Assembly: GCF_016925615.1 (NCBI RefSeq) | Contig: NZ_CP070499.1 | Location: forward strand, 4,960,001 to 5,024,000 | Direction of reading: 5' to 3' | From: Natronosporangium hydrolyticum | GTDB lineage: Bacteria > Actinomycetota > Actinomycetes > Mycobacteriales > Micromonosporaceae | DNA: 64,000 nucleotides | Shown here: in pieces, positions 1-64,000 of the stretch | Position numbering within the stretch: the stretch's first letter is position 1 | How the letters are laid out: every line of letters starts with the position of its first letter | Program-made: the position numbers and the translations under genes | The notes under the pieces: model-generated | The model's database searches: none | What the model saw: only the letters and a program-made list of their open reading frames with translations | What the model was told of the DNA's origin: nothing

Positions 1-80
1 GCAACGTCGGGGTCGAGCTTGAGCATACCGCCGAAGACGTTATCGAAATCGAGATACAGAGCGGCACGGACACGGCGCAT
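1..80 (-). CDS. NYN-domain protein, N-terminal part only (truncated by window edge)
   Basis: Only the first 26 codons are inside the window; the gene runs off the left edge. The ATG at 80-78 starts a reading frame containing LYLDFDNVFGG, the typical first strand of NYN-domain (PIN-like) putative ribonucleases, where the aspartates help bind metal. That family assignment rests on a short stretch. No clear Shine-Dalgarno is seen upstream. The 72-bp gap to the next gene on the same strand shows no feature I can name. Confidence 0.6.
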   Translation of the reverse strand, partial: MRRVRAALYLDFDNVFGGMLKLDPDV

Positions 81-152
81 AGGAGGACTGTAGCCGAGGT
101 CGGCGGGTTAGCCGGCATCGCGTCCGACGCAGCTGCTCCGCATGGTCGGCGA

Positions 153-1739
153 CTAATCGGGATTGACTGCGGATGATCTCGTTACGGTGGTGCGCTCGAC
201 CGCCCGGGCGTGCGCGATCGCGAGCAGCCGGTCGATTTCGGGCAGCAGCTGCGGCCCGGGCATGACGATGCTGGCGAAGCCGTAGCGTGCGTAGGCTGGG
301 TTCGGCACGACGGTGTCCAGCCGCGCAAAGTCGAATTCGTGCCGGTGCTGCTCGAACTCCTTGGGCGGGAAGCCGAACAGCCGCTGGAACTCGGCCCGGC
401 CCACGTCCAGGTTGAGCCGGAAGACGCCGGGGCGGTCGAGGTATGAGTCCTCGTCAAAGCCGGGCACGTCATGGTCGACGATGGTGGCGAACGGTCGGCG
501 ACGATCGGGGCCGACAGCGAAGAACCGGTCGCCCCACGCGCCCTCCGGTGACCCGTTCTCTTCGCTCGCCACCAGTTGCTCGGCGCCGGGCAGGGCGAGG
601 ATCCGGTCGGCGAGCATGGCGGGGTCGACGCCGCTCGGGATGTGCAGCACCGCGTCCGCCTGCTCGATTGTGGCCTGTTCCAACGGGAAGTAGCGGTAGT
701 CGTGCGCCCTCACCGCACCGATTTCCACTTCGACCGCAGCGAGGTGTCTGGGAAGCGAGGTCTGCTGGTTGAGTTTACCTTCATACGTCGACGGGTCAGG
801 GGCACCGATGCCCAGGGACGGGCTCGCCCCGAGACTGCCGGCGATCACGGCGTACCGGTCGCCCAGCAGCGATCCGACGATCGCGCCAGCGCTGAACCAC
901 GTCAGCTCCACGCCGGCCATCGTCATCGTGCCTGGCTGGCGTTGCAGGTGGGCATTGTGCGCGAAGACCAGAGTGGGCCCCCGGTGCTCCTCCAGTGACC
1001 GGATCGCGAGCAGGTTCTCGGCCATCAGCGCGTCCCGGACCCCGACCAGCTGGGCGAAGCGTTCCTCCCGCGGAATCGGGGCGGCGGCCGTGGCATGGTA
1101 GCGCAGCACCGCGACGGCGCTCGTCGCCTGCACGAACGCTGCCCGCCAGCCATCGGGTCGGCGGGGCGCCTGCCGGTACAGCTCGACCAGGAGGTCGTCG
1201 GCGAGCACCCGCAGGCGGTGGGCGTCGGCCGAGCGCCCGACCGACCGACCCGGCTCCCAGATCGCGGCCGGATCGCTCCAGCGTGCCTCATCGCCGACCA
1301 GCTCGCCGATCTCCGCTGACCGGTCGTCGCCGAGGAAGTCGCAGACCCGGGCGAGATAGCGTCGCGGACTCGGGGCGCCCTCGATCTCCAGCGGGGCGTC
1401 GAAGCCGTGGAACGTCAGGCGCTCGGAGGCCGGCCGCCCGGCGTTCCACTCGCGCATCCACAGCAGCAGGTCCCGGTTGGCCGGGGCGGCACCGAACCCG
1501 TGACTGAACCCGTCGGCGAGCGCCCGGTCGAGGGTCACGCCCGTCGAGCCTTGTACGAACTCGTCGGCGATCAGCCCGGCGGCCCGGTCGCTCTCCAGCG
1601 CGATCGACCGGTAGCCACGTTCGGCCAGCAACTGGAACGCCTGATTACGGATCTGTGGGAAGGCGGACTCTCCGTGGGTCGGCTCGCCGATCGCGAGCAG
1701 GGTCGGTTGCACCGAGAGCAGGTCAAGGAAGGAGGTCAT
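153..1739 (-). CDS. Erythromycin esterase family protein
   Basis: A 528-residue cytoplasmic protein with the landmarks of the erythromycin esterase (Ere/succinoglycan biosynthesis-like) superfamily: GEPTHGE at residues 18-24, an acidic-rich ALESD segment near 47-51, and FAHNAH at 259-264. These carry the conserved His and Glu residues used for catalysis. Characterised members open the macrolide lactone ring by hydrolysis, but many homologues have unknown substrates, so macrolide resistance is inference. It is transcribed divergently from a TioE-type MerR regulator with only 54 bp between the start codons, so the regulator very likely controls it. The length is somewhat above that of EreA and EreB (about 410-420 residues), with extra sequence mainly in the C-terminal half. 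Confidence 0.85.
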   Translation of the reverse strand: MTSFLDLLSVQPTLLAIGEPTHGESAFPQIRNQAFQLLAERGYRSIALESDRAAGLIADEFVQGSTGVTLDRALADGFSHGFGAAPANRDLLLWMREWNAGRPASERLTFHGFDAPLEIEGAPSPRRYLARVCDFLGDDRSAEIGELVGDEARWSDPAAIWEPGRSVGRSADAHRLRVLADDLLVELYRQAPRRPDGWRAAFVQATSAVAVLRYHATAAAPIPREERFAQLVGVRDALMAENLLAIRSLEEHRGPTLVFAHNAHLQRQPGTMTMAGVELTWFSAGAIVGSLLGDRYAVIAGSLGASPSLGIGAPDPSTYEGKLNQQTSLPRHLAAVEVEIGAVRAHDYRYFPLEQATIEQADAVLHIPSGVDPAMLADRILALPGAEQLVASEENGSPEGAWGDRFFAVGPDRRRPFATIVDHDVPGFDEDSYLDRPGVFRLNLDVGRAEFQRLFGFPPKEFEQHRHEFDFARLDTVVPNPAYARYGFASIVMPGPQLLPEIDRLLAIAHARAVERTTVTRSSAVNPD

Positions 1740-1793
1740 TCCATCGACCGTATCGTTGAACCAGCGGTTGAGACTTTTGAGAAACTGGACCCG

Positions 1794-2558
1794 ATGGTAG
1801 CGATAAAACCCTCAAACCCCGGGGTACGTCGACCGGTCGACCTCGCCCGCGTACACGGCCTGTCCCCGCAGGCTGTCCGCAACTATGAGCAGGCCGGGCT
1901 ACTGCCGCCCGCGGAGCGCGGTTCGAACGGCTACCGCCGATTCACCGAAGCGCATGCCCTGGCGCTGGACGCCTACCTCGCGCTGATCGCGGGCCACGGC
2001 TACGCGTCCGCTGGCGAGATCATGCGCGCCATCAACCGGGGCGAGATCGACACGGCGCTTCGCGCTATCGACCACAGTCATGCGCTGTTGCAGCGGGACC
2101 GACAGACGTTGGACGCGGTCGAGGCGGCGGTCGCGGTCCTCACCGGCGCCGCGCGGGAACCCGGACCGGAGCGATCCCTGCCGATCAGTGCGGTGGCCCA
2201 CCGACTCGGCGTACGGCCGGCGACCCTGCGCAAATGGGAGCGGGCGAGGATTCTGCAGCCGGCCCGGGACCCGGCAACCCGCTACCGGGTCTACTCGCCA
2301 GACGATGTCCGCGACGCCGAACTCGCGCACCTGCTGCGCCGTGGTGGACACCGGCTCGACCACATCGCCGAGGTGCTGCGCCAGGTGCGCGGTGCCGGCG
2401 GCGCCGAAGCGCTCGCCGCCTCACTACATCAGTGGCGGGAACGGCTGACCAGCCGGGGCCGGGCCATGCTCACCGGCGCCGCCCGGCTCGCCGCATATCT
2501 CAACAGTGGTACGACGACCGTGGTCCCCAGCGATCCGACGGCACCGACCGTTTCGTAA
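1794..2558 (+). CDS. MerR-family regulator, TioE type, with two HTH segments
   Basis: 254 residues. The frame is open far upstream, but the ATG at 1794 is the plausible start because it directly precedes a MerR-type winged helix (DLARVHGLSPQAVRNYEQAG, about residues 15-34), whereas everything upstream is antisense to the esterase. A second MerR-like HTH (AHRLGVRPATLRKWERA) lies near residues 135-150, followed by a helical segment. This double-HTH layout is typical of TioE-type regulators. No obvious Cys cluster for metals is present, so a small-molecule or multidrug ligand is more likely. It faces the erythromycin esterase gene across a 54-bp shared control region and probably regulates it and itself. 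Confidence 0.8.
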   Translation: MVAIKPSNPGVRRPVDLARVHGLSPQAVRNYEQAGLLPPAERGSNGYRRFTEAHALALDAYLALIAGHGYASAGEIMRAINRGEIDTALRAIDHSHALLQRDRQTLDAVEAAVAVLTGAAREPGPERSLPISAVAHRLGVRPATLRKWERARILQPARDPATRYRVYSPDDVRDAELAHLLRRGGHRLDHIAEVLRQVRGAGGAEALAASLHQWRERLTSRGRAMLTGAARLAAYLNSGTTTVVPSDPTAPTVS

Positions 2559-2569
2559 CGGAGCCACGG

Positions 2570-3025
2570 TCACAGGTCTTTGGCCATATTGCGGCCGGTC
2601 TCGGTGAAGCCCAGCTGTTCGTAGAGGGCCAGGGCGCCGGTGTTGTGGGTGAAGACATGCAGACCGATCCTGGTCAGCGCATTGTCGCGGCACCAGCGCT
2701 CGGCGGCCAGCATGATCGCACGGCCGTAACCCTGGCGGCGTAGGTCGGGTTCGACGGCGACGTTGTAGACGAAGGCGGTGTCGTCGTTGACCTTGACCCA
2801 GAGGAAACCGACCCGGCGATGGCCGTCGTAGGCGTACCAGAAACGGTGGTCAGGGGTGGCGAACTCGTCCGGAAGCAGCTGTGCGTAGGTGTCGGCGGCG
2901 GCGCGTGCCGCGGCCTGCGCCGACCGGCCCGATGCGGCGACGCTCCGCGCGTAGTGCGCCTCGGCCTCGGCCCGCCACGGCTGGTACTCATCGGCGGTCA
3001 TCGGCTCCAGCCGTACGTCGATCAT
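2570..3025 (-). CDS. GNAT-family N-acetyltransferase
   Basis: The ATG at 3025 (MIDVRLEPM) gives 151 residues, the normal size for a single GNAT domain; an upstream in-frame start at 3058 adds residues unlike the family. The acetyl-CoA-binding motif A is clear (VEPDLRRQGYGRAIMLAAE, with the R/Q-x-x-G-x-G/A core), and the tail reads ALYEQLGFTETGRNM, the usual last strand of the fold. The acceptor substrate cannot be deduced. It is convergent with the MerR gene (11-bp gap) and divergent from the DinB-like gene downstream on the other strand. Confidence 0.85.
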   Translation of the reverse strand: MIDVRLEPMTADEYQPWRAEAEAHYARSVAASGRSAQAAARAAADTYAQLLPDEFATPDHRFWYAYDGHRRVGFLWVKVNDDTAFVYNVAVEPDLRRQGYGRAIMLAAERWCRDNALTRIGLHVFTHNTGALALYEQLGFTETGRNMAKDL

Positions 3026-3075
3026 GACCGACAAGCTACCGGCTCGGGAGCCCCCCACTTGGTAGGGGCATACTT

Positions 3076-3669
3076 ATGCTCATGATCGATGAGTTCGCGA
3101 AGGAGTACCTGCACAGCGATCTACATGAGATCCGCGAGGTCATGCTGTGGAAACTCGACGGTCTCGGCGAGTATGACATCCGCCGACCTCTGACATCGAC
3201 GGGGACTAACCTCCTCGGCCTGGTCAAGCATCTGTCGGTGTGGGAGTCCAGGTACTTCGGCGAGGTCTTCGACCGGCCGTATCCCGAGCCTATTCCTCGG
3301 TGGGACGATGCCGAGAGTCGCGCTGCCGAGACGTGGGTGACCGAGCACGAGACGCGCGAGGAGATTATCGACCGCTATCGCCGAGTGTGGGACCACTCGG
3401 ACGCGACGATCACCGCGCTGGCCATCGACTCCCCTGGCTACGTGCCCTGGTGGCCACGCCCCCATGTCAAGCTGTTCAACGTAATGGTCCACATGCTCAC
3501 CGAGACCAGTCGGCACGCCGGACACGCCGATATCCTGCGCGAACAGCTCGACGGCGCGACCGGGCGGGCAGCCGCGTACGCCGGCCGAGCGCGCGATGCG
3601 GCGTACTGGGAGAGCAAGTGTGCGACGATCGAACGCGCCGCCCTGGCTGCTGACCCCGACACGGCCTGA
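3076..3669 (+). CDS. DinB/DUF664 family protein
   Basis: 197 residues of mostly helical sequence in the DUF664/DinB_2 four-helix-bundle family. Three spaced histidines likely bind a metal: the early NLLGLVKHLS helix, and the late pair in the HML...RHAGHADILRE helix near residues 140-155. In actinobacteria many relatives are thiol (mycothiol) S-transferases, but the activity of this one is not known. ATG codons at 3076 and 3082 are both possible starts. It is divergent from the GNAT gene with about 50 bp between the starts. Confidence 0.8.
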   Translation: MLMIDEFAKEYLHSDLHEIREVMLWKLDGLGEYDIRRPLTSTGTNLLGLVKHLSVWESRYFGEVFDRPYPEPIPRWDDAESRAAETWVTEHETREEIIDRYRRVWDHSDATITALAIDSPGYVPWWPRPHVKLFNVMVHMLTETSRHAGHADILREQLDGATGRAAAYAGRARDAAYWESKCATIERAALAADPDTA

Positions 3670-3672
3670 TAC

Positions 3673-3924
3673 TTACTGCTCCGGGGTCGCGGAGTCGATG
3701 AGCCCTGGCAGGGCGGATCGGGTGCTGAGGAGATTGGCGATGCGGTCGTCGTGCGCCTGGAGGTGCTCGACGAGGGTGGGCACCGCGCAGGGTTCGAACC
3801 CGCCACTGGTCACGCGAAGCTGACCGCGCAGAACGACCCACACCTCCTCGTACGAGGCTGGAAGTTCGGCGCGCTCGCCCGCGGGCCAGACTGCCCAACA
3901 CGCGAGCCTGGCCGCAGGCCGGGG
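3673..3924 (-). pseudogene. Cupin-like gene remnant (truncated)
   Basis: On the minus strand a frame open from 3924 to a TAA at 3673-3675 reads, in part, AELPASYEEVWVVLRGQLRV, which resembles a strand pair of a small cupin, then continues into LVEHLQAHDDRIANLLS and ends. An in-frame stop lies at 3925-3927, no good ATG or Shine-Dalgarno exists, and the cupin core is incomplete. I read this as a decayed fragment in the 346-bp gap between the DinB-like gene and argS. Nothing else recognisable lies in that gap. Confidence 0.35.
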
Positions 3925-4015
3925 CTACCAGCCCGACTGAGACAATGAGCCCGCCACGATCCGCTGGCTGGTCCTGGGACTACCAGCCATCACACGACCC
4001 ACCGCAGAGGAATCC

Positions 4016-5794
4016 ATGAGCACGGTGACACCGCTGACGAGCGCTCTCGACCAGCGGCTACGGCACGCCATCGCCACCGCCCTGCCCGAAGCTGGCGACA
4101 CCGACCCGCAGGTGCGCCCCTCCGAGCACGCCGACTTCCAGGCAGACGGCATCCTGCCGCTGGCCAGGCCGCTGCGAGCCAACCCGCGCCAGCTCGCCAC
4201 CACCGTCGCCGCCGCCCTGGGTGCCGAAGATCCGGCCACCGACGAGCTGATCGCCCGGTGCGAGGTGTCCGGTCCCGGGTTCCTCAACCTCACCCTGGCC
4301 GACACCGCGATCTGGCGACAGGTCGCCGCCCGCCTCGCCGCGCCAAGACTCGGCATCCCCGCCAGCGACAGCGGCAACGTCACTGTGATCGACTACTCCC
4401 AACCCAACATCGCCAAGCAGATGCATGTGGGGCACCTGCGCAGCACCATAATCGGCGACGCGCTGGTCCGCATCCTGGAGTTCACCGGCACGAAGGTGAT
4501 CCGGCAGAACCACCTCGGCGACTGGGGCACCCAGTTCGGCATGCTCATCCAGTACCTGTTCGAGCAGCCCGACCTACGCGCCGCTGCCCCCGAACACGAG
4601 ACCGGCGCGGCGGCGATCTCCCGACTCACCACCCTCTACCAACAGGCCCGCCAGCGGTTCGAGACCGACCCCGCGTTCGTGGAACGCGCCCGGCGCCGGG
4701 TGGTCGACCTCCAAGCCGGCGACCCGGAAACCCTAGCCGCCTGGCAGGAGCTGGTGGACGAGTCCAAAATCTACTTCAACGACGTCTACCAGCGGCTCGG
4801 TGTGCTACTCACCGACGACGACGCCGTAGGCGAAAGCTTCTACAACCCGATGCTGCGGGAAACCGCCGACGACCTCGAACAACGCGGCGTCGCCGTACGC
4901 AGCGACGGTGCGCTGTGCGTGTTCTTCGACGACATCCGCGGCCCCGACGGCAACCCGTCGCCGCTGATCGTCCAGAAACGCGACGGTGGCTTCGGCTACG
5001 CCGCCACCGACCTGGCCGCCATCCGCCACCGGGTCGCCACCCTGGGCGCTACCCGCATCCTCTACGTCGTCGACGCCCGGCAGGCCCTGCACTTCCGGAT
5101 GGTGTTTGAGGCCGCCCGCCGCGCCGGCTACCTGCCCGACACCGTACAAGCGGTCCATGTGACGTTTGGGTCGGTGCTCGGCCCGGACGGGCGGCCGTTC
5201 AAGACCCGCGCCGGGCAGAGTGTCCAACTCATATCGCTGCTGACCGAGGCGGTCGACCGCGCCCGTCACACCGTCGCCGGCAAGAACCCGGACCTCGCCC
5301 CGGCCGAACTGGACGAGCGCGCCCACCAGGTGGGCATCGGCGCGGTCAAGTACGCCGACCTGTCCACTGGCCGCACCCGCGACTACGTGTTCGACTTGGA
5401 CCGGATGGTCTCGCTCCAGGGCAACACCGGCGTCTACCTCCAGTACGCCCACGCCCGCATCCGCTCCATCCTCCGCAAGCTCCCCGATGGCACCGACGCG
5501 GGCGGCATCGACCCGGCCGTCGCAATGGAACCCGCCGAACGGGCACTCGCGCTGCACCTCGACGCCCTACCGGCGATCATCGACACCACCACCGCGACGC
5601 TCGAACCGCATCGGCTCGCCGGGCACCTCTACGCCATCGCGCAGGCGTTCACCACCTTCTACGACACCTGCCCCGTACTCAAAGCACCGACCACCGCCAT
5701 CCGGGACAACCGGCTCGCCCTGTGCCAGCTCACCAGCGACACCCTCAAGCTGGGTCTCGACCTGCTTGGTATCGCCTCACCGCACCAATTGTGA
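4016..5794 (+). CDS. argS: Arginine--tRNA ligase
   Basis: 592 residues, a normal length for this class I aminoacyl-tRNA synthetase, which charges tRNA-Arg with arginine in the cytoplasm. Visible parts are the N-terminal Add-1 domain, the signature IDYSQPNIAKQMHVGHLRST (HIGH box as HVGH at 137-140), the NHLGDWGTQFGM motif, and a C-terminal DALR-type anticodon-binding helical domain (YLQYAHARIRS onward). As in many ArgRS enzymes there is no canonical KMSKS; the equivalent region reads FKTRAGQSVQL. A purine-rich AGAGGA lies 9-14 nt before the ATG. The gene stands alone with no translation-linked neighbours, so it could be either the main or an extra argS copy. A hairpin follows it. Confidence 0.93.
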   Translation: MSTVTPLTSALDQRLRHAIATALPEAGDTDPQVRPSEHADFQADGILPLARPLRANPRQLATTVAAALGAEDPATDELIARCEVSGPGFLNLTLADTAIWRQVAARLAAPRLGIPASDSGNVTVIDYSQPNIAKQMHVGHLRSTIIGDALVRILEFTGTKVIRQNHLGDWGTQFGMLIQYLFEQPDLRAAAPEHETGAAAISRLTTLYQQARQRFETDPAFVERARRRVVDLQAGDPETLAAWQELVDESKIYFNDVYQRLGVLLTDDDAVGESFYNPMLRETADDLEQRGVAVRSDGALCVFFDDIRGPDGNPSPLIVQKRDGGFGYAATDLAAIRHRVATLGATRILYVVDARQALHFRMVFEAARRAGYLPDTVQAVHVTFGSVLGPDGRPFKTRAGQSVQLISLLTEAVDRARHTVAGKNPDLAPAELDERAHQVGIGAVKYADLSTGRTRDYVFDLDRMVSLQGNTGVYLQYAHARIRSILRKLPDGTDAGGIDPAVAMEPAERALALHLDALPAIIDTTTATLEPHRLAGHLYAIAQAFTTFYDTCPVLKAPTTAIRDNRLALCQLTSDTLKLGLDLLGIASPHQL

Positions 5795-5837
5795 TCATTG
5801 AGAAGCACAGCGGCGGACCGTATCGGGACGTACGGGT

Positions 5838-5882
5838 GGCTACATACTCACTGTTGTGGGCCACAACGATGAGTATGTAGCC
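5838..5882. terminator. Long interrupted hairpin, likely bidirectional terminator
   Basis: A perfect 13-bp inverted repeat (GGCTACATACTCA, 5838-5850, and its complement, 5870-5882) encloses a second perfect 7-bp stem (GTTGTGG/CCACAAC). Together they form a 20-bp stem with small internal bulges. It lies between the convergent argS and the secreted glycosidase-like gene, where a two-way terminator is expected. There is no T-run, as is common in high-GC actinobacteria. Confidence 0.6.
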
Positions 5883-6000
5883 CTTCGACGACAGGTCCGG
5901 TCTCCCGCCGCTGGAACGCCGACTGCCCGGCGAGTCGCGAAGCCGCTGGAAGGACCGCGGGGGCCGGCCCAAACTCGAGCCGACCCCCGCTCTCAGCCGA

Positions 6001-8766
6001 TCAGCCGATCCGGACCGGCGCGAGCTCGAACCGGTCCAGGTTCGGGGCCCACACGCTGTCCAGCAGCGGCATGCAGGGGTCGGGGCACCCCTCGGCGGTG
6101 TCACTGTTGGCCGGGTCGTTGTACATGGTGATGGTGTTGGTCCCGGCTTCGAGGGTCACCGGCACGCCGACCGCCCACCAGTTACCCCACGACCAGGTGT
6201 TCTTGAACCAGAACCGTTCGGAGTCACCACCATTCACGGTGATGTCGATCGGTCGGGAGATGATGTCGGCGTTGTACGGGTGGCCGGTGTCCCGCTCGTC
6301 GTTCGAGTAGTGCACGACGAGCTGGTAGTCGCCCGCCTCCGCCACCTCGACATCGAAGGACAGGTTGTTCTCCGGTCCCTGGCCGATCCAGCCGACATAT
6401 TCGCCGCCAGAAGCGGCGGCGTGGCCCTCGACCACCGCGGATCCGGCCAACTCGGCGTCCTGCGCCTCCACCGTCTGGACCGGTTGCGGTCCAGTGGTGG
6501 CCCGGGTGACGTTGATCTTGTCGAGCCGGACCGGCGTCGACGCCGACGGCTCGACCGTCACCCGGTTGACGCCCGCCGACAGGAAGAGCCGGTGCTCGTC
6601 ACCCTTGAAGAAGCTGCCACCGCCCGGGTTGGCGCGCAGCACTGCCCCCGCCACCGGTCGCCGGTCCAGCTCGATGTCTGCGGCGACCGAACCCGGCCGG
6701 CCCGGGCTGTTGTGGATGAACTCCAGGTCGTAGTAGCCGTCCTCCTCGGCGTAGACGGAGAACAGCGCCTCACCGCCGGACTGCAGGGTGATGAACCCGG
6801 CCCCCGACTGCTGGGGCTGGTCATAGTGGTAGCTGACGTTCCCGGAGGTCTGGGACCGCTCGGCCTCGTACTCCCGGGTCACCGGACCGGTGGGCACCTG
6901 GGCCAGGTCGATCCGGTCGATCGACGCCTCGCTGGTGGCCGTCCCCAGCTCTGGGTGGGACTTGGCGAGCTGGATCTGGTTCTCACCCGCGTCGAGCTCC
7001 ACCACCACATCCACCCGGGTCCGCCACTGCCAGTGCATCGTCGCCTGGTAGTCGACGAACTGGGCCTGCTCCCCGTTGACCGTGAGCACCTGCTGCGCCG
7101 GCTGCCCGGTCTGGTTGGCGTACATGATGCCCAGGGTGTAGTCGCCAGCTTCCGGCACCTCCACATCGAAGGTGACCGCACTGTCGGGCTGGTTCAGATC
7201 CCGCACGTCCTGGGTGCCGGACGCGGCGGCGGCGTTCCAGTTCTGCTGGGTGCCGTGGGTGGCGACCCGGCCGTTGGTGATGGTGGCGTTCTCGGCCTCG
7301 TAGGAGGCCTGCCAGGGCTGCTCGACCGCGGTCCGCTCGCCGACGCCGCCGGGCGACAGGATGATCTCGTACGCCGCCATCTCGTCGACGTTCGGCGCGC
7401 CGTCGCCGTCGAAACCAAGGCCGCCGACCGGGATCGTCAGTGCCCCGCCTTCCGGGGTCAGGTCGTCCTCGAACAGCACCGCTGGTGGCGGAGCATCCGA
7501 GTTCTGGCCGCTCCAGGTGCTCGCCGCCAGGGTCACGTGGACGCTGTCGCCGAAGATCGCCGGGTCGATGTTCTCGATCACCACGTCGAACGGATCTGGG
7601 GTGCCACCGGCGACGATCCGGGCCTGCCGGCGGGTGTCGTCGATCGCCGCGATCGCGTCGAGCGCATCCAGGCTGGTGGTGTCCGGCCGGGTGACGGCGA
7701 CCGTGTCGCCACCGTGCATGTCGGCGTACATCTTGTAGAACCACCAGCCGGCACCTGGCTTGTTGGTCTCGACCACATCACCGGCGAGCAGACCCGCGGC
7801 GGTCCAGTAGGCCTTCCCGCCAGCGTCCACCTTGGCCTCTTCGAACATCGAGACCCACTGCACCAGCTGGCCCGGTACGGTCAGGTCACGGTTGCCGGCG
7901 TACTCGTTGATGTTGATCGGGATCGGTTCGATGCCGAGTTCCCGCTCCAGGTTCCGATACACCTCGTACGTGTTCCGGAAGTAGTTCGGGTTGTTCGGGT
8001 CCATGCTGGAGGAGTCCAGCTGGTGCCACGAGGTGAAGTCCGGCAGCACGTCGTTGTCCCGGGCGAAGGCCAGGAAGTCGCCGTAGTTCCGCTCCCGGAA
8101 GATCGCGTCGTTGGTCCCCATCACCCGGGCACCCTCGTGGTGTTCCCGGATATACTCGACCGCGGTCTGCCAGTGGTCGAGCAGCTGACCCATCCGGGCC
8201 TCGTACTGCGCCGGGTTGCCCGCCGAGGTCTCGTACCAGATGTAGTCGGGCTCGTTGAAGGGCACGTAGACGATCTGGTCCGCGTACGGACTGTTCGCCA
8301 CCTCGTCGACTACCCAGGCGAGCTTCTCCATGTAGTCGTCGAAGCAGACGTCGTTACAGGGGATCTCCCCACCAACGTTCTCGTACGTCCACTCGGCGTA
8401 CATGTCCTGGACGTTGATCTGGATGTATTCGCCACCGGTGCGGAAGAACGCGTCCGCGACCACCAACGCGTCGCCGTTGGGGTGCTGCGCACCCGCCGGC
8501 GGCTTCTGGTTGACCGTGGTCATCCGCAACGGTTCGAGGGTGTTGTCACTGGGCACACCGTCCTCGCTGAGTCCGTACAGGACTCCGCTGGCGGCCCCGT
8601 GGAAGGCGCCGGTGCGCTCGCCGAGGTCGACGACGAGCTGCTGCGGTGCCGGTTCCTGCCCCTGCGCGACGGGGGCGGCTGCCACCACCGCGCCGGCGGT
8701 GAGCGCCGCCACCGTGGCGATCGCGGGCGCGGTGAGGCGCGCACGCGGTACGCTGAGCTTGGCCAT
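6001..8766 (-). CDS. Secreted GH-A clan glycosidase-like protein with three carbohydrate-binding modules
   Basis: 921 residues from the ATG at 8766, chosen because AGGAGA stands 6 nt upstream; an in-frame ATG at 8781 has no such signal. Residues 1-35 are a Sec signal peptide (Arg/Lys, Ala-rich core, VAQGQ cleavage region). About 40-460 resembles a (beta/alpha)8 glycosidase of clan GH-A, GH39-like, with candidate acid/base Glu in NEPD (171-174) and nucleophile Glu in NEYAG (287-291). Three beta-sandwich modules follow, each opening with an EAENA, EAERS or EAQDA type motif typical of CBM6/CBM35. It is last in the sugar-utilisation gene row, after the alpha-galactosidase. Substrate unknown; a galactose-containing polysaccharide fits the context. 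Confidence 0.75.
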   Translation of the reverse strand: MAKLSVPRARLTAPAIATVAALTAGAVVAAAPVAQGQEPAPQQLVVDLGERTGAFHGAASGVLYGLSEDGVPSDNTLEPLRMTTVNQKPPAGAQHPNGDALVVADAFFRTGGEYIQINVQDMYAEWTYENVGGEIPCNDVCFDDYMEKLAWVVDEVANSPYADQIVYVPFNEPDYIWYETSAGNPAQYEARMGQLLDHWQTAVEYIREHHEGARVMGTNDAIFRERNYGDFLAFARDNDVLPDFTSWHQLDSSSMDPNNPNYFRNTYEVYRNLERELGIEPIPININEYAGNRDLTVPGQLVQWVSMFEEAKVDAGGKAYWTAAGLLAGDVVETNKPGAGWWFYKMYADMHGGDTVAVTRPDTTSLDALDAIAAIDDTRRQARIVAGGTPDPFDVVIENIDPAIFGDSVHVTLAASTWSGQNSDAPPPAVLFEDDLTPEGGALTIPVGGLGFDGDGAPNVDEMAAYEIILSPGGVGERTAVEQPWQASYEAENATITNGRVATHGTQQNWNAAAASGTQDVRDLNQPDSAVTFDVEVPEAGDYTLGIMYANQTGQPAQQVLTVNGEQAQFVDYQATMHWQWRTRVDVVVELDAGENQIQLAKSHPELGTATSEASIDRIDLAQVPTGPVTREYEAERSQTSGNVSYHYDQPQQSGAGFITLQSGGEALFSVYAEEDGYYDLEFIHNSPGRPGSVAADIELDRRPVAGAVLRANPGGGSFFKGDEHRLFLSAGVNRVTVEPSASTPVRLDKINVTRATTGPQPVQTVEAQDAELAGSAVVEGHAAASGGEYVGWIGQGPENNLSFDVEVAEAGDYQLVVHYSNDERDTGHPYNADIISRPIDITVNGGDSERFWFKNTWSWGNWWAVGVPVTLEAGTNTITMYNDPANSDTAEGCPDPCMPLLDSVWAPNLDRFELAPVRIG

Positions 8767-8883
8767 GTCTTCTCCTGTCATGAGTGCTGGCCATTCAGGT
8801 GCCCGGTTCGAGTCGCTGGTGGCCAGACCGTTGCGGGCTCGGACCGGGCGTTTCGGGGTTGGTCCCGGTCGTCATGACCGGGG

Positions 8884-11040
8884 TCAGCTGCCACCTCCCC
8901 TCGGCTGGTCGACGTCGGCGGCGAGCCGGTAGAGGCGCGCCGCCGGGGTGGTGCCGTCGCTGGCGACCGTCAGCAGGCCGGGGCCGGCCTCCCATGTGGT
9001 CTGCCACGCCGGCAAGTCCTGGGGGTAGCGGACGGCGGCCTGCACATCTACGCCCCGTAGGTGCGGCAGCCGCAGGGTCACCTTGCTGCTGGCGCCGGGG
9101 CGGCGCCAGAGCGCCAGATAGGTCGGCGCCGCGGTGCCGGCGGGTGGCCGCAGCGCCAACCCGACCCACGGGTCCCGCCAACCGGGTAGTCCGAGCGGCC
9201 AGCTGGGCACCGCCCGCGCCAGCTCCCCCCGGATGTCCCGGTACGCGGCTACTCCGTCGGCGACCAGCCGCAGCTGCTCGGCCGTCATCTGGTCCAGGTG
9301 CCCGGAGAGATAGAGCCGGCCGGCGGCACCGGTCACCAGGCAGAAGGCGATCTCCTCCAGCGACATCCCCGGCTGCGGATAGGCCCAGTTCGCCGCCTGT
9401 TCCGGCAGCACCGCCATCGGCGCGGCGACGGCGATCGGCGGGTACCGAAGCGGGTTCTGTTGGTCGCTGGTGGACTGCAGCTGGGTCCGGGAGAGCATCC
9501 CGTAGTCCATCCGCATCGCGCCGGAGGCACAGCTCTCGATGACCACCTGCGGATGGCGGTCGAGCACGCCCTCCAGCCAGCGCAGCAGCGCCCGGCCGTG
9601 CCCGAGCAGGCCGTCGCCGGGGCTGGCGGCGGCCACGTCGGTCCCGGCGCCTGAATCGATGTTGTAGTCGAGCTTGAAGTAGCCGACGCCGAAGTCGGCA
9701 ACTAGCCGGTCGACGGTCTGGTCGAGGTGGGCCATCGCCGCTGGGTGCCGCAGATCCAGGTGGTACCGGCCGTCCTCGACCACCCGCTCCCCGTCGCGCT
9801 GGAAGAAGGCGTCGACCGGCAGCTCCCGGGCCGCCTGGCTCTGCACCCCGACGACCTCGGGCTCGAGCCACAGGCCGGGAACCATCCCGGCGGTCCGGAT
9901 CCGGTCGATCACCGCCCCGAGCCCTTCGGCGAACCGGCTGCTGGACGGCTGCCAATCTCCCATGTGCTCATGCCACTGCGCGGACCTGGTGTCGTCGAAC
10001 CAGCCAGCGTCGATGCAGAAATACTCGGCGCCGGCCCGGCCGGCGGCGGCGATCAGCGGCTCCAAGGCTTCACTGGTGGGCTCGCCCATCAGCGTGTTCA
10101 TGTAGTCGTTGAAGACCACCGGCAGGGTCTCCCGCTGCGGATGCGGCCGGACGATCTGGCGGCGGTAGTGGGTCATCGCCGCGACCGCGCCCTCCCAACC
10201 GGCGTCGGAGACGGCGATCGCCACCGGGACCGTGGTGAAGCTGTGGTCCGGGTCGAGCACCTGCCGCCACTGGTGGTCCGGGTCGTTGGGGCCGGTGGCG
10301 GTGAGGTACGCACCACCGCGAACCTCGCCGACCTCCCATCGCCAGCCGCCGTTGTGCTCGACCTGCCAGCACCAGGAGCGGCCGGTGGGCCGATGCTCCA
10401 GCACTCCGGTCGGCAGCACCTGTTTGGTCGACCAGGAACCGGTGCTGGTGACCGCGATGCAGCCGCGGGAGCGGTAGCCGTGCCGGGGGTGGTCCAGGTC
10501 CGGCAGGTTTAGCTCGCGCACCGGGTCGTTGCGCCACCGGTTCTCCGCCAACCAACCGCTCTGCGCCCAATGGAGGTGGAGGTCGTCGATCCCGCCCGGC
10601 GGTAGCGGCAGACCGGCGGTGACCGAGCTGACCGACCGCAGCGAGATCGGGCCGGCGCCGCGGTTGTGCACCACGGTCCAGGTTTGGAAGGCCGCCAGGC
10701 CGTCCCGGGTCCGGAGCCAGATCTCCACCCGCAACCCGGTCTCCGGGTCAGCGGCGTCCACCCGGAGCCGTTGCCAGCCCGCTTCGACGCTCTCCTCGTG
10801 ACCCTGGTAGCGCAGCCGCTGGCCGATCGCGGTGCCGGTGGAGCGGGCACCCGACCACGACCGGCCGTGTCCCGCCGCGATGACCCCGGCGATCGGCTGA
10901 CCATCCTGGTCGGTGGGGTCGCCGGCGACGACCGTCACGTCCACCATGCTCGGTGGCGCGTCAGGGGCGACGGCGATGGTAACCGTCAACGCGGAGTGTC
11001 CCCACCACAGGTGGTGGTCCCGATGGCTGGTCGTGCTCAC
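8884..11040 (-). CDS. Alpha-galactosidase, GH36 family
   Basis: 718 residues from a GTG at 11040, preferred because GAGGAG lies just upstream; the ATG at 11076 would sit inside the operator-leader region. The N-terminal beta-supersandwich is followed by a TIM barrel with the GH36 signatures: nucleophile Asp in YFKLDYN (about residue 458) and acid/base Asp in ESCASGAMRMD (about 512). No signal peptide is visible, so it probably cleaves terminal alpha-galactosides in the cytoplasm after ABC import. A LacI-type operator at 11084-11097 precedes it. This suggests its own regulated promoter in addition to read-through from the ABC genes. Confidence 0.88.
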   Translation of the reverse strand: MSTTSHRDHHLWWGHSALTVTIAVAPDAPPSMVDVTVVAGDPTDQDGQPIAGVIAAGHGRSWSGARSTGTAIGQRLRYQGHEESVEAGWQRLRVDAADPETGLRVEIWLRTRDGLAAFQTWTVVHNRGAGPISLRSVSSVTAGLPLPPGGIDDLHLHWAQSGWLAENRWRNDPVRELNLPDLDHPRHGYRSRGCIAVTSTGSWSTKQVLPTGVLEHRPTGRSWCWQVEHNGGWRWEVGEVRGGAYLTATGPNDPDHQWRQVLDPDHSFTTVPVAIAVSDAGWEGAVAAMTHYRRQIVRPHPQRETLPVVFNDYMNTLMGEPTSEALEPLIAAAGRAGAEYFCIDAGWFDDTRSAQWHEHMGDWQPSSSRFAEGLGAVIDRIRTAGMVPGLWLEPEVVGVQSQAARELPVDAFFQRDGERVVEDGRYHLDLRHPAAMAHLDQTVDRLVADFGVGYFKLDYNIDSGAGTDVAAASPGDGLLGHGRALLRWLEGVLDRHPQVVIESCASGAMRMDYGMLSRTQLQSTSDQQNPLRYPPIAVAAPMAVLPEQAANWAYPQPGMSLEEIAFCLVTGAAGRLYLSGHLDQMTAEQLRLVADGVAAYRDIRGELARAVPSWPLGLPGWRDPWVGLALRPPAGTAAPTYLALWRRPGASSKVTLRLPHLRGVDVQAAVRYPQDLPAWQTTWEAGPGLLTVASDGTTPAARLYRLAADVDQPRGGGS

Positions 11041-11083
11041 ACATGCTCCTCGCAGATCGACGGGCGCTTCCGACACGAAGCGC

Positions 11084-11097
11084 TGATAAGGTTTTCA
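11084..11097. promoter_or_regulatory. LacI-family operator before the alpha-galactosidase gene
   Basis: TGATAAGGTTTTCA is an imperfect palindrome (half-sites TGATAA and TGAAAA on opposite strands) of the kind bound by LacI-family repressors. The identical 14-mer, and also the next G, recurs at 14482-14495 before the ABC genes and next to the lacI-type gene. It lies 44 bp upstream of the GTG start. Confidence 0.7.
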
Positions 11098-11144
11098 GGT
11101 TGCCCCGGAGGCCGGCGCTGAGCGCGGCCGGCCCCCGGGCCTAG

Positions 11145-12494
11145 CTATCTACCCATGATCGAATCGACCTGTTCCTGGGCCTCCTGGAGCGCCTCGGCCG
11201 CCGGCCGGGACCCGAGCAGGATCTCGTCGACCGCCGACCCGACCGCCTGGGTCACCTGGTCGAAGTTGGTGGTCACCGGGTGGAGGAAGGTCGCCTCCTC
11301 CTCCAGATAGGTCGTGTACGCGCTCACGTCGAGCCCGGCGTCCGCCCGCACCTCCTCCGCGATCTCCAACGACTCCGGGATCGCCGGGAAGACCACCGCG
11401 TGCTCTCCGACGATGTTCTGGCACTCCACCGATCCCAGGTGCTTGACCCACTGCCACGCCTCGTCTGGATGATCGGTGTTCACCGCGATCGAGTCGGCGA
11501 TTCCGTTGTAGATACTCCAGCGACCCTGCGGACCTTCCGGCAGCGGGGCGAACCCGACCTCGATCCCATCGATCCCAGTCAGACTGCCGATCGCCCAGGA
11601 ACCGTTGATCGCCAACGCCACGTCCCCCGCCTCGAAGAGCGAGACATAACCGACGCCCTGCAGGTCGCTGAGCGGGGTCACATACCCCGCCTCGATCATC
11701 CGGCCGAACCAGTCCAGGGTCTCCGCCAGCCTGGGGTCGTCGAACTGGTAGTCGGTCCCCCACGGGTTCCCGTCGGCGAGGAGTTCGAAGCCGAGGCTGT
11801 GCGCGAAGTTGCCCCAGCTGGTCTGGCCGGACGCCGAATTCGAGGGATTGTCGAAGCTCAGGCCGAAGACGGCCACGTTGTCGGCGTCGAAGCCGGGCTC
11901 GTTGCCCCGCACCCCGTTCACGTCCACCGACAAGCTGGCGATGATCTCTTCGAAGGTCCCGCCGTCGCTCGGATCCCAGGTGGCGTTCCACAGGTCGTCC
12001 TCGGTCAACCCGGCGTCTTCCAGGTACTCCGCGTTGTACCCGTAGGCGATCGTGTCCCAGTCTTTCGGTAGCCCGTACCGCTGGTCGTCCTGCCCGACCC
12101 ACAGGTCGGCCAGACCGGGGAAGTACTGCCCGAGGTCCACTTCGTCCTGCTCGATGTACTCGTCGATCGGCAGGATCACCTCGTTCGCCACGAACTGGGG
12201 GTAGAACGCCAGATGATTGGTGAACACGTCCGGTGCCCGCCGGGCGGCGAACTGGGTGTTCAAGTTGCTCCAGTAGTCTTCCCAACCATACTGACTGATA
12301 TCTACCTCGACCCCGGTCTCCGCCGTGAAATCGTCGGCACACTGCTGATACTGCGCGATCTGCCGATCGTCCCACAGCCAATAGGCCAGGGTGACGTCGT
12401 CGTCGCTGCCGCTGCCGCCGCCGCAGGCGGCCGTCAGCACCAGCGCGGCTGTGCATAACGGCGCGACCGCTGGCCGTGCCCTCCGTAACTGCAT
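11145..12494 (-). CDS. Sugar ABC transporter substrate-binding lipoprotein
   Basis: 449 residues. A lipoprotein signal peptide ends in the lipobox LTAAC (Cys about residue 24), followed by a Gly/Ser-rich linker, so the protein is anchored to the outer face of the membrane. The rest is a family-1 (MalE-like) solute-binding fold: an early LAYWLWDD strand, the NHLAFYPQFVAN hinge region, INGSWAIGSLTGID, and a C-terminal VDEILLGSRPAAEALQEAQ helix typical of CUT1 binding proteins. It follows the two permease genes (54-bp gap) and precedes the alpha-galactosidase, so the ligand is probably an alpha-galactoside such as melibiose or raffinose-type sugars (inference). Confidence 0.88.
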   Translation of the reverse strand: MQLRRARPAVAPLCTAALVLTAACGGGSGSDDDVTLAYWLWDDRQIAQYQQCADDFTAETGVEVDISQYGWEDYWSNLNTQFAARRAPDVFTNHLAFYPQFVANEVILPIDEYIEQDEVDLGQYFPGLADLWVGQDDQRYGLPKDWDTIAYGYNAEYLEDAGLTEDDLWNATWDPSDGGTFEEIIASLSVDVNGVRGNEPGFDADNVAVFGLSFDNPSNSASGQTSWGNFAHSLGFELLADGNPWGTDYQFDDPRLAETLDWFGRMIEAGYVTPLSDLQGVGYVSLFEAGDVALAINGSWAIGSLTGIDGIEVGFAPLPEGPQGRWSIYNGIADSIAVNTDHPDEAWQWVKHLGSVECQNIVGEHAVVFPAIPESLEIAEEVRADAGLDVSAYTTYLEEEATFLHPVTTNFDQVTQAVGSAVDEILLGSRPAAEALQEAQEQVDSIMGR

Positions 12495-12547
12495 CGTTAG
12501 CTCCTCTGGGTTGGGGGTGTCGTTACCTGTCTATCCTTAGTGGTTGG

Positions 12548-13498
12548 TTACTTGATGCCGGTGAACTGGATCGAGTCGACAATCCGTCGCCCCATCAGCA
12601 GGAAGAGCAGGATCACCGGGAGCGCGCCGAGGACGGTAGCGGCCATCAGCCCGCTCCAGTCCGGTGCCGCCTGTGGCTGCCCCGACCGGAACACCGACAG
12701 GCCGACGGTGAGCACCCGCACGCTCGGATCGTTGCCGGCCACCAACGGCCACATGAACTCATTCCAGGCGATCACGTACGCGAGGATGGCGGCTGTGGTG
12801 AGCGGAGCCGCCATCACCGGTACGCAAATCCGAGCGAAGATCCGCACGTGGCCGGCGCCGTCGAGCCTCGCCGCCTCCTCCAGCTCACTGCTGATCCCCA
12901 GGAAGAACTGGCGCAGGAAGAAGACCATGAACGGGGTCATGAAGATGAACGGCGCCACCAGGCCCGCGAAGGTGTCGAGCAGATCGAGGTCGCTCAACAG
13001 TATGAAGTTGGGGATCAGGATGAAGACCGGCGGCACCATCAACGAGGAGAGGAACACGTAGAAGACCGCGTCCCGACCCCGCCACTTCAACCGCGCGAAG
13101 GCGTAGGCGGCCATCGCGCAGCTGGTCACCTGGCCGACGGTCACGAGTGTCGAGAAGACCACCGAATTCCGTAGGTACAGCCAGAACCGCAGCTCGGCCC
13201 CGGAGCCACCGGCGGCGCGTACCTCTTCGTCAGTAGCCAGACCCAACACCCGCCGGAAGTTCACCAGGGTGGGCTCCGGCGGCAGCATCGACTGGTCGCC
13301 GGTGAACAGCGACGAGTTGGTGGTCAGCGCGGTCCGCAGGATCCAGAAGAACGGGAACAGCGTGACCAGGATGATCACGAAGAGGACCAGCCAGGCGAAT
13401 CCCCGCGACAGCCGCAGCCGCGCCAGCAGTCGGCCGGCCTCACCACCAGCCTTCGAAGCGCCCGGCCGCACGGGCGAGGTCTTGGTCGTCGACGACAT
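12548..13498 (-). CDS. Carbohydrate ABC transporter permease (MalG type)
   Basis: 316 residues from the ATG at 13498; a GTG two codons upstream (13504) is also possible, but the GGAGG lies 9 nt before the ATG and only 3 nt before the GTG. It has six predicted membrane spans, with a cytoplasmic N-terminus and the EAA loop (EEAARLDGAGHVRIFARI, about residues 205-222) that docks to the ATPase. It starts 17 bp after its MalF-like partner and is followed by the binding protein. The partner ATPase is not encoded nearby. Confidence 0.88.
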   Translation of the reverse strand: MSSTTKTSPVRPGASKAGGEAGRLLARLRLSRGFAWLVLFVIILVTLFPFFWILRTALTTNSSLFTGDQSMLPPEPTLVNFRRVLGLATDEEVRAAGGSGAELRFWLYLRNSVVFSTLVTVGQVTSCAMAAYAFARLKWRGRDAVFYVFLSSLMVPPVFILIPNFILLSDLDLLDTFAGLVAPFIFMTPFMVFFLRQFFLGISSELEEAARLDGAGHVRIFARICVPVMAAPLTTAAILAYVIAWNEFMWPLVAGNDPSVRVLTVGLSVFRSGQPQAAPDWSGLMAATVLGALPVILLFLLMGRRIVDSIQFTGIK

Positions 13499-13514
13499 CG
13501 TCACCTACCTCCCA

Positions 13515-14426
13515 CTACGCCAGATCCGACCGGGAGCCGCGCAGGCCCCGCATGATGAGGACTGTGACCAGCGCCAGCAGGACGGCGAGCACCGCGGACA
13601 TGGCGGCGGCGTAGCCGGCGTTGTTGAAGTTGAACGCCTGCCGGAAGATGTATACATAGATCACCAGGCTCGAGTCCGCCGGCCCGCCCGGCTGCCCGCC
13701 GATCCCGCCGGTGGCGACCTGGACCAGGTCGAAGACCTGGAACGAGCCGACCACCGACAGCACCAGCACCAACGCCAGCACCGGCCGCAGCAGCGGCAGC
13801 GTCACCCGGAAGAACATCCGGATCTCGCCGGCTCCGTCCAGCGCCGCCGACTCGTACAGGTGCTTGGGAATCATCTGCAGCCCGGCGAAGAGCAGCAGCG
13901 CGGTGTAGCCGACGAAGCGCCAGGTATTGATCCCGGCCAACGACGGCACCACCTGATCTGGGGAACCCAGGAAACCCTGGCTTCCGATACCGACGACGTT
14001 GAGCAGGTGGTTGACCACCCCGAGCCGCGGGTCCAGCATCCATAGCCACAGGAGCCCGACCACGACCTGCGGGATCAGCCATGGCAGCACCAGGATCCCG
14101 CGGATGATGACCGAGCGGGTGAGCCGGTCCATCATGACCGCGATCAGCAGCGCCAGGATCGTCTGCACCACGATGTTGATCAGGACATAAAGGCCGGTCA
14201 CCCGCATCGACTGCCAGAACAACGGATCGGCGATCATATCTTCGTAGTTCTGCAGCCCGACCAGCTCGCCCTCGCCCCGCAACAGGCTGTAGTCGGTGAA
14301 GCTCATGTACAGCGCCCGCAGCGACGGCCACAGGTAGAAGATGGCGAAGCCGAACCCGGCGGGAAGCAGGAACAGCGATGCCACCGCGCCCTGGTGCTGG
14401 CGCAACCGCTGCCAGCGCTCTCTCAT
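13515..14426 (-). CDS. Carbohydrate ABC transporter permease (MalF type)
   Basis: 303 residues from the ATG at 14426, chosen because GGGAGG stands 8 nt upstream; the frame opens at 14465 but those codons lie in the leader. It has six membrane spans and an EAA loop reading ESAALDGAGEIRMFFRVTLP. As first gene of the minus-strand row it is transcribed from the region shared with the divergent LacI regulator, where an operator sits at 14482-14495. With the MalG-like protein it forms the membrane channel of a CUT1 sugar importer. Confidence 0.88.
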   Translation of the reverse strand: MRERWQRLRQHQGAVASLFLLPAGFGFAIFYLWPSLRALYMSFTDYSLLRGEGELVGLQNYEDMIADPLFWQSMRVTGLYVLINIVVQTILALLIAVMMDRLTRSVIIRGILVLPWLIPQVVVGLLWLWMLDPRLGVVNHLLNVVGIGSQGFLGSPDQVVPSLAGINTWRFVGYTALLLFAGLQMIPKHLYESAALDGAGEIRMFFRVTLPLLRPVLALVLVLSVVGSFQVFDLVQVATGGIGGQPGGPADSSLVIYVYIFRQAFNFNNAGYAAAMSAVLAVLLALVTVLIMRGLRGSRSDLA

Positions 14427-14481
14427 CTGACCGCCCTCCCGGGGACCGAGTGGCCTGTGTGACAACTCACGGTGTAGCCGA

Positions 14482-14495
14482 TGATAAGGTTTTCA
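14482..14495. promoter_or_regulatory. LacI-family operator in the divergent ABC/lacI control region
   Basis: TGATAAGGTTTTCA, identical to the site at 11084-11097, lies 56 bp before the first permease gene and 116 bp before the regulator start. A repressor bound here could control both divergent transcripts. Confidence 0.7.
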
Positions 14496-14611
14496 GAGAT
14501 CCTGTCAACCATTCGTGATCCAGCCGCAATGAACGGGAAACCGAGCGGAGCGTCGGCCGGCGGTCCGCTCGGAGTCGTCACTTACCTCCGGCCGGCTAGG
14601 ATGTCACTGAA

Positions 14612-15625
14612 ATGCGCAAACCCGTCGGCCGTTCGCCCGCCATTACTGACGTGGCCAAACTGGCTGGCGTCTCGGTCCCGACCGTGTCCCGGGTGTTGAC
14701 CGGTTCGGTGCCGGTCAGCACCGAACGACGGGAACGCGTGCTCCAGGCGATCCAGACCCTCGGCTACCGGCCCAACGGCGCCGCCCGCGCGTTGATCAAG
14801 GGCCACCAGTCGGTGATCGCGGTGCTCGCGGGAGCGACCACTCGCTACGGGTACGCCCGCACCATCCAGGGGATCGAAGAGGCGGCGCGGCTCGCCGGCT
14901 ACATCGTGATGATCACCGTGGTGGAGTCGGAACACCCCGACACCGTCCGGAAGACGATCGACCTGGCGCTCGCCAACCCGATCGCCGGCGTCATCGTGCT
15001 CAAGTTCGACCCGGCTGGCATCGCCACCGTCCGCGCCCTGCCGCCGGGAGTACCGGTGGTGGCGGTCGCCGGCAGCCGCGGCTCCGGCATCCCGCACGCC
15101 GTGCTCGACGACAGCGCTGCGGCCATGACCGCCACCAACTACCTGCTCGAGCTCGGCCACCGCACGGTCCATCACATCGCGGTGCCGCAGGCCGGTCGAC
15201 GGGGTGGCCGTGCTGCGGGCTGGCGCAAAGCGTTGGAGGCGGCCGGTGCCGAGGTGCCGCCGCTGTTGGAGGCGGGCTGGGATCCGCGCCGGGCTTATGA
15301 GATCGGGCTGGAGCTCGGGCGCCGACCCGATGTCACCGCGGTGCTCTGCGGCAACGACGAACTCGCGATCGGGCTGCTGCGCGCACTCCACGAGTGCGGC
15401 CGGCGGGTGCCGGAGGACATCAGCGTCGTCGGGTTCGACGGCCACCCGCTGGGCGAGCTGTGGCGCCCCGCCCTCACCACCATCCAGCAAGACTTCATCG
15501 ACCTCGGGCGCCGCGCGTTCGGGCTCGTGGCCAGCATCATCGGCGAAGACCACCCGACCCAGAACTCATCCAGTACGCCACAGCTGGTGATCCGGGAGAG
15601 CAGCGGCCCGCCACCCGTGCGGTGA
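14612..15625 (+). CDS. LacI-family transcriptional regulator
   Basis: 337 residues. The N-terminal helix-turn-helix is classical LacI (ITDVAKLAGVSVPTVSRVLT, about residues 11-30), followed by the hinge helix region (NGAARALIKGHQSVIAVL) and a periplasmic-binding-protein-like sensor domain ending with the TTIQQDFIDLGRRAFGL and VIRESSG signatures of the family. It is divergent from the sugar ABC/alpha-galactosidase genes and is the evident candidate to bind the two identical 14-bp operators. The inducer is probably the imported galactoside or a derivative (inference). Confidence 0.9.
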   Translation: MRKPVGRSPAITDVAKLAGVSVPTVSRVLTGSVPVSTERRERVLQAIQTLGYRPNGAARALIKGHQSVIAVLAGATTRYGYARTIQGIEEAARLAGYIVMITVVESEHPDTVRKTIDLALANPIAGVIVLKFDPAGIATVRALPPGVPVVAVAGSRGSGIPHAVLDDSAAAMTATNYLLELGHRTVHHIAVPQAGRRGGRAAGWRKALEAAGAEVPPLLEAGWDPRRAYEIGLELGRRPDVTAVLCGNDELAIGLLRALHECGRRVPEDISVVGFDGHPLGELWRPALTTIQQDFIDLGRRAFGLVASIIGEDHPTQNSSSTPQLVIRESSGPPPVR

Positions 15626-15820
15626 CGACCTGGCCGAGGTTGGGTCCGCAGCTGGGGCCACGGCTGCAGGTACCAGGAGGTGGGATCGGCGTATCGGCGG
15701 GGCTCCCGGTGGGCATCGACGGTTCGGCGCTGCTGCCGGAGGCGTTGCGGCGGGATGCTGCCTTCGTCCCAGCGGTGAGGAGGCTCCCACCAACCATGCG
15801 CCCCAGCTACCGTGTTGAAC

Positions 15821-16279
15821 ATGTTCGTTCGAACGCAGACCATTCTGGCGCGGCCGTTGGAGAGCGTCTGGCCGTTGCTTTGTGATTCGCGCGTCACGGT
15901 GAAGTCACGATGCCCAGTCTTCCGCCTCGGTGCACCAAGGCCGGTGGAGTGCCGGCTCCCGGAGGACGTAGGGCAGGCAGGGGCGTCCCGAGAGTGTGTG
16001 TCTGAGCAGGGATCCATCCAGCAGCGGATAACGGAGTGGACACCGCCGACCCGGCTGGCGTTCCATATGGAACACACCGATCTGGCGTTCGCCCGCTGTG
16101 TTGACCGGGTGAGCGACGAGTTTCAGCTGGCATCCCTGGACGGTGGGACTGCGACGTTGTTGAGCAGAACCACCCAAATCGGTATCCGTGGCAGGTTCCG
16201 TTGCTTGAAGAAAGCAGCGGTGTTCGTCGGCCTCAAGGCGGTCCATCGTCACGTGTTCCGTGCGTGGCAAAATCCATGA
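15821..16279 (+). CDS. SRPBCC-family protein
   Basis: 152 residues from the ATG at 15821 (a GTG three codons upstream is possible). The opening pattern, TILARPLESVWPLLCDSR, is the first strand and helix of the START/SRPBCC ligand-binding fold, and a later ITEWTPPTRLAFHMEH strand fits too. Ligand and activity unknown. Its TGA overlaps the ATG of the sigma-factor gene (ATGA, 16276-16279), so the two are translationally coupled. No good Shine-Dalgarno is seen. The 195 bp before it hold nothing I recognise. Confidence 0.6.
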   Translation: MFVRTQTILARPLESVWPLLCDSRVTVKSRCPVFRLGAPRPVECRLPEDVGQAGASRECVSEQGSIQQRITEWTPPTRLAFHMEHTDLAFARCVDRVSDEFQLASLDGGTATLLSRTTQIGIRGRFRCLKKAAVFVGLKAVHRHVFRAWQNP

Positions 16280-17223
16280 GCGCCGAGCTGGAACGGTTCC
16301 GGACGGAGCTCACCGGCTACTGCTACCGGATGCTCGGCTCCGGCTTCGAGGCCGAGGACGCGGTGCAGGAGACCCTGATGCGGGCGTGGCGGTCGTACGA
16401 CCGTTACGACGAGACGAGGGCGTCGCTGCGGACCTGGCTGTACCGGATCGCGACGAACGTCTGCCTCGACCTGCTCCGCAGCGCGCAACGCCGGGCCCTG
16501 GCCATGGACCTGGGCCCGGCGGTTCACGCCGGCGCTGCCATCGGCCCGCCGGTGGCGGACCAGCGGTGGATTCATCCGATCCCCGACGACCGGGCCCTGC
16601 CGGCGACCGACAACCCGGAGGAGTTGACCGTCCAACGCGAGACGATCCGGTTGGCGTTCGTCGCCGCGCTCCAACACCTGCCGCCCCGGCAACGCGCCGT
16701 ACTGATCCTGCGCGACGTGTTCTGCTGGACCGCAGCGGAGGTCGCGCGGCTGCTTGAGACCACTGTCGCGGCGGTGAACAGCGCGCTGCAGCGGGCACGG
16801 GCGACGCTGCAGACGAACGGGCCCACGCCCAGCGGGACGTGGCGACCGGCCGACCCGGCCCACCAAGATCTGCTCGACCGCTACTGCGCCGCGTTCGAAC
16901 GCCATGACGTCGCCACGCTCGTGTCGCTGTTGCACGAGGACGCCACTATGTCGATGCCGCCGTTCGCGTGGTGGCTCCGTGGCAGAGACGAGATCCGGGT
17001 GGCCTTGCTGGACCCGGAGGGCTCCTGCGCGGGGGCGCAGCTGTGGCCGGTGGCGGCGAACGGATCGCCGGCGTTCTGGCAGGCGCGCCCGGATCCGGCC
17101 GGCGATTACCGGCCGTTCGCACTCGTGCTTCTCGAGGTGGTTGACGGTCGGATCGCCAGTATCGTCACTTACCTCGACGCCGACCGGCTGGTGCCGCTGT
17201 TCGGATCGCCGCCGGAGCGATGA
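16276..17223 (+). CDS. ECF sigma factor with C-terminal SnoaL-like domain (SigG-like)
   Basis: 315 residues from the ATG at 16276, which overlaps the previous stop. Region 2 (ELTGYCYRMLGSGFEAEDAV...WLYRIATNVCLDLLR) and region 4 (LPPRQRAVLILRDVFCWTAA...TTVAAVNSALQRARA) are clear. From about residue 200 a SnoaL-like NTF2-fold domain follows (LLDRYCAAFERHDVATLVSL...MPPFAWWLRG). Such extended ECF factors carry regulation in the C-terminal domain rather than in a cognate anti-sigma gene, and none is seen here. The flanking SRPBCC and VOC genes may be part of its operon or sensing pathway. Confidence 0.88.
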   Translation: MSAELERFRTELTGYCYRMLGSGFEAEDAVQETLMRAWRSYDRYDETRASLRTWLYRIATNVCLDLLRSAQRRALAMDLGPAVHAGAAIGPPVADQRWIHPIPDDRALPATDNPEELTVQRETIRLAFVAALQHLPPRQRAVLILRDVFCWTAAEVARLLETTVAAVNSALQRARATLQTNGPTPSGTWRPADPAHQDLLDRYCAAFERHDVATLVSLLHEDATMSMPPFAWWLRGRDEIRVALLDPEGSCAGAQLWPVAANGSPAFWQARPDPAGDYRPFALVLLEVVDGRIASIVTYLDADRLVPLFGSPPER

Positions 17224-17284
17224 GTTCCGGCGCGCTGAGACGTATCCCCTGGGACCGAATCCGAACGACCCACGGGGAGTTTTC

Positions 17285-17650
17285 GTGCCAACCGTCCAGC
17301 CCATCATCAGCACCCCCAACCTCGACCGCCTGTACGCCTTTTACCAGCAGCTGCTCGACGCCGTTCAGACAACCCGCTTCCCGGCCGACGGACCCGTCTT
17401 CTTCATCGGTCTGAAACTCGGCGACTCCGAGTTCGGACTGGTCAACGAGGCCGACACCGACCTGTCGACGCCGTCGCGGATCCTGCTGAGCATCGAGGTC
17501 GACGACGTAGACCCGCTGCTGGACCAGGTGGCGGCAGCTGGCGGGCGGGTGCTCGGCCCGCCGACCGACATGCCATGGGGCCAGCGAGTGGCCCACATCC
17601 ACGACCCCGACGGCAACATGGTCAACCTGACCCAGACCCTTCTTGGATGA
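17285..17650 (+). CDS. VOC (glyoxalase/bleomycin-resistance fold) protein
   Basis: 121 residues from a GTG at 17285 with GGGGAG upstream. Two beta-alpha-beta-beta-beta modules are visible: PIISTPNLDRLYAFYQQLLD at the start and RVAHIHDPDGNMVNLTQ at the end, the usual VOC closing strand. The metal-ligand residues are not all obvious, so it may be a binding protein rather than an enzyme. It follows the sigma-factor gene by 61 bp on the same strand and may share its transcript. Confidence 0.75.
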   Translation: MPTVQPIISTPNLDRLYAFYQQLLDAVQTTRFPADGPVFFIGLKLGDSEFGLVNEADTDLSTPSRILLSIEVDDVDPLLDQVAAAGGRVLGPPTDMPWGQRVAHIHDPDGNMVNLTQTLLG

Positions 17651-17693
17651 TCGGGTCACCACGCGACATCCCTTTCTAGTCAAATCGACCGAA

Positions 17694-17759
17694 ACCTCGC
17701 CGCGTGGCCTACGGGACCTCGCCGCGTGGCCTACGGGACCTCGCCGCGTCGCCTACGAG
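17694..17759. repeat. Three tandem 22-bp repeats
   Basis: Three head-to-tail 22-bp units begin at 17694, 17716 and 17738. The first two are identical and contain CGCGTGGCCTACGGG; the third differs in two positions and runs directly into the left arm of the long inverted repeat at 17751-17928. They lie in the 493-bp gap between the VOC gene and the TetR-like fragment, where I see no convincing gene. Confidence 0.85.
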
Positions 17760-17928
17760 ACCTGCTAGCACAAACGGAGCGGTCGAGAGGGTCCCGGGCC
17801 GGCGGCTCGGCCGCCCCGGGGCCTGACCTACGAGGCGTTCAAGCAGGCCACGAGGCTCACTGGCTACCCGGCGCGGTGCCGGCACCCGGTGCGCCGCCGC
17901 TCCGCTTGTGCTAGCAGCTCTCGTAGGC
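17751..17928. repeat. 32-bp inverted repeat enclosing ~114 bp
   Basis: The arms at 17751-17782 and 17897-17928 are reverse complements at 30 of 32 positions; both contain TGCTAGCA. The 114 bp between them include a GC hairpin near 17805-17825 (CCGGCGGCTCGGCCGCC). The whole could fold as one large stem-loop, or be a small non-autonomous mobile element or its remnant. No transposase is adjacent. Confidence 0.8.
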
Positions 17929-18143
17929 ACCGGAGCGGGATCTGCCCCGCCTGCGCCTACTCCAAGATCAGCGACGGACGGTCCGCAACGGCGAGGACAG
18001 GTCGAGACTGGACTCCGTAGTGCTCCCCCAAGGTGATCCAGGTCGTGACGGGTCGGCTGGACCTGATGCTGGGCGACGAGAAGACCCAGGCCGGTCCGGG
18101 GCTGACTGGGCGACCAGATCACTGACGAGGATGAATCCTCTCC

Positions 18144-18428
18144 ATGCGCAAGATCGCGGACCGGCTCTACGCCAGGCTGGACCGTTCCCCCACCCTGCTG
18201 CAACCGTGGCAGGCCGGCGGGTACGACGAACCGGTCGACTCGTTCGAGTTCGGGCTGCAACGGGTACTGGACGGGACCGGGTCGTTGATCCAGCGCCGTT
18301 ACGAAACCCGTGACGTAATGTGTCCATCGTGCGGGGCCCCGACCCAGCGCTCCGACGCGGGTCGACCCCGCACCTACTGTTCGCCAGCATGCCGCCAGCG
18401 GGCGTACCGCCGCCGCACCTCCCACTGA
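18144..18428 (+). CDS. TetR-type C-terminal fragment with terminal CxxC...CSPACRQRAYR zinc-knuckle
   Basis: 94 residues. Residues 1-50 (ending FEFGLQRVLDGTGSLIQ) look like the end of the ligand-binding domain of a TetR-family repressor; the DNA-binding half is absent. Residues 58-94 carry MCPSCG...YCSPACRQRAYR, a small four-cysteine zinc-binding tail seen at the end of some actinobacterial TetR proteins. In-frame stops lie just before the ATG, so this is a free-standing short ORF or, more likely, the surviving end of a deleted regulator. Confidence 0.5.
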   Translation: MRKIADRLYARLDRSPTLLQPWQAGGYDEPVDSFEFGLQRVLDGTGSLIQRRYETRDVMCPSCGAPTQRSDAGRPRTYCSPACRQRAYRRRTSH

Positions 18429-18492
18429 AAATGCTCGGCAGGTGCGCTAAGCGCTCTCGCGCTTATCCTCGAGGCGCTGGGTGGCAACAGCG

Positions 18493-18542
18493 TTCCTAGG
18501 AAGGATCTGCCTAGGAAATCGCCTCTCTGGAACACTTTCCAG
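18493..18542. promoter_or_regulatory. Cluster of palindromes upstream of the SDR/XRE operon
   Basis: In the 310-bp gap before the SDR gene there are a perfect 10-bp palindrome TTCCTAGGAA (18493-18502), a second CCTAGGAA half 15 bp further (18510-18517), and CTGGAA-CACT-TTCCAG (18527-18542). This spacing suits dimeric repressor sites, perhaps for the XRE regulator encoded in the operon (inference). The rest of the gap shows nothing recognisable. Confidence 0.4.
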
Positions 18543-18738
18543 CGGCGTTCCAGGATGGAATGGGAGCCGGGTACGGAGCGCCGGACAAGGAGGTCCATGG
18601 CGCGACTCTGGTCCTGGCACAGGCAGTGACCGATGAGTCGGGCGCACCCTTGGCGCCAGCCCGTGGACGCATGTCCCCTCTGGTCGGATGCCGATCGCCA
18701 CTGCGACACGTAGCCCTTTCAATCCAAGGAGTAATCTC

Positions 18739-19662
18739 ATGACCACCTGGTTCATCACCGGTGCCGCGCGGGGACTCGGCCTGGAGATCGCCCGTCAGGC
18801 TCTGGAGCGAGGCGATAACGTCGTAGCCACCGCTCGCAATCCTGAAACACTGAAGAAGACCCTGGCGGACTACGGCGACCGCCTGTTTTCGGTCGCACTC
18901 GACGTCACCGACGAGGACCAGGCCCGTACAGCCGTGTCTGCTGCGGTTGAGGCTTTCGGTTCGATCGATGTGCTGGTCAACAACGCTGGGCGTGGCCTGC
19001 TGGGCGCGGTGGAGGAGTCTTCCGACGCCGAGGTCCGCATGATCTACGACACCAACGTCTTCGGCCTGCTCAACGTCTCCCGCGCGGTGCTGCCGGTCAT
19101 GCGCTCCCAACGCTCGGGCAGGATCCTCAACGTCAGCTCCCTGGGTGGTTTCAGCAGCTCGGCAGGCTTCGGGGTCTACTGCTCCACCAAGTTCGCTGTC
19201 GAAGGGATCTCCGAGGCCATGCACGCCGAACTGGCGGGGCTGGGCATCGCCGTGACAGTGGTTGAACCGGGCTATTTCCGCACCGATTTCCTCGACGACC
19301 GCAGCCTGCACACCGAGCGCACCGTGATCGACGACTACGCGAGCACCGCTGGTGCGGTGCGCGCAGCCGTTCCCAACCTGAACCACGCTCAACCTGGCGA
19401 TCCGGTCAAGGGCGCCGCAGCTTTCCTGACCCTGGCCGATGCAGAGAACCCGCCAGTGCGCGCCCAGCTAGGCAGCGACTGCCTCCAGGAGCTGGACACC
19501 AAGATCACTGCGCTGCGGGCTGAATCTGCGACCTGGCGAGAACTGGCGCTCTCTACCGACCACGACGACTCCCCCATCACCTCCGTAACGGGAATCGCAC
19601 AAAGGGTACGAGCGTTGTGGAATACCACGGAGGAGAGAGGGTGCCATGACCGAGCTAGGTGA
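18739..19662 (+). CDS. Short-chain dehydrogenase/reductase (SDR)
   Basis: 307 residues from the ATG at 18739, with AAGGAG 8 nt upstream. It is a classical SDR: the NAD(P)-binding TGAARGLG (residues 8-15), NNAG near 80, the catalytic Ser in NVSS, and YCSTK with the catalytic Tyr and Lys (about 151-155). The Arg at the end of the second strand (ATARN) suggests NADP(H). Substrate unknown. The stop overlaps the XRE gene by 17 bp, so the pair is co-translated; SDR plus MmyB-like XRE regulator is a common actinobacterial pair. Confidence 0.9.
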   Translation: MTTWFITGAARGLGLEIARQALERGDNVVATARNPETLKKTLADYGDRLFSVALDVTDEDQARTAVSAAVEAFGSIDVLVNNAGRGLLGAVEESSDAEVRMIYDTNVFGLLNVSRAVLPVMRSQRSGRILNVSSLGGFSSSAGFGVYCSTKFAVEGISEAMHAELAGLGIAVTVVEPGYFRTDFLDDRSLHTERTVIDDYASTAGAVRAAVPNLNHAQPGDPVKGAAAFLTLADAENPPVRAQLGSDCLQELDTKITALRAESATWRELALSTDHDDSPITSVTGIAQRVRALWNTTEERGCHDRAR

Positions 19663-20527
19663 CTATCTGCGATCATGCCGTGCCAAAGTGAGCGCTGAGG
19701 CCGCCGGCATACCAAGTAGCGGTCACCGCCGCGTCCCAGGGCTACGCCGCGAAGAGCTCGCCATGCTGGCAGGAGTCAGCGCGGATTACATCGTGCGCCT
19801 GGAACAAGGCAGAGCGAAGTCCGCCTCACCGGAGATCCTCCGGGCGCTGGCGCAGGCACTCGACCTACGTCCTGATGAGGAGGAGTACCTGCTTCGGTGT
19901 GCGACCGACGCCACCGGCGCATCGTCACGCGCGGCATCGAAACCGCCTGCCGAACAGCGAGTGTCCCCCGCCATCAGAGTGCTACTGGACAGCCTGACCG
20001 GAGTACCCGCCCTGGTGCTGGGCCGGCGGATGGACATCATCGGGTGGAACGCCTTAGGGGCGGCACTCTTCACAGACTTCGGCGCTCTCGCACCGCAGCA
20101 TCGCAATCAAATCCGACTGGTGTTCCTTGATGAGCGGGTTCGCAGTCTGTACCGCGACTGGGAAAAGGTCGCGCGGGAGTGCGTGGCCTATCTCAGGATG
20201 GATGCCGGCCGTTACCCGGAGGATCCCGCACTGGCCCAGCTGATCGGCGAGCTGTCTATGAAGGACGAGGACTTCCGCCGTTGGTGGTCGGCCCATAGCG
20301 TTCGTGCTCTACGCACCGGACGCAAGGAATTTCTGCACCCCACCGCAGGAGAACTGTCCCTGGACTTTCAGGTCCTCGATGTTCGCGGCAGTGCAGATCA
20401 AACCTTGCTCATCTATACCGCTGAGCCGAACTCACGCTCCGCGCAGGCCCTCGCCTTCCTTGGTGGATGGACTCAGACCAGCCGTCACCCCGCAGCAGAC
20501 CCTGCCAGACCACACGCCAGTAGCTGA
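19646..20527 (+). CDS. XRE-family regulator with MmyB-like ligand-binding domain
   Basis: 293 residues; the ATG at 19646 lies inside the end of the SDR gene with GGAGAGAGGG upstream. The N-terminal HTH (RREELAMLAGVSADYIVRLE, about residues 35-54) is followed by a PAS-like MmyB domain (VPALVLGRRMDIIGWNALGA...), which in relatives binds a fatty-acid-like ligand. It probably regulates its own operon with the SDR, possibly through the palindromes at 18493-18542. Confidence 0.88.
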   Translation: MTELGDYLRSCRAKVSAEAAGIPSSGHRRVPGLRREELAMLAGVSADYIVRLEQGRAKSASPEILRALAQALDLRPDEEEYLLRCATDATGASSRAASKPPAEQRVSPAIRVLLDSLTGVPALVLGRRMDIIGWNALGAALFTDFGALAPQHRNQIRLVFLDERVRSLYRDWEKVARECVAYLRMDAGRYPEDPALAQLIGELSMKDEDFRRWWSAHSVRALRTGRKEFLHPTAGELSLDFQVLDVRGSADQTLLIYTAEPNSRSAQALAFLGGWTQTSRHPAADPARPHASS

Positions 20528-20710
20528 CGGGGGGTGAGAGCCAGTACCACCGCGGGGTCCTCCACCATGCTGGATACATACTATCTTCTGGCGGCCGGCT
20601 ACGGCCCGGTTAGCCTTTGACCGGCTCAGATCCGGCGGCGCAACAGGAGAGCGGTGAACTGCTGGCTGGTGCCCCACGACGTCACGTGATCTTCGCCGCT
20701 GGTAGCGACA

Positions 20711-21070
20711 TTGCTGCCGTGGCGCTCGCCGTCCCTCGGCTCGGCCAGCCCGGGGGCACTCAGCCCACCACTGCGGACGGCTCGGCAACGGCTCGCGGTC
20801 TCGCTCCTGGGCGAGTCCCGGCTCCCGGACGAGTCGCCCAAGACAGAGGTCGACATCAATGGCGAGACCGGCCAGCTCGGCTTTCCCTGGGAAGCCGAGG
20901 GGGAGTCGTCGGACACCCGGTGGCTGATCTTCCCGGACGCCTCGGACCAGATGGTCCTGGTGCAGATCCCCGCTGGGCTGGGGCTCACCCGTGCCCCATT
21001 GCAGTTGCCGACCGCCGGCCCCGTTTCGCCCGCCCTGTGGCGGCTGTTGCCGGCTAGGGTTCGCTTGTGA
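20711..21070 (+). CDS. Hypothetical small protein preceding the AAA ATPase
   Basis: 119 residues, not recognised. The frame has strong GC3 bias and a structured stretch (TRWLIFPDASDQMVLVQIPA), and its TGA overlaps the GTG start of the ATPase gene in a GTGA motif, which argues that it is translated. The first 35 residues look less protein-like, so the true start may be further in. There is no signal peptide or membrane span. It may be a partner of the ATPase-nuclease (inference from coupling). The 183 bp upstream hold nothing obvious. Confidence 0.4.
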   Translation: MLPWRSPSLGSASPGALSPPLRTARQRLAVSLLGESRLPDESPKTEVDINGETGQLGFPWEAEGESSDTRWLIFPDASDQMVLVQIPAGLGLTRAPLQLPTAGPVSPALWRLLPARVRL

Positions 21071-22644
21071 AGTACTTCAACACGGCCGGGCCGTGCGTAC
21101 CCGAGCTGCACTACATGCTGCCGCCGGAGCCGCGCCTGCCGGAGGCCCGGCAGCTGGTGGAAGAGGGGATGTACCTCGTCGTCCACGCGCCCCGGCAGAC
21201 CGGCAAGACCACCACCCTGCGGGCGCTCGCCCAGCAACTCACCGCCGAGGGCAGGTGGGCCGCTGTGCACTTCTCCTGTGAGACCGGCGAGCCCGCCGGT
21301 GACAACTACCTCGGTGCGCAGGACGCCGTACTCCTCGCGATCCGGGAGAGCGCCGCGGCGCTACCAGCGGAACTGCGCCCGCCCGACCCGTGGCCCGACG
21401 CTCCCGCGGAGGGGAAGCTCAGCGTGGCGCTGTCCGCCTGGGCGCGGACCTGTCCCCGACCACTAGTGCTGTTCTTCGATGAGATCGACTCCTTGCGGGG
21501 CGAGAGCCTGCGCAGCGTGCTGCGGCAACTGCGGGACGGGTATGCGCGGCGACCGGACGCCTTTCCGACTACCGCCGTCCTGTGCGGGCTACGGGATGTG
21601 CGTGACTACAAAGCGGCGGCCGGTGGCGACCCGGCCCGGCTGGGCACCGCGAGTCCGTTCAATGTCAAGGTGGCGTCGCTGCGGTTGGCCGACTTCACCG
21701 AAGCGGACCTCGGGACGCTCTACGCCCAGCACACCGCCGAGACGGGACAGGTGTTTCACAAGGAGGCGCTGGTCCGCGCGTGGGCGTATACCGCCGGCCA
21801 GCCCTGGCTGGTCAACGCCCTGGCCCGTGAGGTAATTCGCGAGATGAGGGTCCCGGTCGCCGAGCCGATCACCGCCGCGCACATCGACACCGCCAAGGAG
21901 CGGCTGATCCTCGCCCGAGCCACCCATCTGGACTCGCTCGTCGCCCGCCTGTACGAGCCGCGGGTACGGCGGATCATCGCCCCGTTGATCGCCGGCGACC
22001 CGCTGATCCCCGACCCGGCCTTCGACGACGACCTGACCTACGTTCGTGATCTGGGGCTGGTCGCGCCGGGCATGCCGGTACGGGTGGCGAACCCGATCTA
22101 TCGGGAGGTGATCGTCCGGGTACTCGGCACCGCAACCGAGGCGAATATCACCGCCGAGCCTCGTACCTTTGTGCGGGCCGACGGCCGGCTCGACTTCGAC
22201 AAGCTGCTGCGGGAGTTCTCCGATTTCTGGCGGGCCCACGCCGATGTCCTGACCAGCGGGGAGGCCTACCACGAGGTGTCGCCCCAGCTCGTACTCATGG
22301 CCTTCCTGCACCGGCTCGTCAACGGCGGCGGCTTCATCGACCGGGAGTACGGTGTCGGCCGGGGTCGGATCGACCTGCTCGTCCGGTGGCCGTACCAGGA
22401 CGAGCAGGGCAGGCGGGTGACGCAGCGGCAGGCGGTCGAGCTGAAGGTGTGGCGTAAGGGGCGCCCCGACCCGCTCGCCGAGGGCCTCACCCAGCTCGAC
22501 GAATACCTGCGCCGGCTCGACCTCGACGAAGGCACGCTGGTCGTCTTCGACCGCCGGCCAGACGCTCCGTCCATCGACGATCGGATCCGCTTCGAGAGCA
22601 CCGTAACCTCGACCGGGCGCAAGGTTATGGTGCTGCGCGCCTGA
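21067..22644 (+). CDS. AAA ATPase fused to a PD-(D/E)XK-like nuclease domain
   Basis: 525 residues from a GTG overlapping the previous stop. Residues about 20-330 form an AAA-like ATPase domain: Walker A APRQTGKTTT (41-50), Walker B LVLFFDEID (133-141), and an arginine-rich sensor region. About 370-525 look like a PD-(D/E)XK fold, with GRGRIDLLV giving the Asp and AVELKVW giving Glu-x-Lys. Fusion of an archaeal-type ATPase with this nuclease class occurs in mobile or defence genes, but the role here is unknown. It lies beside a tRNA-Arg gene. Confidence 0.75.
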   Translation: MKYFNTAGPCVPELHYMLPPEPRLPEARQLVEEGMYLVVHAPRQTGKTTTLRALAQQLTAEGRWAAVHFSCETGEPAGDNYLGAQDAVLLAIRESAAALPAELRPPDPWPDAPAEGKLSVALSAWARTCPRPLVLFFDEIDSLRGESLRSVLRQLRDGYARRPDAFPTTAVLCGLRDVRDYKAAAGGDPARLGTASPFNVKVASLRLADFTEADLGTLYAQHTAETGQVFHKEALVRAWAYTAGQPWLVNALAREVIREMRVPVAEPITAAHIDTAKERLILARATHLDSLVARLYEPRVRRIIAPLIAGDPLIPDPAFDDDLTYVRDLGLVAPGMPVRVANPIYREVIVRVLGTATEANITAEPRTFVRADGRLDFDKLLREFSDFWRAHADVLTSGEAYHEVSPQLVLMAFLHRLVNGGGFIDREYGVGRGRIDLLVRWPYQDEQGRRVTQRQAVELKVWRKGRPDPLAEGLTQLDEYLRRLDLDEGTLVVFDRRPDAPSIDDRIRFESTVTSTGRKVMVLRA

Positions 22645-22668
22645 CCGGTGGCGCAGGATGAGCTCCGT

Positions 22669-22797
22669 CCGAACTCGGGCAGAACCATCCGGCCGGCGGC
22701 ATCACGGGTGACTGTGATGACGTCGACCACCGCGCTGATGGGCACCGGCCCGTAGATGTTGGGGTAGCTCTCCGCGAAGATCCACAACTTGTGCGTT
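22669..22797 (-). pseudogene. DUF952-like C-terminal remnant
   Basis: The minus-strand frame reads FAESYPNIYGPVPISAVVDV and then a VLPEF ending, matching the last part of DUF952 proteins (an ADP-ribosyltransferase-like fold). The N-terminal two thirds are missing; the frame instead abuts the tRNA-Arg gene on one side and runs on antisense to the ATPase gene on the other. I take it as a broken gene end left next to the tRNA. Confidence 0.45.
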
Positions 22798-22813
22798 AAG
22801 GCTGTACGCTGGG

Positions 22814-22886
22814 TGCCCCCGGCAGGATTCGAACCTGCGACACACGGTTTAGGAAACCGTTGCTCTATCCCCTGAGCTACGGGGGC
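22814..22886 (-). tRNA. tRNA-Arg (anticodon CCT)
   Basis: 73 nt folding into a complete cloverleaf: 7-bp acceptor stem (GCCCCCG with CGGGGGC), D arm GCTC...GAGC, anticodon stem ACGGT/ACCGT around the loop TTCCTAA (anticodon CCT, reads AGG), and T arm CAGGTTCGAATCCTG. The discriminator base is A. The genome continues CCC, so the 3' CCA is not fully encoded. Confidence 0.95.
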
Positions 22887-23116
22887 GCGCGTGCCCAGTC
22901 TAGCGACCTGTGGCACCTGTGATGATAGGGAGTGGCCCACATTCGTCCACGCCGCCGGGTGCGCTCCCGGACCGGGAAGCGCACCGGGAGCACACGAACG
23001 CGGGTTGCGACTGGCCGCAGATCGAAAGCGGTACCCCTCGCAGATCGAAACAGCCGCGGCTCAGCTGAGCCTCGTCCAGTCATCCCACCCGCCGCCTCGG
23101 ATAGGGTTGGGCCCTG

Positions 23117-23878
23117 ATGAGCGAAGACACCCCGGCCGCCACGCGCGCGCTATCGTTCGGCCCCGCCGCCGCCGAGTATGACCGGCTGCGCCCCCGCTAC
23201 CCCGAGCCCGCCCTGCGCTGGGCGCTCGGCGACCAGCGGCTGCGGGTGGTCGATCTCGGCGCCGGCACCGGCATCCTCTCCCGGGCGTTGGTGGCGCTCG
23301 GCCACGAGGTGCTCCCGGTCGAGCCGGACCAGGGGATGCGGGAGCAGCTCGCCGCGGTCAGCCCGGAGCTGACCCCGTTGGCCGGGTTCGCCGAGCAGAT
23401 CCCGTTGCCCGACGGCAGTGTGGACGCGGTGATGGCCGGCCAGGCGTACCACTGGTTCGATCCGGAGCCCACCCATGTCGAGGTGGCGCGGGTGCTGCGA
23501 CCCGGCGGCGTCTTCGCTCCGATCTGGAACCAGCGGGACGAGACGGTGCCGTGGATCGGCGAGCTGAGCACCATGGCGCACGGTGAGGCCGCCGGCGACG
23601 GGATGCGGGAGTTGTTGGGTGACCGGCCGTCGTTCGGGCCGAGCTTCGACCCGGTGGCCCGGGAGACTTTCGTCCACGCGATCGAGCACACCGTCGACAC
23701 CCTGGTGGGGTTGATCGCCACCCGGTCCTACTTTCTGACCGCGCCTCCGGAGCGGCAGGCCGAGATGGCGGCCGAGGTGCGGCGGCTCTGCGCGGAGCAT
23801 CCGGAGCTGGCTGGCCGGGAGCGGTTCGAGTTGCCGTACCGGACGTTGGTCTACCGCGGGGTGAGATCGGCCGATTGA
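23117..23878 (+). CDS. Class I SAM-dependent methyltransferase
   Basis: 253 residues. The SAM-binding motif VVDLGAGTGILSRAL (about residues 46-60), the acidic VEPD at the end of strand 2 and the YHWFDPE motif match small Methyltransf_11 proteins. Substrate unknown. Its last 28 bp overlap, tail to tail, the end of the GT2 gene on the other strand. The 230 bp between it and the tRNA contain only a short duplicated CGCAGATCGAAA motif. Confidence 0.85.
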   Translation: MSEDTPAATRALSFGPAAAEYDRLRPRYPEPALRWALGDQRLRVVDLGAGTGILSRALVALGHEVLPVEPDQGMREQLAAVSPELTPLAGFAEQIPLPDGSVDAVMAGQAYHWFDPEPTHVEVARVLRPGGVFAPIWNQRDETVPWIGELSTMAHGEAAGDGMRELLGDRPSFGPSFDPVARETFVHAIEHTVDTLVGLIATRSYFLTAPPERQAEMAAEVRRLCAEHPELAGRERFELPYRTLVYRGVRSAD

Positions 23879-24978
23879 GGCCGCGGCGCGGGTCTCCGCC
23901 CGCTCCCGATCGGCGCATCCCCCCGGAGCCGGAGCTGGCCGGCGAGCCGCCAGCCCCACCGCAGCGTCGCGTACGCCTCGTAGGCGCCCCAGCTAACCAG
24001 CCGGTGTTTGAGCCCGGCGATGCCGCCGGGGATGGGGTAGCCAGCTTTCGGCCGCCGCAGCCGGTATTCGGCCGCCAGCCGCCGGAAGAAGGCACGCCGC
24101 AGCGACGGCGGCACCCGGTGGCCGCTGCCGGCGATCACCAGCAGGTGGTCGACCATCAGCCGGAACAGCTCCGGCTGGAACCGTTGGTACGCCTCGCCGG
24201 CGCCCGCTACCGCCGTCCACATTCGATCGTATTGGGCGAAGGCGGCGAAGTGCCGGGGGCTGATCGACTTGGTGATGGTGCCGCCGGGTGGTTGCCGGTA
24301 GCAGTAGCAGACCCGGTCGAGGGTGTCGATCCGGTTCGCCGCCAGCAGCAGCGGATGGTTGAAGGCGCTGTCTTCGTACCAGCCGGGGTGGAAGCGGAGC
24401 CCGATCTCGTCCAGGAACGCCCGCCGGATGATCTTGGTGCAGGCGGAGTGAGCGAGCTGGAGCAGCTCCGGCCGTTGCTGCAGCGGCCCGGGAGTGGTGT
24501 CACCGCGGAGGGCGCCGGCCGGGTCGGTGCCGACCCAGCGGCCGTCCGGGAACACTTCGGCGTGGTCGACCATCAACACGTCTGGCGTGGTGGCGGTCAG
24601 CCGCGCCAGTACTGCCGGCACGCTGCCGGCCGGCAGCCAGTCGTCGGCGTCGACGAACCAGACGAACGCACCGCGGGCGTGCCGCAGCCCGTGGTTGCGG
24701 GCCCGGCCGGGGCCGACGTTGACCGGCAGCCGCAGCAGCGTCACCCGGGGGTCGCGGTCGGCGTACTGCTGGGCGATGTCGGCGGTGCGGTCCGGCGAAT
24801 GGTCGTCGACCACCACCACGGTCAGCTCGGGCGGCGCGTCGGTGAGCAGCGAGTCGAGGCAGCTGCGCAGGTGGGGTTCGGCCCGGAAGGCCGGCACCAC
24901 CACGGTGAGCGTCACTGCTGCGCTGGTCACACGGCGAAGGATATCTGAGTTATGTTCAGTTGGGGTGGTTTTGCGCAT
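23851..24978 (-). CDS. Glycosyltransferase family 2 (paralogue of the next gene)
   Basis: Up to 375 residues; the ATG at 24978 overlaps the upstream gene, and a GTG at 24930 is an alternative start. The GT-A fold is clear: LTVVVPAFRAEP, the nucleotide-binding VVDDHSPD, the metal-binding WFVDADDWLP, and GWYEDSAFNHPLLLA. The C-terminal region (RRLAAEYRLRRP...LKHRLVSWGAYEAYATLRWG) is shared with the neighbouring GT2. This type occurs in teichoic-acid-like wall polymer clusters. Tandem duplication is evident, since order and motifs of the two proteins match throughout. Confidence 0.85.
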   Translation of the reverse strand: MRKTTPTEHNSDILRRVTSAAVTLTVVVPAFRAEPHLRSCLDSLLTDAPPELTVVVVDDHSPDRTADIAQQYADRDPRVTLLRLPVNVGPGRARNHGLRHARGAFVWFVDADDWLPAGSVPAVLARLTATTPDVLMVDHAEVFPDGRWVGTDPAGALRGDTTPGPLQQRPELLQLAHSACTKIIRRAFLDEIGLRFHPGWYEDSAFNHPLLLAANRIDTLDRVCYCYRQPPGGTITKSISPRHFAAFAQYDRMWTAVAGAGEAYQRFQPELFRLMVDHLLVIAGSGHRVPPSLRRAFFRRLAAEYRLRRPKAGYPIPGGIAGLKHRLVSWGAYEAYATLRWGWRLAGQLRLRGDAPIGSGRRPAPRPQSADLTPR

Positions 24979-26047
24979 CTACCGGCGGCGCTGCCGAGAC
25001 CCGCCGGCCGACCAGCCGCCGCCCGCCGGGTAACCGGGGCCGCAGCGCCATCCCCCGCCAGCCCAGCCGCAGCGTCGCGTACGCCCAGTAGGCGTTGTGC
25101 CGGACCAGCCGGTGCTTCCAGCCGGTAACCCCGCCCGGCAACCGGTAGCCGCCCGCCGGCAACCGGTACCGGTACTGCGCCACCACCTGCCGGAAGAAGT
25201 CCCGCCGCAGCCCCGGCGGCAGCCGCCGCTCGTTGCCGGCGATCACCAGCAGATGGTCGACCATCAGCCGGAACAACTCCGGGCGCAGGCTGCCGTCGGC
25301 CGGCAGCGCCGGGTCGATCCGACCCCACATCCGTTCGTACTGCTCGAAGATGTCGAAGTGCTTGGCGCTGCACGACTTCGTGATCGCCCCCGCTGGGCGC
25401 TGCCGGTAGCAGTAGCCGACCAGGTCGAGGGTGTCGATCCGCGCCGCCGCCAGCAACAGCGGGTACGCGAAGGCGCAGTCCTCGTACCACCCCGGCGGAA
25501 ACCGCAGCCCTGCCTCGTCAAGCAGCCCCCGCCGGATCACCTTGGTACACACCGACGTGGCGAGGTTGAGCCCCAGCAGCTCCGGCCGCTCGCCCACCGG
25601 GCCGGGTTCGACGACCGAGCGCAGCACCGGGCCGGAGCCGGTGCCGAGCATCGAGCCGTCCGGTCGCACCTCCACGTGGTCCAGCAGCAGCACGTCCGGT
25701 CGCCGATGCCCGAGCCGGGCCAGCACCGGCGGCACCACCCCGGCCGGCAGCCAGTCGTCGCCGTCGACGAACCAAACGTACTCACCGCGGGCGTGCTCCA
25801 GGCCGGCGTTGCGGGCCCGGCCCAGGCCGACGTTGGTGGCCAGGTGCACCACTCGCAGCCGCGGGTCCCGCTCGGCGTACGCGTCGAGCAGGTCACCGGT
25901 CTCGTCCGGCGAGCAGTCGTCGACCGCGACCACCTCGACCTCGTCGCCGACATCCGGGTCGGCGAGCAGCGAATCGAGGCACTCGGTCAGGTACGGCGCC
26001 ACCTGGAAGGCCGGCACCACGAAGGAGAGCATCGGGGTGAGGGACAC
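24956..26047 (-). CDS. Glycosyltransferase family 2 (paralogue of the previous gene)
   Basis: About 363 residues from a GTG at 26047; an ATG at 26032 (MLSFVVPAF) is equally possible, and the longest frame opens at 26113. Motifs are LSFVVPAFQVAP, VAVDDCSPDE, WFVDGDDWLP and GWYEDCAFAYPLLLA, with a C-terminal helical region like that of its neighbour. It should add a sugar from a nucleotide donor at the cytoplasmic membrane face. It is first of a two-gene minus-strand unit and divergent from the DPM-like GT2 across 218 bp. Confidence 0.85.
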   Translation of the reverse strand: MSLTPMLSFVVPAFQVAPYLTECLDSLLADPDVGDEVEVVAVDDCSPDETGDLLDAYAERDPRLRVVHLATNVGLGRARNAGLEHARGEYVWFVDGDDWLPAGVVPPVLARLGHRRPDVLLLDHVEVRPDGSMLGTGSGPVLRSVVEPGPVGERPELLGLNLATSVCTKVIRRGLLDEAGLRFPPGWYEDCAFAYPLLLAAARIDTLDLVGYCYRQRPAGAITKSCSAKHFDIFEQYERMWGRIDPALPADGSLRPELFRLMVDHLLVIAGNERRLPPGLRRDFFRQVVAQYRYRLPAGGYRLPGGVTGWKHRLVRHNAYWAYATLRLGWRGMALRPRLPGGRRLVGRRVSAAPPVDAQNHPN

Positions 26048-26265
26048 TCCCTCACCGTCGGGGTCGAAGGTTGCCGGCCGGCGAATGCGGCATGAGGGCG
26101 GCGTGGCCGGCAAGCCATACCTCGCCGTCCAGCTGGTTACCGATCCGGCTCACCACCAGCGACGATAGTCCGCCGGGCGGGCCCCACCGAGGAGTTCCGG
26201 CCGGCGGCACCGGCTGTTCACATCGCCGCGTCCGCCGGTTCACGCCAGTGGCCCAGGGTGCCGGA

Positions 26266-27219
26266 ATGGCAGTGACGCAGCGGACCCGTCGGCCGGCGGC
26301 GACGGCCGAGTCGCCCGCCGAGCCCGCCCCGGCACGGCTCGACGTGACCGTGGTGCTGCCCTGCTACAACGAGCAGGACCACGTGCTGGCCGAGGTGGAG
26401 CGGATCAGCGCGGCGATGGCGGAGACCGGGTACCGCTGGGAGCTGCTCGCCCTCGACGATGCCTCCACTGACGACACGCTCGCCGTCCTCCGGGCGGCGC
26501 AGCTGCGCTTCCCGCAGCTGCGGCTGCTGCCGCTGCCGCGCAACGGCGGCGCCGGCACCGCCCGCCGGCTCGGCACCCAGCAGGCCCGCGGCGAGATCGT
26601 GGTCTGGACCGACGCCGACCTGACCTACCCGAACCAGCGGATCCCGGAGCTGGTGGCGCAGCTGCGCGCCGACCCCACCATCGACCAGGTGGTGGGCGCC
26701 CGCACCAGCGAACAGGGCAGCCACAAGCTGTTGCGGGTGCCGGCGAAGTGGGCGATCCGCAAGCTCGCCGAACGACTCGCCGGCGAACGCATCCCGGACC
26801 TCAACTCCGGGTTGCGGGCGTTCCGGCGGGAGGTGTCGCTGCCGTACCTGCGGCTGCTGCCGCCCGGCTTCTCCTGCGTCACCACCATCACCATGGCGTT
26901 CCTGCACAACCAGCATCAGGTGCGCTACCTGCCGATCGAGTACGCCAAGCGGGCCGGCCGGTCCAAGTTCCGGTTCGTCACCGACGCGTACCGGTACATC
27001 CTGCAGGTCCTCCGGATGGTGATGTACTTCAATCCGCTGCGGGTGTTGATGCCGCCGGCGCTGGCGTTGCTCGGCATCGGCGGCGGCAAGCTGATCTACG
27101 ACGTGGTCGCGAACCCGGTGCGGATCGCCACCAACACCATCCTGCTGATTCTCACCGGCCTGATCATCGCCTCGATGGCGCTGCTCGCCGACCTGATCGT
27201 CCGGTCCCGGACCGACTGA
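26266..27219 (+). CDS. Membrane-anchored GT2, polyprenyl-phosphate glycosyltransferase-like
   Basis: 317 residues from the ATG at 26266; the frame is open 195 bp upstream but that part does not look like protein. The domain resembles DPM1/ArnC-type enzymes: VTVVLPCYNEQDHV, ALDDASTDDT, WTDADLTYPNQRI, then the IEYAKRAGRSKF motif near residue 225 that contacts the lipid phosphate. Two membrane helices close the protein (residues about 255-315). It probably loads a sugar on polyprenyl phosphate for later transfer outside. It starts a plus-strand operon of five genes. Confidence 0.87.
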   Translation: MAVTQRTRRPAATAESPAEPAPARLDVTVVLPCYNEQDHVLAEVERISAAMAETGYRWELLALDDASTDDTLAVLRAAQLRFPQLRLLPLPRNGGAGTARRLGTQQARGEIVVWTDADLTYPNQRIPELVAQLRADPTIDQVVGARTSEQGSHKLLRVPAKWAIRKLAERLAGERIPDLNSGLRAFRREVSLPYLRLLPPGFSCVTTITMAFLHNQHQVRYLPIEYAKRAGRSKFRFVTDAYRYILQVLRMVMYFNPLRVLMPPALALLGIGGGKLIYDVVANPVRIATNTILLILTGLIIASMALLADLIVRSRTD

Positions 27220-27231
27220 CCGGAGCCGTCG

Positions 27232-27888
27232 ATGCCACCGCTCACCCACCCCACCACCCCGGAACACCCGGCGGAGAGCCCCGGCGTGGTGATCGGCAAC
27301 CACACCCAGAAGTACACCGCCCGGAACCCGGCCATCCGCTGGCTGACCGGCCGCTGGGTGGCCCGTCTCCGGGCCGCCCTGGACGCGGTCGCGGCACAGG
27401 CGCCGGCCGGGGCCACCGCGCTGGAGGTCGGCTGCGGCGAGGGAGTGATCTCGCACTACCTCGCCGACCGGTTCGGGCAGGTGACCGCACTGGACCTACC
27501 CGACGCCGGGCTGCGGGAACAGTGGCGAACCCGCCCGGGACCGCACTACCTGCACGCCGACGCGCACCGGCTGCCGTTCCGGGACCGGCAGTTCGACGTG
27601 GTTGTCGCCGCCGAAGTGTTGGAGCACCTGCCCGACCCCGAGCGCGGATTCGCCGAACTGCTCCGGGTCAGCCGCGGCCACCTGGTGCTCTCGGTCCCCC
27701 GGGAGCCGATCTTCCGGCTGGGCAACCTCGCCGCCGGCCGCTACGTCCGCGACTGGGGGAACACCCCGGGCCACCTGAACCATTGGTCCACCCGCGGCTT
27801 CCGGCGCTTCGTCGCCGAGGCCGCCCAGGTACGGGCAGTCGCCACCCCGCTACCGTGGACCATCGTCTGGGCCAGCCGGCGGCCGTGA
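27232..27888 (+). CDS. Class I SAM-dependent methyltransferase in glycan operon
   Basis: 218 residues. The SAM site is ALEVGCGEGVISHYLA (about residues 63-78) with ALDLPD after strand 2 and DVVVAAEVLEHLPDPERG as motif II. A NHTQKYTARNP N-terminus is typical of methyltransferases found beside polyprenyl-sugar GT2 genes. Its TGA overlaps the next GTG (GTGA), so translation is coupled with the flippase-like gene. It may methylate a sugar or lipid-linked intermediate (inference). Confidence 0.82.
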   Translation: MPPLTHPTTPEHPAESPGVVIGNHTQKYTARNPAIRWLTGRWVARLRAALDAVAAQAPAGATALEVGCGEGVISHYLADRFGQVTALDLPDAGLREQWRTRPGPHYLHADAHRLPFRDRQFDVVVAAEVLEHLPDPERGFAELLRVSRGHLVLSVPREPIFRLGNLAAGRYVRDWGNTPGHLNHWSTRGFRRFVAEAAQVRAVATPLPWTIVWASRRP

Positions 27889-28862
27889 CCGCTGCTGGCG
27901 CCCGACCACGCCGCCGCTGGCTGCGCCCGGCGCTCGAGTACAGCATCGTCGCGGCGTTCGCCGGCTTCCTCGGCTGGGCGCTGGTCAGCCAGTGGTCGCA
28001 GGTCCGAACCGTGCTCACCGACCTCTCGCCGATGGCGGTCGCCGCGGCAGCCGGGGCCGGGCTGGCCGGGATCTGGGCCAGCTTCCTGGTCTGGCGCTCG
28101 GTGCTGGCGGCGCTGGGTCACCGGCCGCCGGTCACCGGCGGGATGCGGATCTTCTTCGTCGGCCAGGCCGGCAAGTACGTCCCGGGGGCGGTGTGGCCGG
28201 TGCTGGCGCAGATCCGGCTGGGCCGGCGATACCAGCTGCCGGACCGGGTCTCCGCCACCGCCGCGATCATCTTCATGCTGGTAGTTCTGGGCACCGGCCT
28301 GCTGGTGGCGGTGGCGACGGTGCCGCTGTTCGCCCCCGGCGCGTACGCCGACTACTGGTGGCTGCTGCCGGCGCTGCCCGCCGTGGCGGTGCTGCTGTGG
28401 CCGCCGCTGCTGAACCGGCTGCTGCCGTGGCTGCTGCACCGGCTCCGGCAGCAGCCCTTACCGGCGCCGCTGTCACCGGCCGGGATGATCCGCGCCGCCG
28501 GCTGGGCGCTGGTGATGTGGACCGGGTACGGCCTGCACCTGTGGCTGTTGCTGGCGAGCCTGGCCGGGCCGACCGGGGCGACCCTGCCGCTGCGGGCGCT
28601 GGGAGCCTTCGCCGCCGCCTGGTGCGTCGGCTTCCTGCTGGTCGTGGCGCCGGCCGGGGCGGGGCCGCGGGAGGTGGCGCTGGTGGTGCTGCTCGCCGGG
28701 GCGGTCGAGGCGCCGGCCGCGCTGGTGGCGGCGCTGGTCTCCCGGCTGTTGCTGACCGCCGGTGATCTCGCCTGGCCGGCGGTGGCGCTGGCGGTGACCA
28801 GCCGCACCGGCGCCGGCACCACCGCCGAGGATTCACCCCGCATTCACCAGGGGGACGTGTGA
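27885..28862 (+). CDS. Lysylphosphatidylglycerol synthase-type membrane protein (UPF0104, flippase-like)
   Basis: 325 residues from a GTG that overlaps the previous stop; a much longer open frame upstream is the antisense-type shadow of two real genes. About eight hydrophobic spans, with the FFVGQAGKYVPGAVWP motif (near residue 90) typical of the LPG_synthase_TM/AglD family. Members next to GT2 genes are thought to flip or handle lipid-linked sugars; that role is inferred, not shown. It lies between the methyltransferase and the large fusion glycosyltransferase. Confidence 0.78.
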   Translation: MTAAGARPRRRWLRPALEYSIVAAFAGFLGWALVSQWSQVRTVLTDLSPMAVAAAAGAGLAGIWASFLVWRSVLAALGHRPPVTGGMRIFFVGQAGKYVPGAVWPVLAQIRLGRRYQLPDRVSATAAIIFMLVVLGTGLLVAVATVPLFAPGAYADYWWLLPALPAVAVLLWPPLLNRLLPWLLHRLRQQPLPAPLSPAGMIRAAGWALVMWTGYGLHLWLLLASLAGPTGATLPLRALGAFAAAWCVGFLLVVAPAGAGPREVALVVLLAGAVEAPAALVAALVSRLLLTAGDLAWPAVALAVTSRTGAGTTAEDSPRIHQGDV

Positions 28863-28881
28863 CCATTCGAGACTGGCGGCC

Positions 28882-31875
28882 ATGTCGCTGCTGACCAGCA
28901 CGCTCCGCCTCCTCCACAGTGGTTCACCGCAGACCCGTACCGGGGCGGGGGAACTGCCGCCGCCCGGCGCACCACCACCGTGGCGGCGGCTGCTGCCGGT
29001 GGCGCTGCTCGGCCTGCTGGTGGCGACGCTGCTGGTGGGGGCCCGGATGGGAGCACCCGACGAGTTCGATCCGATCGGCCCGTTCGTGGTCGGCCACCAC
29101 ACCGGCATCGACGCCGAGCTGCGGGAGCGGGGTCTGCCGGTGGCGCCGGCCGACCAGCTGAGCCAGTACGGCTACGACGGCCAGTGGTTCCTCGGCCAGG
29201 CGCTGGATCCGTTGCTGCGCACCGACATCGCCACCACCTTCGACGCGCCCCGGTACCGGGCGCTGCGGGTCATGCTGCCGGCCGCCGGGTGGCTGCTCGG
29301 CGCCGGCCAGCCGGGTGCCATCCCGTACGCGCTGCTGCTGGTGGGGGCCCTTTCGGTGGCGCTGGGCTGCGCCGCGACCGGCCGGATCGCCGCCGCCTAC
29401 GGCCGTGCCCGCTGGTGGGGGCTGAGTTTCGCGGCGATCCCGGGGGTGGTGGTGGGGGTCGCCTACGGCACCGCCGAGCCGCTCGGGCTGGCGCTGGCCG
29501 CGCTCGGGATCAGCCTGGCGCTGGAGCGGCGAGCGCTGCTCGCCGGGCTGGCGTTCGCCGGTGCGGCACTGACCAAAGAGAACTATCTCGCTTTCGCACT
29601 GATCGCCGCCGGGTTCGTGGTGGTGCACGGCTACCTGTCGGGCACCCGGGGCTGGTGGCGGGCGGCGATCGCGCTCGCCGCCCCCGGCGCCGCGCTGCTC
29701 GCCGCCTGGTGGCTGTATGTCGCCGCCGCGCTGCCCCCGGACAATAATCCACACGGGACGTTCAGCCGGTTCAGCCCGCCGCTGGTCGGCTGGTTCGAAC
29801 TGCTCGCCTCGATCGGGCAGGGAGTCTTCACCGCGGACGGGCCGATGGCGGACTGGCCCGGCGCGTCGACGCTGATCGCCACCCTGCTGCTACTGCTGGC
29901 CGCGGTCGGGGTGGCCGGCTGGCAGCGAGCCTCGCTCCCGGCGTACCTGGCGCTGGGCTGGGGGCTGTACGGGCTGGTGATCGCCGGTTTCCTGCTGGAG
30001 CGGTTCCTGTCGGCGCAGCGGGCCCTCGGCCCGGCCGTACTGGCGGCGATCGTGCTGCTCTGCACCGCCCGCTACCCGCGCACCCCCGACCTGGCCGGAC
30101 GGGTGCTGCGGCGGGCCCGCCGCGAGCTGGCGGGGCTGCGGCGGACCACGCTCCGGACCCGCGGTGGCCCGAGCGTGACCGCGACCCAGTGGCCCCATCG
30201 GCCGCTGCCGCGCCGGCTCCGGCTCACCGACCCGGCGGCGGCGCTGCCGGCCGCCGGCGGCGGGGTGGCGCTGCGGGTCGCCGACCCGACGGCGCTGGTG
30301 CAGCTCGCCGCCGCCGGCCTGATCACCGGCGAGCTGCGCCGGCTCAACCTGCGGATGACCACCGCCGGCGACATCGCGCTCGCCGGCCTGCGGCCACCCC
30401 GACCGGGCCGGCACAGTCGACGGTTCAGCTGGCGCCGCCACGGCCGGTACGGGCTGCGGGTCGACCTGGCCTGGTCCCGCCCGTACCCGGCGGCGCAAGC
30501 GATGTCCGACCTGCTCGCCGCCGTCACCCGGGCCCGGGCCTGGGACCAGACCAGCGGCCCGGTCTACGCGCTGGACCGCTCTGGGTGGCACCGCGGCGCC
30601 GACTCCTGGCCGCAGGGCCGGCTGGTCGCCGCCGCGAACCCGCCCGACTACGACGACCGGGGCCGGCCACTCGGGCCGTTCCTGCCCGCCGAGCCTCCCC
30701 CGGCCGATCCACCGCTGCCGCTGGTCGCGGCGGTGGCCAACCCGTACGGTCGGCGGCTGGTCGGCGCCGCCACCCGCTACCGGCTGACCGGGTTTAGCCT
30801 GTCTGACCGGCGCGACCGGCGACTGGTCGACCTTCGCCGGCCCGACCAACTGCCGGCGGCGCTGCTGCGCGGGACCCTCGACAAGTACGCGGTGGTTTCG
30901 GTGACCGGGCCGGTCCCGGCCGATCCGTTCCTCGCCCACGGGCTCCGGACGCTGGCCGCCTGCGGCATGGTCTTCGCCAGCACCGACCCGGCGGTGCGAG
31001 CACGGCTCGCGGGGCTGGCGCTGACCGTGGTCGAGTCGCCGGATCAGGTCGCTGACCTGCCCGGCTACCAGCTCAGCGTCGCCGCTGCCCGCCGGATGGC
31101 GATCACCGGCGACGCCGCTCTGCGCCGGACGGCGCTCGGTGGGGATGGCGCGGTGCCGCTGCCGACGGTCACCGCGGTGGTGGCCAGTAAACGCCCCGAC
31201 GACCTGCCCAGCTGCCTGCGCTACCTCGCCGCCCAGCGCTACCCGGCGCTGGAGGTGGTGGTCGGGCTCCACGGCTACGACATTTCGCAGCAAACCCGGC
31301 GTGCCTGGGGTGAGCTGCTACCCGGCCGGCTGCGACTGCTCAGCTTCGCCGACGACCTCCCGTTCGGGGCGGTGCTGGGGCAACTGAGCCGTGCCGCCGA
31401 CGGGGAGCTACTGACTAAACTCGACGACGATGACCACTACGGACCAGACCACCTCACCGATCTCGTGATCGCCTGGCATAGCAGCGGCGCCGACCTGACC
31501 GCCAAAGGCGCCCGCTTCGTCTACCTCCCTGAACGCGGCGAGACCATCGACCGCGCGTGGGCGGCGCCCGAGGTCTGCGACGTCACCCCGGCCGGCGGGG
31601 CGATGCTGCTCAGCCGCTCCACCCTGCAGCAGGTCGGCGGCTGGAGCCACGCCCCCAAGCATGTGGATGCCGACCTGCTCGCCCGGGTCCGGGCCGCCGG
31701 CGGGGTTACCTACCGCACCCATGGCCTGGAGTACGTCTATGTCCGGCGCAGCGCCGGGCACACCTTCGTCACCCCGCTCGCGGAGCTGCTCGCGCACGGC
31801 GAGCGCGCCTATCCGGGGCTGCCCACCGAGCTGATGCCCGGCCACGGCGACGGGTCCCGCCCAGGCAGCCGGTGA
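28882..31875 (+). CDS. Three-module protein: polytopic GT-C-like membrane domain, linker domain, GT2 domain
   Basis: 997 residues. About 30-420: roughly ten hydrophobic spans with an early extracytoplasmic loop carrying YDGQWFLGQALDPLL, as in AZOBR/GT-C-like membrane proteins. About 430-755: a soluble domain I do not recognise (contains LAWSRPYPAAQAMSDLLA). About 757-980: a GT2 domain (VTAVVASKRPDDLPSCLRYL, metal motif KLDDDDHYGPDHL near 846, GGAMLLSRSTLQQVGGW). The GT2 part matches the C-terminal half of the 446-residue protein at 47232. The stop overlaps the next ATG by one base. Confidence 0.75.
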   Translation: MSLLTSTLRLLHSGSPQTRTGAGELPPPGAPPPWRRLLPVALLGLLVATLLVGARMGAPDEFDPIGPFVVGHHTGIDAELRERGLPVAPADQLSQYGYDGQWFLGQALDPLLRTDIATTFDAPRYRALRVMLPAAGWLLGAGQPGAIPYALLLVGALSVALGCAATGRIAAAYGRARWWGLSFAAIPGVVVGVAYGTAEPLGLALAALGISLALERRALLAGLAFAGAALTKENYLAFALIAAGFVVVHGYLSGTRGWWRAAIALAAPGAALLAAWWLYVAAALPPDNNPHGTFSRFSPPLVGWFELLASIGQGVFTADGPMADWPGASTLIATLLLLLAAVGVAGWQRASLPAYLALGWGLYGLVIAGFLLERFLSAQRALGPAVLAAIVLLCTARYPRTPDLAGRVLRRARRELAGLRRTTLRTRGGPSVTATQWPHRPLPRRLRLTDPAAALPAAGGGVALRVADPTALVQLAAAGLITGELRRLNLRMTTAGDIALAGLRPPRPGRHSRRFSWRRHGRYGLRVDLAWSRPYPAAQAMSDLLAAVTRARAWDQTSGPVYALDRSGWHRGADSWPQGRLVAAANPPDYDDRGRPLGPFLPAEPPPADPPLPLVAAVANPYGRRLVGAATRYRLTGFSLSDRRDRRLVDLRRPDQLPAALLRGTLDKYAVVSVTGPVPADPFLAHGLRTLAACGMVFASTDPAVRARLAGLALTVVESPDQVADLPGYQLSVAAARRMAITGDAALRRTALGGDGAVPLPTVTAVVASKRPDDLPSCLRYLAAQRYPALEVVVGLHGYDISQQTRRAWGELLPGRLRLLSFADDLPFGAVLGQLSRAADGELLTKLDDDDHYGPDHLTDLVIAWHSSGADLTAKGARFVYLPERGETIDRAWAAPEVCDVTPAGGAMLLSRSTLQQVGGWSHAPKHVDADLLARVRAAGGVTYRTHGLEYVYVRRSAGHTFVTPLAELLAHGERAYPGLPTELMPGHGDGSRPGSR

Positions 31876-33956
31876 TGACCCGCACCGACACCCCATCTGC
31901 CGCCGTTTCCCACCGCAGCGGCCACGTTCCCCGGCACGCCCACCGCCCGACCGAGGTCGCCGGCGAGCAGCGGCGCCGGCTGCCGGAGATCGACGGGCTC
32001 CGCGGCGTGGCGATCGCGCTGATCGTGGTCTACCACGTCTGGCTGCACCGGGTCTCCGGCGGCGTGGATGTGTTCCTCTTCCTCTCCGGGCTGCTGATCA
32101 CTGGGACGCTGCTGCGCTCCGCGGCCCGCCCAGGCCGCCCCTGGCTGCTGACCTACTACGCCCGGATCGCCCGCCGGATCGTGCCACCGGCGCTGTTTGT
32201 GCTGCTCGGAGTGGTGGTCGCGGCGATCCTGTTCCTGCCGGCGACCCGCTGGCGGGACACCCTCACCGAGGTGGTCGCCTCGGCGCTCTACCTGGTCAAC
32301 TGGCACCTCGCCGGCAACGCGGTGGACTACCTCGCCTCCCAGCAGGCGGCCAGCCCGGTCCAGCACTACTGGTCGCTGGCGATCCAGGGCCAGTTCTACC
32401 TGCTGTGGCCGGCGCTGATCGGGGTGGCGGTCGCGCTGGCGGCGCGCCGTCCCGAGCGGCTGCAACCGATCATGGCGGCGCTGCTCGGCGCGGTCTTCGT
32501 CGGGTCACTGGCGTACTCGATCCACCGCACCGCCACCGACCAGGTCTTCACCTACTTCGACACCGGCGCCCGGCTGTGGGAGTTCGCGCTCGGTGGGCTG
32601 GTGTGGCTGCTGCTGCCACGGCTCCGGCTGCCCACCGCACTCGCCTCCCCGCTGAGCTGGGTCGGGCTGGTCGGGCTGCTCAGCTGCGGCCTGGTCTTCC
32701 GGGAAGGCAACGAGTTCCCCGGCTGGGCAGCGCTGTGGCCCACCCTCTCGGCGGCGCTGCTGGTTGCCAGCGCCGGCGCCGGTGGCCGGTTCGGCGCCGA
32801 CCGGCTGCTGCGCACCCGTACTCTGCGCTGGCTCGGCAAGCACTCGTTCGCGTGGTACCTGTGGCACTGGCCGGTGCTCATCTGTTACCTAGCAGTCACC
32901 GGCTACTCCAGCGCCACCATCCGCGGTGGGGTGCTCGTCATCGGCGCTTCGCTGCTGCTCGCCATCGCCACCACCTGGCTGTTGGAGGTGCGGCTGCCCA
33001 AGAGCGGCATCGGGCAGACCTCCAACCGGGACGGATTCGCACTGGCCGTCACCTCGGTGGCGCTGGTGCTGGCGACCGCCGCCGGCTGGCACGGGTACCT
33101 GACCTGGCAACAGAATCAGGCGGCGGCTGGGCCGGCCCAGGATTACCCGGGCGCCCGTTACCTCGCCGAGGGCGGCAACCTGGCCGACGTGCCCTACCGG
33201 CCGGACCCGATCTCGGCCCCCGACGACCGGGCCGATGTCTACGACCTCGGATGCCACCAGGGCCTAGAAGAGTCCGAAGTGCTCAGTTGCGAATTCGGTC
33301 CCGACGATGCCGATTACACCATCGCGGTGGTGGGCGGCTCCCACTCGGCTCACTGGCTGCCGGCGCTGCAGGAACTCGCCGGACCGCAGAGCTGGCAAAT
33401 CGTGTCCATGACCAAGTCGGCGTGCCGGTTCGAACCGGTGGCGCCGGCACCGGACGATCGGCAACAACACTCGTGCCACGAGTGGAACCTCGCTCTCCTC
33501 GACACCCTGGCCGAGCTGCGACCAGACGCGGTCTTCACCACCGCCACCACCGGCCAGGGCGGTCGGGAGCACACTCCCCCCGGCTACCTGCCGCAGTGGC
33601 AGGCGGTGACCGACCTGGACATTCCGGTGCTGGCGATCCGGGATGTGGCCTGGCCGCAGATCAACGTGCCCGACTGCGTGGCGCAGCACGGTCCGGAGAA
33701 CCCCACCTGTGGCGCCGACCGGGCCGAGCACGATCTGGCCGGCCCCCCAGAGATCGCCCGGCACGGTGACCTCCCCGACCAGGTGCACATCCTCGACCTG
33801 ACCGACTATCTCTGCGAGGCGGACTTCTGCCCACCCGTGGTGGGCAACGTCCTCGTCTACCACGACGACCACCACCTCTCCGCAACCTACGCACGCACCC
33901 TGGCGCCCTATCTCGGGGAGCAGATCGTCGAGGCCACTGGCTGGCCGCCGGCCTGA
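31875..33956 (+). CDS. Acyltransferase-3 membrane protein with C-terminal SGNH domain
   Basis: 693 residues from the ATG at 31875, overlapping the previous stop by one base. The first about 400 residues are the ten-helix acyltransferase-3 (OafA-like) domain: EIDGLRGVAIALIVVYHVWL, with the catalytic His, and the WSLAIQGQFYLLWP motif. The C-terminal extracytoplasmic SGNH hydrolase-like domain has GGSHSAHW (block I) and DDHHLS (the catalytic Asp-x-x-His region). Such fused proteins O-acetylate exported glycans. It is last in the operon and followed by a strong hairpin. Confidence 0.88.
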   Translation: MTRTDTPSAAVSHRSGHVPRHAHRPTEVAGEQRRRLPEIDGLRGVAIALIVVYHVWLHRVSGGVDVFLFLSGLLITGTLLRSAARPGRPWLLTYYARIARRIVPPALFVLLGVVVAAILFLPATRWRDTLTEVVASALYLVNWHLAGNAVDYLASQQAASPVQHYWSLAIQGQFYLLWPALIGVAVALAARRPERLQPIMAALLGAVFVGSLAYSIHRTATDQVFTYFDTGARLWEFALGGLVWLLLPRLRLPTALASPLSWVGLVGLLSCGLVFREGNEFPGWAALWPTLSAALLVASAGAGGRFGADRLLRTRTLRWLGKHSFAWYLWHWPVLICYLAVTGYSSATIRGGVLVIGASLLLAIATTWLLEVRLPKSGIGQTSNRDGFALAVTSVALVLATAAGWHGYLTWQQNQAAAGPAQDYPGARYLAEGGNLADVPYRPDPISAPDDRADVYDLGCHQGLEESEVLSCEFGPDDADYTIAVVGGSHSAHWLPALQELAGPQSWQIVSMTKSACRFEPVAPAPDDRQQHSCHEWNLALLDTLAELRPDAVFTTATTGQGGREHTPPGYLPQWQAVTDLDIPVLAIRDVAWPQINVPDCVAQHGPENPTCGADRAEHDLAGPPEIARHGDLPDQVHILDLTDYLCEADFCPPVVGNVLVYHDDHHLSATYARTLAPYLGEQIVEATGWPPA

Positions 33957-34006
33957 CCCACCGCTGGAGCTACCTCGCGCCGCGCCGCTCCCGGCGGACA
34001 ACCCGA

Positions 34007-34067
34007 GATCAAGTGCCCCGGAGCTGTACGACACACCGCGTGTCGTACAGCTCTAGGGCATTTGATC
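34007..34067. terminator. Large hairpin between convergent genes
   Basis: Arms 34007-34034 and 34040-34067 are complementary over 28 bp with three mismatches around a 5-nt loop; the inner 13 bp (AGCTGTACGACAC and its complement) are perfect. It sits between the convergent acyltransferase and methyltransferase genes. No T-tract follows on either strand. Confidence 0.65.
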
Positions 34068-34083
34068 GTCGCTGCGGGCAGAG

Positions 34084-35094
34084 TCAACGGCGGCGGAGCA
34101 CCGCAATATGGCCGAGCGTGGCGGGCGCCTGGACCAGCCCAGGCGGCAGATCGCACCAGCGGCGAATGATCTCCTGCTCATCGTCGCGGTCGGCGTCGTC
34201 GAGCAGCACCACTGCGTCCGGGGAGAGCCGCTCCGCAAGCATCGGCACGGCCGGGTAGCGGGCCTGCGGACCGGTCGCACCCGGCGGGCCGTCCACCGAC
34301 ACCAGATCTATATCGGACAGATCCGCGAAAGCCTCCGGGGCGTACCAGGTATAGGTCTCACCACTCAGCTGCACTTCGCGCAGCGGCGCCACCCGCACCT
34401 CGGCGGTGCCGGTCAGGCCGTGCCGCGCCAGCTGCGCCCGGCTCTGCTCGGCGTACGCGGCATCGTGCTCGACTGAGACCAGCCGGCCCCCCACCCGCTC
34501 CACCGCGTACCCCAGCCATACCGAGGAGGTGCCGCTGCCCAGCTCCAGCACCAGCTTCGGCCGGGCCTCCGACACCACCGACCAGAGCTGCAGCAGCTCG
34601 GTCGGGTTCAGCGCCCAGTGGCCAGAGGAGGGCATCGGCGCCCGCGGCGTCAATTCCTGGAACAGTTGCAGCAGCGCCTCCACCTCGCGGGTCTGGTCCC
34701 GCTGGTGACGGACCAGGTGGTGGCTGAGCCGCTTCACCGCGGCCGCCTCCGCCTTTCGCGCATCGGCCAACTCCCGCAGCAGCTCGCGGTGCCGGTCCAG
34801 CGCCGCTGCCCGGTCGTCGGCCAACTCCGCGAGCACCCGCTCGGCACGCCGGTCGCCGCGCACCACCAGGTCCGTCAGGGCCGTCGTGTCGGCGCTGAGG
34901 GCCCGCTGCCGCTGCTGCAACTCGGCTATCCGCCGCCGCAGCTGCAGCGACGCGGCGAACCCGATCGCCGCTAGCAGCGCCACCGCCGCCAACGCCACCG
35001 ACGGCGCGTCGAGCACCGCGGCCACCACCGCGGCGGCCGCCAGCACGGCCACCACCGCGGCCCCGGCCCGCTGCCGGGTCGTCCATCCACTCAT
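34084..35094 (-). CDS. Membrane-anchored class I methyltransferase with coiled coil
   Basis: 336 residues from the ATG at 35094, which overlaps the stop of the upstream glycosyltransferase gene (ATGA). Residues about 10-50 form two hydrophobic segments, about 50-130 a charged coiled coil (AELQQRQRALSADTT...), and about 160-330 a Rossmann methyltransferase (LVLELGSGTSSVWLGYAV, VSVEHDAAYAEQS, DLVSVDGPPG, VVLLDDADR) of the Methyltransf_24 type. It probably modifies a membrane-associated glycan or its precursor (inference). Confidence 0.8.
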   Translation of the reverse strand: MSGWTTRQRAGAAVVAVLAAAAVVAAVLDAPSVALAAVALLAAIGFAASLQLRRRIAELQQRQRALSADTTALTDLVVRGDRRAERVLAELADDRAAALDRHRELLRELADARKAEAAAVKRLSHHLVRHQRDQTREVEALLQLFQELTPRAPMPSSGHWALNPTELLQLWSVVSEARPKLVLELGSGTSSVWLGYAVERVGGRLVSVEHDAAYAEQSRAQLARHGLTGTAEVRVAPLREVQLSGETYTWYAPEAFADLSDIDLVSVDGPPGATGPQARYPAVPMLAERLSPDAVVLLDDADRDDEQEIIRRWCDLPPGLVQAPATLGHIAVLRRR

Positions 35095-37634
35095 CGTCTG
35101 ACCAGCCCCCCGATGCGTTCCGCGTGCCGGCTGTAGCCGAAGCCTGTCTCGGCGAAGCGCAGCCCCGCAGTCACCCGAGCCGCATAGTAGTCGTCGTCGG
35201 CCATCAACTGGTCGACCAACGTTGTCACCTCGGCCGGCGCGGCGTAGAGGCCCGCCCCGCCGAAGAGCGGCCGGAACTGCTCCGGTAGCACCACCGGCAC
35301 CCCGGCCGCCATCGCCTCCAGGATCACCCGACCGAACGACTCCACCCAGTCCGGGTTGGGGAAGTAGACGAAGACGTCGATGCCGGCCAGGAACTCCGCT
35401 GGCGACAGGTGCCCGAACCGGTGCACCCGCCAGTTCTCCGGCAGGCCGCCGAGCACCGCGGCGGGTGCGTCTGCGCCACCGAGCACGTGGACCTCGTACC
35501 CGGTGGTGTCGGGGTAGATCTGGCGGAGCTGCACCGGATCGTGAGGCCACTTCATCGGGTGGTCCCGGGAATGCCGGCCGATCCGGATCCGCTCGCCGCG
35601 TTCGGGGCGGGCTGGCCGGCGCCAGGCCGCGACGTCGATGATGTTCACCCAGTCCTCATCGGAGAGCTTGATCCCCGGCAGCTCGGCGGCGTGGTGCTGG
35701 TGCAACGCCGCCCGCACCAGCGGCCCGATCGGGTGCCAGGTGCCGGCCTGCCCAAAGTAACGCTCGAGGTTCTGCTGGCAGTCCGGGATCCGGTACCGCC
35801 GGACCCCCGCCGGGCCGTAGTCGCTCATCGGCGGCTGGTTGACGATGACCCGCACGTCGCCGGCCTCGATCTCGGGCAGGAACCGGTGCCGGTCCTGCAG
35901 CACCGGCGGATACCGGACGATCAGCAGATCGCAGCTGATCCGCTCGCCGTGCACCAGCATCTGGGTCTGGTCGCCGTCGAGCACCTCCCGGACCTTCGGG
36001 GTGACGCTGCGGCGCGGGTCGGCGTCGTAGAAGTACATCGGGACCAGGCCGGTCCGCAGCCCCAGCCGCTGCTGCGCCTTCACCTCCTCCAGGCTGGACA
36101 TTGTGGAGCCACCAACCAGCCGGAAATCCGAGGCGATCACCACGTCGAAATGGCGCCGCTGCTTCGGCGGCGACCGGTGCGGCAACATCGGCGCCGGCAC
36201 CGGGAACGGCCGCTTCGACGACGGGAATTCGTAGCGCAGCGTCTGCGCCGCCCGAAGATGATGGTGGGTGTACGCCTCAAAATACTCCCGGCGGGCGCCC
36301 ATGAAGTAGCCGTGGTAACCGAACGCCTCGCTGCCGGTCAACGACCCGGACGACTGCCGCTGCAGGCACAACGGGCCGGTAGCGAGCTCGACCACCGCCC
36401 GCTCCCCGAACTCCCGTTTCAGCCGGCGGTGCAGCTCCGCATCGGCACCGAACCGGACGGTGTCCCAGGCGCCGAGCGCATCGACCACCTCGGCCCGCCG
36501 GAACATCAGCGACGACAGGTTCGGGAAGATGTAGAAACCGGGCTTGCCCCGCCGGTGGCAGCGCAGGTCCTCGGTCGCCCGTACCTGCTGGGAAGTGTTC
36601 GCCACCACCTCCGGGCTGGCGAGCAGGTGCCGCACCTGCCGGGCCAGCTTCTCCGGATGTGACCAGTCGTCGGCGTCGTGGCAGGTGACGAACTCCCCGA
36701 CCGCTTCGGCGAGACCAAGGTTGCGGGCCACATAGGTGCCGCCGTTCACCTCCGTTCGGATCAGTCGCACCCGCACGTCCCGCGCCGCGTACTCGGCGGC
36801 CAGCTCCACGGTGTGGTCGGTGCTGGCGTCGTCGACTACCAACAATTCCCAGCGGGTCCAGGTCTGCGCCCGGATCGAGGCGAGCGCGGTACCGACCGTC
36901 GACGCCGAGTTGTGCACCGGCATGATGATGCTGACCAGCGGGCCGTCCTCGCTGGCCGGGTCCGGCTCGACGGCTTCGGCGACGAGCCGGTCGAACGGCT
37001 CCCCTTCGGCCTCGGCGGTCCGGACCGGGGCGAGGCCGAAGCAGGCCAACGCCGCGTTGATCCGGGCGACCCGGCCGGAGTGCTCCGGCTCCAGGTTGGC
37101 GGCGGCGAGCAACAGGTCGGGTGTTTCGCCAGCGGCGAGCGTCGCTTCAAGAACCCGGCGTGCCGCTGCCGGATCACCGGCGAGCGCGTGGCACTCCGCT
37201 TCGATGACCGCCCGGCGCCGACGACGGTCCCGGTCCCGGTCGCCGCGGGCAGCCACCTGCAGGTATCCCAAAGCCTCGGCGGCGTGTGCCGGGTCGTACT
37301 GGTCGGCGTGCCACAGCGCCAGCTCCCAGGCGGCCAGCCGTCGCCGATTCGGCAGCGAATCGTCGGCGGCGAGCGCCCGCAGGTCGGCGAGGGCCCGGTC
37401 GGTCAGGCCGAGGTTGAGCAGCCGGCGACGCAGCACCTCCATGGCGGCGGCGACCCGCGGCGGGTCGTCCGCGCCGGCTGGGCGGCCCAGCAGTCGATCC
37501 AGGTTGACGAGCCGGCGGGCCAACACCACCCCGGGCCGCACCACCGGCCACGCTCGGGTGTTGCGCACCCGGGCCGCCCACCGCACGCTGCGCCGTACCC
37601 CGCGCTTCACCGGCGCCGACACCCGGCCGGCCAC
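35091..37634 (-). CDS. GT2-GT4 fusion glycosyltransferase
   Basis: About 847 residues from a GTG at 37634, 4 nt after the upstream stop; the longest frame opens at 37709 inside the upstream gene, so the start is uncertain. About 60-220 is a helical TPR-like region (LRALAADDSLPNRRRLAAWE). About 230-450 is a GT2 domain (VSIIMPVHNSASTV, VVDDASTDHT, TCHDADDW). About 490-840 is a GT-B domain of GT1/GT4 type (GRHSRDHPMKWP, FVYFPNPDWVESFGRVILEA with the donor-binding Glu). Two transferase activities in one chain suggest alternating sugar additions. It lies between a GT4 and the methyltransferase. Confidence 0.82.
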   Translation of the reverse strand: MAGRVSAPVKRGVRRSVRWAARVRNTRAWPVVRPGVVLARRLVNLDRLLGRPAGADDPPRVAAAMEVLRRRLLNLGLTDRALADLRALAADDSLPNRRRLAAWELALWHADQYDPAHAAEALGYLQVAARGDRDRDRRRRRAVIEAECHALAGDPAAARRVLEATLAAGETPDLLLAAANLEPEHSGRVARINAALACFGLAPVRTAEAEGEPFDRLVAEAVEPDPASEDGPLVSIIMPVHNSASTVGTALASIRAQTWTRWELLVVDDASTDHTVELAAEYAARDVRVRLIRTEVNGGTYVARNLGLAEAVGEFVTCHDADDWSHPEKLARQVRHLLASPEVVANTSQQVRATEDLRCHRRGKPGFYIFPNLSSLMFRRAEVVDALGAWDTVRFGADAELHRRLKREFGERAVVELATGPLCLQRQSSGSLTGSEAFGYHGYFMGARREYFEAYTHHHLRAAQTLRYEFPSSKRPFPVPAPMLPHRSPPKQRRHFDVVIASDFRLVGGSTMSSLEEVKAQQRLGLRTGLVPMYFYDADPRRSVTPKVREVLDGDQTQMLVHGERISCDLLIVRYPPVLQDRHRFLPEIEAGDVRVIVNQPPMSDYGPAGVRRYRIPDCQQNLERYFGQAGTWHPIGPLVRAALHQHHAAELPGIKLSDEDWVNIIDVAAWRRPARPERGERIRIGRHSRDHPMKWPHDPVQLRQIYPDTTGYEVHVLGGADAPAAVLGGLPENWRVHRFGHLSPAEFLAGIDVFVYFPNPDWVESFGRVILEAMAAGVPVVLPEQFRPLFGGAGLYAAPAEVTTLVDQLMADDDYYAARVTAGLRFAETGFGYSRHAERIGGLVRR

Positions 37635-37638
37635 CCCG

Positions 37639-39270
37639 CTAGCCAATGTCCACCATCCTCCGTTCGGTCTCGGCCGGGCCACCGGCCAAGGTGGCTTCGG
37701 CGTCCACATCGATCCGCGACAGGTCCGCCCCTACCCGGTCCTCGAAGTGCTGCCGGGCGCCGGCCAGGTCGCCGTGGAGCAGATCCGCCCAAGCGGCCGT
37801 CACCGCAGCCGGGTCGTGACTGTGCCGGATCTCGGACTGCGCCCGCCGCGCCTGCTCGGTCCACACCGGTTCATCGTCACTCGTGAGTACGGCGGCCGCC
37901 GCCGCTTCGGTGCCGTCGTGGACCCAGCACCGGTCGTAGACCTCGGCCGCGCCCGGCCACGGCCGGATCACCGGCACCGTGCCCGCCGCCATCGCCTCCG
38001 CGACCGAGGCGTGGGAGCCCTCCTCGTCGCTGGTGGAGGCGAGGAAACCCACCTCCCGGTACCAGCGCGGCATGTCCCGCCCAGGGGGGTCGAACCGGAC
38101 CGCCTCCCGCAGCAGCGGGTCACGCTCGATCCGTTGAAAACACTGGCTCACGTAAGCCCGCTCGGCCGGTGCGGACCAGACGTACGGGTTGTGCCAGGGC
38201 ATTGTGGAGCGCACCAGCAGGCGGAATCGAGGCTGGACCCGCCGCACCGCCGCCAGCAGATCCAGCGCCAGGTCGAACCGTTTCCGGGACCACTCCATAC
38301 CGACGAAGCCGATGGTGAACCGCGCGTCGGGTAGCTTCGGCCGGTCGAACCGGGCCACGTCGAGGTAGTTCGGGATGTACAGCAGCTTCTCCGCCGGCCA
38401 ACCGAGCTGTCGCCGGATCCGCCGGCCGAACAGTGGGGCGATGTAGACCATCGCGTCGACCGCGTCGACCGGCAGCTGCCCAGGGTAATGCGAGTCGAGT
38501 TCGAACCGGTGGAGCCGGACGACGAGCAGCTGGCCGGGGCGTTTGTGCCGGGCCAGCCAGATCGCGCTGGTGCGCGCCCACTCGGCGAAGATCGCGTCGG
38601 CGGCGCGCAGCCGGGCGCGGGTGTGCCGGGTGGGCCGCCCCAGCTCCGGCCAGTCGTCGACGGTGACCGCCAGGTCCGGCCGACGGTCGAGCTGTTGCGC
38701 CAGGTCAGCGGCGAACTTCAGGTCGAAGCCGGCGACCAGCGCCCGCCGGGCCGGTCGGCGGCTCGCCCCAGCCTGGCTACCCTGAATGATCAGCTGGCCG
38801 AGCGCCGCCGACTCCGTGTCTGCCGGCGCCACCAGCACCTGGGCCGAGACCGCGCAGGTCGCCCGCTCCACCGAGTCCCGGTCCGCCTCGCTCGCCACCA
38901 CGAACCCGCCGACCCGCCCGGCGACCGCGGCCACCTCGGCGCCCGGCCCGCAGACTTCACCGGCGAAGAGCCGGGGGCTCGGCGCCACCCGCAGCCACAG
39001 CCGATCCCGCGGCACCACCTCGGCGGCGACCGCCGCGGTGGCGGCAGAGTTCGCCAGCACCAGGTCGGCGCCGGCACACTGCGACGCCAGCGCGCGGCGC
39101 CGCCGCCGGGCCCGCACCGCGTCGAGCAACGCCAATGTTCGCCGGTAGCCGGCTGCCAGCGGTCGCTTCGCCGCCGCCGGCAGCCACGACAAACTGCCGG
39201 AGCCGGCGCCCGACCGTGGCTCTGGCCGTGCCAGGTCGGGCAGCACGATGACACGGGGTGGCGAGGGCAC
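37639..39270 (-). CDS. GT4-like glycosyltransferase
   Basis: 543 residues from a GTG at 39270 with GGAGGG 7 nt before it. The N-terminal half is Ala/Arg-rich and poorly conserved. The second half is a GT-B C-terminal domain: FTIGFVGMEWSRKRFDLAL, then GFLASTSDEEGSHASVAEAM with the nucleotide-sugar-binding Glu residues, and AGTVPVIRPWPGAAEVY. It leads a three-gene minus-strand operon with the GT2-GT4 fusion and the methyltransferase. Donor and acceptor unknown. Confidence 0.78.
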   Translation of the reverse strand: MPSPPRVIVLPDLARPEPRSGAGSGSLSWLPAAAKRPLAAGYRRTLALLDAVRARRRRRALASQCAGADLVLANSAATAAVAAEVVPRDRLWLRVAPSPRLFAGEVCGPGAEVAAVAGRVGGFVVASEADRDSVERATCAVSAQVLVAPADTESAALGQLIIQGSQAGASRRPARRALVAGFDLKFAADLAQQLDRRPDLAVTVDDWPELGRPTRHTRARLRAADAIFAEWARTSAIWLARHKRPGQLLVVRLHRFELDSHYPGQLPVDAVDAMVYIAPLFGRRIRRQLGWPAEKLLYIPNYLDVARFDRPKLPDARFTIGFVGMEWSRKRFDLALDLLAAVRRVQPRFRLLVRSTMPWHNPYVWSAPAERAYVSQCFQRIERDPLLREAVRFDPPGRDMPRWYREVGFLASTSDEEGSHASVAEAMAAGTVPVIRPWPGAAEVYDRCWVHDGTEAAAAAVLTSDDEPVWTEQARRAQSEIRHSHDPAAVTAAWADLLHGDLAGARQHFEDRVGADLSRIDVDAEATLAGGPAETERRMVDIG

Positions 39271-39342
39271 GCCTCACCCTCCACGAACCAGGTTGCGCGC
39301 GGCCGAACTCCGTACGATCCACCGGTGACGGCTCGGGGTGCG

Positions 39343-40269
39343 TTACGTGTCGGGTGGTCGGGGGGCGGACGTGCGCGGGGAGTGGGAGTGGGCGTTGGCG
39401 TCGGTGGCTGCCCGGACGAACTCCTGCAGCCTGGCGTTGGTGTTGCTCGCCAGCCAGACCAGCCCCCGTGCGATCGGCGGCGCATCCCGGATCGGCACAT
39501 ACCGCAGGTCTGGGTTGGGGTGGTAGGCCCGGCTCTGCTCTCCGACCGGCAGCACCCCACGTCCCATCGCGACCAGTGACAGCATCTCGGAGAACGTGTT
39601 GCCGGCCGGCCCCTTCGGCACTGGCCGGCCAGCCGGCGTGCGGTCGGGGGTACGGTCGCGTTTAAACTCGGTCGAGGTCACGGCGGGATACTGCACCACC
39701 GGATGGTCCGCGAGCACCTCCAGCGACACCGACTCCTCGCGGGCGAGCGGGTGATCGGCGGCGACCGCCAGGACCCGCCGCTCGTGCAGCAGCGGTGGGC
39801 CGCAGGCCATGCCGTCGAACGGGAAGGACGCGATCAGCAGGTCGATGGAGCCGTCCAGCAGGCTGGCGCGGGTGTTCGCCAGTTGCAGCTCGTGCACCTC
39901 GACCCGACAGTCGGGGTGACGCTCGGTGAACAGGGTGACCGCCCGGCGCAGCACCGGCGCTGTCAACTCGCCCAGGTACGCCACCCGCAGCTGGCCGGTG
40001 AGGCCGCGGCCAGCATCGATCGCTCGGTGCACCGCCGCGGTCATCTCGCTGACCAGCGGCGCGAGGTCGGCGGCGAGGCGCTGACCGACCGGGGTGGGCC
40101 GTACCACCCGGCTGGTGCGGTGGAACAGCGGCGCTCCGATCCGGCGCTCCAGCTTCTTGATCACGTGGCTCACCCGGCCGGTCGTGACTCGCAGCCGGGC
40201 AGCGGTACGGCCGAAGTGCAGCTCCTCGGAGAGCGTCAGGAAGGTCTCCAGCTCGTGCCGCTCTAGCAT
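39343..40269 (-). CDS. LysR-family transcriptional regulator
   Basis: 308 residues: winged helix ELETFLTLSEELHFGRTAAR (residues 6-25) with RVSHVIKKLERRIGAPLFHR, then a type-2 periplasmic-binding effector domain (LRVAYLGELTAPVLRRAV...). A 6-bp inverted repeat 12 bp upstream of the start (40281-40299) is a likely autoregulatory site. The divergent DUF1801 and VOC genes are the natural targets. Inducer unknown. Confidence 0.88.
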   Translation of the reverse strand: MLERHELETFLTLSEELHFGRTAARLRVTTGRVSHVIKKLERRIGAPLFHRTSRVVRPTPVGQRLAADLAPLVSEMTAAVHRAIDAGRGLTGQLRVAYLGELTAPVLRRAVTLFTERHPDCRVEVHELQLANTRASLLDGSIDLLIASFPFDGMACGPPLLHERRVLAVAADHPLAREESVSLEVLADHPVVQYPAVTSTEFKRDRTPDRTPAGRPVPKGPAGNTFSEMLSLVAMGRGVLPVGEQSRAYHPNPDLRYVPIRDAPPIARGLVWLASNTNARLQEFVRAATDANAHSHSPRTSAPRPPDT

Positions 40270-40280
40270 CGCATTCCGTT

Positions 40281-40299
40281 CGTTGAATCTGGCTCAACG
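40281..40299. promoter_or_regulatory. Probable LysR operator
   Basis: CGTTGA-ATCTGGC-TCAACG is a perfect 6-bp inverted repeat with 7-bp spacing. It contains a T-N11-A-like core expected for LysR proteins and lies between the LysR start and the divergent DUF1801 gene. Confidence 0.5.
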
Positions 40300-40354
40300 A
40301 TTGTAGCCCGATCATGGCTTGGCGCCCCGTCACCAGCTGGCTGATGCTGGGACC

Positions 40355-40720
40355 ATGAAACCCACCAGCGTCACCGAGTACCTCGACGCGCTCGACGACC
40401 CCCTGCGGCAGGTCGGCCACCGCGCCCGCGAGATCATCGAAGCCGCGCTGCCGGACGCGACCGGCGTGCTCTACCACGGACACCCGGTCTGGGGGCTGGG
40501 CGACAATCCCGGCCAACGGCCGGTCTGCCTGCTCAAGGCATACCGCTCCGATGTCACCTTCGGGTTGTGGCGCGGCCAGGACGTCAACGACCCCGACGGC
40601 CGGCTCAAACCCGGAGCCCGGCGGATGGCCTCGGTGAAGCTCACCGGTCTCACCGACATCGACGCGCCGCGCATCACTACCTGGCTGCACCAGGCCCTCG
40701 CCCTGGAGCAGCCGCAGTGA
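40355..40720 (+). CDS. DUF1801 domain protein
   Basis: 121 residues from the ATG at 40355. The sequence TSVTEYLDALDDPLRQVGHR at the start and LYHGHPVWGLGDNPG in the middle are typical of DUF1801 (YdhG/Fe-chaperone frataxin-like fold). Function unknown. The stop overlaps the GTG of the VOC gene (GTGA), so both are translated together, opposite the LysR regulator. Confidence 0.82.
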   Translation: MKPTSVTEYLDALDDPLRQVGHRAREIIEAALPDATGVLYHGHPVWGLGDNPGQRPVCLLKAYRSDVTFGLWRGQDVNDPDGRLKPGARRMASVKLTGLTDIDAPRITTWLHQALALEQPQ

Positions 40721-41115
40721 TCCGGGTCATCGACTTCGATCATCTGGTCATCAACGTCCGAGATCCGGAACGTTCGTTGGAGTTTTACTGCGGCCAGTTG
40801 GGCTTGACGCCGGTACGGGTCGACCGATGGCGCGCCGGTGCGGCACCATTCCCGTCCGTACGGGTCGATGCTGGCACCATCATCGACCTGGTCGAACAGC
40901 CGTGCGGCGGCACCAACGTCGACCACTTCTGCCTCGTGGTCGAGCCGCTGGACTGGCAAGAGGTGGTCGACGGAGGGAGGTTCACTGTGCTCGACGGGCC
41001 GGCGGTCCGATTCGGCGCCCGCGGCTCGGGCCACTCCCTCTATGTGCAGGATCCGGACGGCAATACCGTCGAACTGCGCTGGTATGCAGCCGACGCGGCG
41101 GAGCCAGCGGCCTGA
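40717..41115 (+). CDS. VOC family protein
   Basis: 132 residues from a GTG overlapping the previous stop. It has the glyoxalase-fold markers: the start FDHLVINVRDPERSLEFYCG with a metal-ligand-type His, HFCLVVEPLDW in the second module, and HSLYVQDPDGNTVELRW with the closing Glu. This looks like a complete metal site, so dioxygenase, isomerase or resistance roles are all possible. The rpn repeat begins 17 bp after its stop. Confidence 0.85.
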   Translation: MIRVIDFDHLVINVRDPERSLEFYCGQLGLTPVRVDRWRAGAAPFPSVRVDAGTIIDLVEQPCGGTNVDHFCLVVEPLDWQEVVDGGRFTVLDGPAVRFGARGSGHSLYVQDPDGNTVELRWYAADAAEPAA

Positions 41116-41164
41116 TCGGTGGCGGCAGCAAGTTCTGTCGGTGGCTGGGGGTAGGTTGCCGGTC

Positions 41165-42175
41165 ATGTCGGGTGATTCGAGTCCACATGATGCGGTGTTT
41201 CGGCGGATGCTGGGGGAGCCAGCCAACGCGGCCTCGCAACTGCGGGCGGTGCTTCCGCCGGAGTTGGCCGACCAGCTGGACCTGGCCCGGTTGACCCGGC
41301 TGCCGGGCAGCTTTGTGGATGCCAAGCTGCGGTGGCGGCACTCGGACCTGCTGTTCACCGCCCCGTTGGCCGGTGGTGACGGGCACAGCGGAGACGAGCG
41401 CAGCCGGGAGGCGTTCATCTATGTGCTGGTGGAACACCAGAGCGGCACCGACAAACTCATGCCGTTGCGCATCCTTCGATACATGGTGCGCATCTGGGAT
41501 GCGTTTCTGAACGAGCATCCACGAGCACACCGGTTGCCGGCGGTGTTCCCGCTGGTGGTGCACCACAACCGGCAGGCGTGGGACGCTCCGACCGAGCTGG
41601 CCGACCTGTTGGATCTCGACCCGGGCACGGTCAAGGCTGCCGGTGAGTTCCTGCCCCGGCTGCGGTTTCTGCTTGATGATCTGACCGTGGTGGACGAGGC
41701 GGCGTTGCGGGCGCGGCCGGTGACTGCGCCGGTGCGGTTGACGCTGCTGCTGTTGAAGATCGCCGCGGGTAACGCCGGCCTGGCTGATGATCTTCGGCGG
41801 TGGTCCGATCAGTTGCAGGTGGTGCTGCAACGGCCCAGTGGCATTGAGGATTTCGTCACCATGCTCACGTATATTCAACAGGTAGGTGAGGTTCCTGCGC
41901 AGGAGTTGTATGACCTGTTCGCAGGGCTGGGGCCGACAGTGAAGGAGGCGTTCGTGACCACCGCTGAGCAGCTTCGCGCCGAAGGTGAAGCCCGTGGTGA
42001 GGCCCGTGGTGAGGTCCGTGGGCGTGCCGAGGCGCTGACCCAGTTCTTGACCCACAAGTTCGGCCCGCTTCCGCCGGACGTGCACGATCGGGTTCATACC
42101 GCCACCGTCGAGGAGCTTGAACGCTGGACCGGTCGGGTCGTCACCGCCCGCACCCTGGCAGAGGCCCTCGACTAA
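41165..42175 (+). CDS. Rpn-family nuclease, copy A (Transposase_31/YhgA-like)
   Basis: 336 residues. The N-terminal PD-(D/E)XK-type domain shows HDAVFRRMLGEP, WRHSDLLF with Asp61, and YVLVEHQSG with Glu90-x-Gln92, the family catalytic set. Then come LRYMVRIWDAFL and a helical middle. Near residues 273-288 is a four-residue repeat tract (GEAR, GEAR, GEVR). Family members are DNA nucleases that stimulate RecA-independent recombination and can act in anti-phage toxin-antitoxin systems. Copy B at 50182-51204 has one more repeat unit. An internal start at 41954 may yield a short antitoxin. Confidence 0.88.
   Translation: MSGDSSPHDAVFRRMLGEPANAASQLRAVLPPELADQLDLARLTRLPGSFVDAKLRWRHSDLLFTAPLAGGDGHSGDERSREAFIYVLVEHQSGTDKLMPLRILRYMVRIWDAFLNEHPRAHRLPAVFPLVVHHNRQAWDAPTELADLLDLDPGTVKAAGEFLPRLRFLLDDLTVVDEAALRARPVTAPVRLTLLLLKIAAGNAGLADDLRRWSDQLQVVLQRPSGIEDFVTMLTYIQQVGEVPAQELYDLFAGLGPTVKEAFVTTAEQLRAEGEARGEARGEVRGRAEALTQFLTHKFGPLPPDVHDRVHTATVEELERWTGRVVTARTLAEALD
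41954..42175 (+). CDS. Possible intragenic RpnS-like small protein (copy A)
   Basis: A GTG in frame at codon 264 of the rpn gene is preceded by a consensus AAGGAGG with 5-nt spacing (41942-41948). Translation from here would give 73 residues starting VTTAEQLRAEGEARGE, covering the four-residue repeat tract and the C-terminal domain. In enterobacterial Rpn systems the separately translated C-terminal piece (RpnS) dimerises through such a repeat helix and blocks the nuclease. Translation here is a prediction from the sequence signal and that precedent. Confidence 0.5.
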   Translation: MTTAEQLRAEGEARGEARGEVRGRAEALTQFLTHKFGPLPPDVHDRVHTATVEELERWTGRVVTARTLAEALD

Positions 42176-42212
42176 ACCGACCAGCACCACCACCGCCGAT
42201 GGCGGCCCCGGT

Positions 42213-44066
42213 TTAGCGAGGTCGGACGGCGACGAGGTAGCCATTGACCTCGGTGGTTTCGAAGCCGGCGGCGGCGAACACCCCCCGCGGGAAGCGGACC
42301 TCGATCGTCCGCACCCCCGCCGGAAACGCGTCGGCGGCGTAGCGCAGCACCGCGTCGTCACCTTCGATCGGCAGCACCACCCCGTCGATTGGGTCGAAGG
42401 CGTTCTCCGCCGCCAGCTGGGAGAGCTCCGCTGGCCCCGCAACAGCGAGCCGGTCCACAAACTCTGCCCGGGCGCTGAACTCCCCAGCCGGGTGGGCGTA
42501 GTGGGCGTTCCACTGCAGGAACCCCCAGTACGGGTAGAGGGCAAGCAGGTCCGCCCGGTCGGTGAGCACCACCGGGTGCCCCGGGCCGGCGTACCTTTCG
42601 TCGATCGCGGCCGCCAGCTGTACCGCGGACGCGGCGGCCGGCTCCGCGTCGGGTGGGTGATGGGTCGGCAGCGATCCGTCGGGCAGTGCGTCGGCGTGCG
42701 CCAGCTCGGTGAGCGGACTGTCCCGCAGCTCGGTGACGAGCTGTTGCCCGGCCGCGACCAGCACCACCAACAGCACCGCCAGCGCCGCCGCCACCGCCCG
42801 GGCGGCGTCACCGGACTGGACCCGGGCGGCGACCAGCCGGGTCAGCCGCACCGCCGCCAGCGCTGCGGCGCTCAACAGGATCAGCGGCACCAGTGGTTTG
42901 CCCCGAAAACTGAGCAACGGATCGTCCACCGCCGCGGCCGCCGCCCCCAACAGATACCAGCCGTACGCGGCGAGCAGCAGCACCAGCAGTCCGCGCGGTA
43001 GCGCCTCCCGCGGAGCGGCCCACACCAGGAACACCAGGCCGACCAGTGCCAGCAGCCCGGTCAGCGTCCCGTCCGCCATCGGCAACGGCAGCTGTGGGTG
43101 GCTGCTGGTGAACCACCGGTTCGCCAGCGACTCGGGATGGTCGGCACGGATCATGCTGATCAACAGCGGCAGCCAGTAGAGGGCAGACCCGGCAGCGGCG
43201 ATGGCGAGTACCAGCGCGGCCCGGCCCAGTTGCCGCCACGGCCAGCGGCCCCGAAGCCGCTCCGCCAGCAGAAACAGCGGCAGTGACAGGGCTGCCACCA
43301 GGAAGAGGTAGTAGTAGGTGAGGAACAGCACCGCCCCGATCAGCCCGAGTAACAGCGGGTTTCCCACCCGCCGACCCGGCCGGCGAACCCCGTGCACCGC
43401 CTCCAGCCACCAGGGCACGATGGCGAAGAGCACCAGCCAGGCGTACGGCTGGTAGACGTCCTGGACCAGCAGCGGCACCCCGGCGATCAGCGCCGCCGCG
43501 TACGCCGGCACCAGCCGTCGCCACAGCAGGTAGGTGACGACCGGCACCGCCAGGGCGGCGGCGATGGCACCGATCTTGGCCATTCGCCACGGTTCGACAC
43601 CGGCCAGGTCGGCGGCCCGGCCCAACACCCAGAAGTACGCCGGGGCGTAGAAAGCCGGTAGCCCGGCGAAGGTGAAGTCGGCGGTGCCGGGGGAGTCGGC
43701 GAACCGGGTGATCGCGGCGGTGCGGAAGGTCTGGTCCGCGGTGAGCCCGCCGAGCGCGTACGGGGTGCCGTTGAGTAGCACCGTCAGGGTCAGTCCGGCG
43801 ACTCCGCCGAGCACGGCCGGCAGCAGGTCGGTGCCCCAGCTTCCGCGCAGGTTCGCCTGCGGCTCAGTCCGACTGCGCCGCAGTGACCAGGCGTAGCCGC
43901 CGACGCCGACCGCGACCAGGACCACTACCGCGGCCCGCAGCGCGTACTCCACCCGCAGGCTGAACGGGTGGTAGTCGGCGGTGCCCGCGAGTAGGACCAG
44001 GCCCGCGGCCCCGGCCAGAAACAGCCACGGGCGGGCCGCCCGCAGCCCGCGGCCGACGATCGTCAC
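42213..44066 (-). CDS. AftA-like arabinofuranosyltransferase
   Basis: 617 residues from a GTG at 44066 overlapping the previous stop (GTGA); the much longer open frame upstream is antisense-type noise over the epimerase gene. About eleven membrane spans and a soluble C-terminal domain. The N-terminal loop has GGLTADQTFRTAAITRFADS and GLPAFYAPAYFWVLGR, close to mycobacterial AftA, the GT-C enzyme that places the first arabinofuranose on galactan using decaprenyl-phosphoryl-arabinose. It should act on the outer membrane face. It is last of four minus-strand genes inside the rpn-flanked segment. Confidence 0.77.
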   Translation of the reverse strand: MTIVGRGLRAARPWLFLAGAAGLVLLAGTADYHPFSLRVEYALRAAVVVLVAVGVGGYAWSLRRSRTEPQANLRGSWGTDLLPAVLGGVAGLTLTVLLNGTPYALGGLTADQTFRTAAITRFADSPGTADFTFAGLPAFYAPAYFWVLGRAADLAGVEPWRMAKIGAIAAALAVPVVTYLLWRRLVPAYAAALIAGVPLLVQDVYQPYAWLVLFAIVPWWLEAVHGVRRPGRRVGNPLLLGLIGAVLFLTYYYLFLVAALSLPLFLLAERLRGRWPWRQLGRAALVLAIAAAGSALYWLPLLISMIRADHPESLANRWFTSSHPQLPLPMADGTLTGLLALVGLVFLVWAAPREALPRGLLVLLLAAYGWYLLGAAAAAVDDPLLSFRGKPLVPLILLSAAALAAVRLTRLVAARVQSGDAARAVAAALAVLLVVLVAAGQQLVTELRDSPLTELAHADALPDGSLPTHHPPDAEPAAASAVQLAAAIDERYAGPGHPVVLTDRADLLALYPYWGFLQWNAHYAHPAGEFSARAEFVDRLAVAGPAELSQLAAENAFDPIDGVVLPIEGDDAVLRYAADAFPAGVRTIEVRFPRGVFAAAGFETTEVNGYLVAVRPR

Positions 44067-45088
44067 AGCCGGCCGTCGGCGATCGCCTGCGCGACCCAGG
44101 GGATGACCTCGTCCAGCATCTCCGGCAATGGGGTGACCGCCTCGAAGCCGAGCAACCGTCGGGCCTTGCCGATGTCGGGGACCCGACGGGCCACATCGTA
44201 GGGGTACGGGTCGTCGCTCAGGTACCGGAATGCAACATCCGGGCCCTTGATCTTCGCCCAGATCAGCTCGGCCAGCTGGCGTACTGTGGTGGATTCGTTG
44301 GTCGAGAGGTTGAAGTCTTCGTTCTCGGCGGCCGGGTGGGTCATCGCGGTGACGATCCCGCGGGCCAGGTCCCCGCCGTAGGTGTAGTGCCGGATCTGGC
44401 TGCCGTCTCCGAGGATGTGCACCGGGTCCTGTCCCTTGAGGATCTTCTGCACCAGATCGGGTACTACATGGGACAGGGCGAGTTTGACGTTGCCGGAGAG
44501 CGCGGTGGCCTCGCCCAACGCCCGGGCCTCGCCCACGCCGACACAGTTGAACGGGCGCACGATGGTGTAGGGCAGGCCGTACTGGTCGTACGCGGCGCGG
44601 GCCCAGTACTCGACCGCGAGCTTCTGGAAGCCGTACGACGACAGGGGTGGCGGGATCCGCCGCTCGTCGCCCTCCGCCGACGGCCACCGGTCCGCCGACT
44701 CGTACACCATGGACGATGACAGGTAGGTGACCTTCCGGAGCCGGCCGTACCGGTGGGCCGTGATCGCCGCGTCGCCGGTGGCGGCGGCGATCCGTTCGTT
44801 GCAGGCGAGCAGATCGTACGGGTACTGGTGGAAGTAGGAGATGCCGCCGATCATCGCCGCACCGGCGATCAGCTGGTCGCAGCCGGCCGCTAGCTCGGTG
44901 AGCAACTCCGGGTCGCGGGCATCGCCGGGGATGAACCGGAACCGGGGATGATCATCGTACGAGTGTGCCACCGGCCCGTACTTGCTGTGGTCGTCCAGCC
45001 CGATCACCTGGTGCCCCTGGCTGAGCAACTCCTGCACCAGGTAGCCACCGATGAACCCGGCCGAGCCGGTGACCAGCACCTCAGCCAC
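44063..45088 (-). CDS. NAD-dependent epimerase/dehydratase (extended SDR)
   Basis: 341 residues. Rossmann motif TGSAGFIGG (7-15), catalytic Ser in YLSSSMVY (122-129) and Tyr152/Lys156 in YGFQK mark a nucleotide-sugar epimerase or dehydratase. The long linker SYFHQYPYDLLACN resembles GDP-sugar epimerases. It overlaps the AftA-like gene by 4 bp and the upstream GT2 gene by 8 bp, so it belongs to one tightly packed operon with the sugar-nucleotide dehydrogenase. The exact sugar is not deducible. Confidence 0.85.
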   Translation of the reverse strand: MAEVLVTGSAGFIGGYLVQELLSQGHQVIGLDDHSKYGPVAHSYDDHPRFRFIPGDARDPELLTELAAGCDQLIAGAAMIGGISYFHQYPYDLLACNERIAAATGDAAITAHRYGRLRKVTYLSSSMVYESADRWPSAEGDERRIPPPLSSYGFQKLAVEYWARAAYDQYGLPYTIVRPFNCVGVGEARALGEATALSGNVKLALSHVVPDLVQKILKGQDPVHILGDGSQIRHYTYGGDLARGIVTAMTHPAAENEDFNLSTNESTTVRQLAELIWAKIKGPDVAFRYLSDDPYPYDVARRVPDIGKARRLLGFEAVTPLPEMLDEVIPWVAQAIADGRL

Positions 45089-45854
45089 GGTTACCCACCC
45101 GGGGTGAGCGACGGTGCGGGCGCCGTGCCCCGCCGCTGGCGACCCGGGTCAGCGGCAGCCGCGGCCCGAAGGCGTAGCGGTACCAACGCAGGTACGCCGG
45201 CAGGAACCGGCCGAGGTCGAAGTGGGAGTCGCCGAGCCGCCGGTCCAGCCAGATGGTGGGGATCTCGGCGACCGGCAACCGCAGCCGGGTGGCTTTGGCG
45301 GTCAACTCCAGGCCGATCTCGAACCCGGCCCGGGAGTCGATCCCGACGGTACGCACGAAGGCGGTGTCGTACGCCTTGAAACTGTTGGTGGCGTCGCGGG
45401 TGCCGACCCGGGCCAGCAGGTGCAGGCTACGCCCGGCGGCCCGGGAGAGCAGGCCTTTGAGTCGGGGCCCGCCGACCTGTTGGCCGCCGGGCATGTACCG
45501 GGAAGCGGCGGCCACCACCACGCCCCGCTCGACGAGCCGCGCCAACTCGTCGATCTGCCGTGGGTCGTCCGAGCCGTCGGCCATGGTCACCACCGCTACC
45601 GGGGCGCGCGCCTCGTCGATGCCGAAGCGGACCGCGTGGGCCGGGCCCGGGCCGTAGGTGTTGAGCACCGCCCGGACGCGGGGGTCGCGACGGGCGACCT
45701 GCTCGGCGTACGGGACGGACGGGTCGTCCGGGGTGTCGTGCACCACCAGAATCTCCGCCGGCAGGAGCACCTCCCGACCGATTCGTTCCAGGCTGGGCAC
45801 TACCGCCTCGCCTTCGTGGTAGACCGGAACGATGACGCTCACTTGTGGTGTCAC
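45081..45854 (-). CDS. Glycosyltransferase family 2 (DPM-like fold)
   Basis: 257 residues from a GTG at 45854 that overlaps the dehydrogenase stop (GTGA). Motifs: VSVIVPVYHEGEAV, ILVVHDTPDD, VTMADGSDDPRQIDEL with the metal-binding acid, and SRAAGRSLHLLARVGTRDAT. The domain resembles polyprenyl-phosphate mannosyl/glucosyltransferases but lacks C-terminal membrane helices. It could load polyprenyl phosphate for the AftA-like enzyme in the same operon (inference). Confidence 0.83.
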   Translation of the reverse strand: MTPQVSVIVPVYHEGEAVVPSLERIGREVLLPAEILVVHDTPDDPSVPYAEQVARRDPRVRAVLNTYGPGPAHAVRFGIDEARAPVAVVTMADGSDDPRQIDELARLVERGVVVAAASRYMPGGQQVGGPRLKGLLSRAAGRSLHLLARVGTRDATNSFKAYDTAFVRTVGIDSRAGFEIGLELTAKATRLRLPVAEIPTIWLDRRLGDSHFDLGRFLPAYLRWYRYAFGPRLPLTRVASGGARRPHRRSPRVGNRG

Positions 45855-47056
45855 ACCCGCACCCCCCGTCGGGTCAGTCCCCAGATGTCCACAATCGGCA
45901 GCTCGGTGGCGAGCTGGGCATACTCTGGATGGGGTGAGCCGAGCACCAGCAGGTCGGCCTCGGCGAGCACCTGCGGCAGCGGCACCAGCCGATCGTCGAC
46001 CACGTACGGGTCGGTGCAGATCACCGCCCGAGCTCGTACGGTCAGCAGTTTTCGCAGCTTGTACGCGAGGCTCTCGCGCGGGTCGTCGCTGCCGCCCTTG
46101 AAGGCGGTGCCGAGTAGCCCCACCGTGAGCCGGGGCAGGTCGTAGCGGGCGGCGAGCCGGTTCACCAGGTAGAGCGGAAGCCCTTCGTTGATGAGCATCG
46201 CGGCGTGCCCGAGGACGAAGTTGTTCTGGTGGAAGGCGGCCAGCTGCAGGGTGTCCTTGAGCAGGCACGGCCCGGCGGCGAACCCGGGCAGCGGGACATC
46301 GGCGGCGCGGGGGTATTCGAAGGTGATGGCGTGCTGGATGCGCTGGTAGTCGAGCCCGGCGTCGTTGGCCATCATCCAGAACTGGTTGGCGGTGGCGAAT
46401 TTGATGTACCGCCAGGTGTTGGTGAACAGCTTCGCCAACTCGGCCTCTTCCGGGGTAAGGCGGACGATCTGCTCGGTGAGGTGCCGGAACAGCTTTTCGG
46501 CCCGGTCCGCCGCGGTAGCGGTACGGGCGGCGACGAGCTGCGGCAGCGAGAAGAGTTCGGTCAGCGCCCGCCCCTCCGCGATCCGTTCCGGGCAGAACGC
46601 TACATCGAGCCGGAGACCGTGCCGGGTGAGCAGTTGTTCAGTCAGGGCGGTAACTCCCGGATGCACTGTGGATCGCAGGACCAGCAGTTGGCCGTCGCGC
46701 AGGTGGGCCAGGCAGCGGGACAGTGCCTGCGGAACTGCGTCGAGGTCGGGGTTGAGGTGTTCGTCGACCGGGGTGCCGATCACCACGATGACCTGTTCGG
46801 CGTCGCCGACGCTCGCGTCGTCGGTGGTAGCCCAGAGCCGGCCGTGCTCGACCGCCTCAGTGAGCAGCGGACCGGCATGGGCTTCGGCGAACGGCAACTG
46901 GGCAGCGTTGACCTTGGCGACCGCCTCGGCGTTGATGTCGTAGAGCGTGACCGTCATCCCGCGTGCGGCGAACGCCAGCCCCAGCGGCAACCCGGCTCGA
47001 CCGCAGCCGCCGATGATCACCACATCGGTGGGGCGCGCGTCTCCGCTAGCCTGCAC
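45851..47056 (-). CDS. Nucleotide-sugar dehydrogenase (UDP-Glc/GDP-Man dehydrogenase family)
   Basis: 401 residues. N-terminal NAD-binding IIGGCGRAGLPLGLAFA (14-30), central CPERIAEGRAL (155-165), catalytic Cys264 in GPCLLKDTLQL, and a C-terminal UDP-binding domain with GLLGTAFKGGSDDPRES. These enzymes oxidise C6 of a nucleotide hexose to the uronic acid. It is the first gene of the four-gene operon with GT2, epimerase and AftA-like enzyme, pointing to a uronic-acid- or pentose-containing glycan. Divergent from the GT2 pair at 47232. Confidence 0.88.
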   Translation of the reverse strand: MQASGDARPTDVVIIGGCGRAGLPLGLAFAARGMTVTLYDINAEAVAKVNAAQLPFAEAHAGPLLTEAVEHGRLWATTDDASVGDAEQVIVVIGTPVDEHLNPDLDAVPQALSRCLAHLRDGQLLVLRSTVHPGVTALTEQLLTRHGLRLDVAFCPERIAEGRALTELFSLPQLVAARTATAADRAEKLFRHLTEQIVRLTPEEAELAKLFTNTWRYIKFATANQFWMMANDAGLDYQRIQHAITFEYPRAADVPLPGFAAGPCLLKDTLQLAAFHQNNFVLGHAAMLINEGLPLYLVNRLAARYDLPRLTVGLLGTAFKGGSDDPRESLAYKLRKLLTVRARAVICTDPYVVDDRLVPLPQVLAEADLLVLGSPHPEYAQLATELPIVDIWGLTRRGVRV

Positions 47057-47231
47057 CTACCCAGCGTAAGCAGAATCGGCACGCTCTATCAGGCTATTGG
47101 CCGGAACCACCCCGGCAGAGCGCCAGCGCTCCGGCGCCAGTGGCGCTGATAGATGAGCCGCCCAACAGCGACGTTCACCGAAACGTCAGCTGCTAGCCGC
47201 GCGGGTTCACTAGCGTGCAGGGTGAGGAGGG

Positions 47232-48572
47232 ATGACCATGCCACCACGCGCTGCCCAGGGGCGCGGCCGGTCAGCCGGGCTGCTGCACACGCTCCGGGTA
47301 CGGGTCCGGTTGCGGACCCGGCTGCGCCATGCCGCTCAGGCGTGGCGGCACCGGTTCCCCCGCCGGCTGCCGCGATGGTCCGCCGAGCTGCCGCTGCCCG
47401 CCACGCCGACGACCGAGGTGGTGACCGCCTCGGACGGGGTGGTGTTGGTGACGCCCGCCGCGGCCAGCCCGCGCGGGCGGCGCCGCCACGGGCCACCGTT
47501 GCCGCTGGCGGAGCTGGTGCTGCCCGAAGGCGACGAGCAGTGGCAGGTCCGCCGCAGCGGCGACGGCGTCACCGTGGTGGCCGGCCGGGTCGGCGCGGCG
47601 CTCGACGCCCGGCAGTCGGAGGTGCTTGCCCAACTGGCGGCGGTGACCTGGGCAGGCGCCGCGTCGGCGCCGCCGGAACGGCTCGCGCGAGTGCTGGTCC
47701 CACTGGCGATGACCGGGGTGGTCCTGCACGCCTCGCAGCCGCCGCCCGGCGTGGCGGCCGAACTCGCCGAGGTGATCGCCGCCCCGCTGCCGGCGCGGGA
47801 CGCCGACGCGATGGAGTGGGAGCTGCGCAGCGTCCGGCAGCGCCGGTTGGCGATCCGGGAACACGCAGCAGGGTTGGCCCGCACCCGCCCGCCGACCGTC
47901 TCGGCGCTACTGGTGACCAAACGCCCGCAGTTGGTGGCGCACGCCGTAGCGGTGCTCGCCGGTCAGACCTACCCGGAGCTGGAGATCGTGGTCGGGGTGC
48001 ACGGCTCGCCGGCCCCGTCCGGCCTGTCGGCTGGGGACCGGCCGCTGCGGATCATCGAAGTGCCGGCCTCCCAGGTGCTGGGCGAGGCGTTGGCCGCCGC
48101 GACCGGAGCCGCCACCGGCGAGCTGGTGACCAAGGTGGATGACGATGACCGCTACGGCCCGGAGCACATCTGGGATCTGGTCCTCGCCCGCCATTACAGC
48201 AACGCCACCGTCGTCGGCAAGGGCGCCGAGTTCGTCTACCTGGAGCCGGACGAGATGACCGTCCGCCGGCGGATGGCCGCGGAGGCGGAGACCGACACCG
48301 TGGCCGGCGGCACCATCGCCCTGACCCGCGCGGAGCTGGCCGCCTCCGGGGGTTGGCCGGCGGTGCCACACTCAGTCGACCGGGCGCTGCTCGACCAGAT
48401 CATCGCCGGCGGCGGATCGGTCTACCGCACCCATCCACTTGGCTTTATCTATACCCGGCACGGCGCCGGCCACACCTGGGACCCGGGCCTGGAGTACTTC
48501 AAGCGGGATCCGCTGCGGACCTGGCCGGGCCTTCCCGCGTACGCCGAGTTCGGCACCGGGCCGGCTCGATGA
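47232..48572 (+). CDS. Glycosyltransferase with C-terminal GT2 domain (homologue of the 997-residue fusion's end)
   Basis: 446 residues; the ATG at 47232 has GAGGAGGG upstream. The first about 210 residues are a low-complexity, Arg/Ala-rich soluble region I do not recognise. The second half is a GT2 domain: VSALLVTKRPQLVAHAVAVL, metal motif TKVDDDDRYGPEHIWDL (near 299), and AGGTIALTRAELAASGGW. The same motifs occur in the third module of the 997-residue protein. The stop overlaps the next gene's ATG (ATGA). Confidence 0.78.
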   Translation: MTMPPRAAQGRGRSAGLLHTLRVRVRLRTRLRHAAQAWRHRFPRRLPRWSAELPLPATPTTEVVTASDGVVLVTPAAASPRGRRRHGPPLPLAELVLPEGDEQWQVRRSGDGVTVVAGRVGAALDARQSEVLAQLAAVTWAGAASAPPERLARVLVPLAMTGVVLHASQPPPGVAAELAEVIAAPLPARDADAMEWELRSVRQRRLAIREHAAGLARTRPPTVSALLVTKRPQLVAHAVAVLAGQTYPELEIVVGVHGSPAPSGLSAGDRPLRIIEVPASQVLGEALAAATGAATGELVTKVDDDDRYGPEHIWDLVLARHYSNATVVGKGAEFVYLEPDEMTVRRRMAAEAETDTVAGGTIALTRAELAASGGWPAVPHSVDRALLDQIIAGGGSVYRTHPLGFIYTRHGAGHTWDPGLEYFKRDPLRTWPGLPAYAEFGTGPAR

Positions 48573-50146
48573 CCGGGACGAGCCCCCGACCGGTGCGTAA
48601 CGACTGGTCGCCGGTGGCGGTGCCGCCGCTGGGGCAGTGGCGCCCCACCCGGACAGTGAGCGTGGTGATCCCGGCGTACCAGTGCCAGCCGAGCCTCGAT
48701 CTCACCCTGGCCTCGCTCGCCTACCAGACTTACCCGGCAGAACTGCTGGAGGTCGTGGTGGTCGACGACGGTTCGCAACCGCCGCTGACCCTGCCGAAGC
48801 TCCGGCCGGCCCGTTGCCGGGTGATCCGTCCGGAGCAGGGCTGGGGGCGGGCGAACGCGCTGCGGGCCGGCGCGGAGGAGAGCACGGGCGAGATCATCCA
48901 TTGGCTGGACGCGGACATGGTGGTCTACCCGACCCATGTAGAAGCGCAGGCCCGGTGGCACCACCAACTGCCGTACGCGGTAACCCTGGGCTGGAAACGC
49001 TTCGTCGATGTTGCGCCGGACGCGCCTTATTGGCCCACAGCCGATCAGGTCGCCGCCGCCTGCGACGAAGACGCGGCCGGCGAACTCTTCAACGAGCTGC
49101 CCAGCACCGGTCACGACTATGTGGAAGCGCAGATCGCCCGGACCCGGCAGCTGCGCGACGCCGACCACACTGGATTCTTGGCCCATGTCGGGGCGACCGC
49201 AGCGCTACGGCGCGAGCTGTACCAGGCCACCGGCGGGCTCGACTCCGACCTGCGGCTGGGGGAGGATACCGAGTTCGGCTACCGGCTGGCGCAGGCCGGG
49301 GCGCTGTTCGTCCCGGAGCCGGCCGCTCACAGTTGGCACCTCGGCGCCACCCACATGATGCGGCATGAGCTGGTCCTCCAGCGCTACAACCGGCCGTTCC
49401 TGGCCGACCGGATGCCGCAGCCGCGGTGGCTGCGCCGGGTAGGCGGCACCGGCTGGTCGGTACCGCTGGTCACGGTGGTGGCACCGGTGGGCGGGCAGTC
49501 GCTGGAGCGGGTCCGGGCCGCGGTCGACTCGGTGCTCGCCAGCGACGAGGCGGACCTGCGGGTGGCGCTGGTGGGCCCGTGGCGGGAGCTGTCCGCGGAG
49601 CGGGGTTCGCCGCTGCACGACCCGCAGCTGGACCTGCGGCTGCTCGCCGCCACCTACCAGGGCGACCCTCGGGTACGCCTGTTAGATGAGGCGCCAACGA
49701 CCGGCTTCCCCTCCCCGTACCTGCTGCGGCTACCGCCCGCGGTGGGGCTCACCCGGCCGGCGTTGCGCCGACTGCTGGAGTACGCCGATTCCGGGCGGCT
49801 CGGCCTGGTCCGGGTGGAGCTACCCGGGGCCGGCACGGCGGAGCTGTGGCGAACCGCGGCACTGCACCGAGCCGGCTGGGTACGCGAGGAGGGTGAAACT
49901 CTCGCCGCAGTGGTGGCCGAGGTGTACGGTGCCGGAACCCTGCCGGCCGAGCAGGTCGGGGTAGTAGACCTGGCCGGATTCCCCGAAGCAATGCTCACCT
50001 CCGGGCCGGTGCTCACGGAGGCACCGGTGGGTAGGTGGCTACCGAGTTCAGTGGAGGTGGCGGGAGCCCGGTCACTGGGGCGCGCCGCCTGGATGGTGGC
50101 GCGACTCGCCGTCACCCGGGCGACCCGGAGACTCCGCCGCAGGTAG
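48569..50146 (+). CDS. Glycosyltransferase family 2, two-domain
   Basis: 525 residues from the ATG at 48569, coupled to the preceding GT2 by ATGA. Residues about 30-290 are GT2: VSVVIPAYQCQPSLD, VVVVDDGSQPP, IIHWLDADMVVYPTHVEAQA, and LRLGEDTEFGYRLAQAGA with the likely catalytic acid. About 300-500 form a second, weaker domain (VPLVTVVAPVGGQSLERVRA) that may be a degenerate GT-A fold. It ends 23 bp before rpn repeat copy B. Confidence 0.82.
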   Translation: MTGTSPRPVRNDWSPVAVPPLGQWRPTRTVSVVIPAYQCQPSLDLTLASLAYQTYPAELLEVVVVDDGSQPPLTLPKLRPARCRVIRPEQGWGRANALRAGAEESTGEIIHWLDADMVVYPTHVEAQARWHHQLPYAVTLGWKRFVDVAPDAPYWPTADQVAAACDEDAAGELFNELPSTGHDYVEAQIARTRQLRDADHTGFLAHVGATAALRRELYQATGGLDSDLRLGEDTEFGYRLAQAGALFVPEPAAHSWHLGATHMMRHELVLQRYNRPFLADRMPQPRWLRRVGGTGWSVPLVTVVAPVGGQSLERVRAAVDSVLASDEADLRVALVGPWRELSAERGSPLHDPQLDLRLLAATYQGDPRVRLLDEAPTTGFPSPYLLRLPPAVGLTRPALRRLLEYADSGRLGLVRVELPGAGTAELWRTAALHRAGWVREEGETLAAVVAEVYGAGTLPAEQVGVVDLAGFPEAMLTSGPVLTEAPVGRWLPSSVEVAGARSLGRAAWMVARLAVTRATRRLRRR

Positions 50147-50181
50147 GGACGGCTGCCGGGTCGCTGGACGGTGCTGGTCGG

Positions 50182-50415
50182 TTAGTCCAAGGCCTCTGCC
50201 AGGGTGCGGGCGGTAACGACCCGACCGGTCCAGCGTTCAAGCTGCTCGACGGTGGCGGTATGAACCCGATCGTGCACGTCCGGCGGAAGCGGGCCGAACT
50301 TGTGGGTCAAGAACTGGGTCAGCGCCTCGGCACGCCCACGGACCTCACCACGGGCCTCACCGCGGGCCTCACCACGGGCTTCACCTTCGGCGCGAAGCTG
50401 CTCAGCGGTGGTCAC
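50182..50415 (-). CDS. Possible intragenic RpnS-like small protein (copy B)
   Basis: In-frame GTG at 50415-50413 with AAGGAGG 5 nt upstream, as in copy A. The product would be 77 residues, four longer than in copy A because of the added repeat unit. If the two small proteins pair only with their own length class, the copies would form distinct toxin-antitoxin specificities (inference). Confidence 0.5.
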   Translation of the reverse strand: MTTAEQLRAEGEARGEARGEARGEVRGRAEALTQFLTHKFGPLPPDVHDRVHTATVEQLERWTGRVVTARTLAEALD

Positions 50416-51204
50416 GAACGCCTCCTTCACTGTCGGCCCCAGCCCTGCGAACAGGTCATACAACTCCTGCGCAGGAACCTCACCTACCTGTTGAATATAC
50501 GTGAGCATGGTGACGAAATCCTCAATGCCACTGGGCCGTTGCAGCACCACCTGCAACTGATCGGACCACCGCCGAAGATCATCAGCCAGGCCGGCGTTAC
50601 CCGCGGCGATCTTCAACAGCAGCAGCGTCAACCGCACCGGCGCAGTCACCGGCCGCGCCCGCAACGCCGCCTCGTCCACCACGGTCAGATCATCAAGCAG
50701 AAACCGCAGCCGGGGCAGGAACTCACCGGCAGCCTTGACCGTGCCCGGGTCGAGATCCAACAGGTCGGCCAGCTCGGTCGGAGCGTCCCACGCCTGCCGG
50801 TTGTGGTGCACCACCAGCGGGAACACCGCCGGCAACCGGTGTGCTCGTGGATGCTCGTTCAGAAACGCATCCCAGATGCGCACCATGTATCGAAGGATGC
50901 GCAACGGCATGAGTTTGTCGGTGCCGCTCTGGTGTTCCACCAGCACATAGATGAACGCCTCCCGGCTGCGCTCGTCTCCGCTGTGCCCGTCACCACCGGC
51001 CAACGGGGCGGTGAACAGCAGGTCCGAGTGCCGCCACCGCAGCTTGGCATCCACAAAGCTGCCCGGCAGCCGGGTCAACCGGGCCAGGTCCAGCTGGTCG
51101 GCCAACTCCGGCGGAAGCACCGCCCGCAGTTGCGAGGCCGCGTTGGCTGGCTCCCCCAGCATCCGCCGAAACACCGCATCATGTGGACTCGAATCACCCG
51201 ACAT
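50182..51204 (-). CDS. Rpn-family nuclease, copy B (one extra four-residue repeat)
   Basis: 340 residues; the same as copy A at 41165 except for an additional GEAR unit in the tract (GEAR three times, then GEVR) and Gln for Glu in VEQLERW near the end. The catalytic Asp61 and Glu90-x-Gln92 are intact, and there is no frameshift or stop, so both copies look functional. The extra unit uses a different Arg codon (CGC), so it is not just a very recent slip. The GTG with AAGGAGG inside the gene is also preserved. Confidence 0.88.
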   Translation of the reverse strand: MSGDSSPHDAVFRRMLGEPANAASQLRAVLPPELADQLDLARLTRLPGSFVDAKLRWRHSDLLFTAPLAGGDGHSGDERSREAFIYVLVEHQSGTDKLMPLRILRYMVRIWDAFLNEHPRAHRLPAVFPLVVHHNRQAWDAPTELADLLDLDPGTVKAAGEFLPRLRFLLDDLTVVDEAALRARPVTAPVRLTLLLLKIAAGNAGLADDLRRWSDQLQVVLQRPSGIEDFVTMLTYIQQVGEVPAQELYDLFAGLGPTVKEAFVTTAEQLRAEGEARGEARGEARGEVRGRAEALTQFLTHKFGPLPPDVHDRVHTATVEQLERWTGRVVTARTLAEALD

Positions 51205-51257
51205 GACCGGCAACCTACCCCCAGCCACCGACAGAACGCGGATGATCGAGGGAACGA

Positions 51258-51297
51258 CTTGACGCCTTACGTCAAGTGCTTGACAATGAACGTCAAG
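51258..51297 (+). promoter_or_regulatory. Two adjacent 19-bp operator-like palindromes before the HTH gene
   Basis: CTTGACG-CCTTA-CGTCAAG (51258-51276) and CTTGACA-ATGAA-CGTCAAG (51279-51297) are two copies of one inverted-repeat site, 21 bp apart centre to centre, so they face the same side of the helix. The second overlaps the AAGGAGGTGA ribosome-binding site of the next gene. A TTGACA element lies within it. Strong candidate for autoregulation by the HTH protein. Confidence 0.65.
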
Positions 51298-51308
51298 GAG
51301 GTGAGCCG

Positions 51309-51791
51309 ATGCCGCCCAGCCACCCGGACCTCGTTGCGCACTTGACCCAGGTGATCGGGGCTCGACTACTCGATCCACTAGAGATCCTGCTCGACGGCGA
51401 TAGCGCCGTAGCCACCCTGCGGCGCCGCGTCGAGCGGCACGCCGGCGAGCTAGCCGACCGCCTAATCGACGGGAGCAGGCCACAGGTGGTCGCCACCGCC
51501 GCCCGATTGGTCGCCGCGCTCTACCCGGGCGACCAGGCATTCGACCCGCCACCCGACTGGTGGCGCACCCCCCTTGGGCAGGTGGTCGCACACCGGGTCG
51601 GTCACCCTGCCGCCGCCTCGGTCAGCTACCCGGTCGCTGGGGCCATGCTGGGCATCACCCGACAAGGGGTGCACGACCTGCTCAATCGGGGTCGGTTGGC
51701 CCGGCATCCGGACGGCGGCGTCGCCACCACCTCGATCCGGACCCGGCTCCAGCGACGAGCCGCTGCGGAAAGGAAGACCCAGCATGACTGA
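51309..51791 (+). CDS. HTH-containing DNA-binding protein
   Basis: 160 residues from the ATG at 51309, preceded by AAGGAGGTGA. The N-terminal 90 residues are helical and unrecognised. Residues about 108-145 form a helix-turn-helix of excisionase/MerR-like type (VAGAMLGITRQGVHDLLNRG, followed by ARHPDGGVATTSI). It overlaps the hydrolase gene by 8 bp, and twin palindromes sit directly before it, so it likely represses its own operon. Its function beyond this is unknown. Confidence 0.7.
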   Translation: MPPSHPDLVAHLTQVIGARLLDPLEILLDGDSAVATLRRRVERHAGELADRLIDGSRPQVVATAARLVAALYPGDQAFDPPPDWWRTPLGQVVAHRVGHPAAASVSYPVAGAMLGITRQGVHDLLNRGRLARHPDGGVATTSIRTRLQRRAAAERKTQHD

Positions 51792-52716
51792 ATCGACCAT
51801 CACCGACAGCGGAGTACCCATCGTCGTGGCCGACTTCGACGGTGCCGGCGCTCCGCTGCTGCTGCTCCACGGCGCCGGCAGCAACCTCGCCGCGCTCCGA
51901 CCACTAGCGACCGCGCTCACCAGCCGGCATCGCGTCGTCGCTGTGGACCTGCGCGGTCACGGCCGATCCGGCGACGGCCCGTGGACCTGGGATGCCGTGC
52001 TCGGCGACCTCGCCGCGGTGGTAAAGGCGCTCGCGCTCGACCCTCCGGCGGTGGTCGGCCACTCGCTGGGCGGCATGGTCGCCGCGCATTGGGCCAGCCA
52101 CCACCATGACTGCCCCGGGGTGATCAACCTGGACGGCAACCCGTCCCCTACCCACCCGGAGCAGCTTGCCGGGATGGATCCCGCCGATGCCGAAGAGGCC
52201 CTCCGCCGCCTGCACGACACGTTCGCGGCGATGGCCGCAGCGATGTCCGCACCGCTCACCGATGAACAGCTGGCGGCGGCCGAGGCGGCCCAGCAACAGG
52301 TCGCCCAGCGGTACGGCGAGGCGGGCCAGGCGCTGGTCGACGGGTTCCGACGCAGCCTGCGGCGGCAGGCGGATGGCACCACCCGGTTGCGCCCGGGCGC
52401 CGACACGGTGGCTGCGCTGCAGACCGCGATCGCGAGCTTCGACCTGCTCGGGGCGTACCGACGAGCCACGGCTCCGGCGCTTCATCTGCTCGCCACCGAG
52501 GACCTACCCGAACAGCAGGCGTTCGGGGAGCTCTACGCGGCGTACCGCACCGGGCTGCGGCGCGACCTGGCGGCCATAGCGGCGCAGCGCCCAGAGCTGC
52601 GGGTGCAGCCGCTGCCCGGTGCGAGCCACGCGCTCGCCGCCGAGCACCCGGCCCGGCTCGCCGCGCTGATCAGCGCCTTCCTGGCCGGCGAACCGCTGCC
52701 GGCGTGGGATGGGTGA
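51784..52716 (+). CDS. Alpha/beta hydrolase
   Basis: 310 residues from the ATG at 51784, overlapping the HTH gene. Alpha/beta-hydrolase features: LLLLHGAGSN oxyanion loop (25-34), VDLRGHGRSGD, nucleophile Ser94 in GHSLGG, and a late GASHAL carrying the catalytic His (about 286). The lid region (about 135-200) is Ala/Gln-rich. Substrate unknown; esterase, lactonase or haloperoxidase-like activity is possible. Its stop directly abuts the stop of galE on the other strand. Confidence 0.87.
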   Translation: MTESTITDSGVPIVVADFDGAGAPLLLLHGAGSNLAALRPLATALTSRHRVVAVDLRGHGRSGDGPWTWDAVLGDLAAVVKALALDPPAVVGHSLGGMVAAHWASHHHDCPGVINLDGNPSPTHPEQLAGMDPADAEEALRRLHDTFAAMAAAMSAPLTDEQLAAAEAAQQQVAQRYGEAGQALVDGFRRSLRRQADGTTRLRPGADTVAALQTAIASFDLLGAYRRATAPALHLLATEDLPEQQAFGELYAAYRTGLRRDLAAIAAQRPELRVQPLPGASHALAAEHPARLAALISAFLAGEPLPAWDG

Positions 52717-53712
52717 TCAGCCCAGCCGCTCGGCCCGCACCTCGGCCCAGCGCAGCGAGTCTCGGATGCCGTCGGCGAGGGAGTGCTCGGGCGTCCAGCC
52801 GAGCAACCGACGGGCCCGGTCGCTGCGGGTGTAGGCGCCGGCGACGTCGCCCAGCCGGGGCCCGGTCTCCCGGGTGCGCAGCGACTCGCCGGTGACCTGC
52901 TCGTACCCGACCAGCATCTCCCGCACCGTGGTGCCGGTGCCGGTGCCCAGGTTGATCACCTGGTAGCCGGAGCCGTCCTTTGGAACCACCTCGTCGAAGC
53001 TGCGCAGCCCCGCCAGGTGGGCCGCGGCCAGGTCCCAAACGTGGATGAAGTCGCGGATGCCGGTGCCGTCCCGGGTAGGCCAGTCGGTGCCGGTGATGGC
53101 GAACTCGGCGCCGGTCTCAGAGGCTTCGATCAACTTGCCGAGCAGGTGGGTCGGGCGGGGGGTCTGCAGGCCGGTGCGCAGTTGCGGGTCGGCGCCGATC
53201 GGGTTGAAGTAACGCAGCGACAATGCCCGCAGCTCGGTGGCGGCCGCCACATCCTGCAGCATCACCTCGACCGCGGCCTTGGTCCGGGCGTACGGGCTGC
53301 CCGGTTCGATCGCCGACTCCTCGTCGACCGCGAAATCGTCTCCCGGGCCGTACATCGCGGCGGTCGAGCTGAACAGTAGCCGGGGCCGACCGTTGCGCAG
53401 CAGGTGCTGAACGAACGCGATGGTCTTGGCGACGTTCGCGTGCCAGTAGCGGAGCGGGTCGCTGACCGACTCCGGCACCACGATCAGCGCCGCGCAATGA
53501 ACCGTCGCCTCGATCTCCGGATGGTCGGCGAAGATTTGATCCAGCAGGGCCCCGTCGGCGATGTCGCCACGATAGAAGCGGTGACCGTCGGTAAACTCAG
53601 CCCGACCGGTGACCAAATTGTCCAAAATGACTGACTCAACGCCGTTGTCTGCGCACGCAGAGGCGATCGTGCTTCCGATGAAGCCCGCTCCGCCGGTGAT
53701 CAGGACCTTCAC
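52717..53712 (-). CDS. galE: UDP-glucose 4-epimerase
   Basis: 331 residues. Rossmann TGGAGFIG (6-13), Ser-Ser-Thr 115-117, and Tyr141/Lys145 in SPYARTK form the SDR catalytic set; LRYFNPIGADP and the C-terminal RRLLGWTPEHSLADGI are typical of GalE. It interconverts UDP-glucose and UDP-galactose, supplying galactose for the surface glycan and possibly salvaging galactose from the alpha-galactosidase pathway. Single gene, divergent from the CDP-alcohol phosphatidyltransferase (80 bp). Confidence 0.9.
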   Translation of the reverse strand: MKVLITGGAGFIGSTIASACADNGVESVILDNLVTGRAEFTDGHRFYRGDIADGALLDQIFADHPEIEATVHCAALIVVPESVSDPLRYWHANVAKTIAFVQHLLRNGRPRLLFSSTAAMYGPGDDFAVDEESAIEPGSPYARTKAAVEVMLQDVAAATELRALSLRYFNPIGADPQLRTGLQTPRPTHLLGKLIEASETGAEFAITGTDWPTRDGTGIRDFIHVWDLAAAHLAGLRSFDEVVPKDGSGYQVINLGTGTGTTVREMLVGYEQVTGESLRTRETGPRLGDVAGAYTRSDRARRLLGWTPEHSLADGIRDSLRWAEVRAERLG

Positions 53713-53792
53713 GCCTTCCCCTCCCTGGTTCGCCGGACGGATGCTACGCCGCTAGGCTGTTGACTCGCATATGACCAGCTGTTGAACGTGGG

Positions 53793-54695
53793 GTGACGCA
53801 GGTGAGCCGCTTCTCCATGCAGCAGGTCCGCGCCACCTACAAGGTACGCGATTCGTGGTGGACGGTGCTGTTGGTGGACCCGGTCGCGGGCCGCCTGGTG
53901 CGGGTCGCCGCCGGCCGTGCCTGGATCACCCCGAACCGGCTCACCATCACCGCGTTTCTGCTGGGCATGGGCTCGGCAGCCGCCTTCTTGACCGGGCAGC
54001 CCGGCTGGCTGATAGTCGGCGCGCTGCTCTACCACGTGGGCTTCACCATCGATTGCATCGATGGCAAGCTCGCCCGGCTCACCGGCAGTGGCTCCGTCTT
54101 CGGCGGTTGGCTGGACTTCTTCCTGGACCGGATTCGGGTGATGATCTGTGTGATCGCCCTCTTCGCCGGCCAGTTCCTGCAGACCGACAACGCCGGCTTC
54201 CTCTTCGCCGCCATCGCGGTGGTCTTCCTGGCGCTCTTCGGGTATGTCAATGGCGCCGAGACCGACAAGGCGCGAGCGTCGCTGGCCCGCCGGGCCGGCG
54301 ACCCGGTCGACGACGAGGCCCTACTCGACACCGCCGCCGGCCCGGCGGGCGGGCTCGCTGGTCAGGTTCGGCGTTGGCTACACCAGCGCCGAATCCGATT
54401 CAACCTGGTCAGTGGCATCGAGTTCGAGATGGCCGTGCTGGTAGTCGCGCCGCTGGTGGTGGCGGCGACCGCCCCCGCCGGGCTGTTCTGGGTCACCGGC
54501 GTCGCCGGGCTGGCGTTGGTAGCGTTCGAGGCCGCGCTGATCGCCCGGTTCTGGCTCGCCGCCCGGCGCGCCGACGCCGAGCCGACTGACCAGCCGCCGG
54601 CGCCGGCGCCGGTCGGCCGCCAGCCCACCGCGCCGGACGAGGACGCCGCAGCCGGCCACGCCTCCACCCGCCCCTCTGGGCCGATCATGAGCTAG
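53793..54695 (+). CDS. CDP-alcohol phosphatidyltransferase family protein
   Basis: 300 residues from a GTG at 53793. The full family motif is present: D87-x2-DG-x2-AR-x8-G-x3-D108-x3-D112 (DCIDGKLARLTGSG onward), which binds metal and the CDP-alcohol. About six membrane spans, then a soluble Pro/Ala-rich tail. It links a phospho-alcohol to a diacylglycerol or to a sugar-inositol type acceptor; which one is unclear. Often found next to galE and nucleotidyltransferase genes in actinobacteria. The IS30 element begins 4 bp after its stop. Confidence 0.85.
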   Translation: MTQVSRFSMQQVRATYKVRDSWWTVLLVDPVAGRLVRVAAGRAWITPNRLTITAFLLGMGSAAAFLTGQPGWLIVGALLYHVGFTIDCIDGKLARLTGSGSVFGGWLDFFLDRIRVMICVIALFAGQFLQTDNAGFLFAAIAVVFLALFGYVNGAETDKARASLARRAGDPVDDEALLDTAAGPAGGLAGQVRRWLHQRRIRFNLVSGIEFEMAVLVVAPLVVAATAPAGLFWVTGVAGLALVAFEAALIARFWLAARRADAEPTDQPPAPAPVGRQPTAPDEDAAAGHASTRPSGPIMS

Positions 54696-54699
54696 ACAG

Positions 54700-55867
54700 C
54701 CGACACGCCGGGGTGGTTTCAAGCGGTCGGTGCAAGGAGTAGTTGATTCAAGGCCTCCGCGGGAGTATCCCATCCCAGGGTCTCCCGCGGACGGCCGTTC
54801 AGCGACACCGCGACCGTGTCCATCTCGGCCTGGCTGACGACAGAGAAGTTGGTTTTGCCTCTCGGGTAGTACTGACGCAGCAGCCTGTTGGTGTTTTCGT
54901 TGGTGCCCCGCTGCCAGGGCGAGTGCGGATCACACAGGAACACCGGGCAGCCTGTGGCCAGGGTGAAGGAGGCATGACCAGCCAGTTCGCTTCCCTGGTC
55001 CCAGGTCAGCGAACGCACTAGATGCTGCGGCAGGCGGGCCATCAATCCGCGCACTACCGTCAATACCTCCGGGCTGGAGCGGTCAACAGGCAATGCGCCG
55101 AGCATCACAAACCGGGTGGTGCGCTCCACTAGAGTCACCATCGCCGAGGCGTTGTTACGGCCCAGGACCAGGTCACCTTCCCAATGCCCGGGCACTGCCC
55201 GGTCGTTGGCCTCGGCCGGACGCGCCGAGATATGCACCTGCTCGGTCACCCACGGCTTACCACAGATCGCCCCCCGGGCGGCCTGCGCGGCGCGGGACTG
55301 CGAACGCCGCTGCTTACGGCCGGTACGTAGCGCGTCGTTGACCAGCTCCCGCAGACTTCCCCGCGCCTGCAGATAGATGGACTTGTAGATCGTCTCGTGG
55401 CTGACCTGCATCTGGGGCATACCTGTGAAGGTACGCCGCAAGGAGTGGGTGATCTGCTGAGGCGACCAACGTTGCCGCAGCCAGGTAGCGACTTGCTCAC
55501 GCAACGGTTTGTGGTCCAGTCGGCGGGGTTTAGGCCGCGCACGCCGCTTCTCGGCGTGTCGCTGCGCCCACTGGGCGGTGTAGCCCCACCGGTACAGCCC
55601 GCCCCGCACCGGCCCGAGCGGGTTTTTCGTTCCATGCCGCGAGGAATGCGACCGTGCGATTTCCCGCCATACCGACGAGAATCCCACCCCGAGCGCTGCC
55701 GCGATCTGCTCGAAGGTCGATCCCTGCCGCCATAGGTTCTCGATCACCTGCCGGTGCCCCAACGTCAACACATGCGCCCGAGCCATGCACCCACTCCGTT
55801 CAACCGGTCCATGCCGTGGTCAACGAACCACTTGCACGGACCGGTTGAACCGAAGCGGGCGTGTCGG
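54700..55867. mobile_element. IS30-family insertion sequence
   Basis: 1168-bp element with imperfect 37-bp terminal inverted repeats (54700-54736 and 55831-55867; 30 of 37 match, outer ten bases CCGACACGCC perfect). It contains one intact transposase gene. No clear target duplication flanks it, so the site may be old or rearranged. Confidence 0.85.
54719..55786 (-). CDS. IS30-family transposase
   Basis: 355 residues. N-terminal HTH (VIENLWRQGSTFEQIAAALG and VSHETIYKSIY), then the IS30 DDE catalytic core: Asp in GHWEGDLVLG, Asp in LTWDQGSELAGH, Glu in PWQRGTNENTN, followed by LLRQYYPRGKTNFS. No frameshift, so the enzyme looks active. Its C-terminal end lies within the left terminal repeat region, as usual for IS30 elements. 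Confidence 0.95.
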   Translation of the reverse strand: MARAHVLTLGHRQVIENLWRQGSTFEQIAAALGVGFSSVWREIARSHSSRHGTKNPLGPVRGGLYRWGYTAQWAQRHAEKRRARPKPRRLDHKPLREQVATWLRQRWSPQQITHSLRRTFTGMPQMQVSHETIYKSIYLQARGSLRELVNDALRTGRKQRRSQSRAAQAARGAICGKPWVTEQVHISARPAEANDRAVPGHWEGDLVLGRNNASAMVTLVERTTRFVMLGALPVDRSSPEVLTVVRGLMARLPQHLVRSLTWDQGSELAGHASFTLATGCPVFLCDPHSPWQRGTNENTNRLLRQYYPRGKTNFSVVSQAEMDTVAVSLNGRPRETLGWDTPAEALNQLLLAPTA

Positions 55868-55875
55868 GCCACCAC

Positions 55876-55924
55876 GCTCATGATCGGCGGGGCACTGGAC
55901 GCTCATGATCGGCGGGACACTGGA
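55876..55924. repeat. 25-bp tandem direct repeat
   Basis: Two units (55876-55899 and 55901-55924) share GCTCATGATCGGCGGG and differ at one base. The core ATGATCGGCGG also forms the arms of the palindrome at 61623-61657, pointing to a dispersed intergenic element. It lies just before the LLM oxidoreductase gene. Confidence 0.75.
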
Positions 55925-55944
55925 GTCCGGTAGCGTGAGCGGCC

Positions 55945-56835
55945 ATGCGCGTCGGCATCGTGATCCTCCCGGACCAACCCTGGGCGCAGGCGTCCCGCCG
56001 CTGGCGGCTCGCGGAAGAGTACGGCTTCGACCATGCCTGGACCTACGACCACCTCGGCTGGCGGGACCTCGTCGACGGCCCCTGGTTCGACGCGGTTCCG
56101 ACCCTCACCGCCGCCGCCACGGTGACCTCCCGGATCCGGCTGGGCACGCTGGTCGCCTCCCCGAACTTCCGCCACCCGGTCCACTTCGCACGAGAGGTGA
56201 CCGCGCTCGACGACCTCACCGGCGGCCGGCTCACGATCGGGATCGGCGCCGGTGGGACCGGACACGACGACCGGGTCCTCGGCCTACCAGCGCTCACGAA
56301 GCGGCAGCGGGTCGACCGGTTCGCCGAGTTCGTCACCCTGCTCGACAGGTTGCTACGCGACGGCCGCGCCGACTTCGAGGGGGACCACTACCGAGCCGTC
56401 GATGCCCGCAGCCACCCCGGATGTGTCCAGCAACCCCGGTGCCCGTTCCTGGTTGCGGCGAACGGCCCGCGCTCGATGCGGCTCGCCGCCCAGCTCGGCC
56501 AGGGCTGGGTGACGATCGGCTCTCCCGCCGACGACCTCGACGCGTGGTGGCGCTCGGTCGCCGCGCTGGTCACCCACTTCGAGGAGCTGGCGATCGCCGC
56601 CGGCCGCGACCCCGCCGACCTCGACCGGGTGTTGTCGCTCGACGCCGCCCCGGTCTTCTCGCTCACCAGCGTGGACTACTTCGCGGAGGCTACCGGGCGC
56701 GCCGCCGAACTCGGCTTCACCGATGTGATCACCCACTGGCCGCGAGCCGACAGCTGGTACGCCGGCAGTGAGACCACGTTGGAGCGGGTGGTCAGCGAGC
56801 TGCTGCCCACGATCCGGAACCCCGACGGTGCCTGA
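55945..56835 (+). CDS. LLM-class flavin-dependent oxidoreductase
   Basis: 296 residues. Luciferase-like fold: the start MRVGIVILPDQPWAQASRRW, TYDHLGW near residue 33, SRIRLGTLVASPNFRHP (the FMN/F420-binding segment), and ALDDLTGGRLTIGIGAGG. Members use F420 or FMN to oxidise diverse substrates; F420 is common in this phylum, but which one is used here cannot be told. Stand-alone gene after the IS30 element and the 25-bp repeats. Confidence 0.88.
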   Translation: MRVGIVILPDQPWAQASRRWRLAEEYGFDHAWTYDHLGWRDLVDGPWFDAVPTLTAAATVTSRIRLGTLVASPNFRHPVHFAREVTALDDLTGGRLTIGIGAGGTGHDDRVLGLPALTKRQRVDRFAEFVTLLDRLLRDGRADFEGDHYRAVDARSHPGCVQQPRCPFLVAANGPRSMRLAAQLGQGWVTIGSPADDLDAWWRSVAALVTHFEELAIAAGRDPADLDRVLSLDAAPVFSLTSVDYFAEATGRAAELGFTDVITHWPRADSWYAGSETTLERVVSELLPTIRNPDGA

Positions 56836-56905
56836 CCCTCGTCACCGACCGTAGAGCCGATCAAGGTCGCGAATGTCCACGCCGCGAATCGTCGCCTTGG
56901 CCGAA

Positions 56906-56927
56906 TAGCCTGAAAAAATTTAGGCTA
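56906..56927. terminator. Weak hairpin between convergent genes
   Basis: TAGCCT (56906-56911) and AGGCTA (56922-56927) flank an A/T-rich loop, an unusually AT-rich spot in this region. It lies between the convergent LLM and acetyltransferase genes, so a terminator is plausible. AGGCTAGT is repeated 15 bp downstream. Confidence 0.35.
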
Positions 56928-56939
56928 GTTGGATTAAGG

Positions 56940-57479
56940 CTAGTCGGGGTGGGCTGGCAGGTGGAGCAACATCCGGGTATTGCCCAGGATGTTCGGCTTG
57001 ACCCGGTCCAACTCCAGAAACTCGGCCACCCCTTCGTCGTACGAGCGGAGTAGCTGCTCGTAGACCTCCGGCGGCACCGGCGCCCCGTCGACCTCGGCGA
57101 ACCCGAACCGGGCGAAGAAGCCCCGCTCAAAGGTGAGCACGAAGACCCGCTCCAGCCCCAACCGGCGTGCCTGCGCCAGCAGCTCGGCCACGATCCGGCC
57201 ACCGATGTTGCGACCCCGGTACGCCGGATCGACCGCCACCGTGCGCACCTCGCCGAGGTCCTCCCACATCACGTGAAGCGCGCCGCAGCCGACCACCGGG
57301 CCGGTAGGACCGGCAGTCGCCACCCAGAACTCCTGCACATCCTCGTACAACGTGACGGTGGCCTTGCTCAACAGTCGCCGGTCCATGCTGTACGTGTCGA
57401 CGAGGCAGCGGATGCCCCGGACATCGGCCGCCCGGGCCCGACGAACCTCGATCTCCGCTGGGTCAGCGGCGCCGCTCAC
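56940..57479 (-). CDS. Amino-acid N-acetyltransferase (GNAT; arginine-pathway type)
   Basis: 179 residues from a GTG at 57479, chosen because GGAGG is 7 nt upstream and it overlaps the DUF501 stop (GTGA). The GNAT core is VRTVAVDPAYRGRNIGGRIV with AcCoA-binding R-x-x-x-G-x-G, and LERVFVLTFERGFFARFGF follows. Small stand-alone GNATs of this type serve as N-acetylglutamate synthase in actinobacteria; the specific activity is inferred from similarity. Confidence 0.78.
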   Translation of the reverse strand: MSGAADPAEIEVRRARAADVRGIRCLVDTYSMDRRLLSKATVTLYEDVQEFWVATAGPTGPVVGCGALHVMWEDLGEVRTVAVDPAYRGRNIGGRIVAELLAQARRLGLERVFVLTFERGFFARFGFAEVDGAPVPPEVYEQLLRSYDEGVAEFLELDRVKPNILGNTRMLLHLPAHPD

Positions 57480-57982
57480 TCCCGATCCTCCCGGGGGACG
57501 CACGGACCGCCGGTCCACCAGGGCTCCACCGCGGCCCGCACCTCATCGCCGATCGGATTGACGCCAGGGCCGGCGGCAAGTGCGTGACCCAGCAGCGCGT
57601 GTAGGCACTTCACCCGGCCCGGCATCCCGCCGGCGGAGACCCCGGTGAGCTCCGGCACCGGCTCGATCGCCTCCCGGGCGACGAGGTAGCTGCGGTGCGC
57701 GGCCTGGTAGGCCGCCGCCAGGCCAGGATCCTCGGCCAGCCGGGCGGTCATCTCTTTCATCACCCCGCTCGCCTCCAACCGGCCACAGGCCGCCGAGGCC
57801 CGGGGGCAGGTGAGGTAGTAGAGGGTCGGGAACGGGGTGCCGTCGGCCAGCCGAGGCGTGGTCTCGACCACGTCCGGCAGCCCGCAGGGACACCGGTGCG
57901 CCACCGCCCGGGTGCCCCGCGGTGGCCGACCCAGCTGCGCCTCGACCGCGGCCAGGTCGGCCGGGTCGACCGACTCGTTCAC
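57476..57982 (-). CDS. DUF501 domain protein
   Basis: 168 residues from a GTG at 57982 that overlaps the stop of the FtsB-like gene. DUF501 markers: AHRCPCGLPDVVETTPRL, FPTLYYLTCPRASAACGRLE, and GGMPGRVKCLHALLGHALA. Several conserved Cys and His suggest a metal site. Function unknown; the gene is consistently placed between ftsB/divIC and eno-linked genes in actinobacteria, so a role near cell division or wall growth is possible. Confidence 0.9.
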   Translation of the reverse strand: MNESVDPADLAAVEAQLGRPPRGTRAVAHRCPCGLPDVVETTPRLADGTPFPTLYYLTCPRASAACGRLEASGVMKEMTARLAEDPGLAAAYQAAHRSYLVAREAIEPVPELTGVSAGGMPGRVKCLHALLGHALAAGPGVNPIGDEVRAAVEPWWTGGPCVPREDRE

Positions 57983-58593
57983 GGGCTCTCCTCCGGCTCC
58001 GGCAACGACGGGTCGGCCGGATCGGCATCATCGCCGGGGGCGGGTGGCTCTGGCTCGGCAGGGCCCTCACTGGCGCTCTGGATGCTCAGCCACAGCGTGT
58101 CCCACCAGATCTCGGGTGGCGCCGGCACATCGTCCGGGTCGAACCCGGTCTCCGGCGGCGGCTGATCCTCTTCGGGCACGATCAGCAGCTGTTCTCCCGG
58201 TTCGCCGAAGTAGAGCCGGCGCCGGGCCTGGATCCGGATGTAGTCGTCGTCGGACCACAGGGCCGCCTCCGCCTCAAGGTCGGCGACGTGGCTGCGCTGC
58301 TGCTCCTGCGCCGCCCGCAGCTCGGCGATCTCTGCCTGCTGGGCGAGGTAGACGCGCAGCGGGAAGACATAGCTCAGACCCAGCGCCGCCAACACGAAAC
58401 CGAGCACGACCGCCCGGGCGGTGAACCGGCCCCGGGGCCGCGGGGCGGAGGTGCGGGTGGTGCCGCCCGGCCCGCGGGCGTTGGGGCGCCGGGACGAGGT
58501 CGGCCGGGCGCCCGGCCGACCGGCGGCGGGGGTCGGCGCAGCGGCGCCTGGCCGACGCCGGGCGTTACCCGGTCGGGTCGACCGATCCCGCAT
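57979..58593 (-). CDS. FtsB/DivIC-like septum formation initiator
   Basis: 204 residues from the ATG at 58593, with GGAGG 5 nt upstream; a GTG at 58599 is possible. A long Pro/Arg-rich cytoplasmic N-terminus (about 1-55), one membrane helix (FTARAVVLGFVLAALGLSYV), then a coiled coil (LAQQAEIAELRAAQEQQRSH) and LYFGEPGEQLLIVPEED, the family pattern. It links division proteins at the septum. First of a three-gene overlap chain with DUF501 and the acetyltransferase, downstream of enolase. Confidence 0.88.
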   Translation of the reverse strand: MRDRSTRPGNARRRPGAAAPTPAAGRPGARPTSSRRPNARGPGGTTRTSAPRPRGRFTARAVVLGFVLAALGLSYVFPLRVYLAQQAEIAELRAAQEQQRSHVADLEAEAALWSDDDYIRIQARRRLYFGEPGEQLLIVPEEDQPPPETGFDPDDVPAPPEIWWDTLWLSIQSASEGPAEPEPPAPGDDADPADPSLPEPEESP

Positions 58594-58677
58594 CGCCACC
58601 TCCTCCCCAAGCCGCCGGCCAGCAGGTGCCCGGCTCGACGCCGATCGTACGACGGCAGTTGGTCGCTAAGACGACGC

Positions 58678-61235
<2,558 letters not shown>

Positions 61236-61246
<11 letters not shown>

Positions 61247-61583
61247 GCCCCACCTCGCCTTCGGCGATCAGATCGTCCATGGTCGTGGTGAACGTGCGCC
61301 AGGTCTTGGCTGAGCGGTTCAGTTGCGCCCGACCGGCCTCAGTGAGTGCGTAGTACTTCCGATGCGGGCCGGACTCCGAGGGCACCACATAGGTGCTCAG
61401 GTAGCCGGCCTGAAAAAGTCGACGGAGCGTGCCATAGACGGAGGCGTCGCCGAGCTCGGTCAGGCCGGCGTCGCGGAGCCGGTGCAGCACGTCGTAGCCG
61501 TAACCGTCTCGTTTGTCCAACACCGCGAGCACCGCAAGGTCCAGCACTCCCTTGAGTAGCTGGGTCACATCCACACACCACAC
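61236..61583 (-). CDS. PadR-family transcriptional regulator
   Basis: 115 residues. Winged helix: QLLKGVLDLAVLAVLDKRDG, YGYDVLHRLRDAGLTELGDA and VYGTLRRLFQAGYLSTYVVP, ending with the dimer helix. No clear Shine-Dalgarno; the start is GTG at 61583, directly after an operator-like repeat, and the mRNA could be leaderless. It overlaps the HAAS gene and likely represses the pair until relieved by a signal. Confidence 0.88.
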
Positions 61584-61603
61584 ACTACTGCGCTATACGT
61601 AGT
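61584..61603 (-). promoter_or_regulatory. Operator/promoter region of the PadR gene
   Basis: On the minus strand ACTAC-GTATAGCGCA-GTAGT is an inverted repeat with 10-bp spacing that ends at the PadR start codon. The central TATAGC could be a -10 element, so repressor and polymerase would compete here. Confidence 0.5.
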
Positions 61604-61622
61604 ACCGCAACCGCAACCCCTC

Positions 61623-61657
61623 CCGCCGATCATGGACCTAGGGTCCATGATCGGCGG
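61623..61657. repeat. 16-bp perfect palindrome of a dispersed motif
   Basis: CCGCCGATCATGGACC, loop TAG, and the exact complement. It lies between divergent PadR and methyltransferase genes, where a terminator is not needed. The arm core ATGATCGGCGG also occurs twice at 55876-55924. May be a REP-like element. Confidence 0.75.
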
Positions 61658-61746
61658 CTTTCGGGCCCCCAAACCCCATGATCAACGCAGAAAAGTGACC
61701 GAGTTACCGGGTGTGCTCGTCGGCGGATATCGATAGGGTCCACCAG

Positions 61747-62517
61747 ATGGGGGACCCGAGACTTTCTCGGTTCGTCGACTACGACAATGTCGCCGACCGT
61801 TACCGACACGGCCGCCAACTCAGCCCGGCGGCGCTGCACCGCTGGCGGGACGCGGTGCTGGCGCATCTTCCCGATGGCCCGCTACGGGTGCTGGACGTCG
61901 GCGCCGGCACCGGGTTCTTCGCCACCGCCTGGCCCCGCTGGCGGCCCGGGAGCTCGGTGGTCGCGGTGGAGCCGAATCAGGCCATGATCCGCGCGGGCCC
62001 GGAGTCGGTCCGCTACCTCCGCGCGGTGGCTGAGCGGCTACCGGTCAGGTCCGGCGCCTTCGACGTGGTGTGGATCTCCACCGCCCTGCACCATTTCGTC
62101 GATCTACCTCGGGCGATCGCGGAGTGCGTCCGCGCGCTGCGGCCAGACGGCCGGCTGTTGATCCGCACCTTCCTCCCCGGGCACACCCGGGTCACCTGGG
62201 CCGGCGCCTTCCCCGGCCATTCCAAGGCGCTCGCCCGCTTCCCCGATCTCGACCGACTAATTGAGGTCTGCGAGCCGCACGGATGGGAGCTCAGCCACCT
62301 CGGCGCGGTCACCGAAGGTGAGTACAACTTTGCCCAGTGGGCGGACTGGGTGGAGCAGATGCGCCACGCCGACACGATCCTGACCGCGCTCACCGATGCC
62401 GAGATCGCCACCGGGGTGGCGGCGCTGCGGGCAGCGCCCGCCCGCCGGGCTCCGGTAGAGCTGAGCCTGCTGGTGCTGCGCTATCCCGCTTCGGCCGCCC
62501 GCACCCGGTCGGCGTAG
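61747..62517 (+). CDS. Class I SAM-dependent methyltransferase
   Basis: 256 residues from the ATG at 61747 (frame open from 61711). SAM motif VLDVGAGTGFFATAWPRW (about residues 47-64), VAVEPNQAMI, and DVVWISTALHHFVDLPRAI as motif II. A Methyltransf_11 type; substrate unknown. Its end overlaps mazG by 37 bp tail to tail. No neighbour suggests a pathway. Confidence 0.85.
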   Translation: MGDPRLSRFVDYDNVADRYRHGRQLSPAALHRWRDAVLAHLPDGPLRVLDVGAGTGFFATAWPRWRPGSSVVAVEPNQAMIRAGPESVRYLRAVAERLPVRSGAFDVVWISTALHHFVDLPRAIAECVRALRPDGRLLIRTFLPGHTRVTWAGAFPGHSKALARFPDLDRLIEVCEPHGWELSHLGAVTEGEYNFAQWADWVEQMRHADTILTALTDAEIATGVAALRAAPARRAPVELSLLVLRYPASAARTRSA

Positions 62518-63476
62518 GCGAGCGCGGCGCGGCGCAACGCCGCCTCGGCATCCACGCCGGCGGCCCGGGCAGCTGCCACCACCCCGAGCAGCGACTCACC
62601 TAGCCGCTCCGGGTCGGTGACCTGCCAGCCCACCGGGGCCGACGGTGGCGCGACCGGCAATCCGGCGCGGTCGGCCCGGGTCAGCAGCTTCGCTGCCAGC
62701 GCCAGCGCCGGCTGCGACATCGCCACCCCGGCCAGCGCCGAGCCGCCCTGCTTCTCGGCCTTCTTGATCCGCTCCCAGTTGTCGATGATCTCCGCTACGT
62801 CGGCCACCTCCTGCCCGGCGAAGACGTGCGGGTTGCGGCGGATCATCTTGGCGACCAGGTCGGCGGCGACGTCATCGACCGACCAGCGCTGCTCCTCGGG
62901 CAGCTGCTCGGCCATCCGGGCGTGCAGCACCACCTGCAGCAGCAGGTCGCCGAGCTCTTCCCGCAGCGCGGTCAGGTCACCGGCCTCGATCGCGTCGTAC
63001 GCCTCGTAACACTCCTCCAGCAGATATTGTGCGAGCGACTCGTGGGTCTGCTGCTGCTTCCACGGATCACCGCCGGGCGAGGCAAGCCGGTCGATCACCG
63101 ATACGGCGTCGAGTAGCCGGGCACCCGCCGGATCCCACGAGCCGTAGACCAGCTCCAGCTCCGCCACCCCGGGCTCGCGGGCGAGCCGGATCCCGAGCTG
63201 CCGGGCGAGGTCCGGGTCGCCGGTCGGCCCGGCGAACCACACCACCACCTGCTGGTCGGCGGCGGCGGTGAGCAGGGCGGCGACCGCCGCGTCGGTGCCG
63301 GCCGCCGGCTCCGGACTGGGCAACAGCCGAACCCCGGCCTCACGCAACGCCGACACCCACGCCGGGTCGGCTCCGGTGAGCACCGGATGCGTGCGCAGCA
63401 GGTCCCAGGCGGTCGCGGTCAACAGCCCGACCGGCAGTCGCGGCGAGGTCACGAGCAGGACGATCCGGGCAGCCAT
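62481..63476 (-). CDS. mazG: Nucleoside triphosphate pyrophosphohydrolase MazG
   Basis: 331 residues. The MazG domain is at about 135-215: PWKQQQTHESLAQYLLEE, then ECYEAYDAIEAGD and LREELGDLLLQVVLHARMA, with the E-x-x-E...E-x-x-D metal set. The N-terminal 130 residues form a tetrapyrrole-methylase-like remnant common in actinobacterial MazG. It hydrolyses NTPs to NMPs and PPi, a house-cleaning role. It follows the SurA-like gene by 8 bp. Confidence 0.92.
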   Translation of the reverse strand: MAARIVLLVTSPRLPVGLLTATAWDLLRTHPVLTGADPAWVSALREAGVRLLPSPEPAAGTDAAVAALLTAAADQQVVVWFAGPTGDPDLARQLGIRLAREPGVAELELVYGSWDPAGARLLDAVSVIDRLASPGGDPWKQQQTHESLAQYLLEECYEAYDAIEAGDLTALREELGDLLLQVVLHARMAEQLPEEQRWSVDDVAADLVAKMIRRNPHVFAGQEVADVAEIIDNWERIKKAEKQGGSALAGVAMSQPALALAAKLLTRADRAGLPVAPPSAPVGWQVTDPERLGESLLGVVAAARAAGVDAEAALRRAALAYADRVRAAEAG

Positions 63477-63484
63477 ATCGACGC

Positions 63485-64000
63485 TCAGTCTGCGGTATCC
63501 AACGGCAGCGCCAGGTACGCCTCGCCGCTGCCCACGGTCACCGGAAGTTGGTAGACCAGGTCGTGGTCGGGCCGAACCCTGGTCTCCGCCCGCTCCAACG
63601 CCTCCCGCAGCAGGTCACGCATGGCCACCTGCTGCCCCATCAGCTCGGCGGTGAGCACCTCCTGGGCCTCCTCGAACGGCGCCGAGGTCAGCCCCCGCTC
63701 GACCAGCCCGTCGTAGACCTCGCGTTGATCGTCCTCGCTGGGCTCCGCCGGGGTCACCGTCGCCTGCATCATCCCCAGCACGGCGTAGAACTCGCCCACG
63801 ACCTGCACGTACGCGTTCTCTTCCGAGAGCCCCAGCTCGTAGGCGTGTTGTTCGAGCTGCGGCGCCGGTCGGGTCAGCCCTTCGGCCTCGGCGTACGCGC
63901 CGGCCGCCTCGGTGAGGATCCGCATCTCCAGCACCCGGGTGCGGGCCTGGGCCACCTGCGCGTCGAGCTCGCCGCGGCGGCGCTCGGCGTGCGCGGCGAG
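63485..64000 (-). CDS. SurA N-terminal-like protein, C-terminal part (truncated by window edge)
   Basis: The last about 170 codons of a gene that continues beyond the window. Visible sequence is helical (VLEMRILTEAAGAYAEAEGL, FEEAQEVLTAELMGQQVAMR) and matches the SurA-N-like lipoprotein usually found between mfd and mazG in actinobacteria. No catalytic motif is visible in this part, and the signal peptide would lie outside the window. A chaperone role is inferred only from the family. Confidence 0.6.
   Translation of the reverse strand, partial: LAAHAERRRGELDAQVAQARTRVLEMRILTEAAGAYAEAEGLTRPAPQLEQHAYELGLSEENAYVQVVGEFYAVLGMMQATVTPAEPSEDDQREVYDGLVERGLTSAPFEEAQEVLTAELMGQQVAMRDLLREALERAETRVRPDHDLVYQLPVTVGSGEAYLALPLDTAD

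Follow-up and report, generated by a model that had tools for sequence, protein, structure and literature searches.

The question raised by this locus is whether a nuclease toxin gene of the Rpn type holds, within its own reading frame, the start of a second gene whose product would restrain the toxin, as described for the RpnL/RpnS toxin and intragenic antitoxin of E. coli by Zhong et al. 2023 (PMC10327210). According to the original prediction, an in-frame GTG (41954) follows AAGGAGG after 5 nt and stands just ahead of a repeat tract; both the signal and its position were borne out in the window, by which we mean the whole 64-kb stretch of DNA that was analysed. The features of this gene, hereafter copy A, are as follows.

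41165 to 42175, plus strand: rpn copy A, putative full-length RpnL-like nuclease toxin of 336 aa (PF04754, E = 8.5e-48; 31% identity to E. coli RpnA, E = 5e-22)
41345 to 41440, plus strand: PD-(D/E)XK-type residues D61 (41345), E90 (41432) and Q92 (41438), compared in 57 homologues
41870 to 41875, plus strand: TATATT, candidate -10 hexamer of a promoter inside the gene that would serve the short form, some 80 nt ahead of the GTG and marked by a synonymous codon bias
41942 to 41948, plus strand: AAGGAGG, Shine-Dalgarno sequence belonging to the internal start (99 of 123 homologous sites have the AGGAGG core)
41954 to 42175, plus strand: rpnS-like intragenic gene, GTG (41954-41956), 73 codons and stop (all 123 homologous sites have a start codon here; same column as RpnA M244)
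41984 to 42021, plus strand: 12-nt tandem repeat (4-residue GEAR), 3.2 copies, falling in the first, long helix predicted for the RpnS-like protein

Copy A opens with the ATG at 41165, and the last base of its stop codon is 42175; the internal GTG is in this frame, the stop being common to both, and the predicted C-terminal protein of 73 residues was recovered exactly. The spacer between AAGGAGG and the GTG is CGTTC (5 nt), and the repeat tract starts about 30 nt past the GTG, placing the GEAR repeats about 10 residues after V264. The ribosome-binding site of the long form reads GGGGGTAGGTTGCCGGTC-ATG, and the internal one looks much stronger. With respect to family, copy A scored 163 bits against PF04754 (Transposase_31, YhgA-like), for which the cut-off is 21, and thus carries the N-terminal Rpn nuclease domain; D61 is invariant and E90 and Q92 are at least 90% conserved among the 57 homologues. 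In Pfam, the short form came closest to DUF4351 (PF14261), a name carried by some separate RpnS proteins, at 21 bits (17.3 for the long form) against a gathering cut-off of 25, and its membership of that family was rejected since the score misses this cut-off. Sequence searches of the solved structures, with either the protein or the alignment as query, found no Rpn relative, and the PADLOC models gave no match, a result still compatible with phage defence.

Alignment with the E. coli proteins was informative as to the internal start. V264, encoded by the GTG of copy A, and M244 of RpnA, the published start of RpnA-S, both occupy alignment column 307, and the sequences around them read AAGGAG-GCGTTC-GTG in copy A and AAGGAG-AGTTTA-ATG in E. 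coli; RpnA-S was lost when K240, E241 and M244 were changed (PMC10327210). RpnA and copy A are alike in their nuclease domain, in the start column, in having AAGGAG 6 nt from the start and in having 4-residue repeats soon after it, whereas they differ in the start codon itself (ATG versus GTG), in the larger number of 4-residue repeats of copy A, and in that copy A belongs to the high-GC Actinobacteria and has a near-identical inverted partner, copy B. Rpn/RpnS systems have variable 4-residue repeats 8-20 residues after the internal start, a feature that copies A and B share. The rpn gene of Clostridioides difficile, as described in PMC10327210, resembles copy A in being a Gram-positive gene with an internal start, but comes from a low-GC host. 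The proposed layout of an RpnS-like intragenic antitoxin was thus right as to family, and the site aligns with the RpnA-S start, the antitoxin function itself being probable by homology. As to the claim that this extends the arrangement to a high-GC actinobacterium, the extension is supported, but it was to be expected and is not surprising, because rpn genes were already reported in 34 bacterial phyla and RpnS was demonstrated from a C. difficile gene in E. coli (PMC10327210). In the searchable literature, we found no prior examination of an intragenic Rpn/RpnS start in Actinobacteria.

The 73-residue protein was modelled with AlphaFold (pLDDT 90.7), and helices were predicted at residues 3-36, 41-48, 52-62 and 68-72. 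With one helix of 34 residues and then three short ones, the model would be compatible with RpnA-S; direct comparison of the model with RpnA-S (7TH0) gave a weak, non-significant match (Z 2.8, under unrelated helical proteins), and a Foldseek search with the same model returned nothing significant.

Could the motif simply be what a GC-rich gene produces when it encodes a conserved Lys-Glu-Ala-x-Val peptide, with no internal start being used at all? The pattern AAGGAGGNNNNNRTG has 2 matches in the window, where 0.13 is expected, these being copy A and the equivalent place in copy B (50427-50413, minus strand). However, AAG GAG GCG are common codons, Lys-Glu-Ala codons in a GC-rich gene yield AAGGAGGC easily, and a looser pattern (AAGGAGG with a downstream RTG) occurs genome-wide only slightly above its control (72 matches versus 52 for the reversed pattern). 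Composition by itself proves little and makes a weak case for an internal start; that the start is more than chance follows from its conservation across homologues.

Relatives, both full-length and partial, were gathered from the genome itself, from its family and from one genus of the same order, giving 123 distinct actinobacterial homologous sites with a full-length subset of 84; a scan of genome contigs gave only 7 distant relatives. A start codon was found at all 123 sites (GTG 70, ATG 52, TTG 1), and is thus kept among homologues. In the full-length homologues, all 49 valines of this column are encoded by GTG, the alternative being Met or a single TTG, whereas at 19 other Val-rich columns GTG accounts for 21-68% of the valine codons and Ile, Ala or Leu also occur. 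Mapped on a tree made from the toxin domain alone, the start column underwent at least 19 codon changes, every one of them within ATG/GTG/TTG; at other Val/Met-rich columns, 33 of 325 changes starting from ATG/GTG/TTG ended in one of these three codons, so that 19 out of 19 by chance would have an illustrative probability near 1e-19. The Shine-Dalgarno sequence behaves likewise: its Glu codon is GAG in 118 of 120 sites, against a background of 57% elsewhere, and its Lys varies (mostly to Glu, also to Arg and Gln) while GGAG(G) is usually retained. A Shine-Dalgarno core of at least 5 nt precedes the start in 115 of 123 sites, versus 3 of 1541 control in-frame NTG codons of the same genes. The original prediction had named breakage of the site by synonymous change in homologues as the observation that would count against it, and the site proved unbroken.

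These comparisons show selection on the internal start as a start, and reveal constraints at the nucleotide level that the long protein alone would leave unexplained. The idea that the motif is a peptide by-product, which we now regard as hardly credible, is already contradicted by the aligned homologues, where the start column switches among Val, Met and Leu but uses solely GTG, ATG and TTG for them, and where GGAG(G) persists through the replacement of Lys; in a second family, described below, GGAGG is even retained through other residue pairs. We conclude that the locus is very probably an actinobacterial Rpn toxin/intragenic-antitoxin gene, a reading that is by far the best and that, while ordinary in kind, appears well supported as far as sequence reaches.

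According to this Rpn/RpnS reading, the full-length frame would yield a PD-(D/E)XK nuclease (RpnL-like), while the internal AAGGAGG and GTG would provide a separate ribosome start, yielding the C-terminal oligomerisation domain (RpnS-like) as a protein of 73 residues. This short form would bind, by way of its repeat-bearing helix, to the identical domain in the long form and thereby keep the nuclease inactive, and the count of 4-residue repeats would decide which copies are able to pair. From homology with E. coli we infer that the short form is separately expressed, pairs with the long form and inhibits it, and that the system plays a part in phage defence.

A further possible source of the short form is a short mRNA transcribed from a promoter within the gene. 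At codon -29 from the internal start, Ile is encoded by ATT in 49 of 67 homologues against a background of 10%, which is the strongest synonymous bias among 310 columns, and the resulting TA(C/T)ATT fits the bacterial -10 pattern TAnnnT well. The E. coli study reports a transcription start inside every rpn gene (PMC10327210). No conserved -35 turned up when the homologue alignment was examined upstream of the -10-like element, and we therefore offer the internal promoter as a suggestion.

Copies of the C-terminal part standing on their own were also encountered. A separate rpnS beside rpn has been described for rpnC and rpnE of E. coli and occurs in relatives of copy A, although not at copy A's own locus: in 12 fetched loci, a full-length rpn gene is adjoined downstream by an extra C-terminal copy. 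Several C-terminal-only copies (L061, L112, L117, L119 and the second copy of L106) have no start codon between the preceding in-frame stop and the GTG equivalent, so that, if translated, they would be translated from the GTG-equivalent codon. A tandem of two further rpnS-like copies at L106:250-691 lies next to an rpn gene. Across homologues, the lengths of the C-terminal frames cluster at 65, 69, 73, 77 and 81 aa, a ladder with steps of 4 residues.

These stand-alone copies bear on another possibility, namely that the internal start is real but that its product, without being an antitoxin, serves the nuclease complex as a structural subunit or modulates its activity, in the manner of Cas11d with Cas10d, or else works in trans on other Rpn proteins. 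The comparison shows just that the start is kept, and trans roles are made conceivable by those C-terminal copies that have no intact adjoining toxin in the fetched stretch (L061 and L119). We nevertheless judge this alternative unlikely, as PMC10327210 documents in vivo and in vitro inhibition of the nuclease by the homologous E. coli product, and the arrangement at the start matches that of E. coli codon by codon, which favours the antitoxin.

The second copy of the gene in the window lies in inverted orientation.

50182 to 51204, minus strand: rpn copy B, 340 aa, with one extra 12-nt repeat, inverted relative to copy A
50182 to 50415, minus strand: rpnS-like frame of copy B, 77 codons (GTG 50415-50413; AAGGAGG 50427-50421)

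The duplicated block (41132-42188 and, inverted, 51237-50170) is 98.4% identical between the two places, with a 12-nt indel. The first 263 codons of copies A and B are identical, and the in-gene differences, four base changes and one 12-nt repeat, all fall within the part encoding the short form; the synonymous differences that appear at codons 275 and 277 in the alignment are an artefact of gap placement. This comparison also addresses whether copies A and B are decaying, with the internal start a relic that is functional in relatives and silent here. Three of the 7 larger rpn copies in the genome do have a broken toxin part, their C-terminal part and its signal being intact, a pattern that by itself could be decay. 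Copies A and B, on the other hand, are intact, keep D61/E90/Q92 and a strong Shine-Dalgarno sequence, and differ so little from each other that we give the relic explanation only a small probability beside that of a working toxin/antitoxin gene. Elsewhere in the same genome, a truncated rpn C-terminal fragment (L071:1015-1257) was noted some 0.7 kb upstream of a complete rpn copy.

In the experiment on RpnC, a change of one repeat in either direction abolished protection (PMC10327210), and because of this, copies A and B, which are one repeat apart, might not cross-protect. They would form a natural pair for asking if repeat number sets toxin/antitoxin specificity.

Matches to the C-terminal domain were also found on different proteins of about 290 aa, which constitute a second actinobacterial family. 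At least five members are present in the genome itself, L165:1501-2361 (G000:C1:5159596-5160456), L011, L012, L014 and L015. The family occurs in 52 of 151 genomes of the same bacterial family, across which it has many copies, and in 4 of 396 genomes in a thin sample of the phylum. No Pfam match was obtained for three members and no NCBIfam match near the cut-off for two; one member was without a match in PADLOC and had none under 0.001 in PHROGs. A profile of the family aligned with that of Rpn over 277 columns (hhalign probability 99, E = 2e-18), indicating remote homology. Residues D51, E69, Q71 and K78 are invariant, forming an Rpn-like D-ExQ-K signature, and the C-terminal domain has GEARG repeats; the predicted structure (pLDDT 84.9) weakly resembles PD-(D/E)XK enzymes.

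All 96 distinct sites of the second family have a start codon at the place equivalent to V264 (87 ATG, 6 GTG, 3 TTG), a count that is somewhat lenient since the start was allowed at or within one codon of that place. The Shine-Dalgarno core is at least 5 nt long in 80 of the 96 sites, versus 14 of 1111 control codons, and its GGAGG arises from the codons of Leu-Glu, Trp-Glu or Trp-Arg. This family, too, has separate C-terminal copies, and in one of them (L194) a stop codon lies right at the Shine-Dalgarno sequence (TAGGAGG). It thus seems likely that intragenic antitoxin starts reach beyond the named Rpn family into this second, unnamed actinobacterial family, and Actinobacteria would then possess many gene-within-gene toxin/antitoxin pairs that annotation has missed. 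Of the two families, the second is where the greater novelty lies.

Taken as comparative data, these observations offer strong evolutionary evidence for a toxin-with-internal-antitoxin design in high-GC Gram-positives. They also provide a simple test that needs nothing but aligned genes, namely a column limited to ATG/GTG/TTG with a Shine-Dalgarno sequence kept despite amino-acid change, which could find other genes within genes and has, with the second family, already led past the named Rpn proteins.

Two other elements of the window were recorded: a 22-nt tandem repeat at 17694-17763 (3.2 copies, 95% matches), and an open frame at 54719-55786 on the minus strand that reads, by eye, like an IS30-type transposase.
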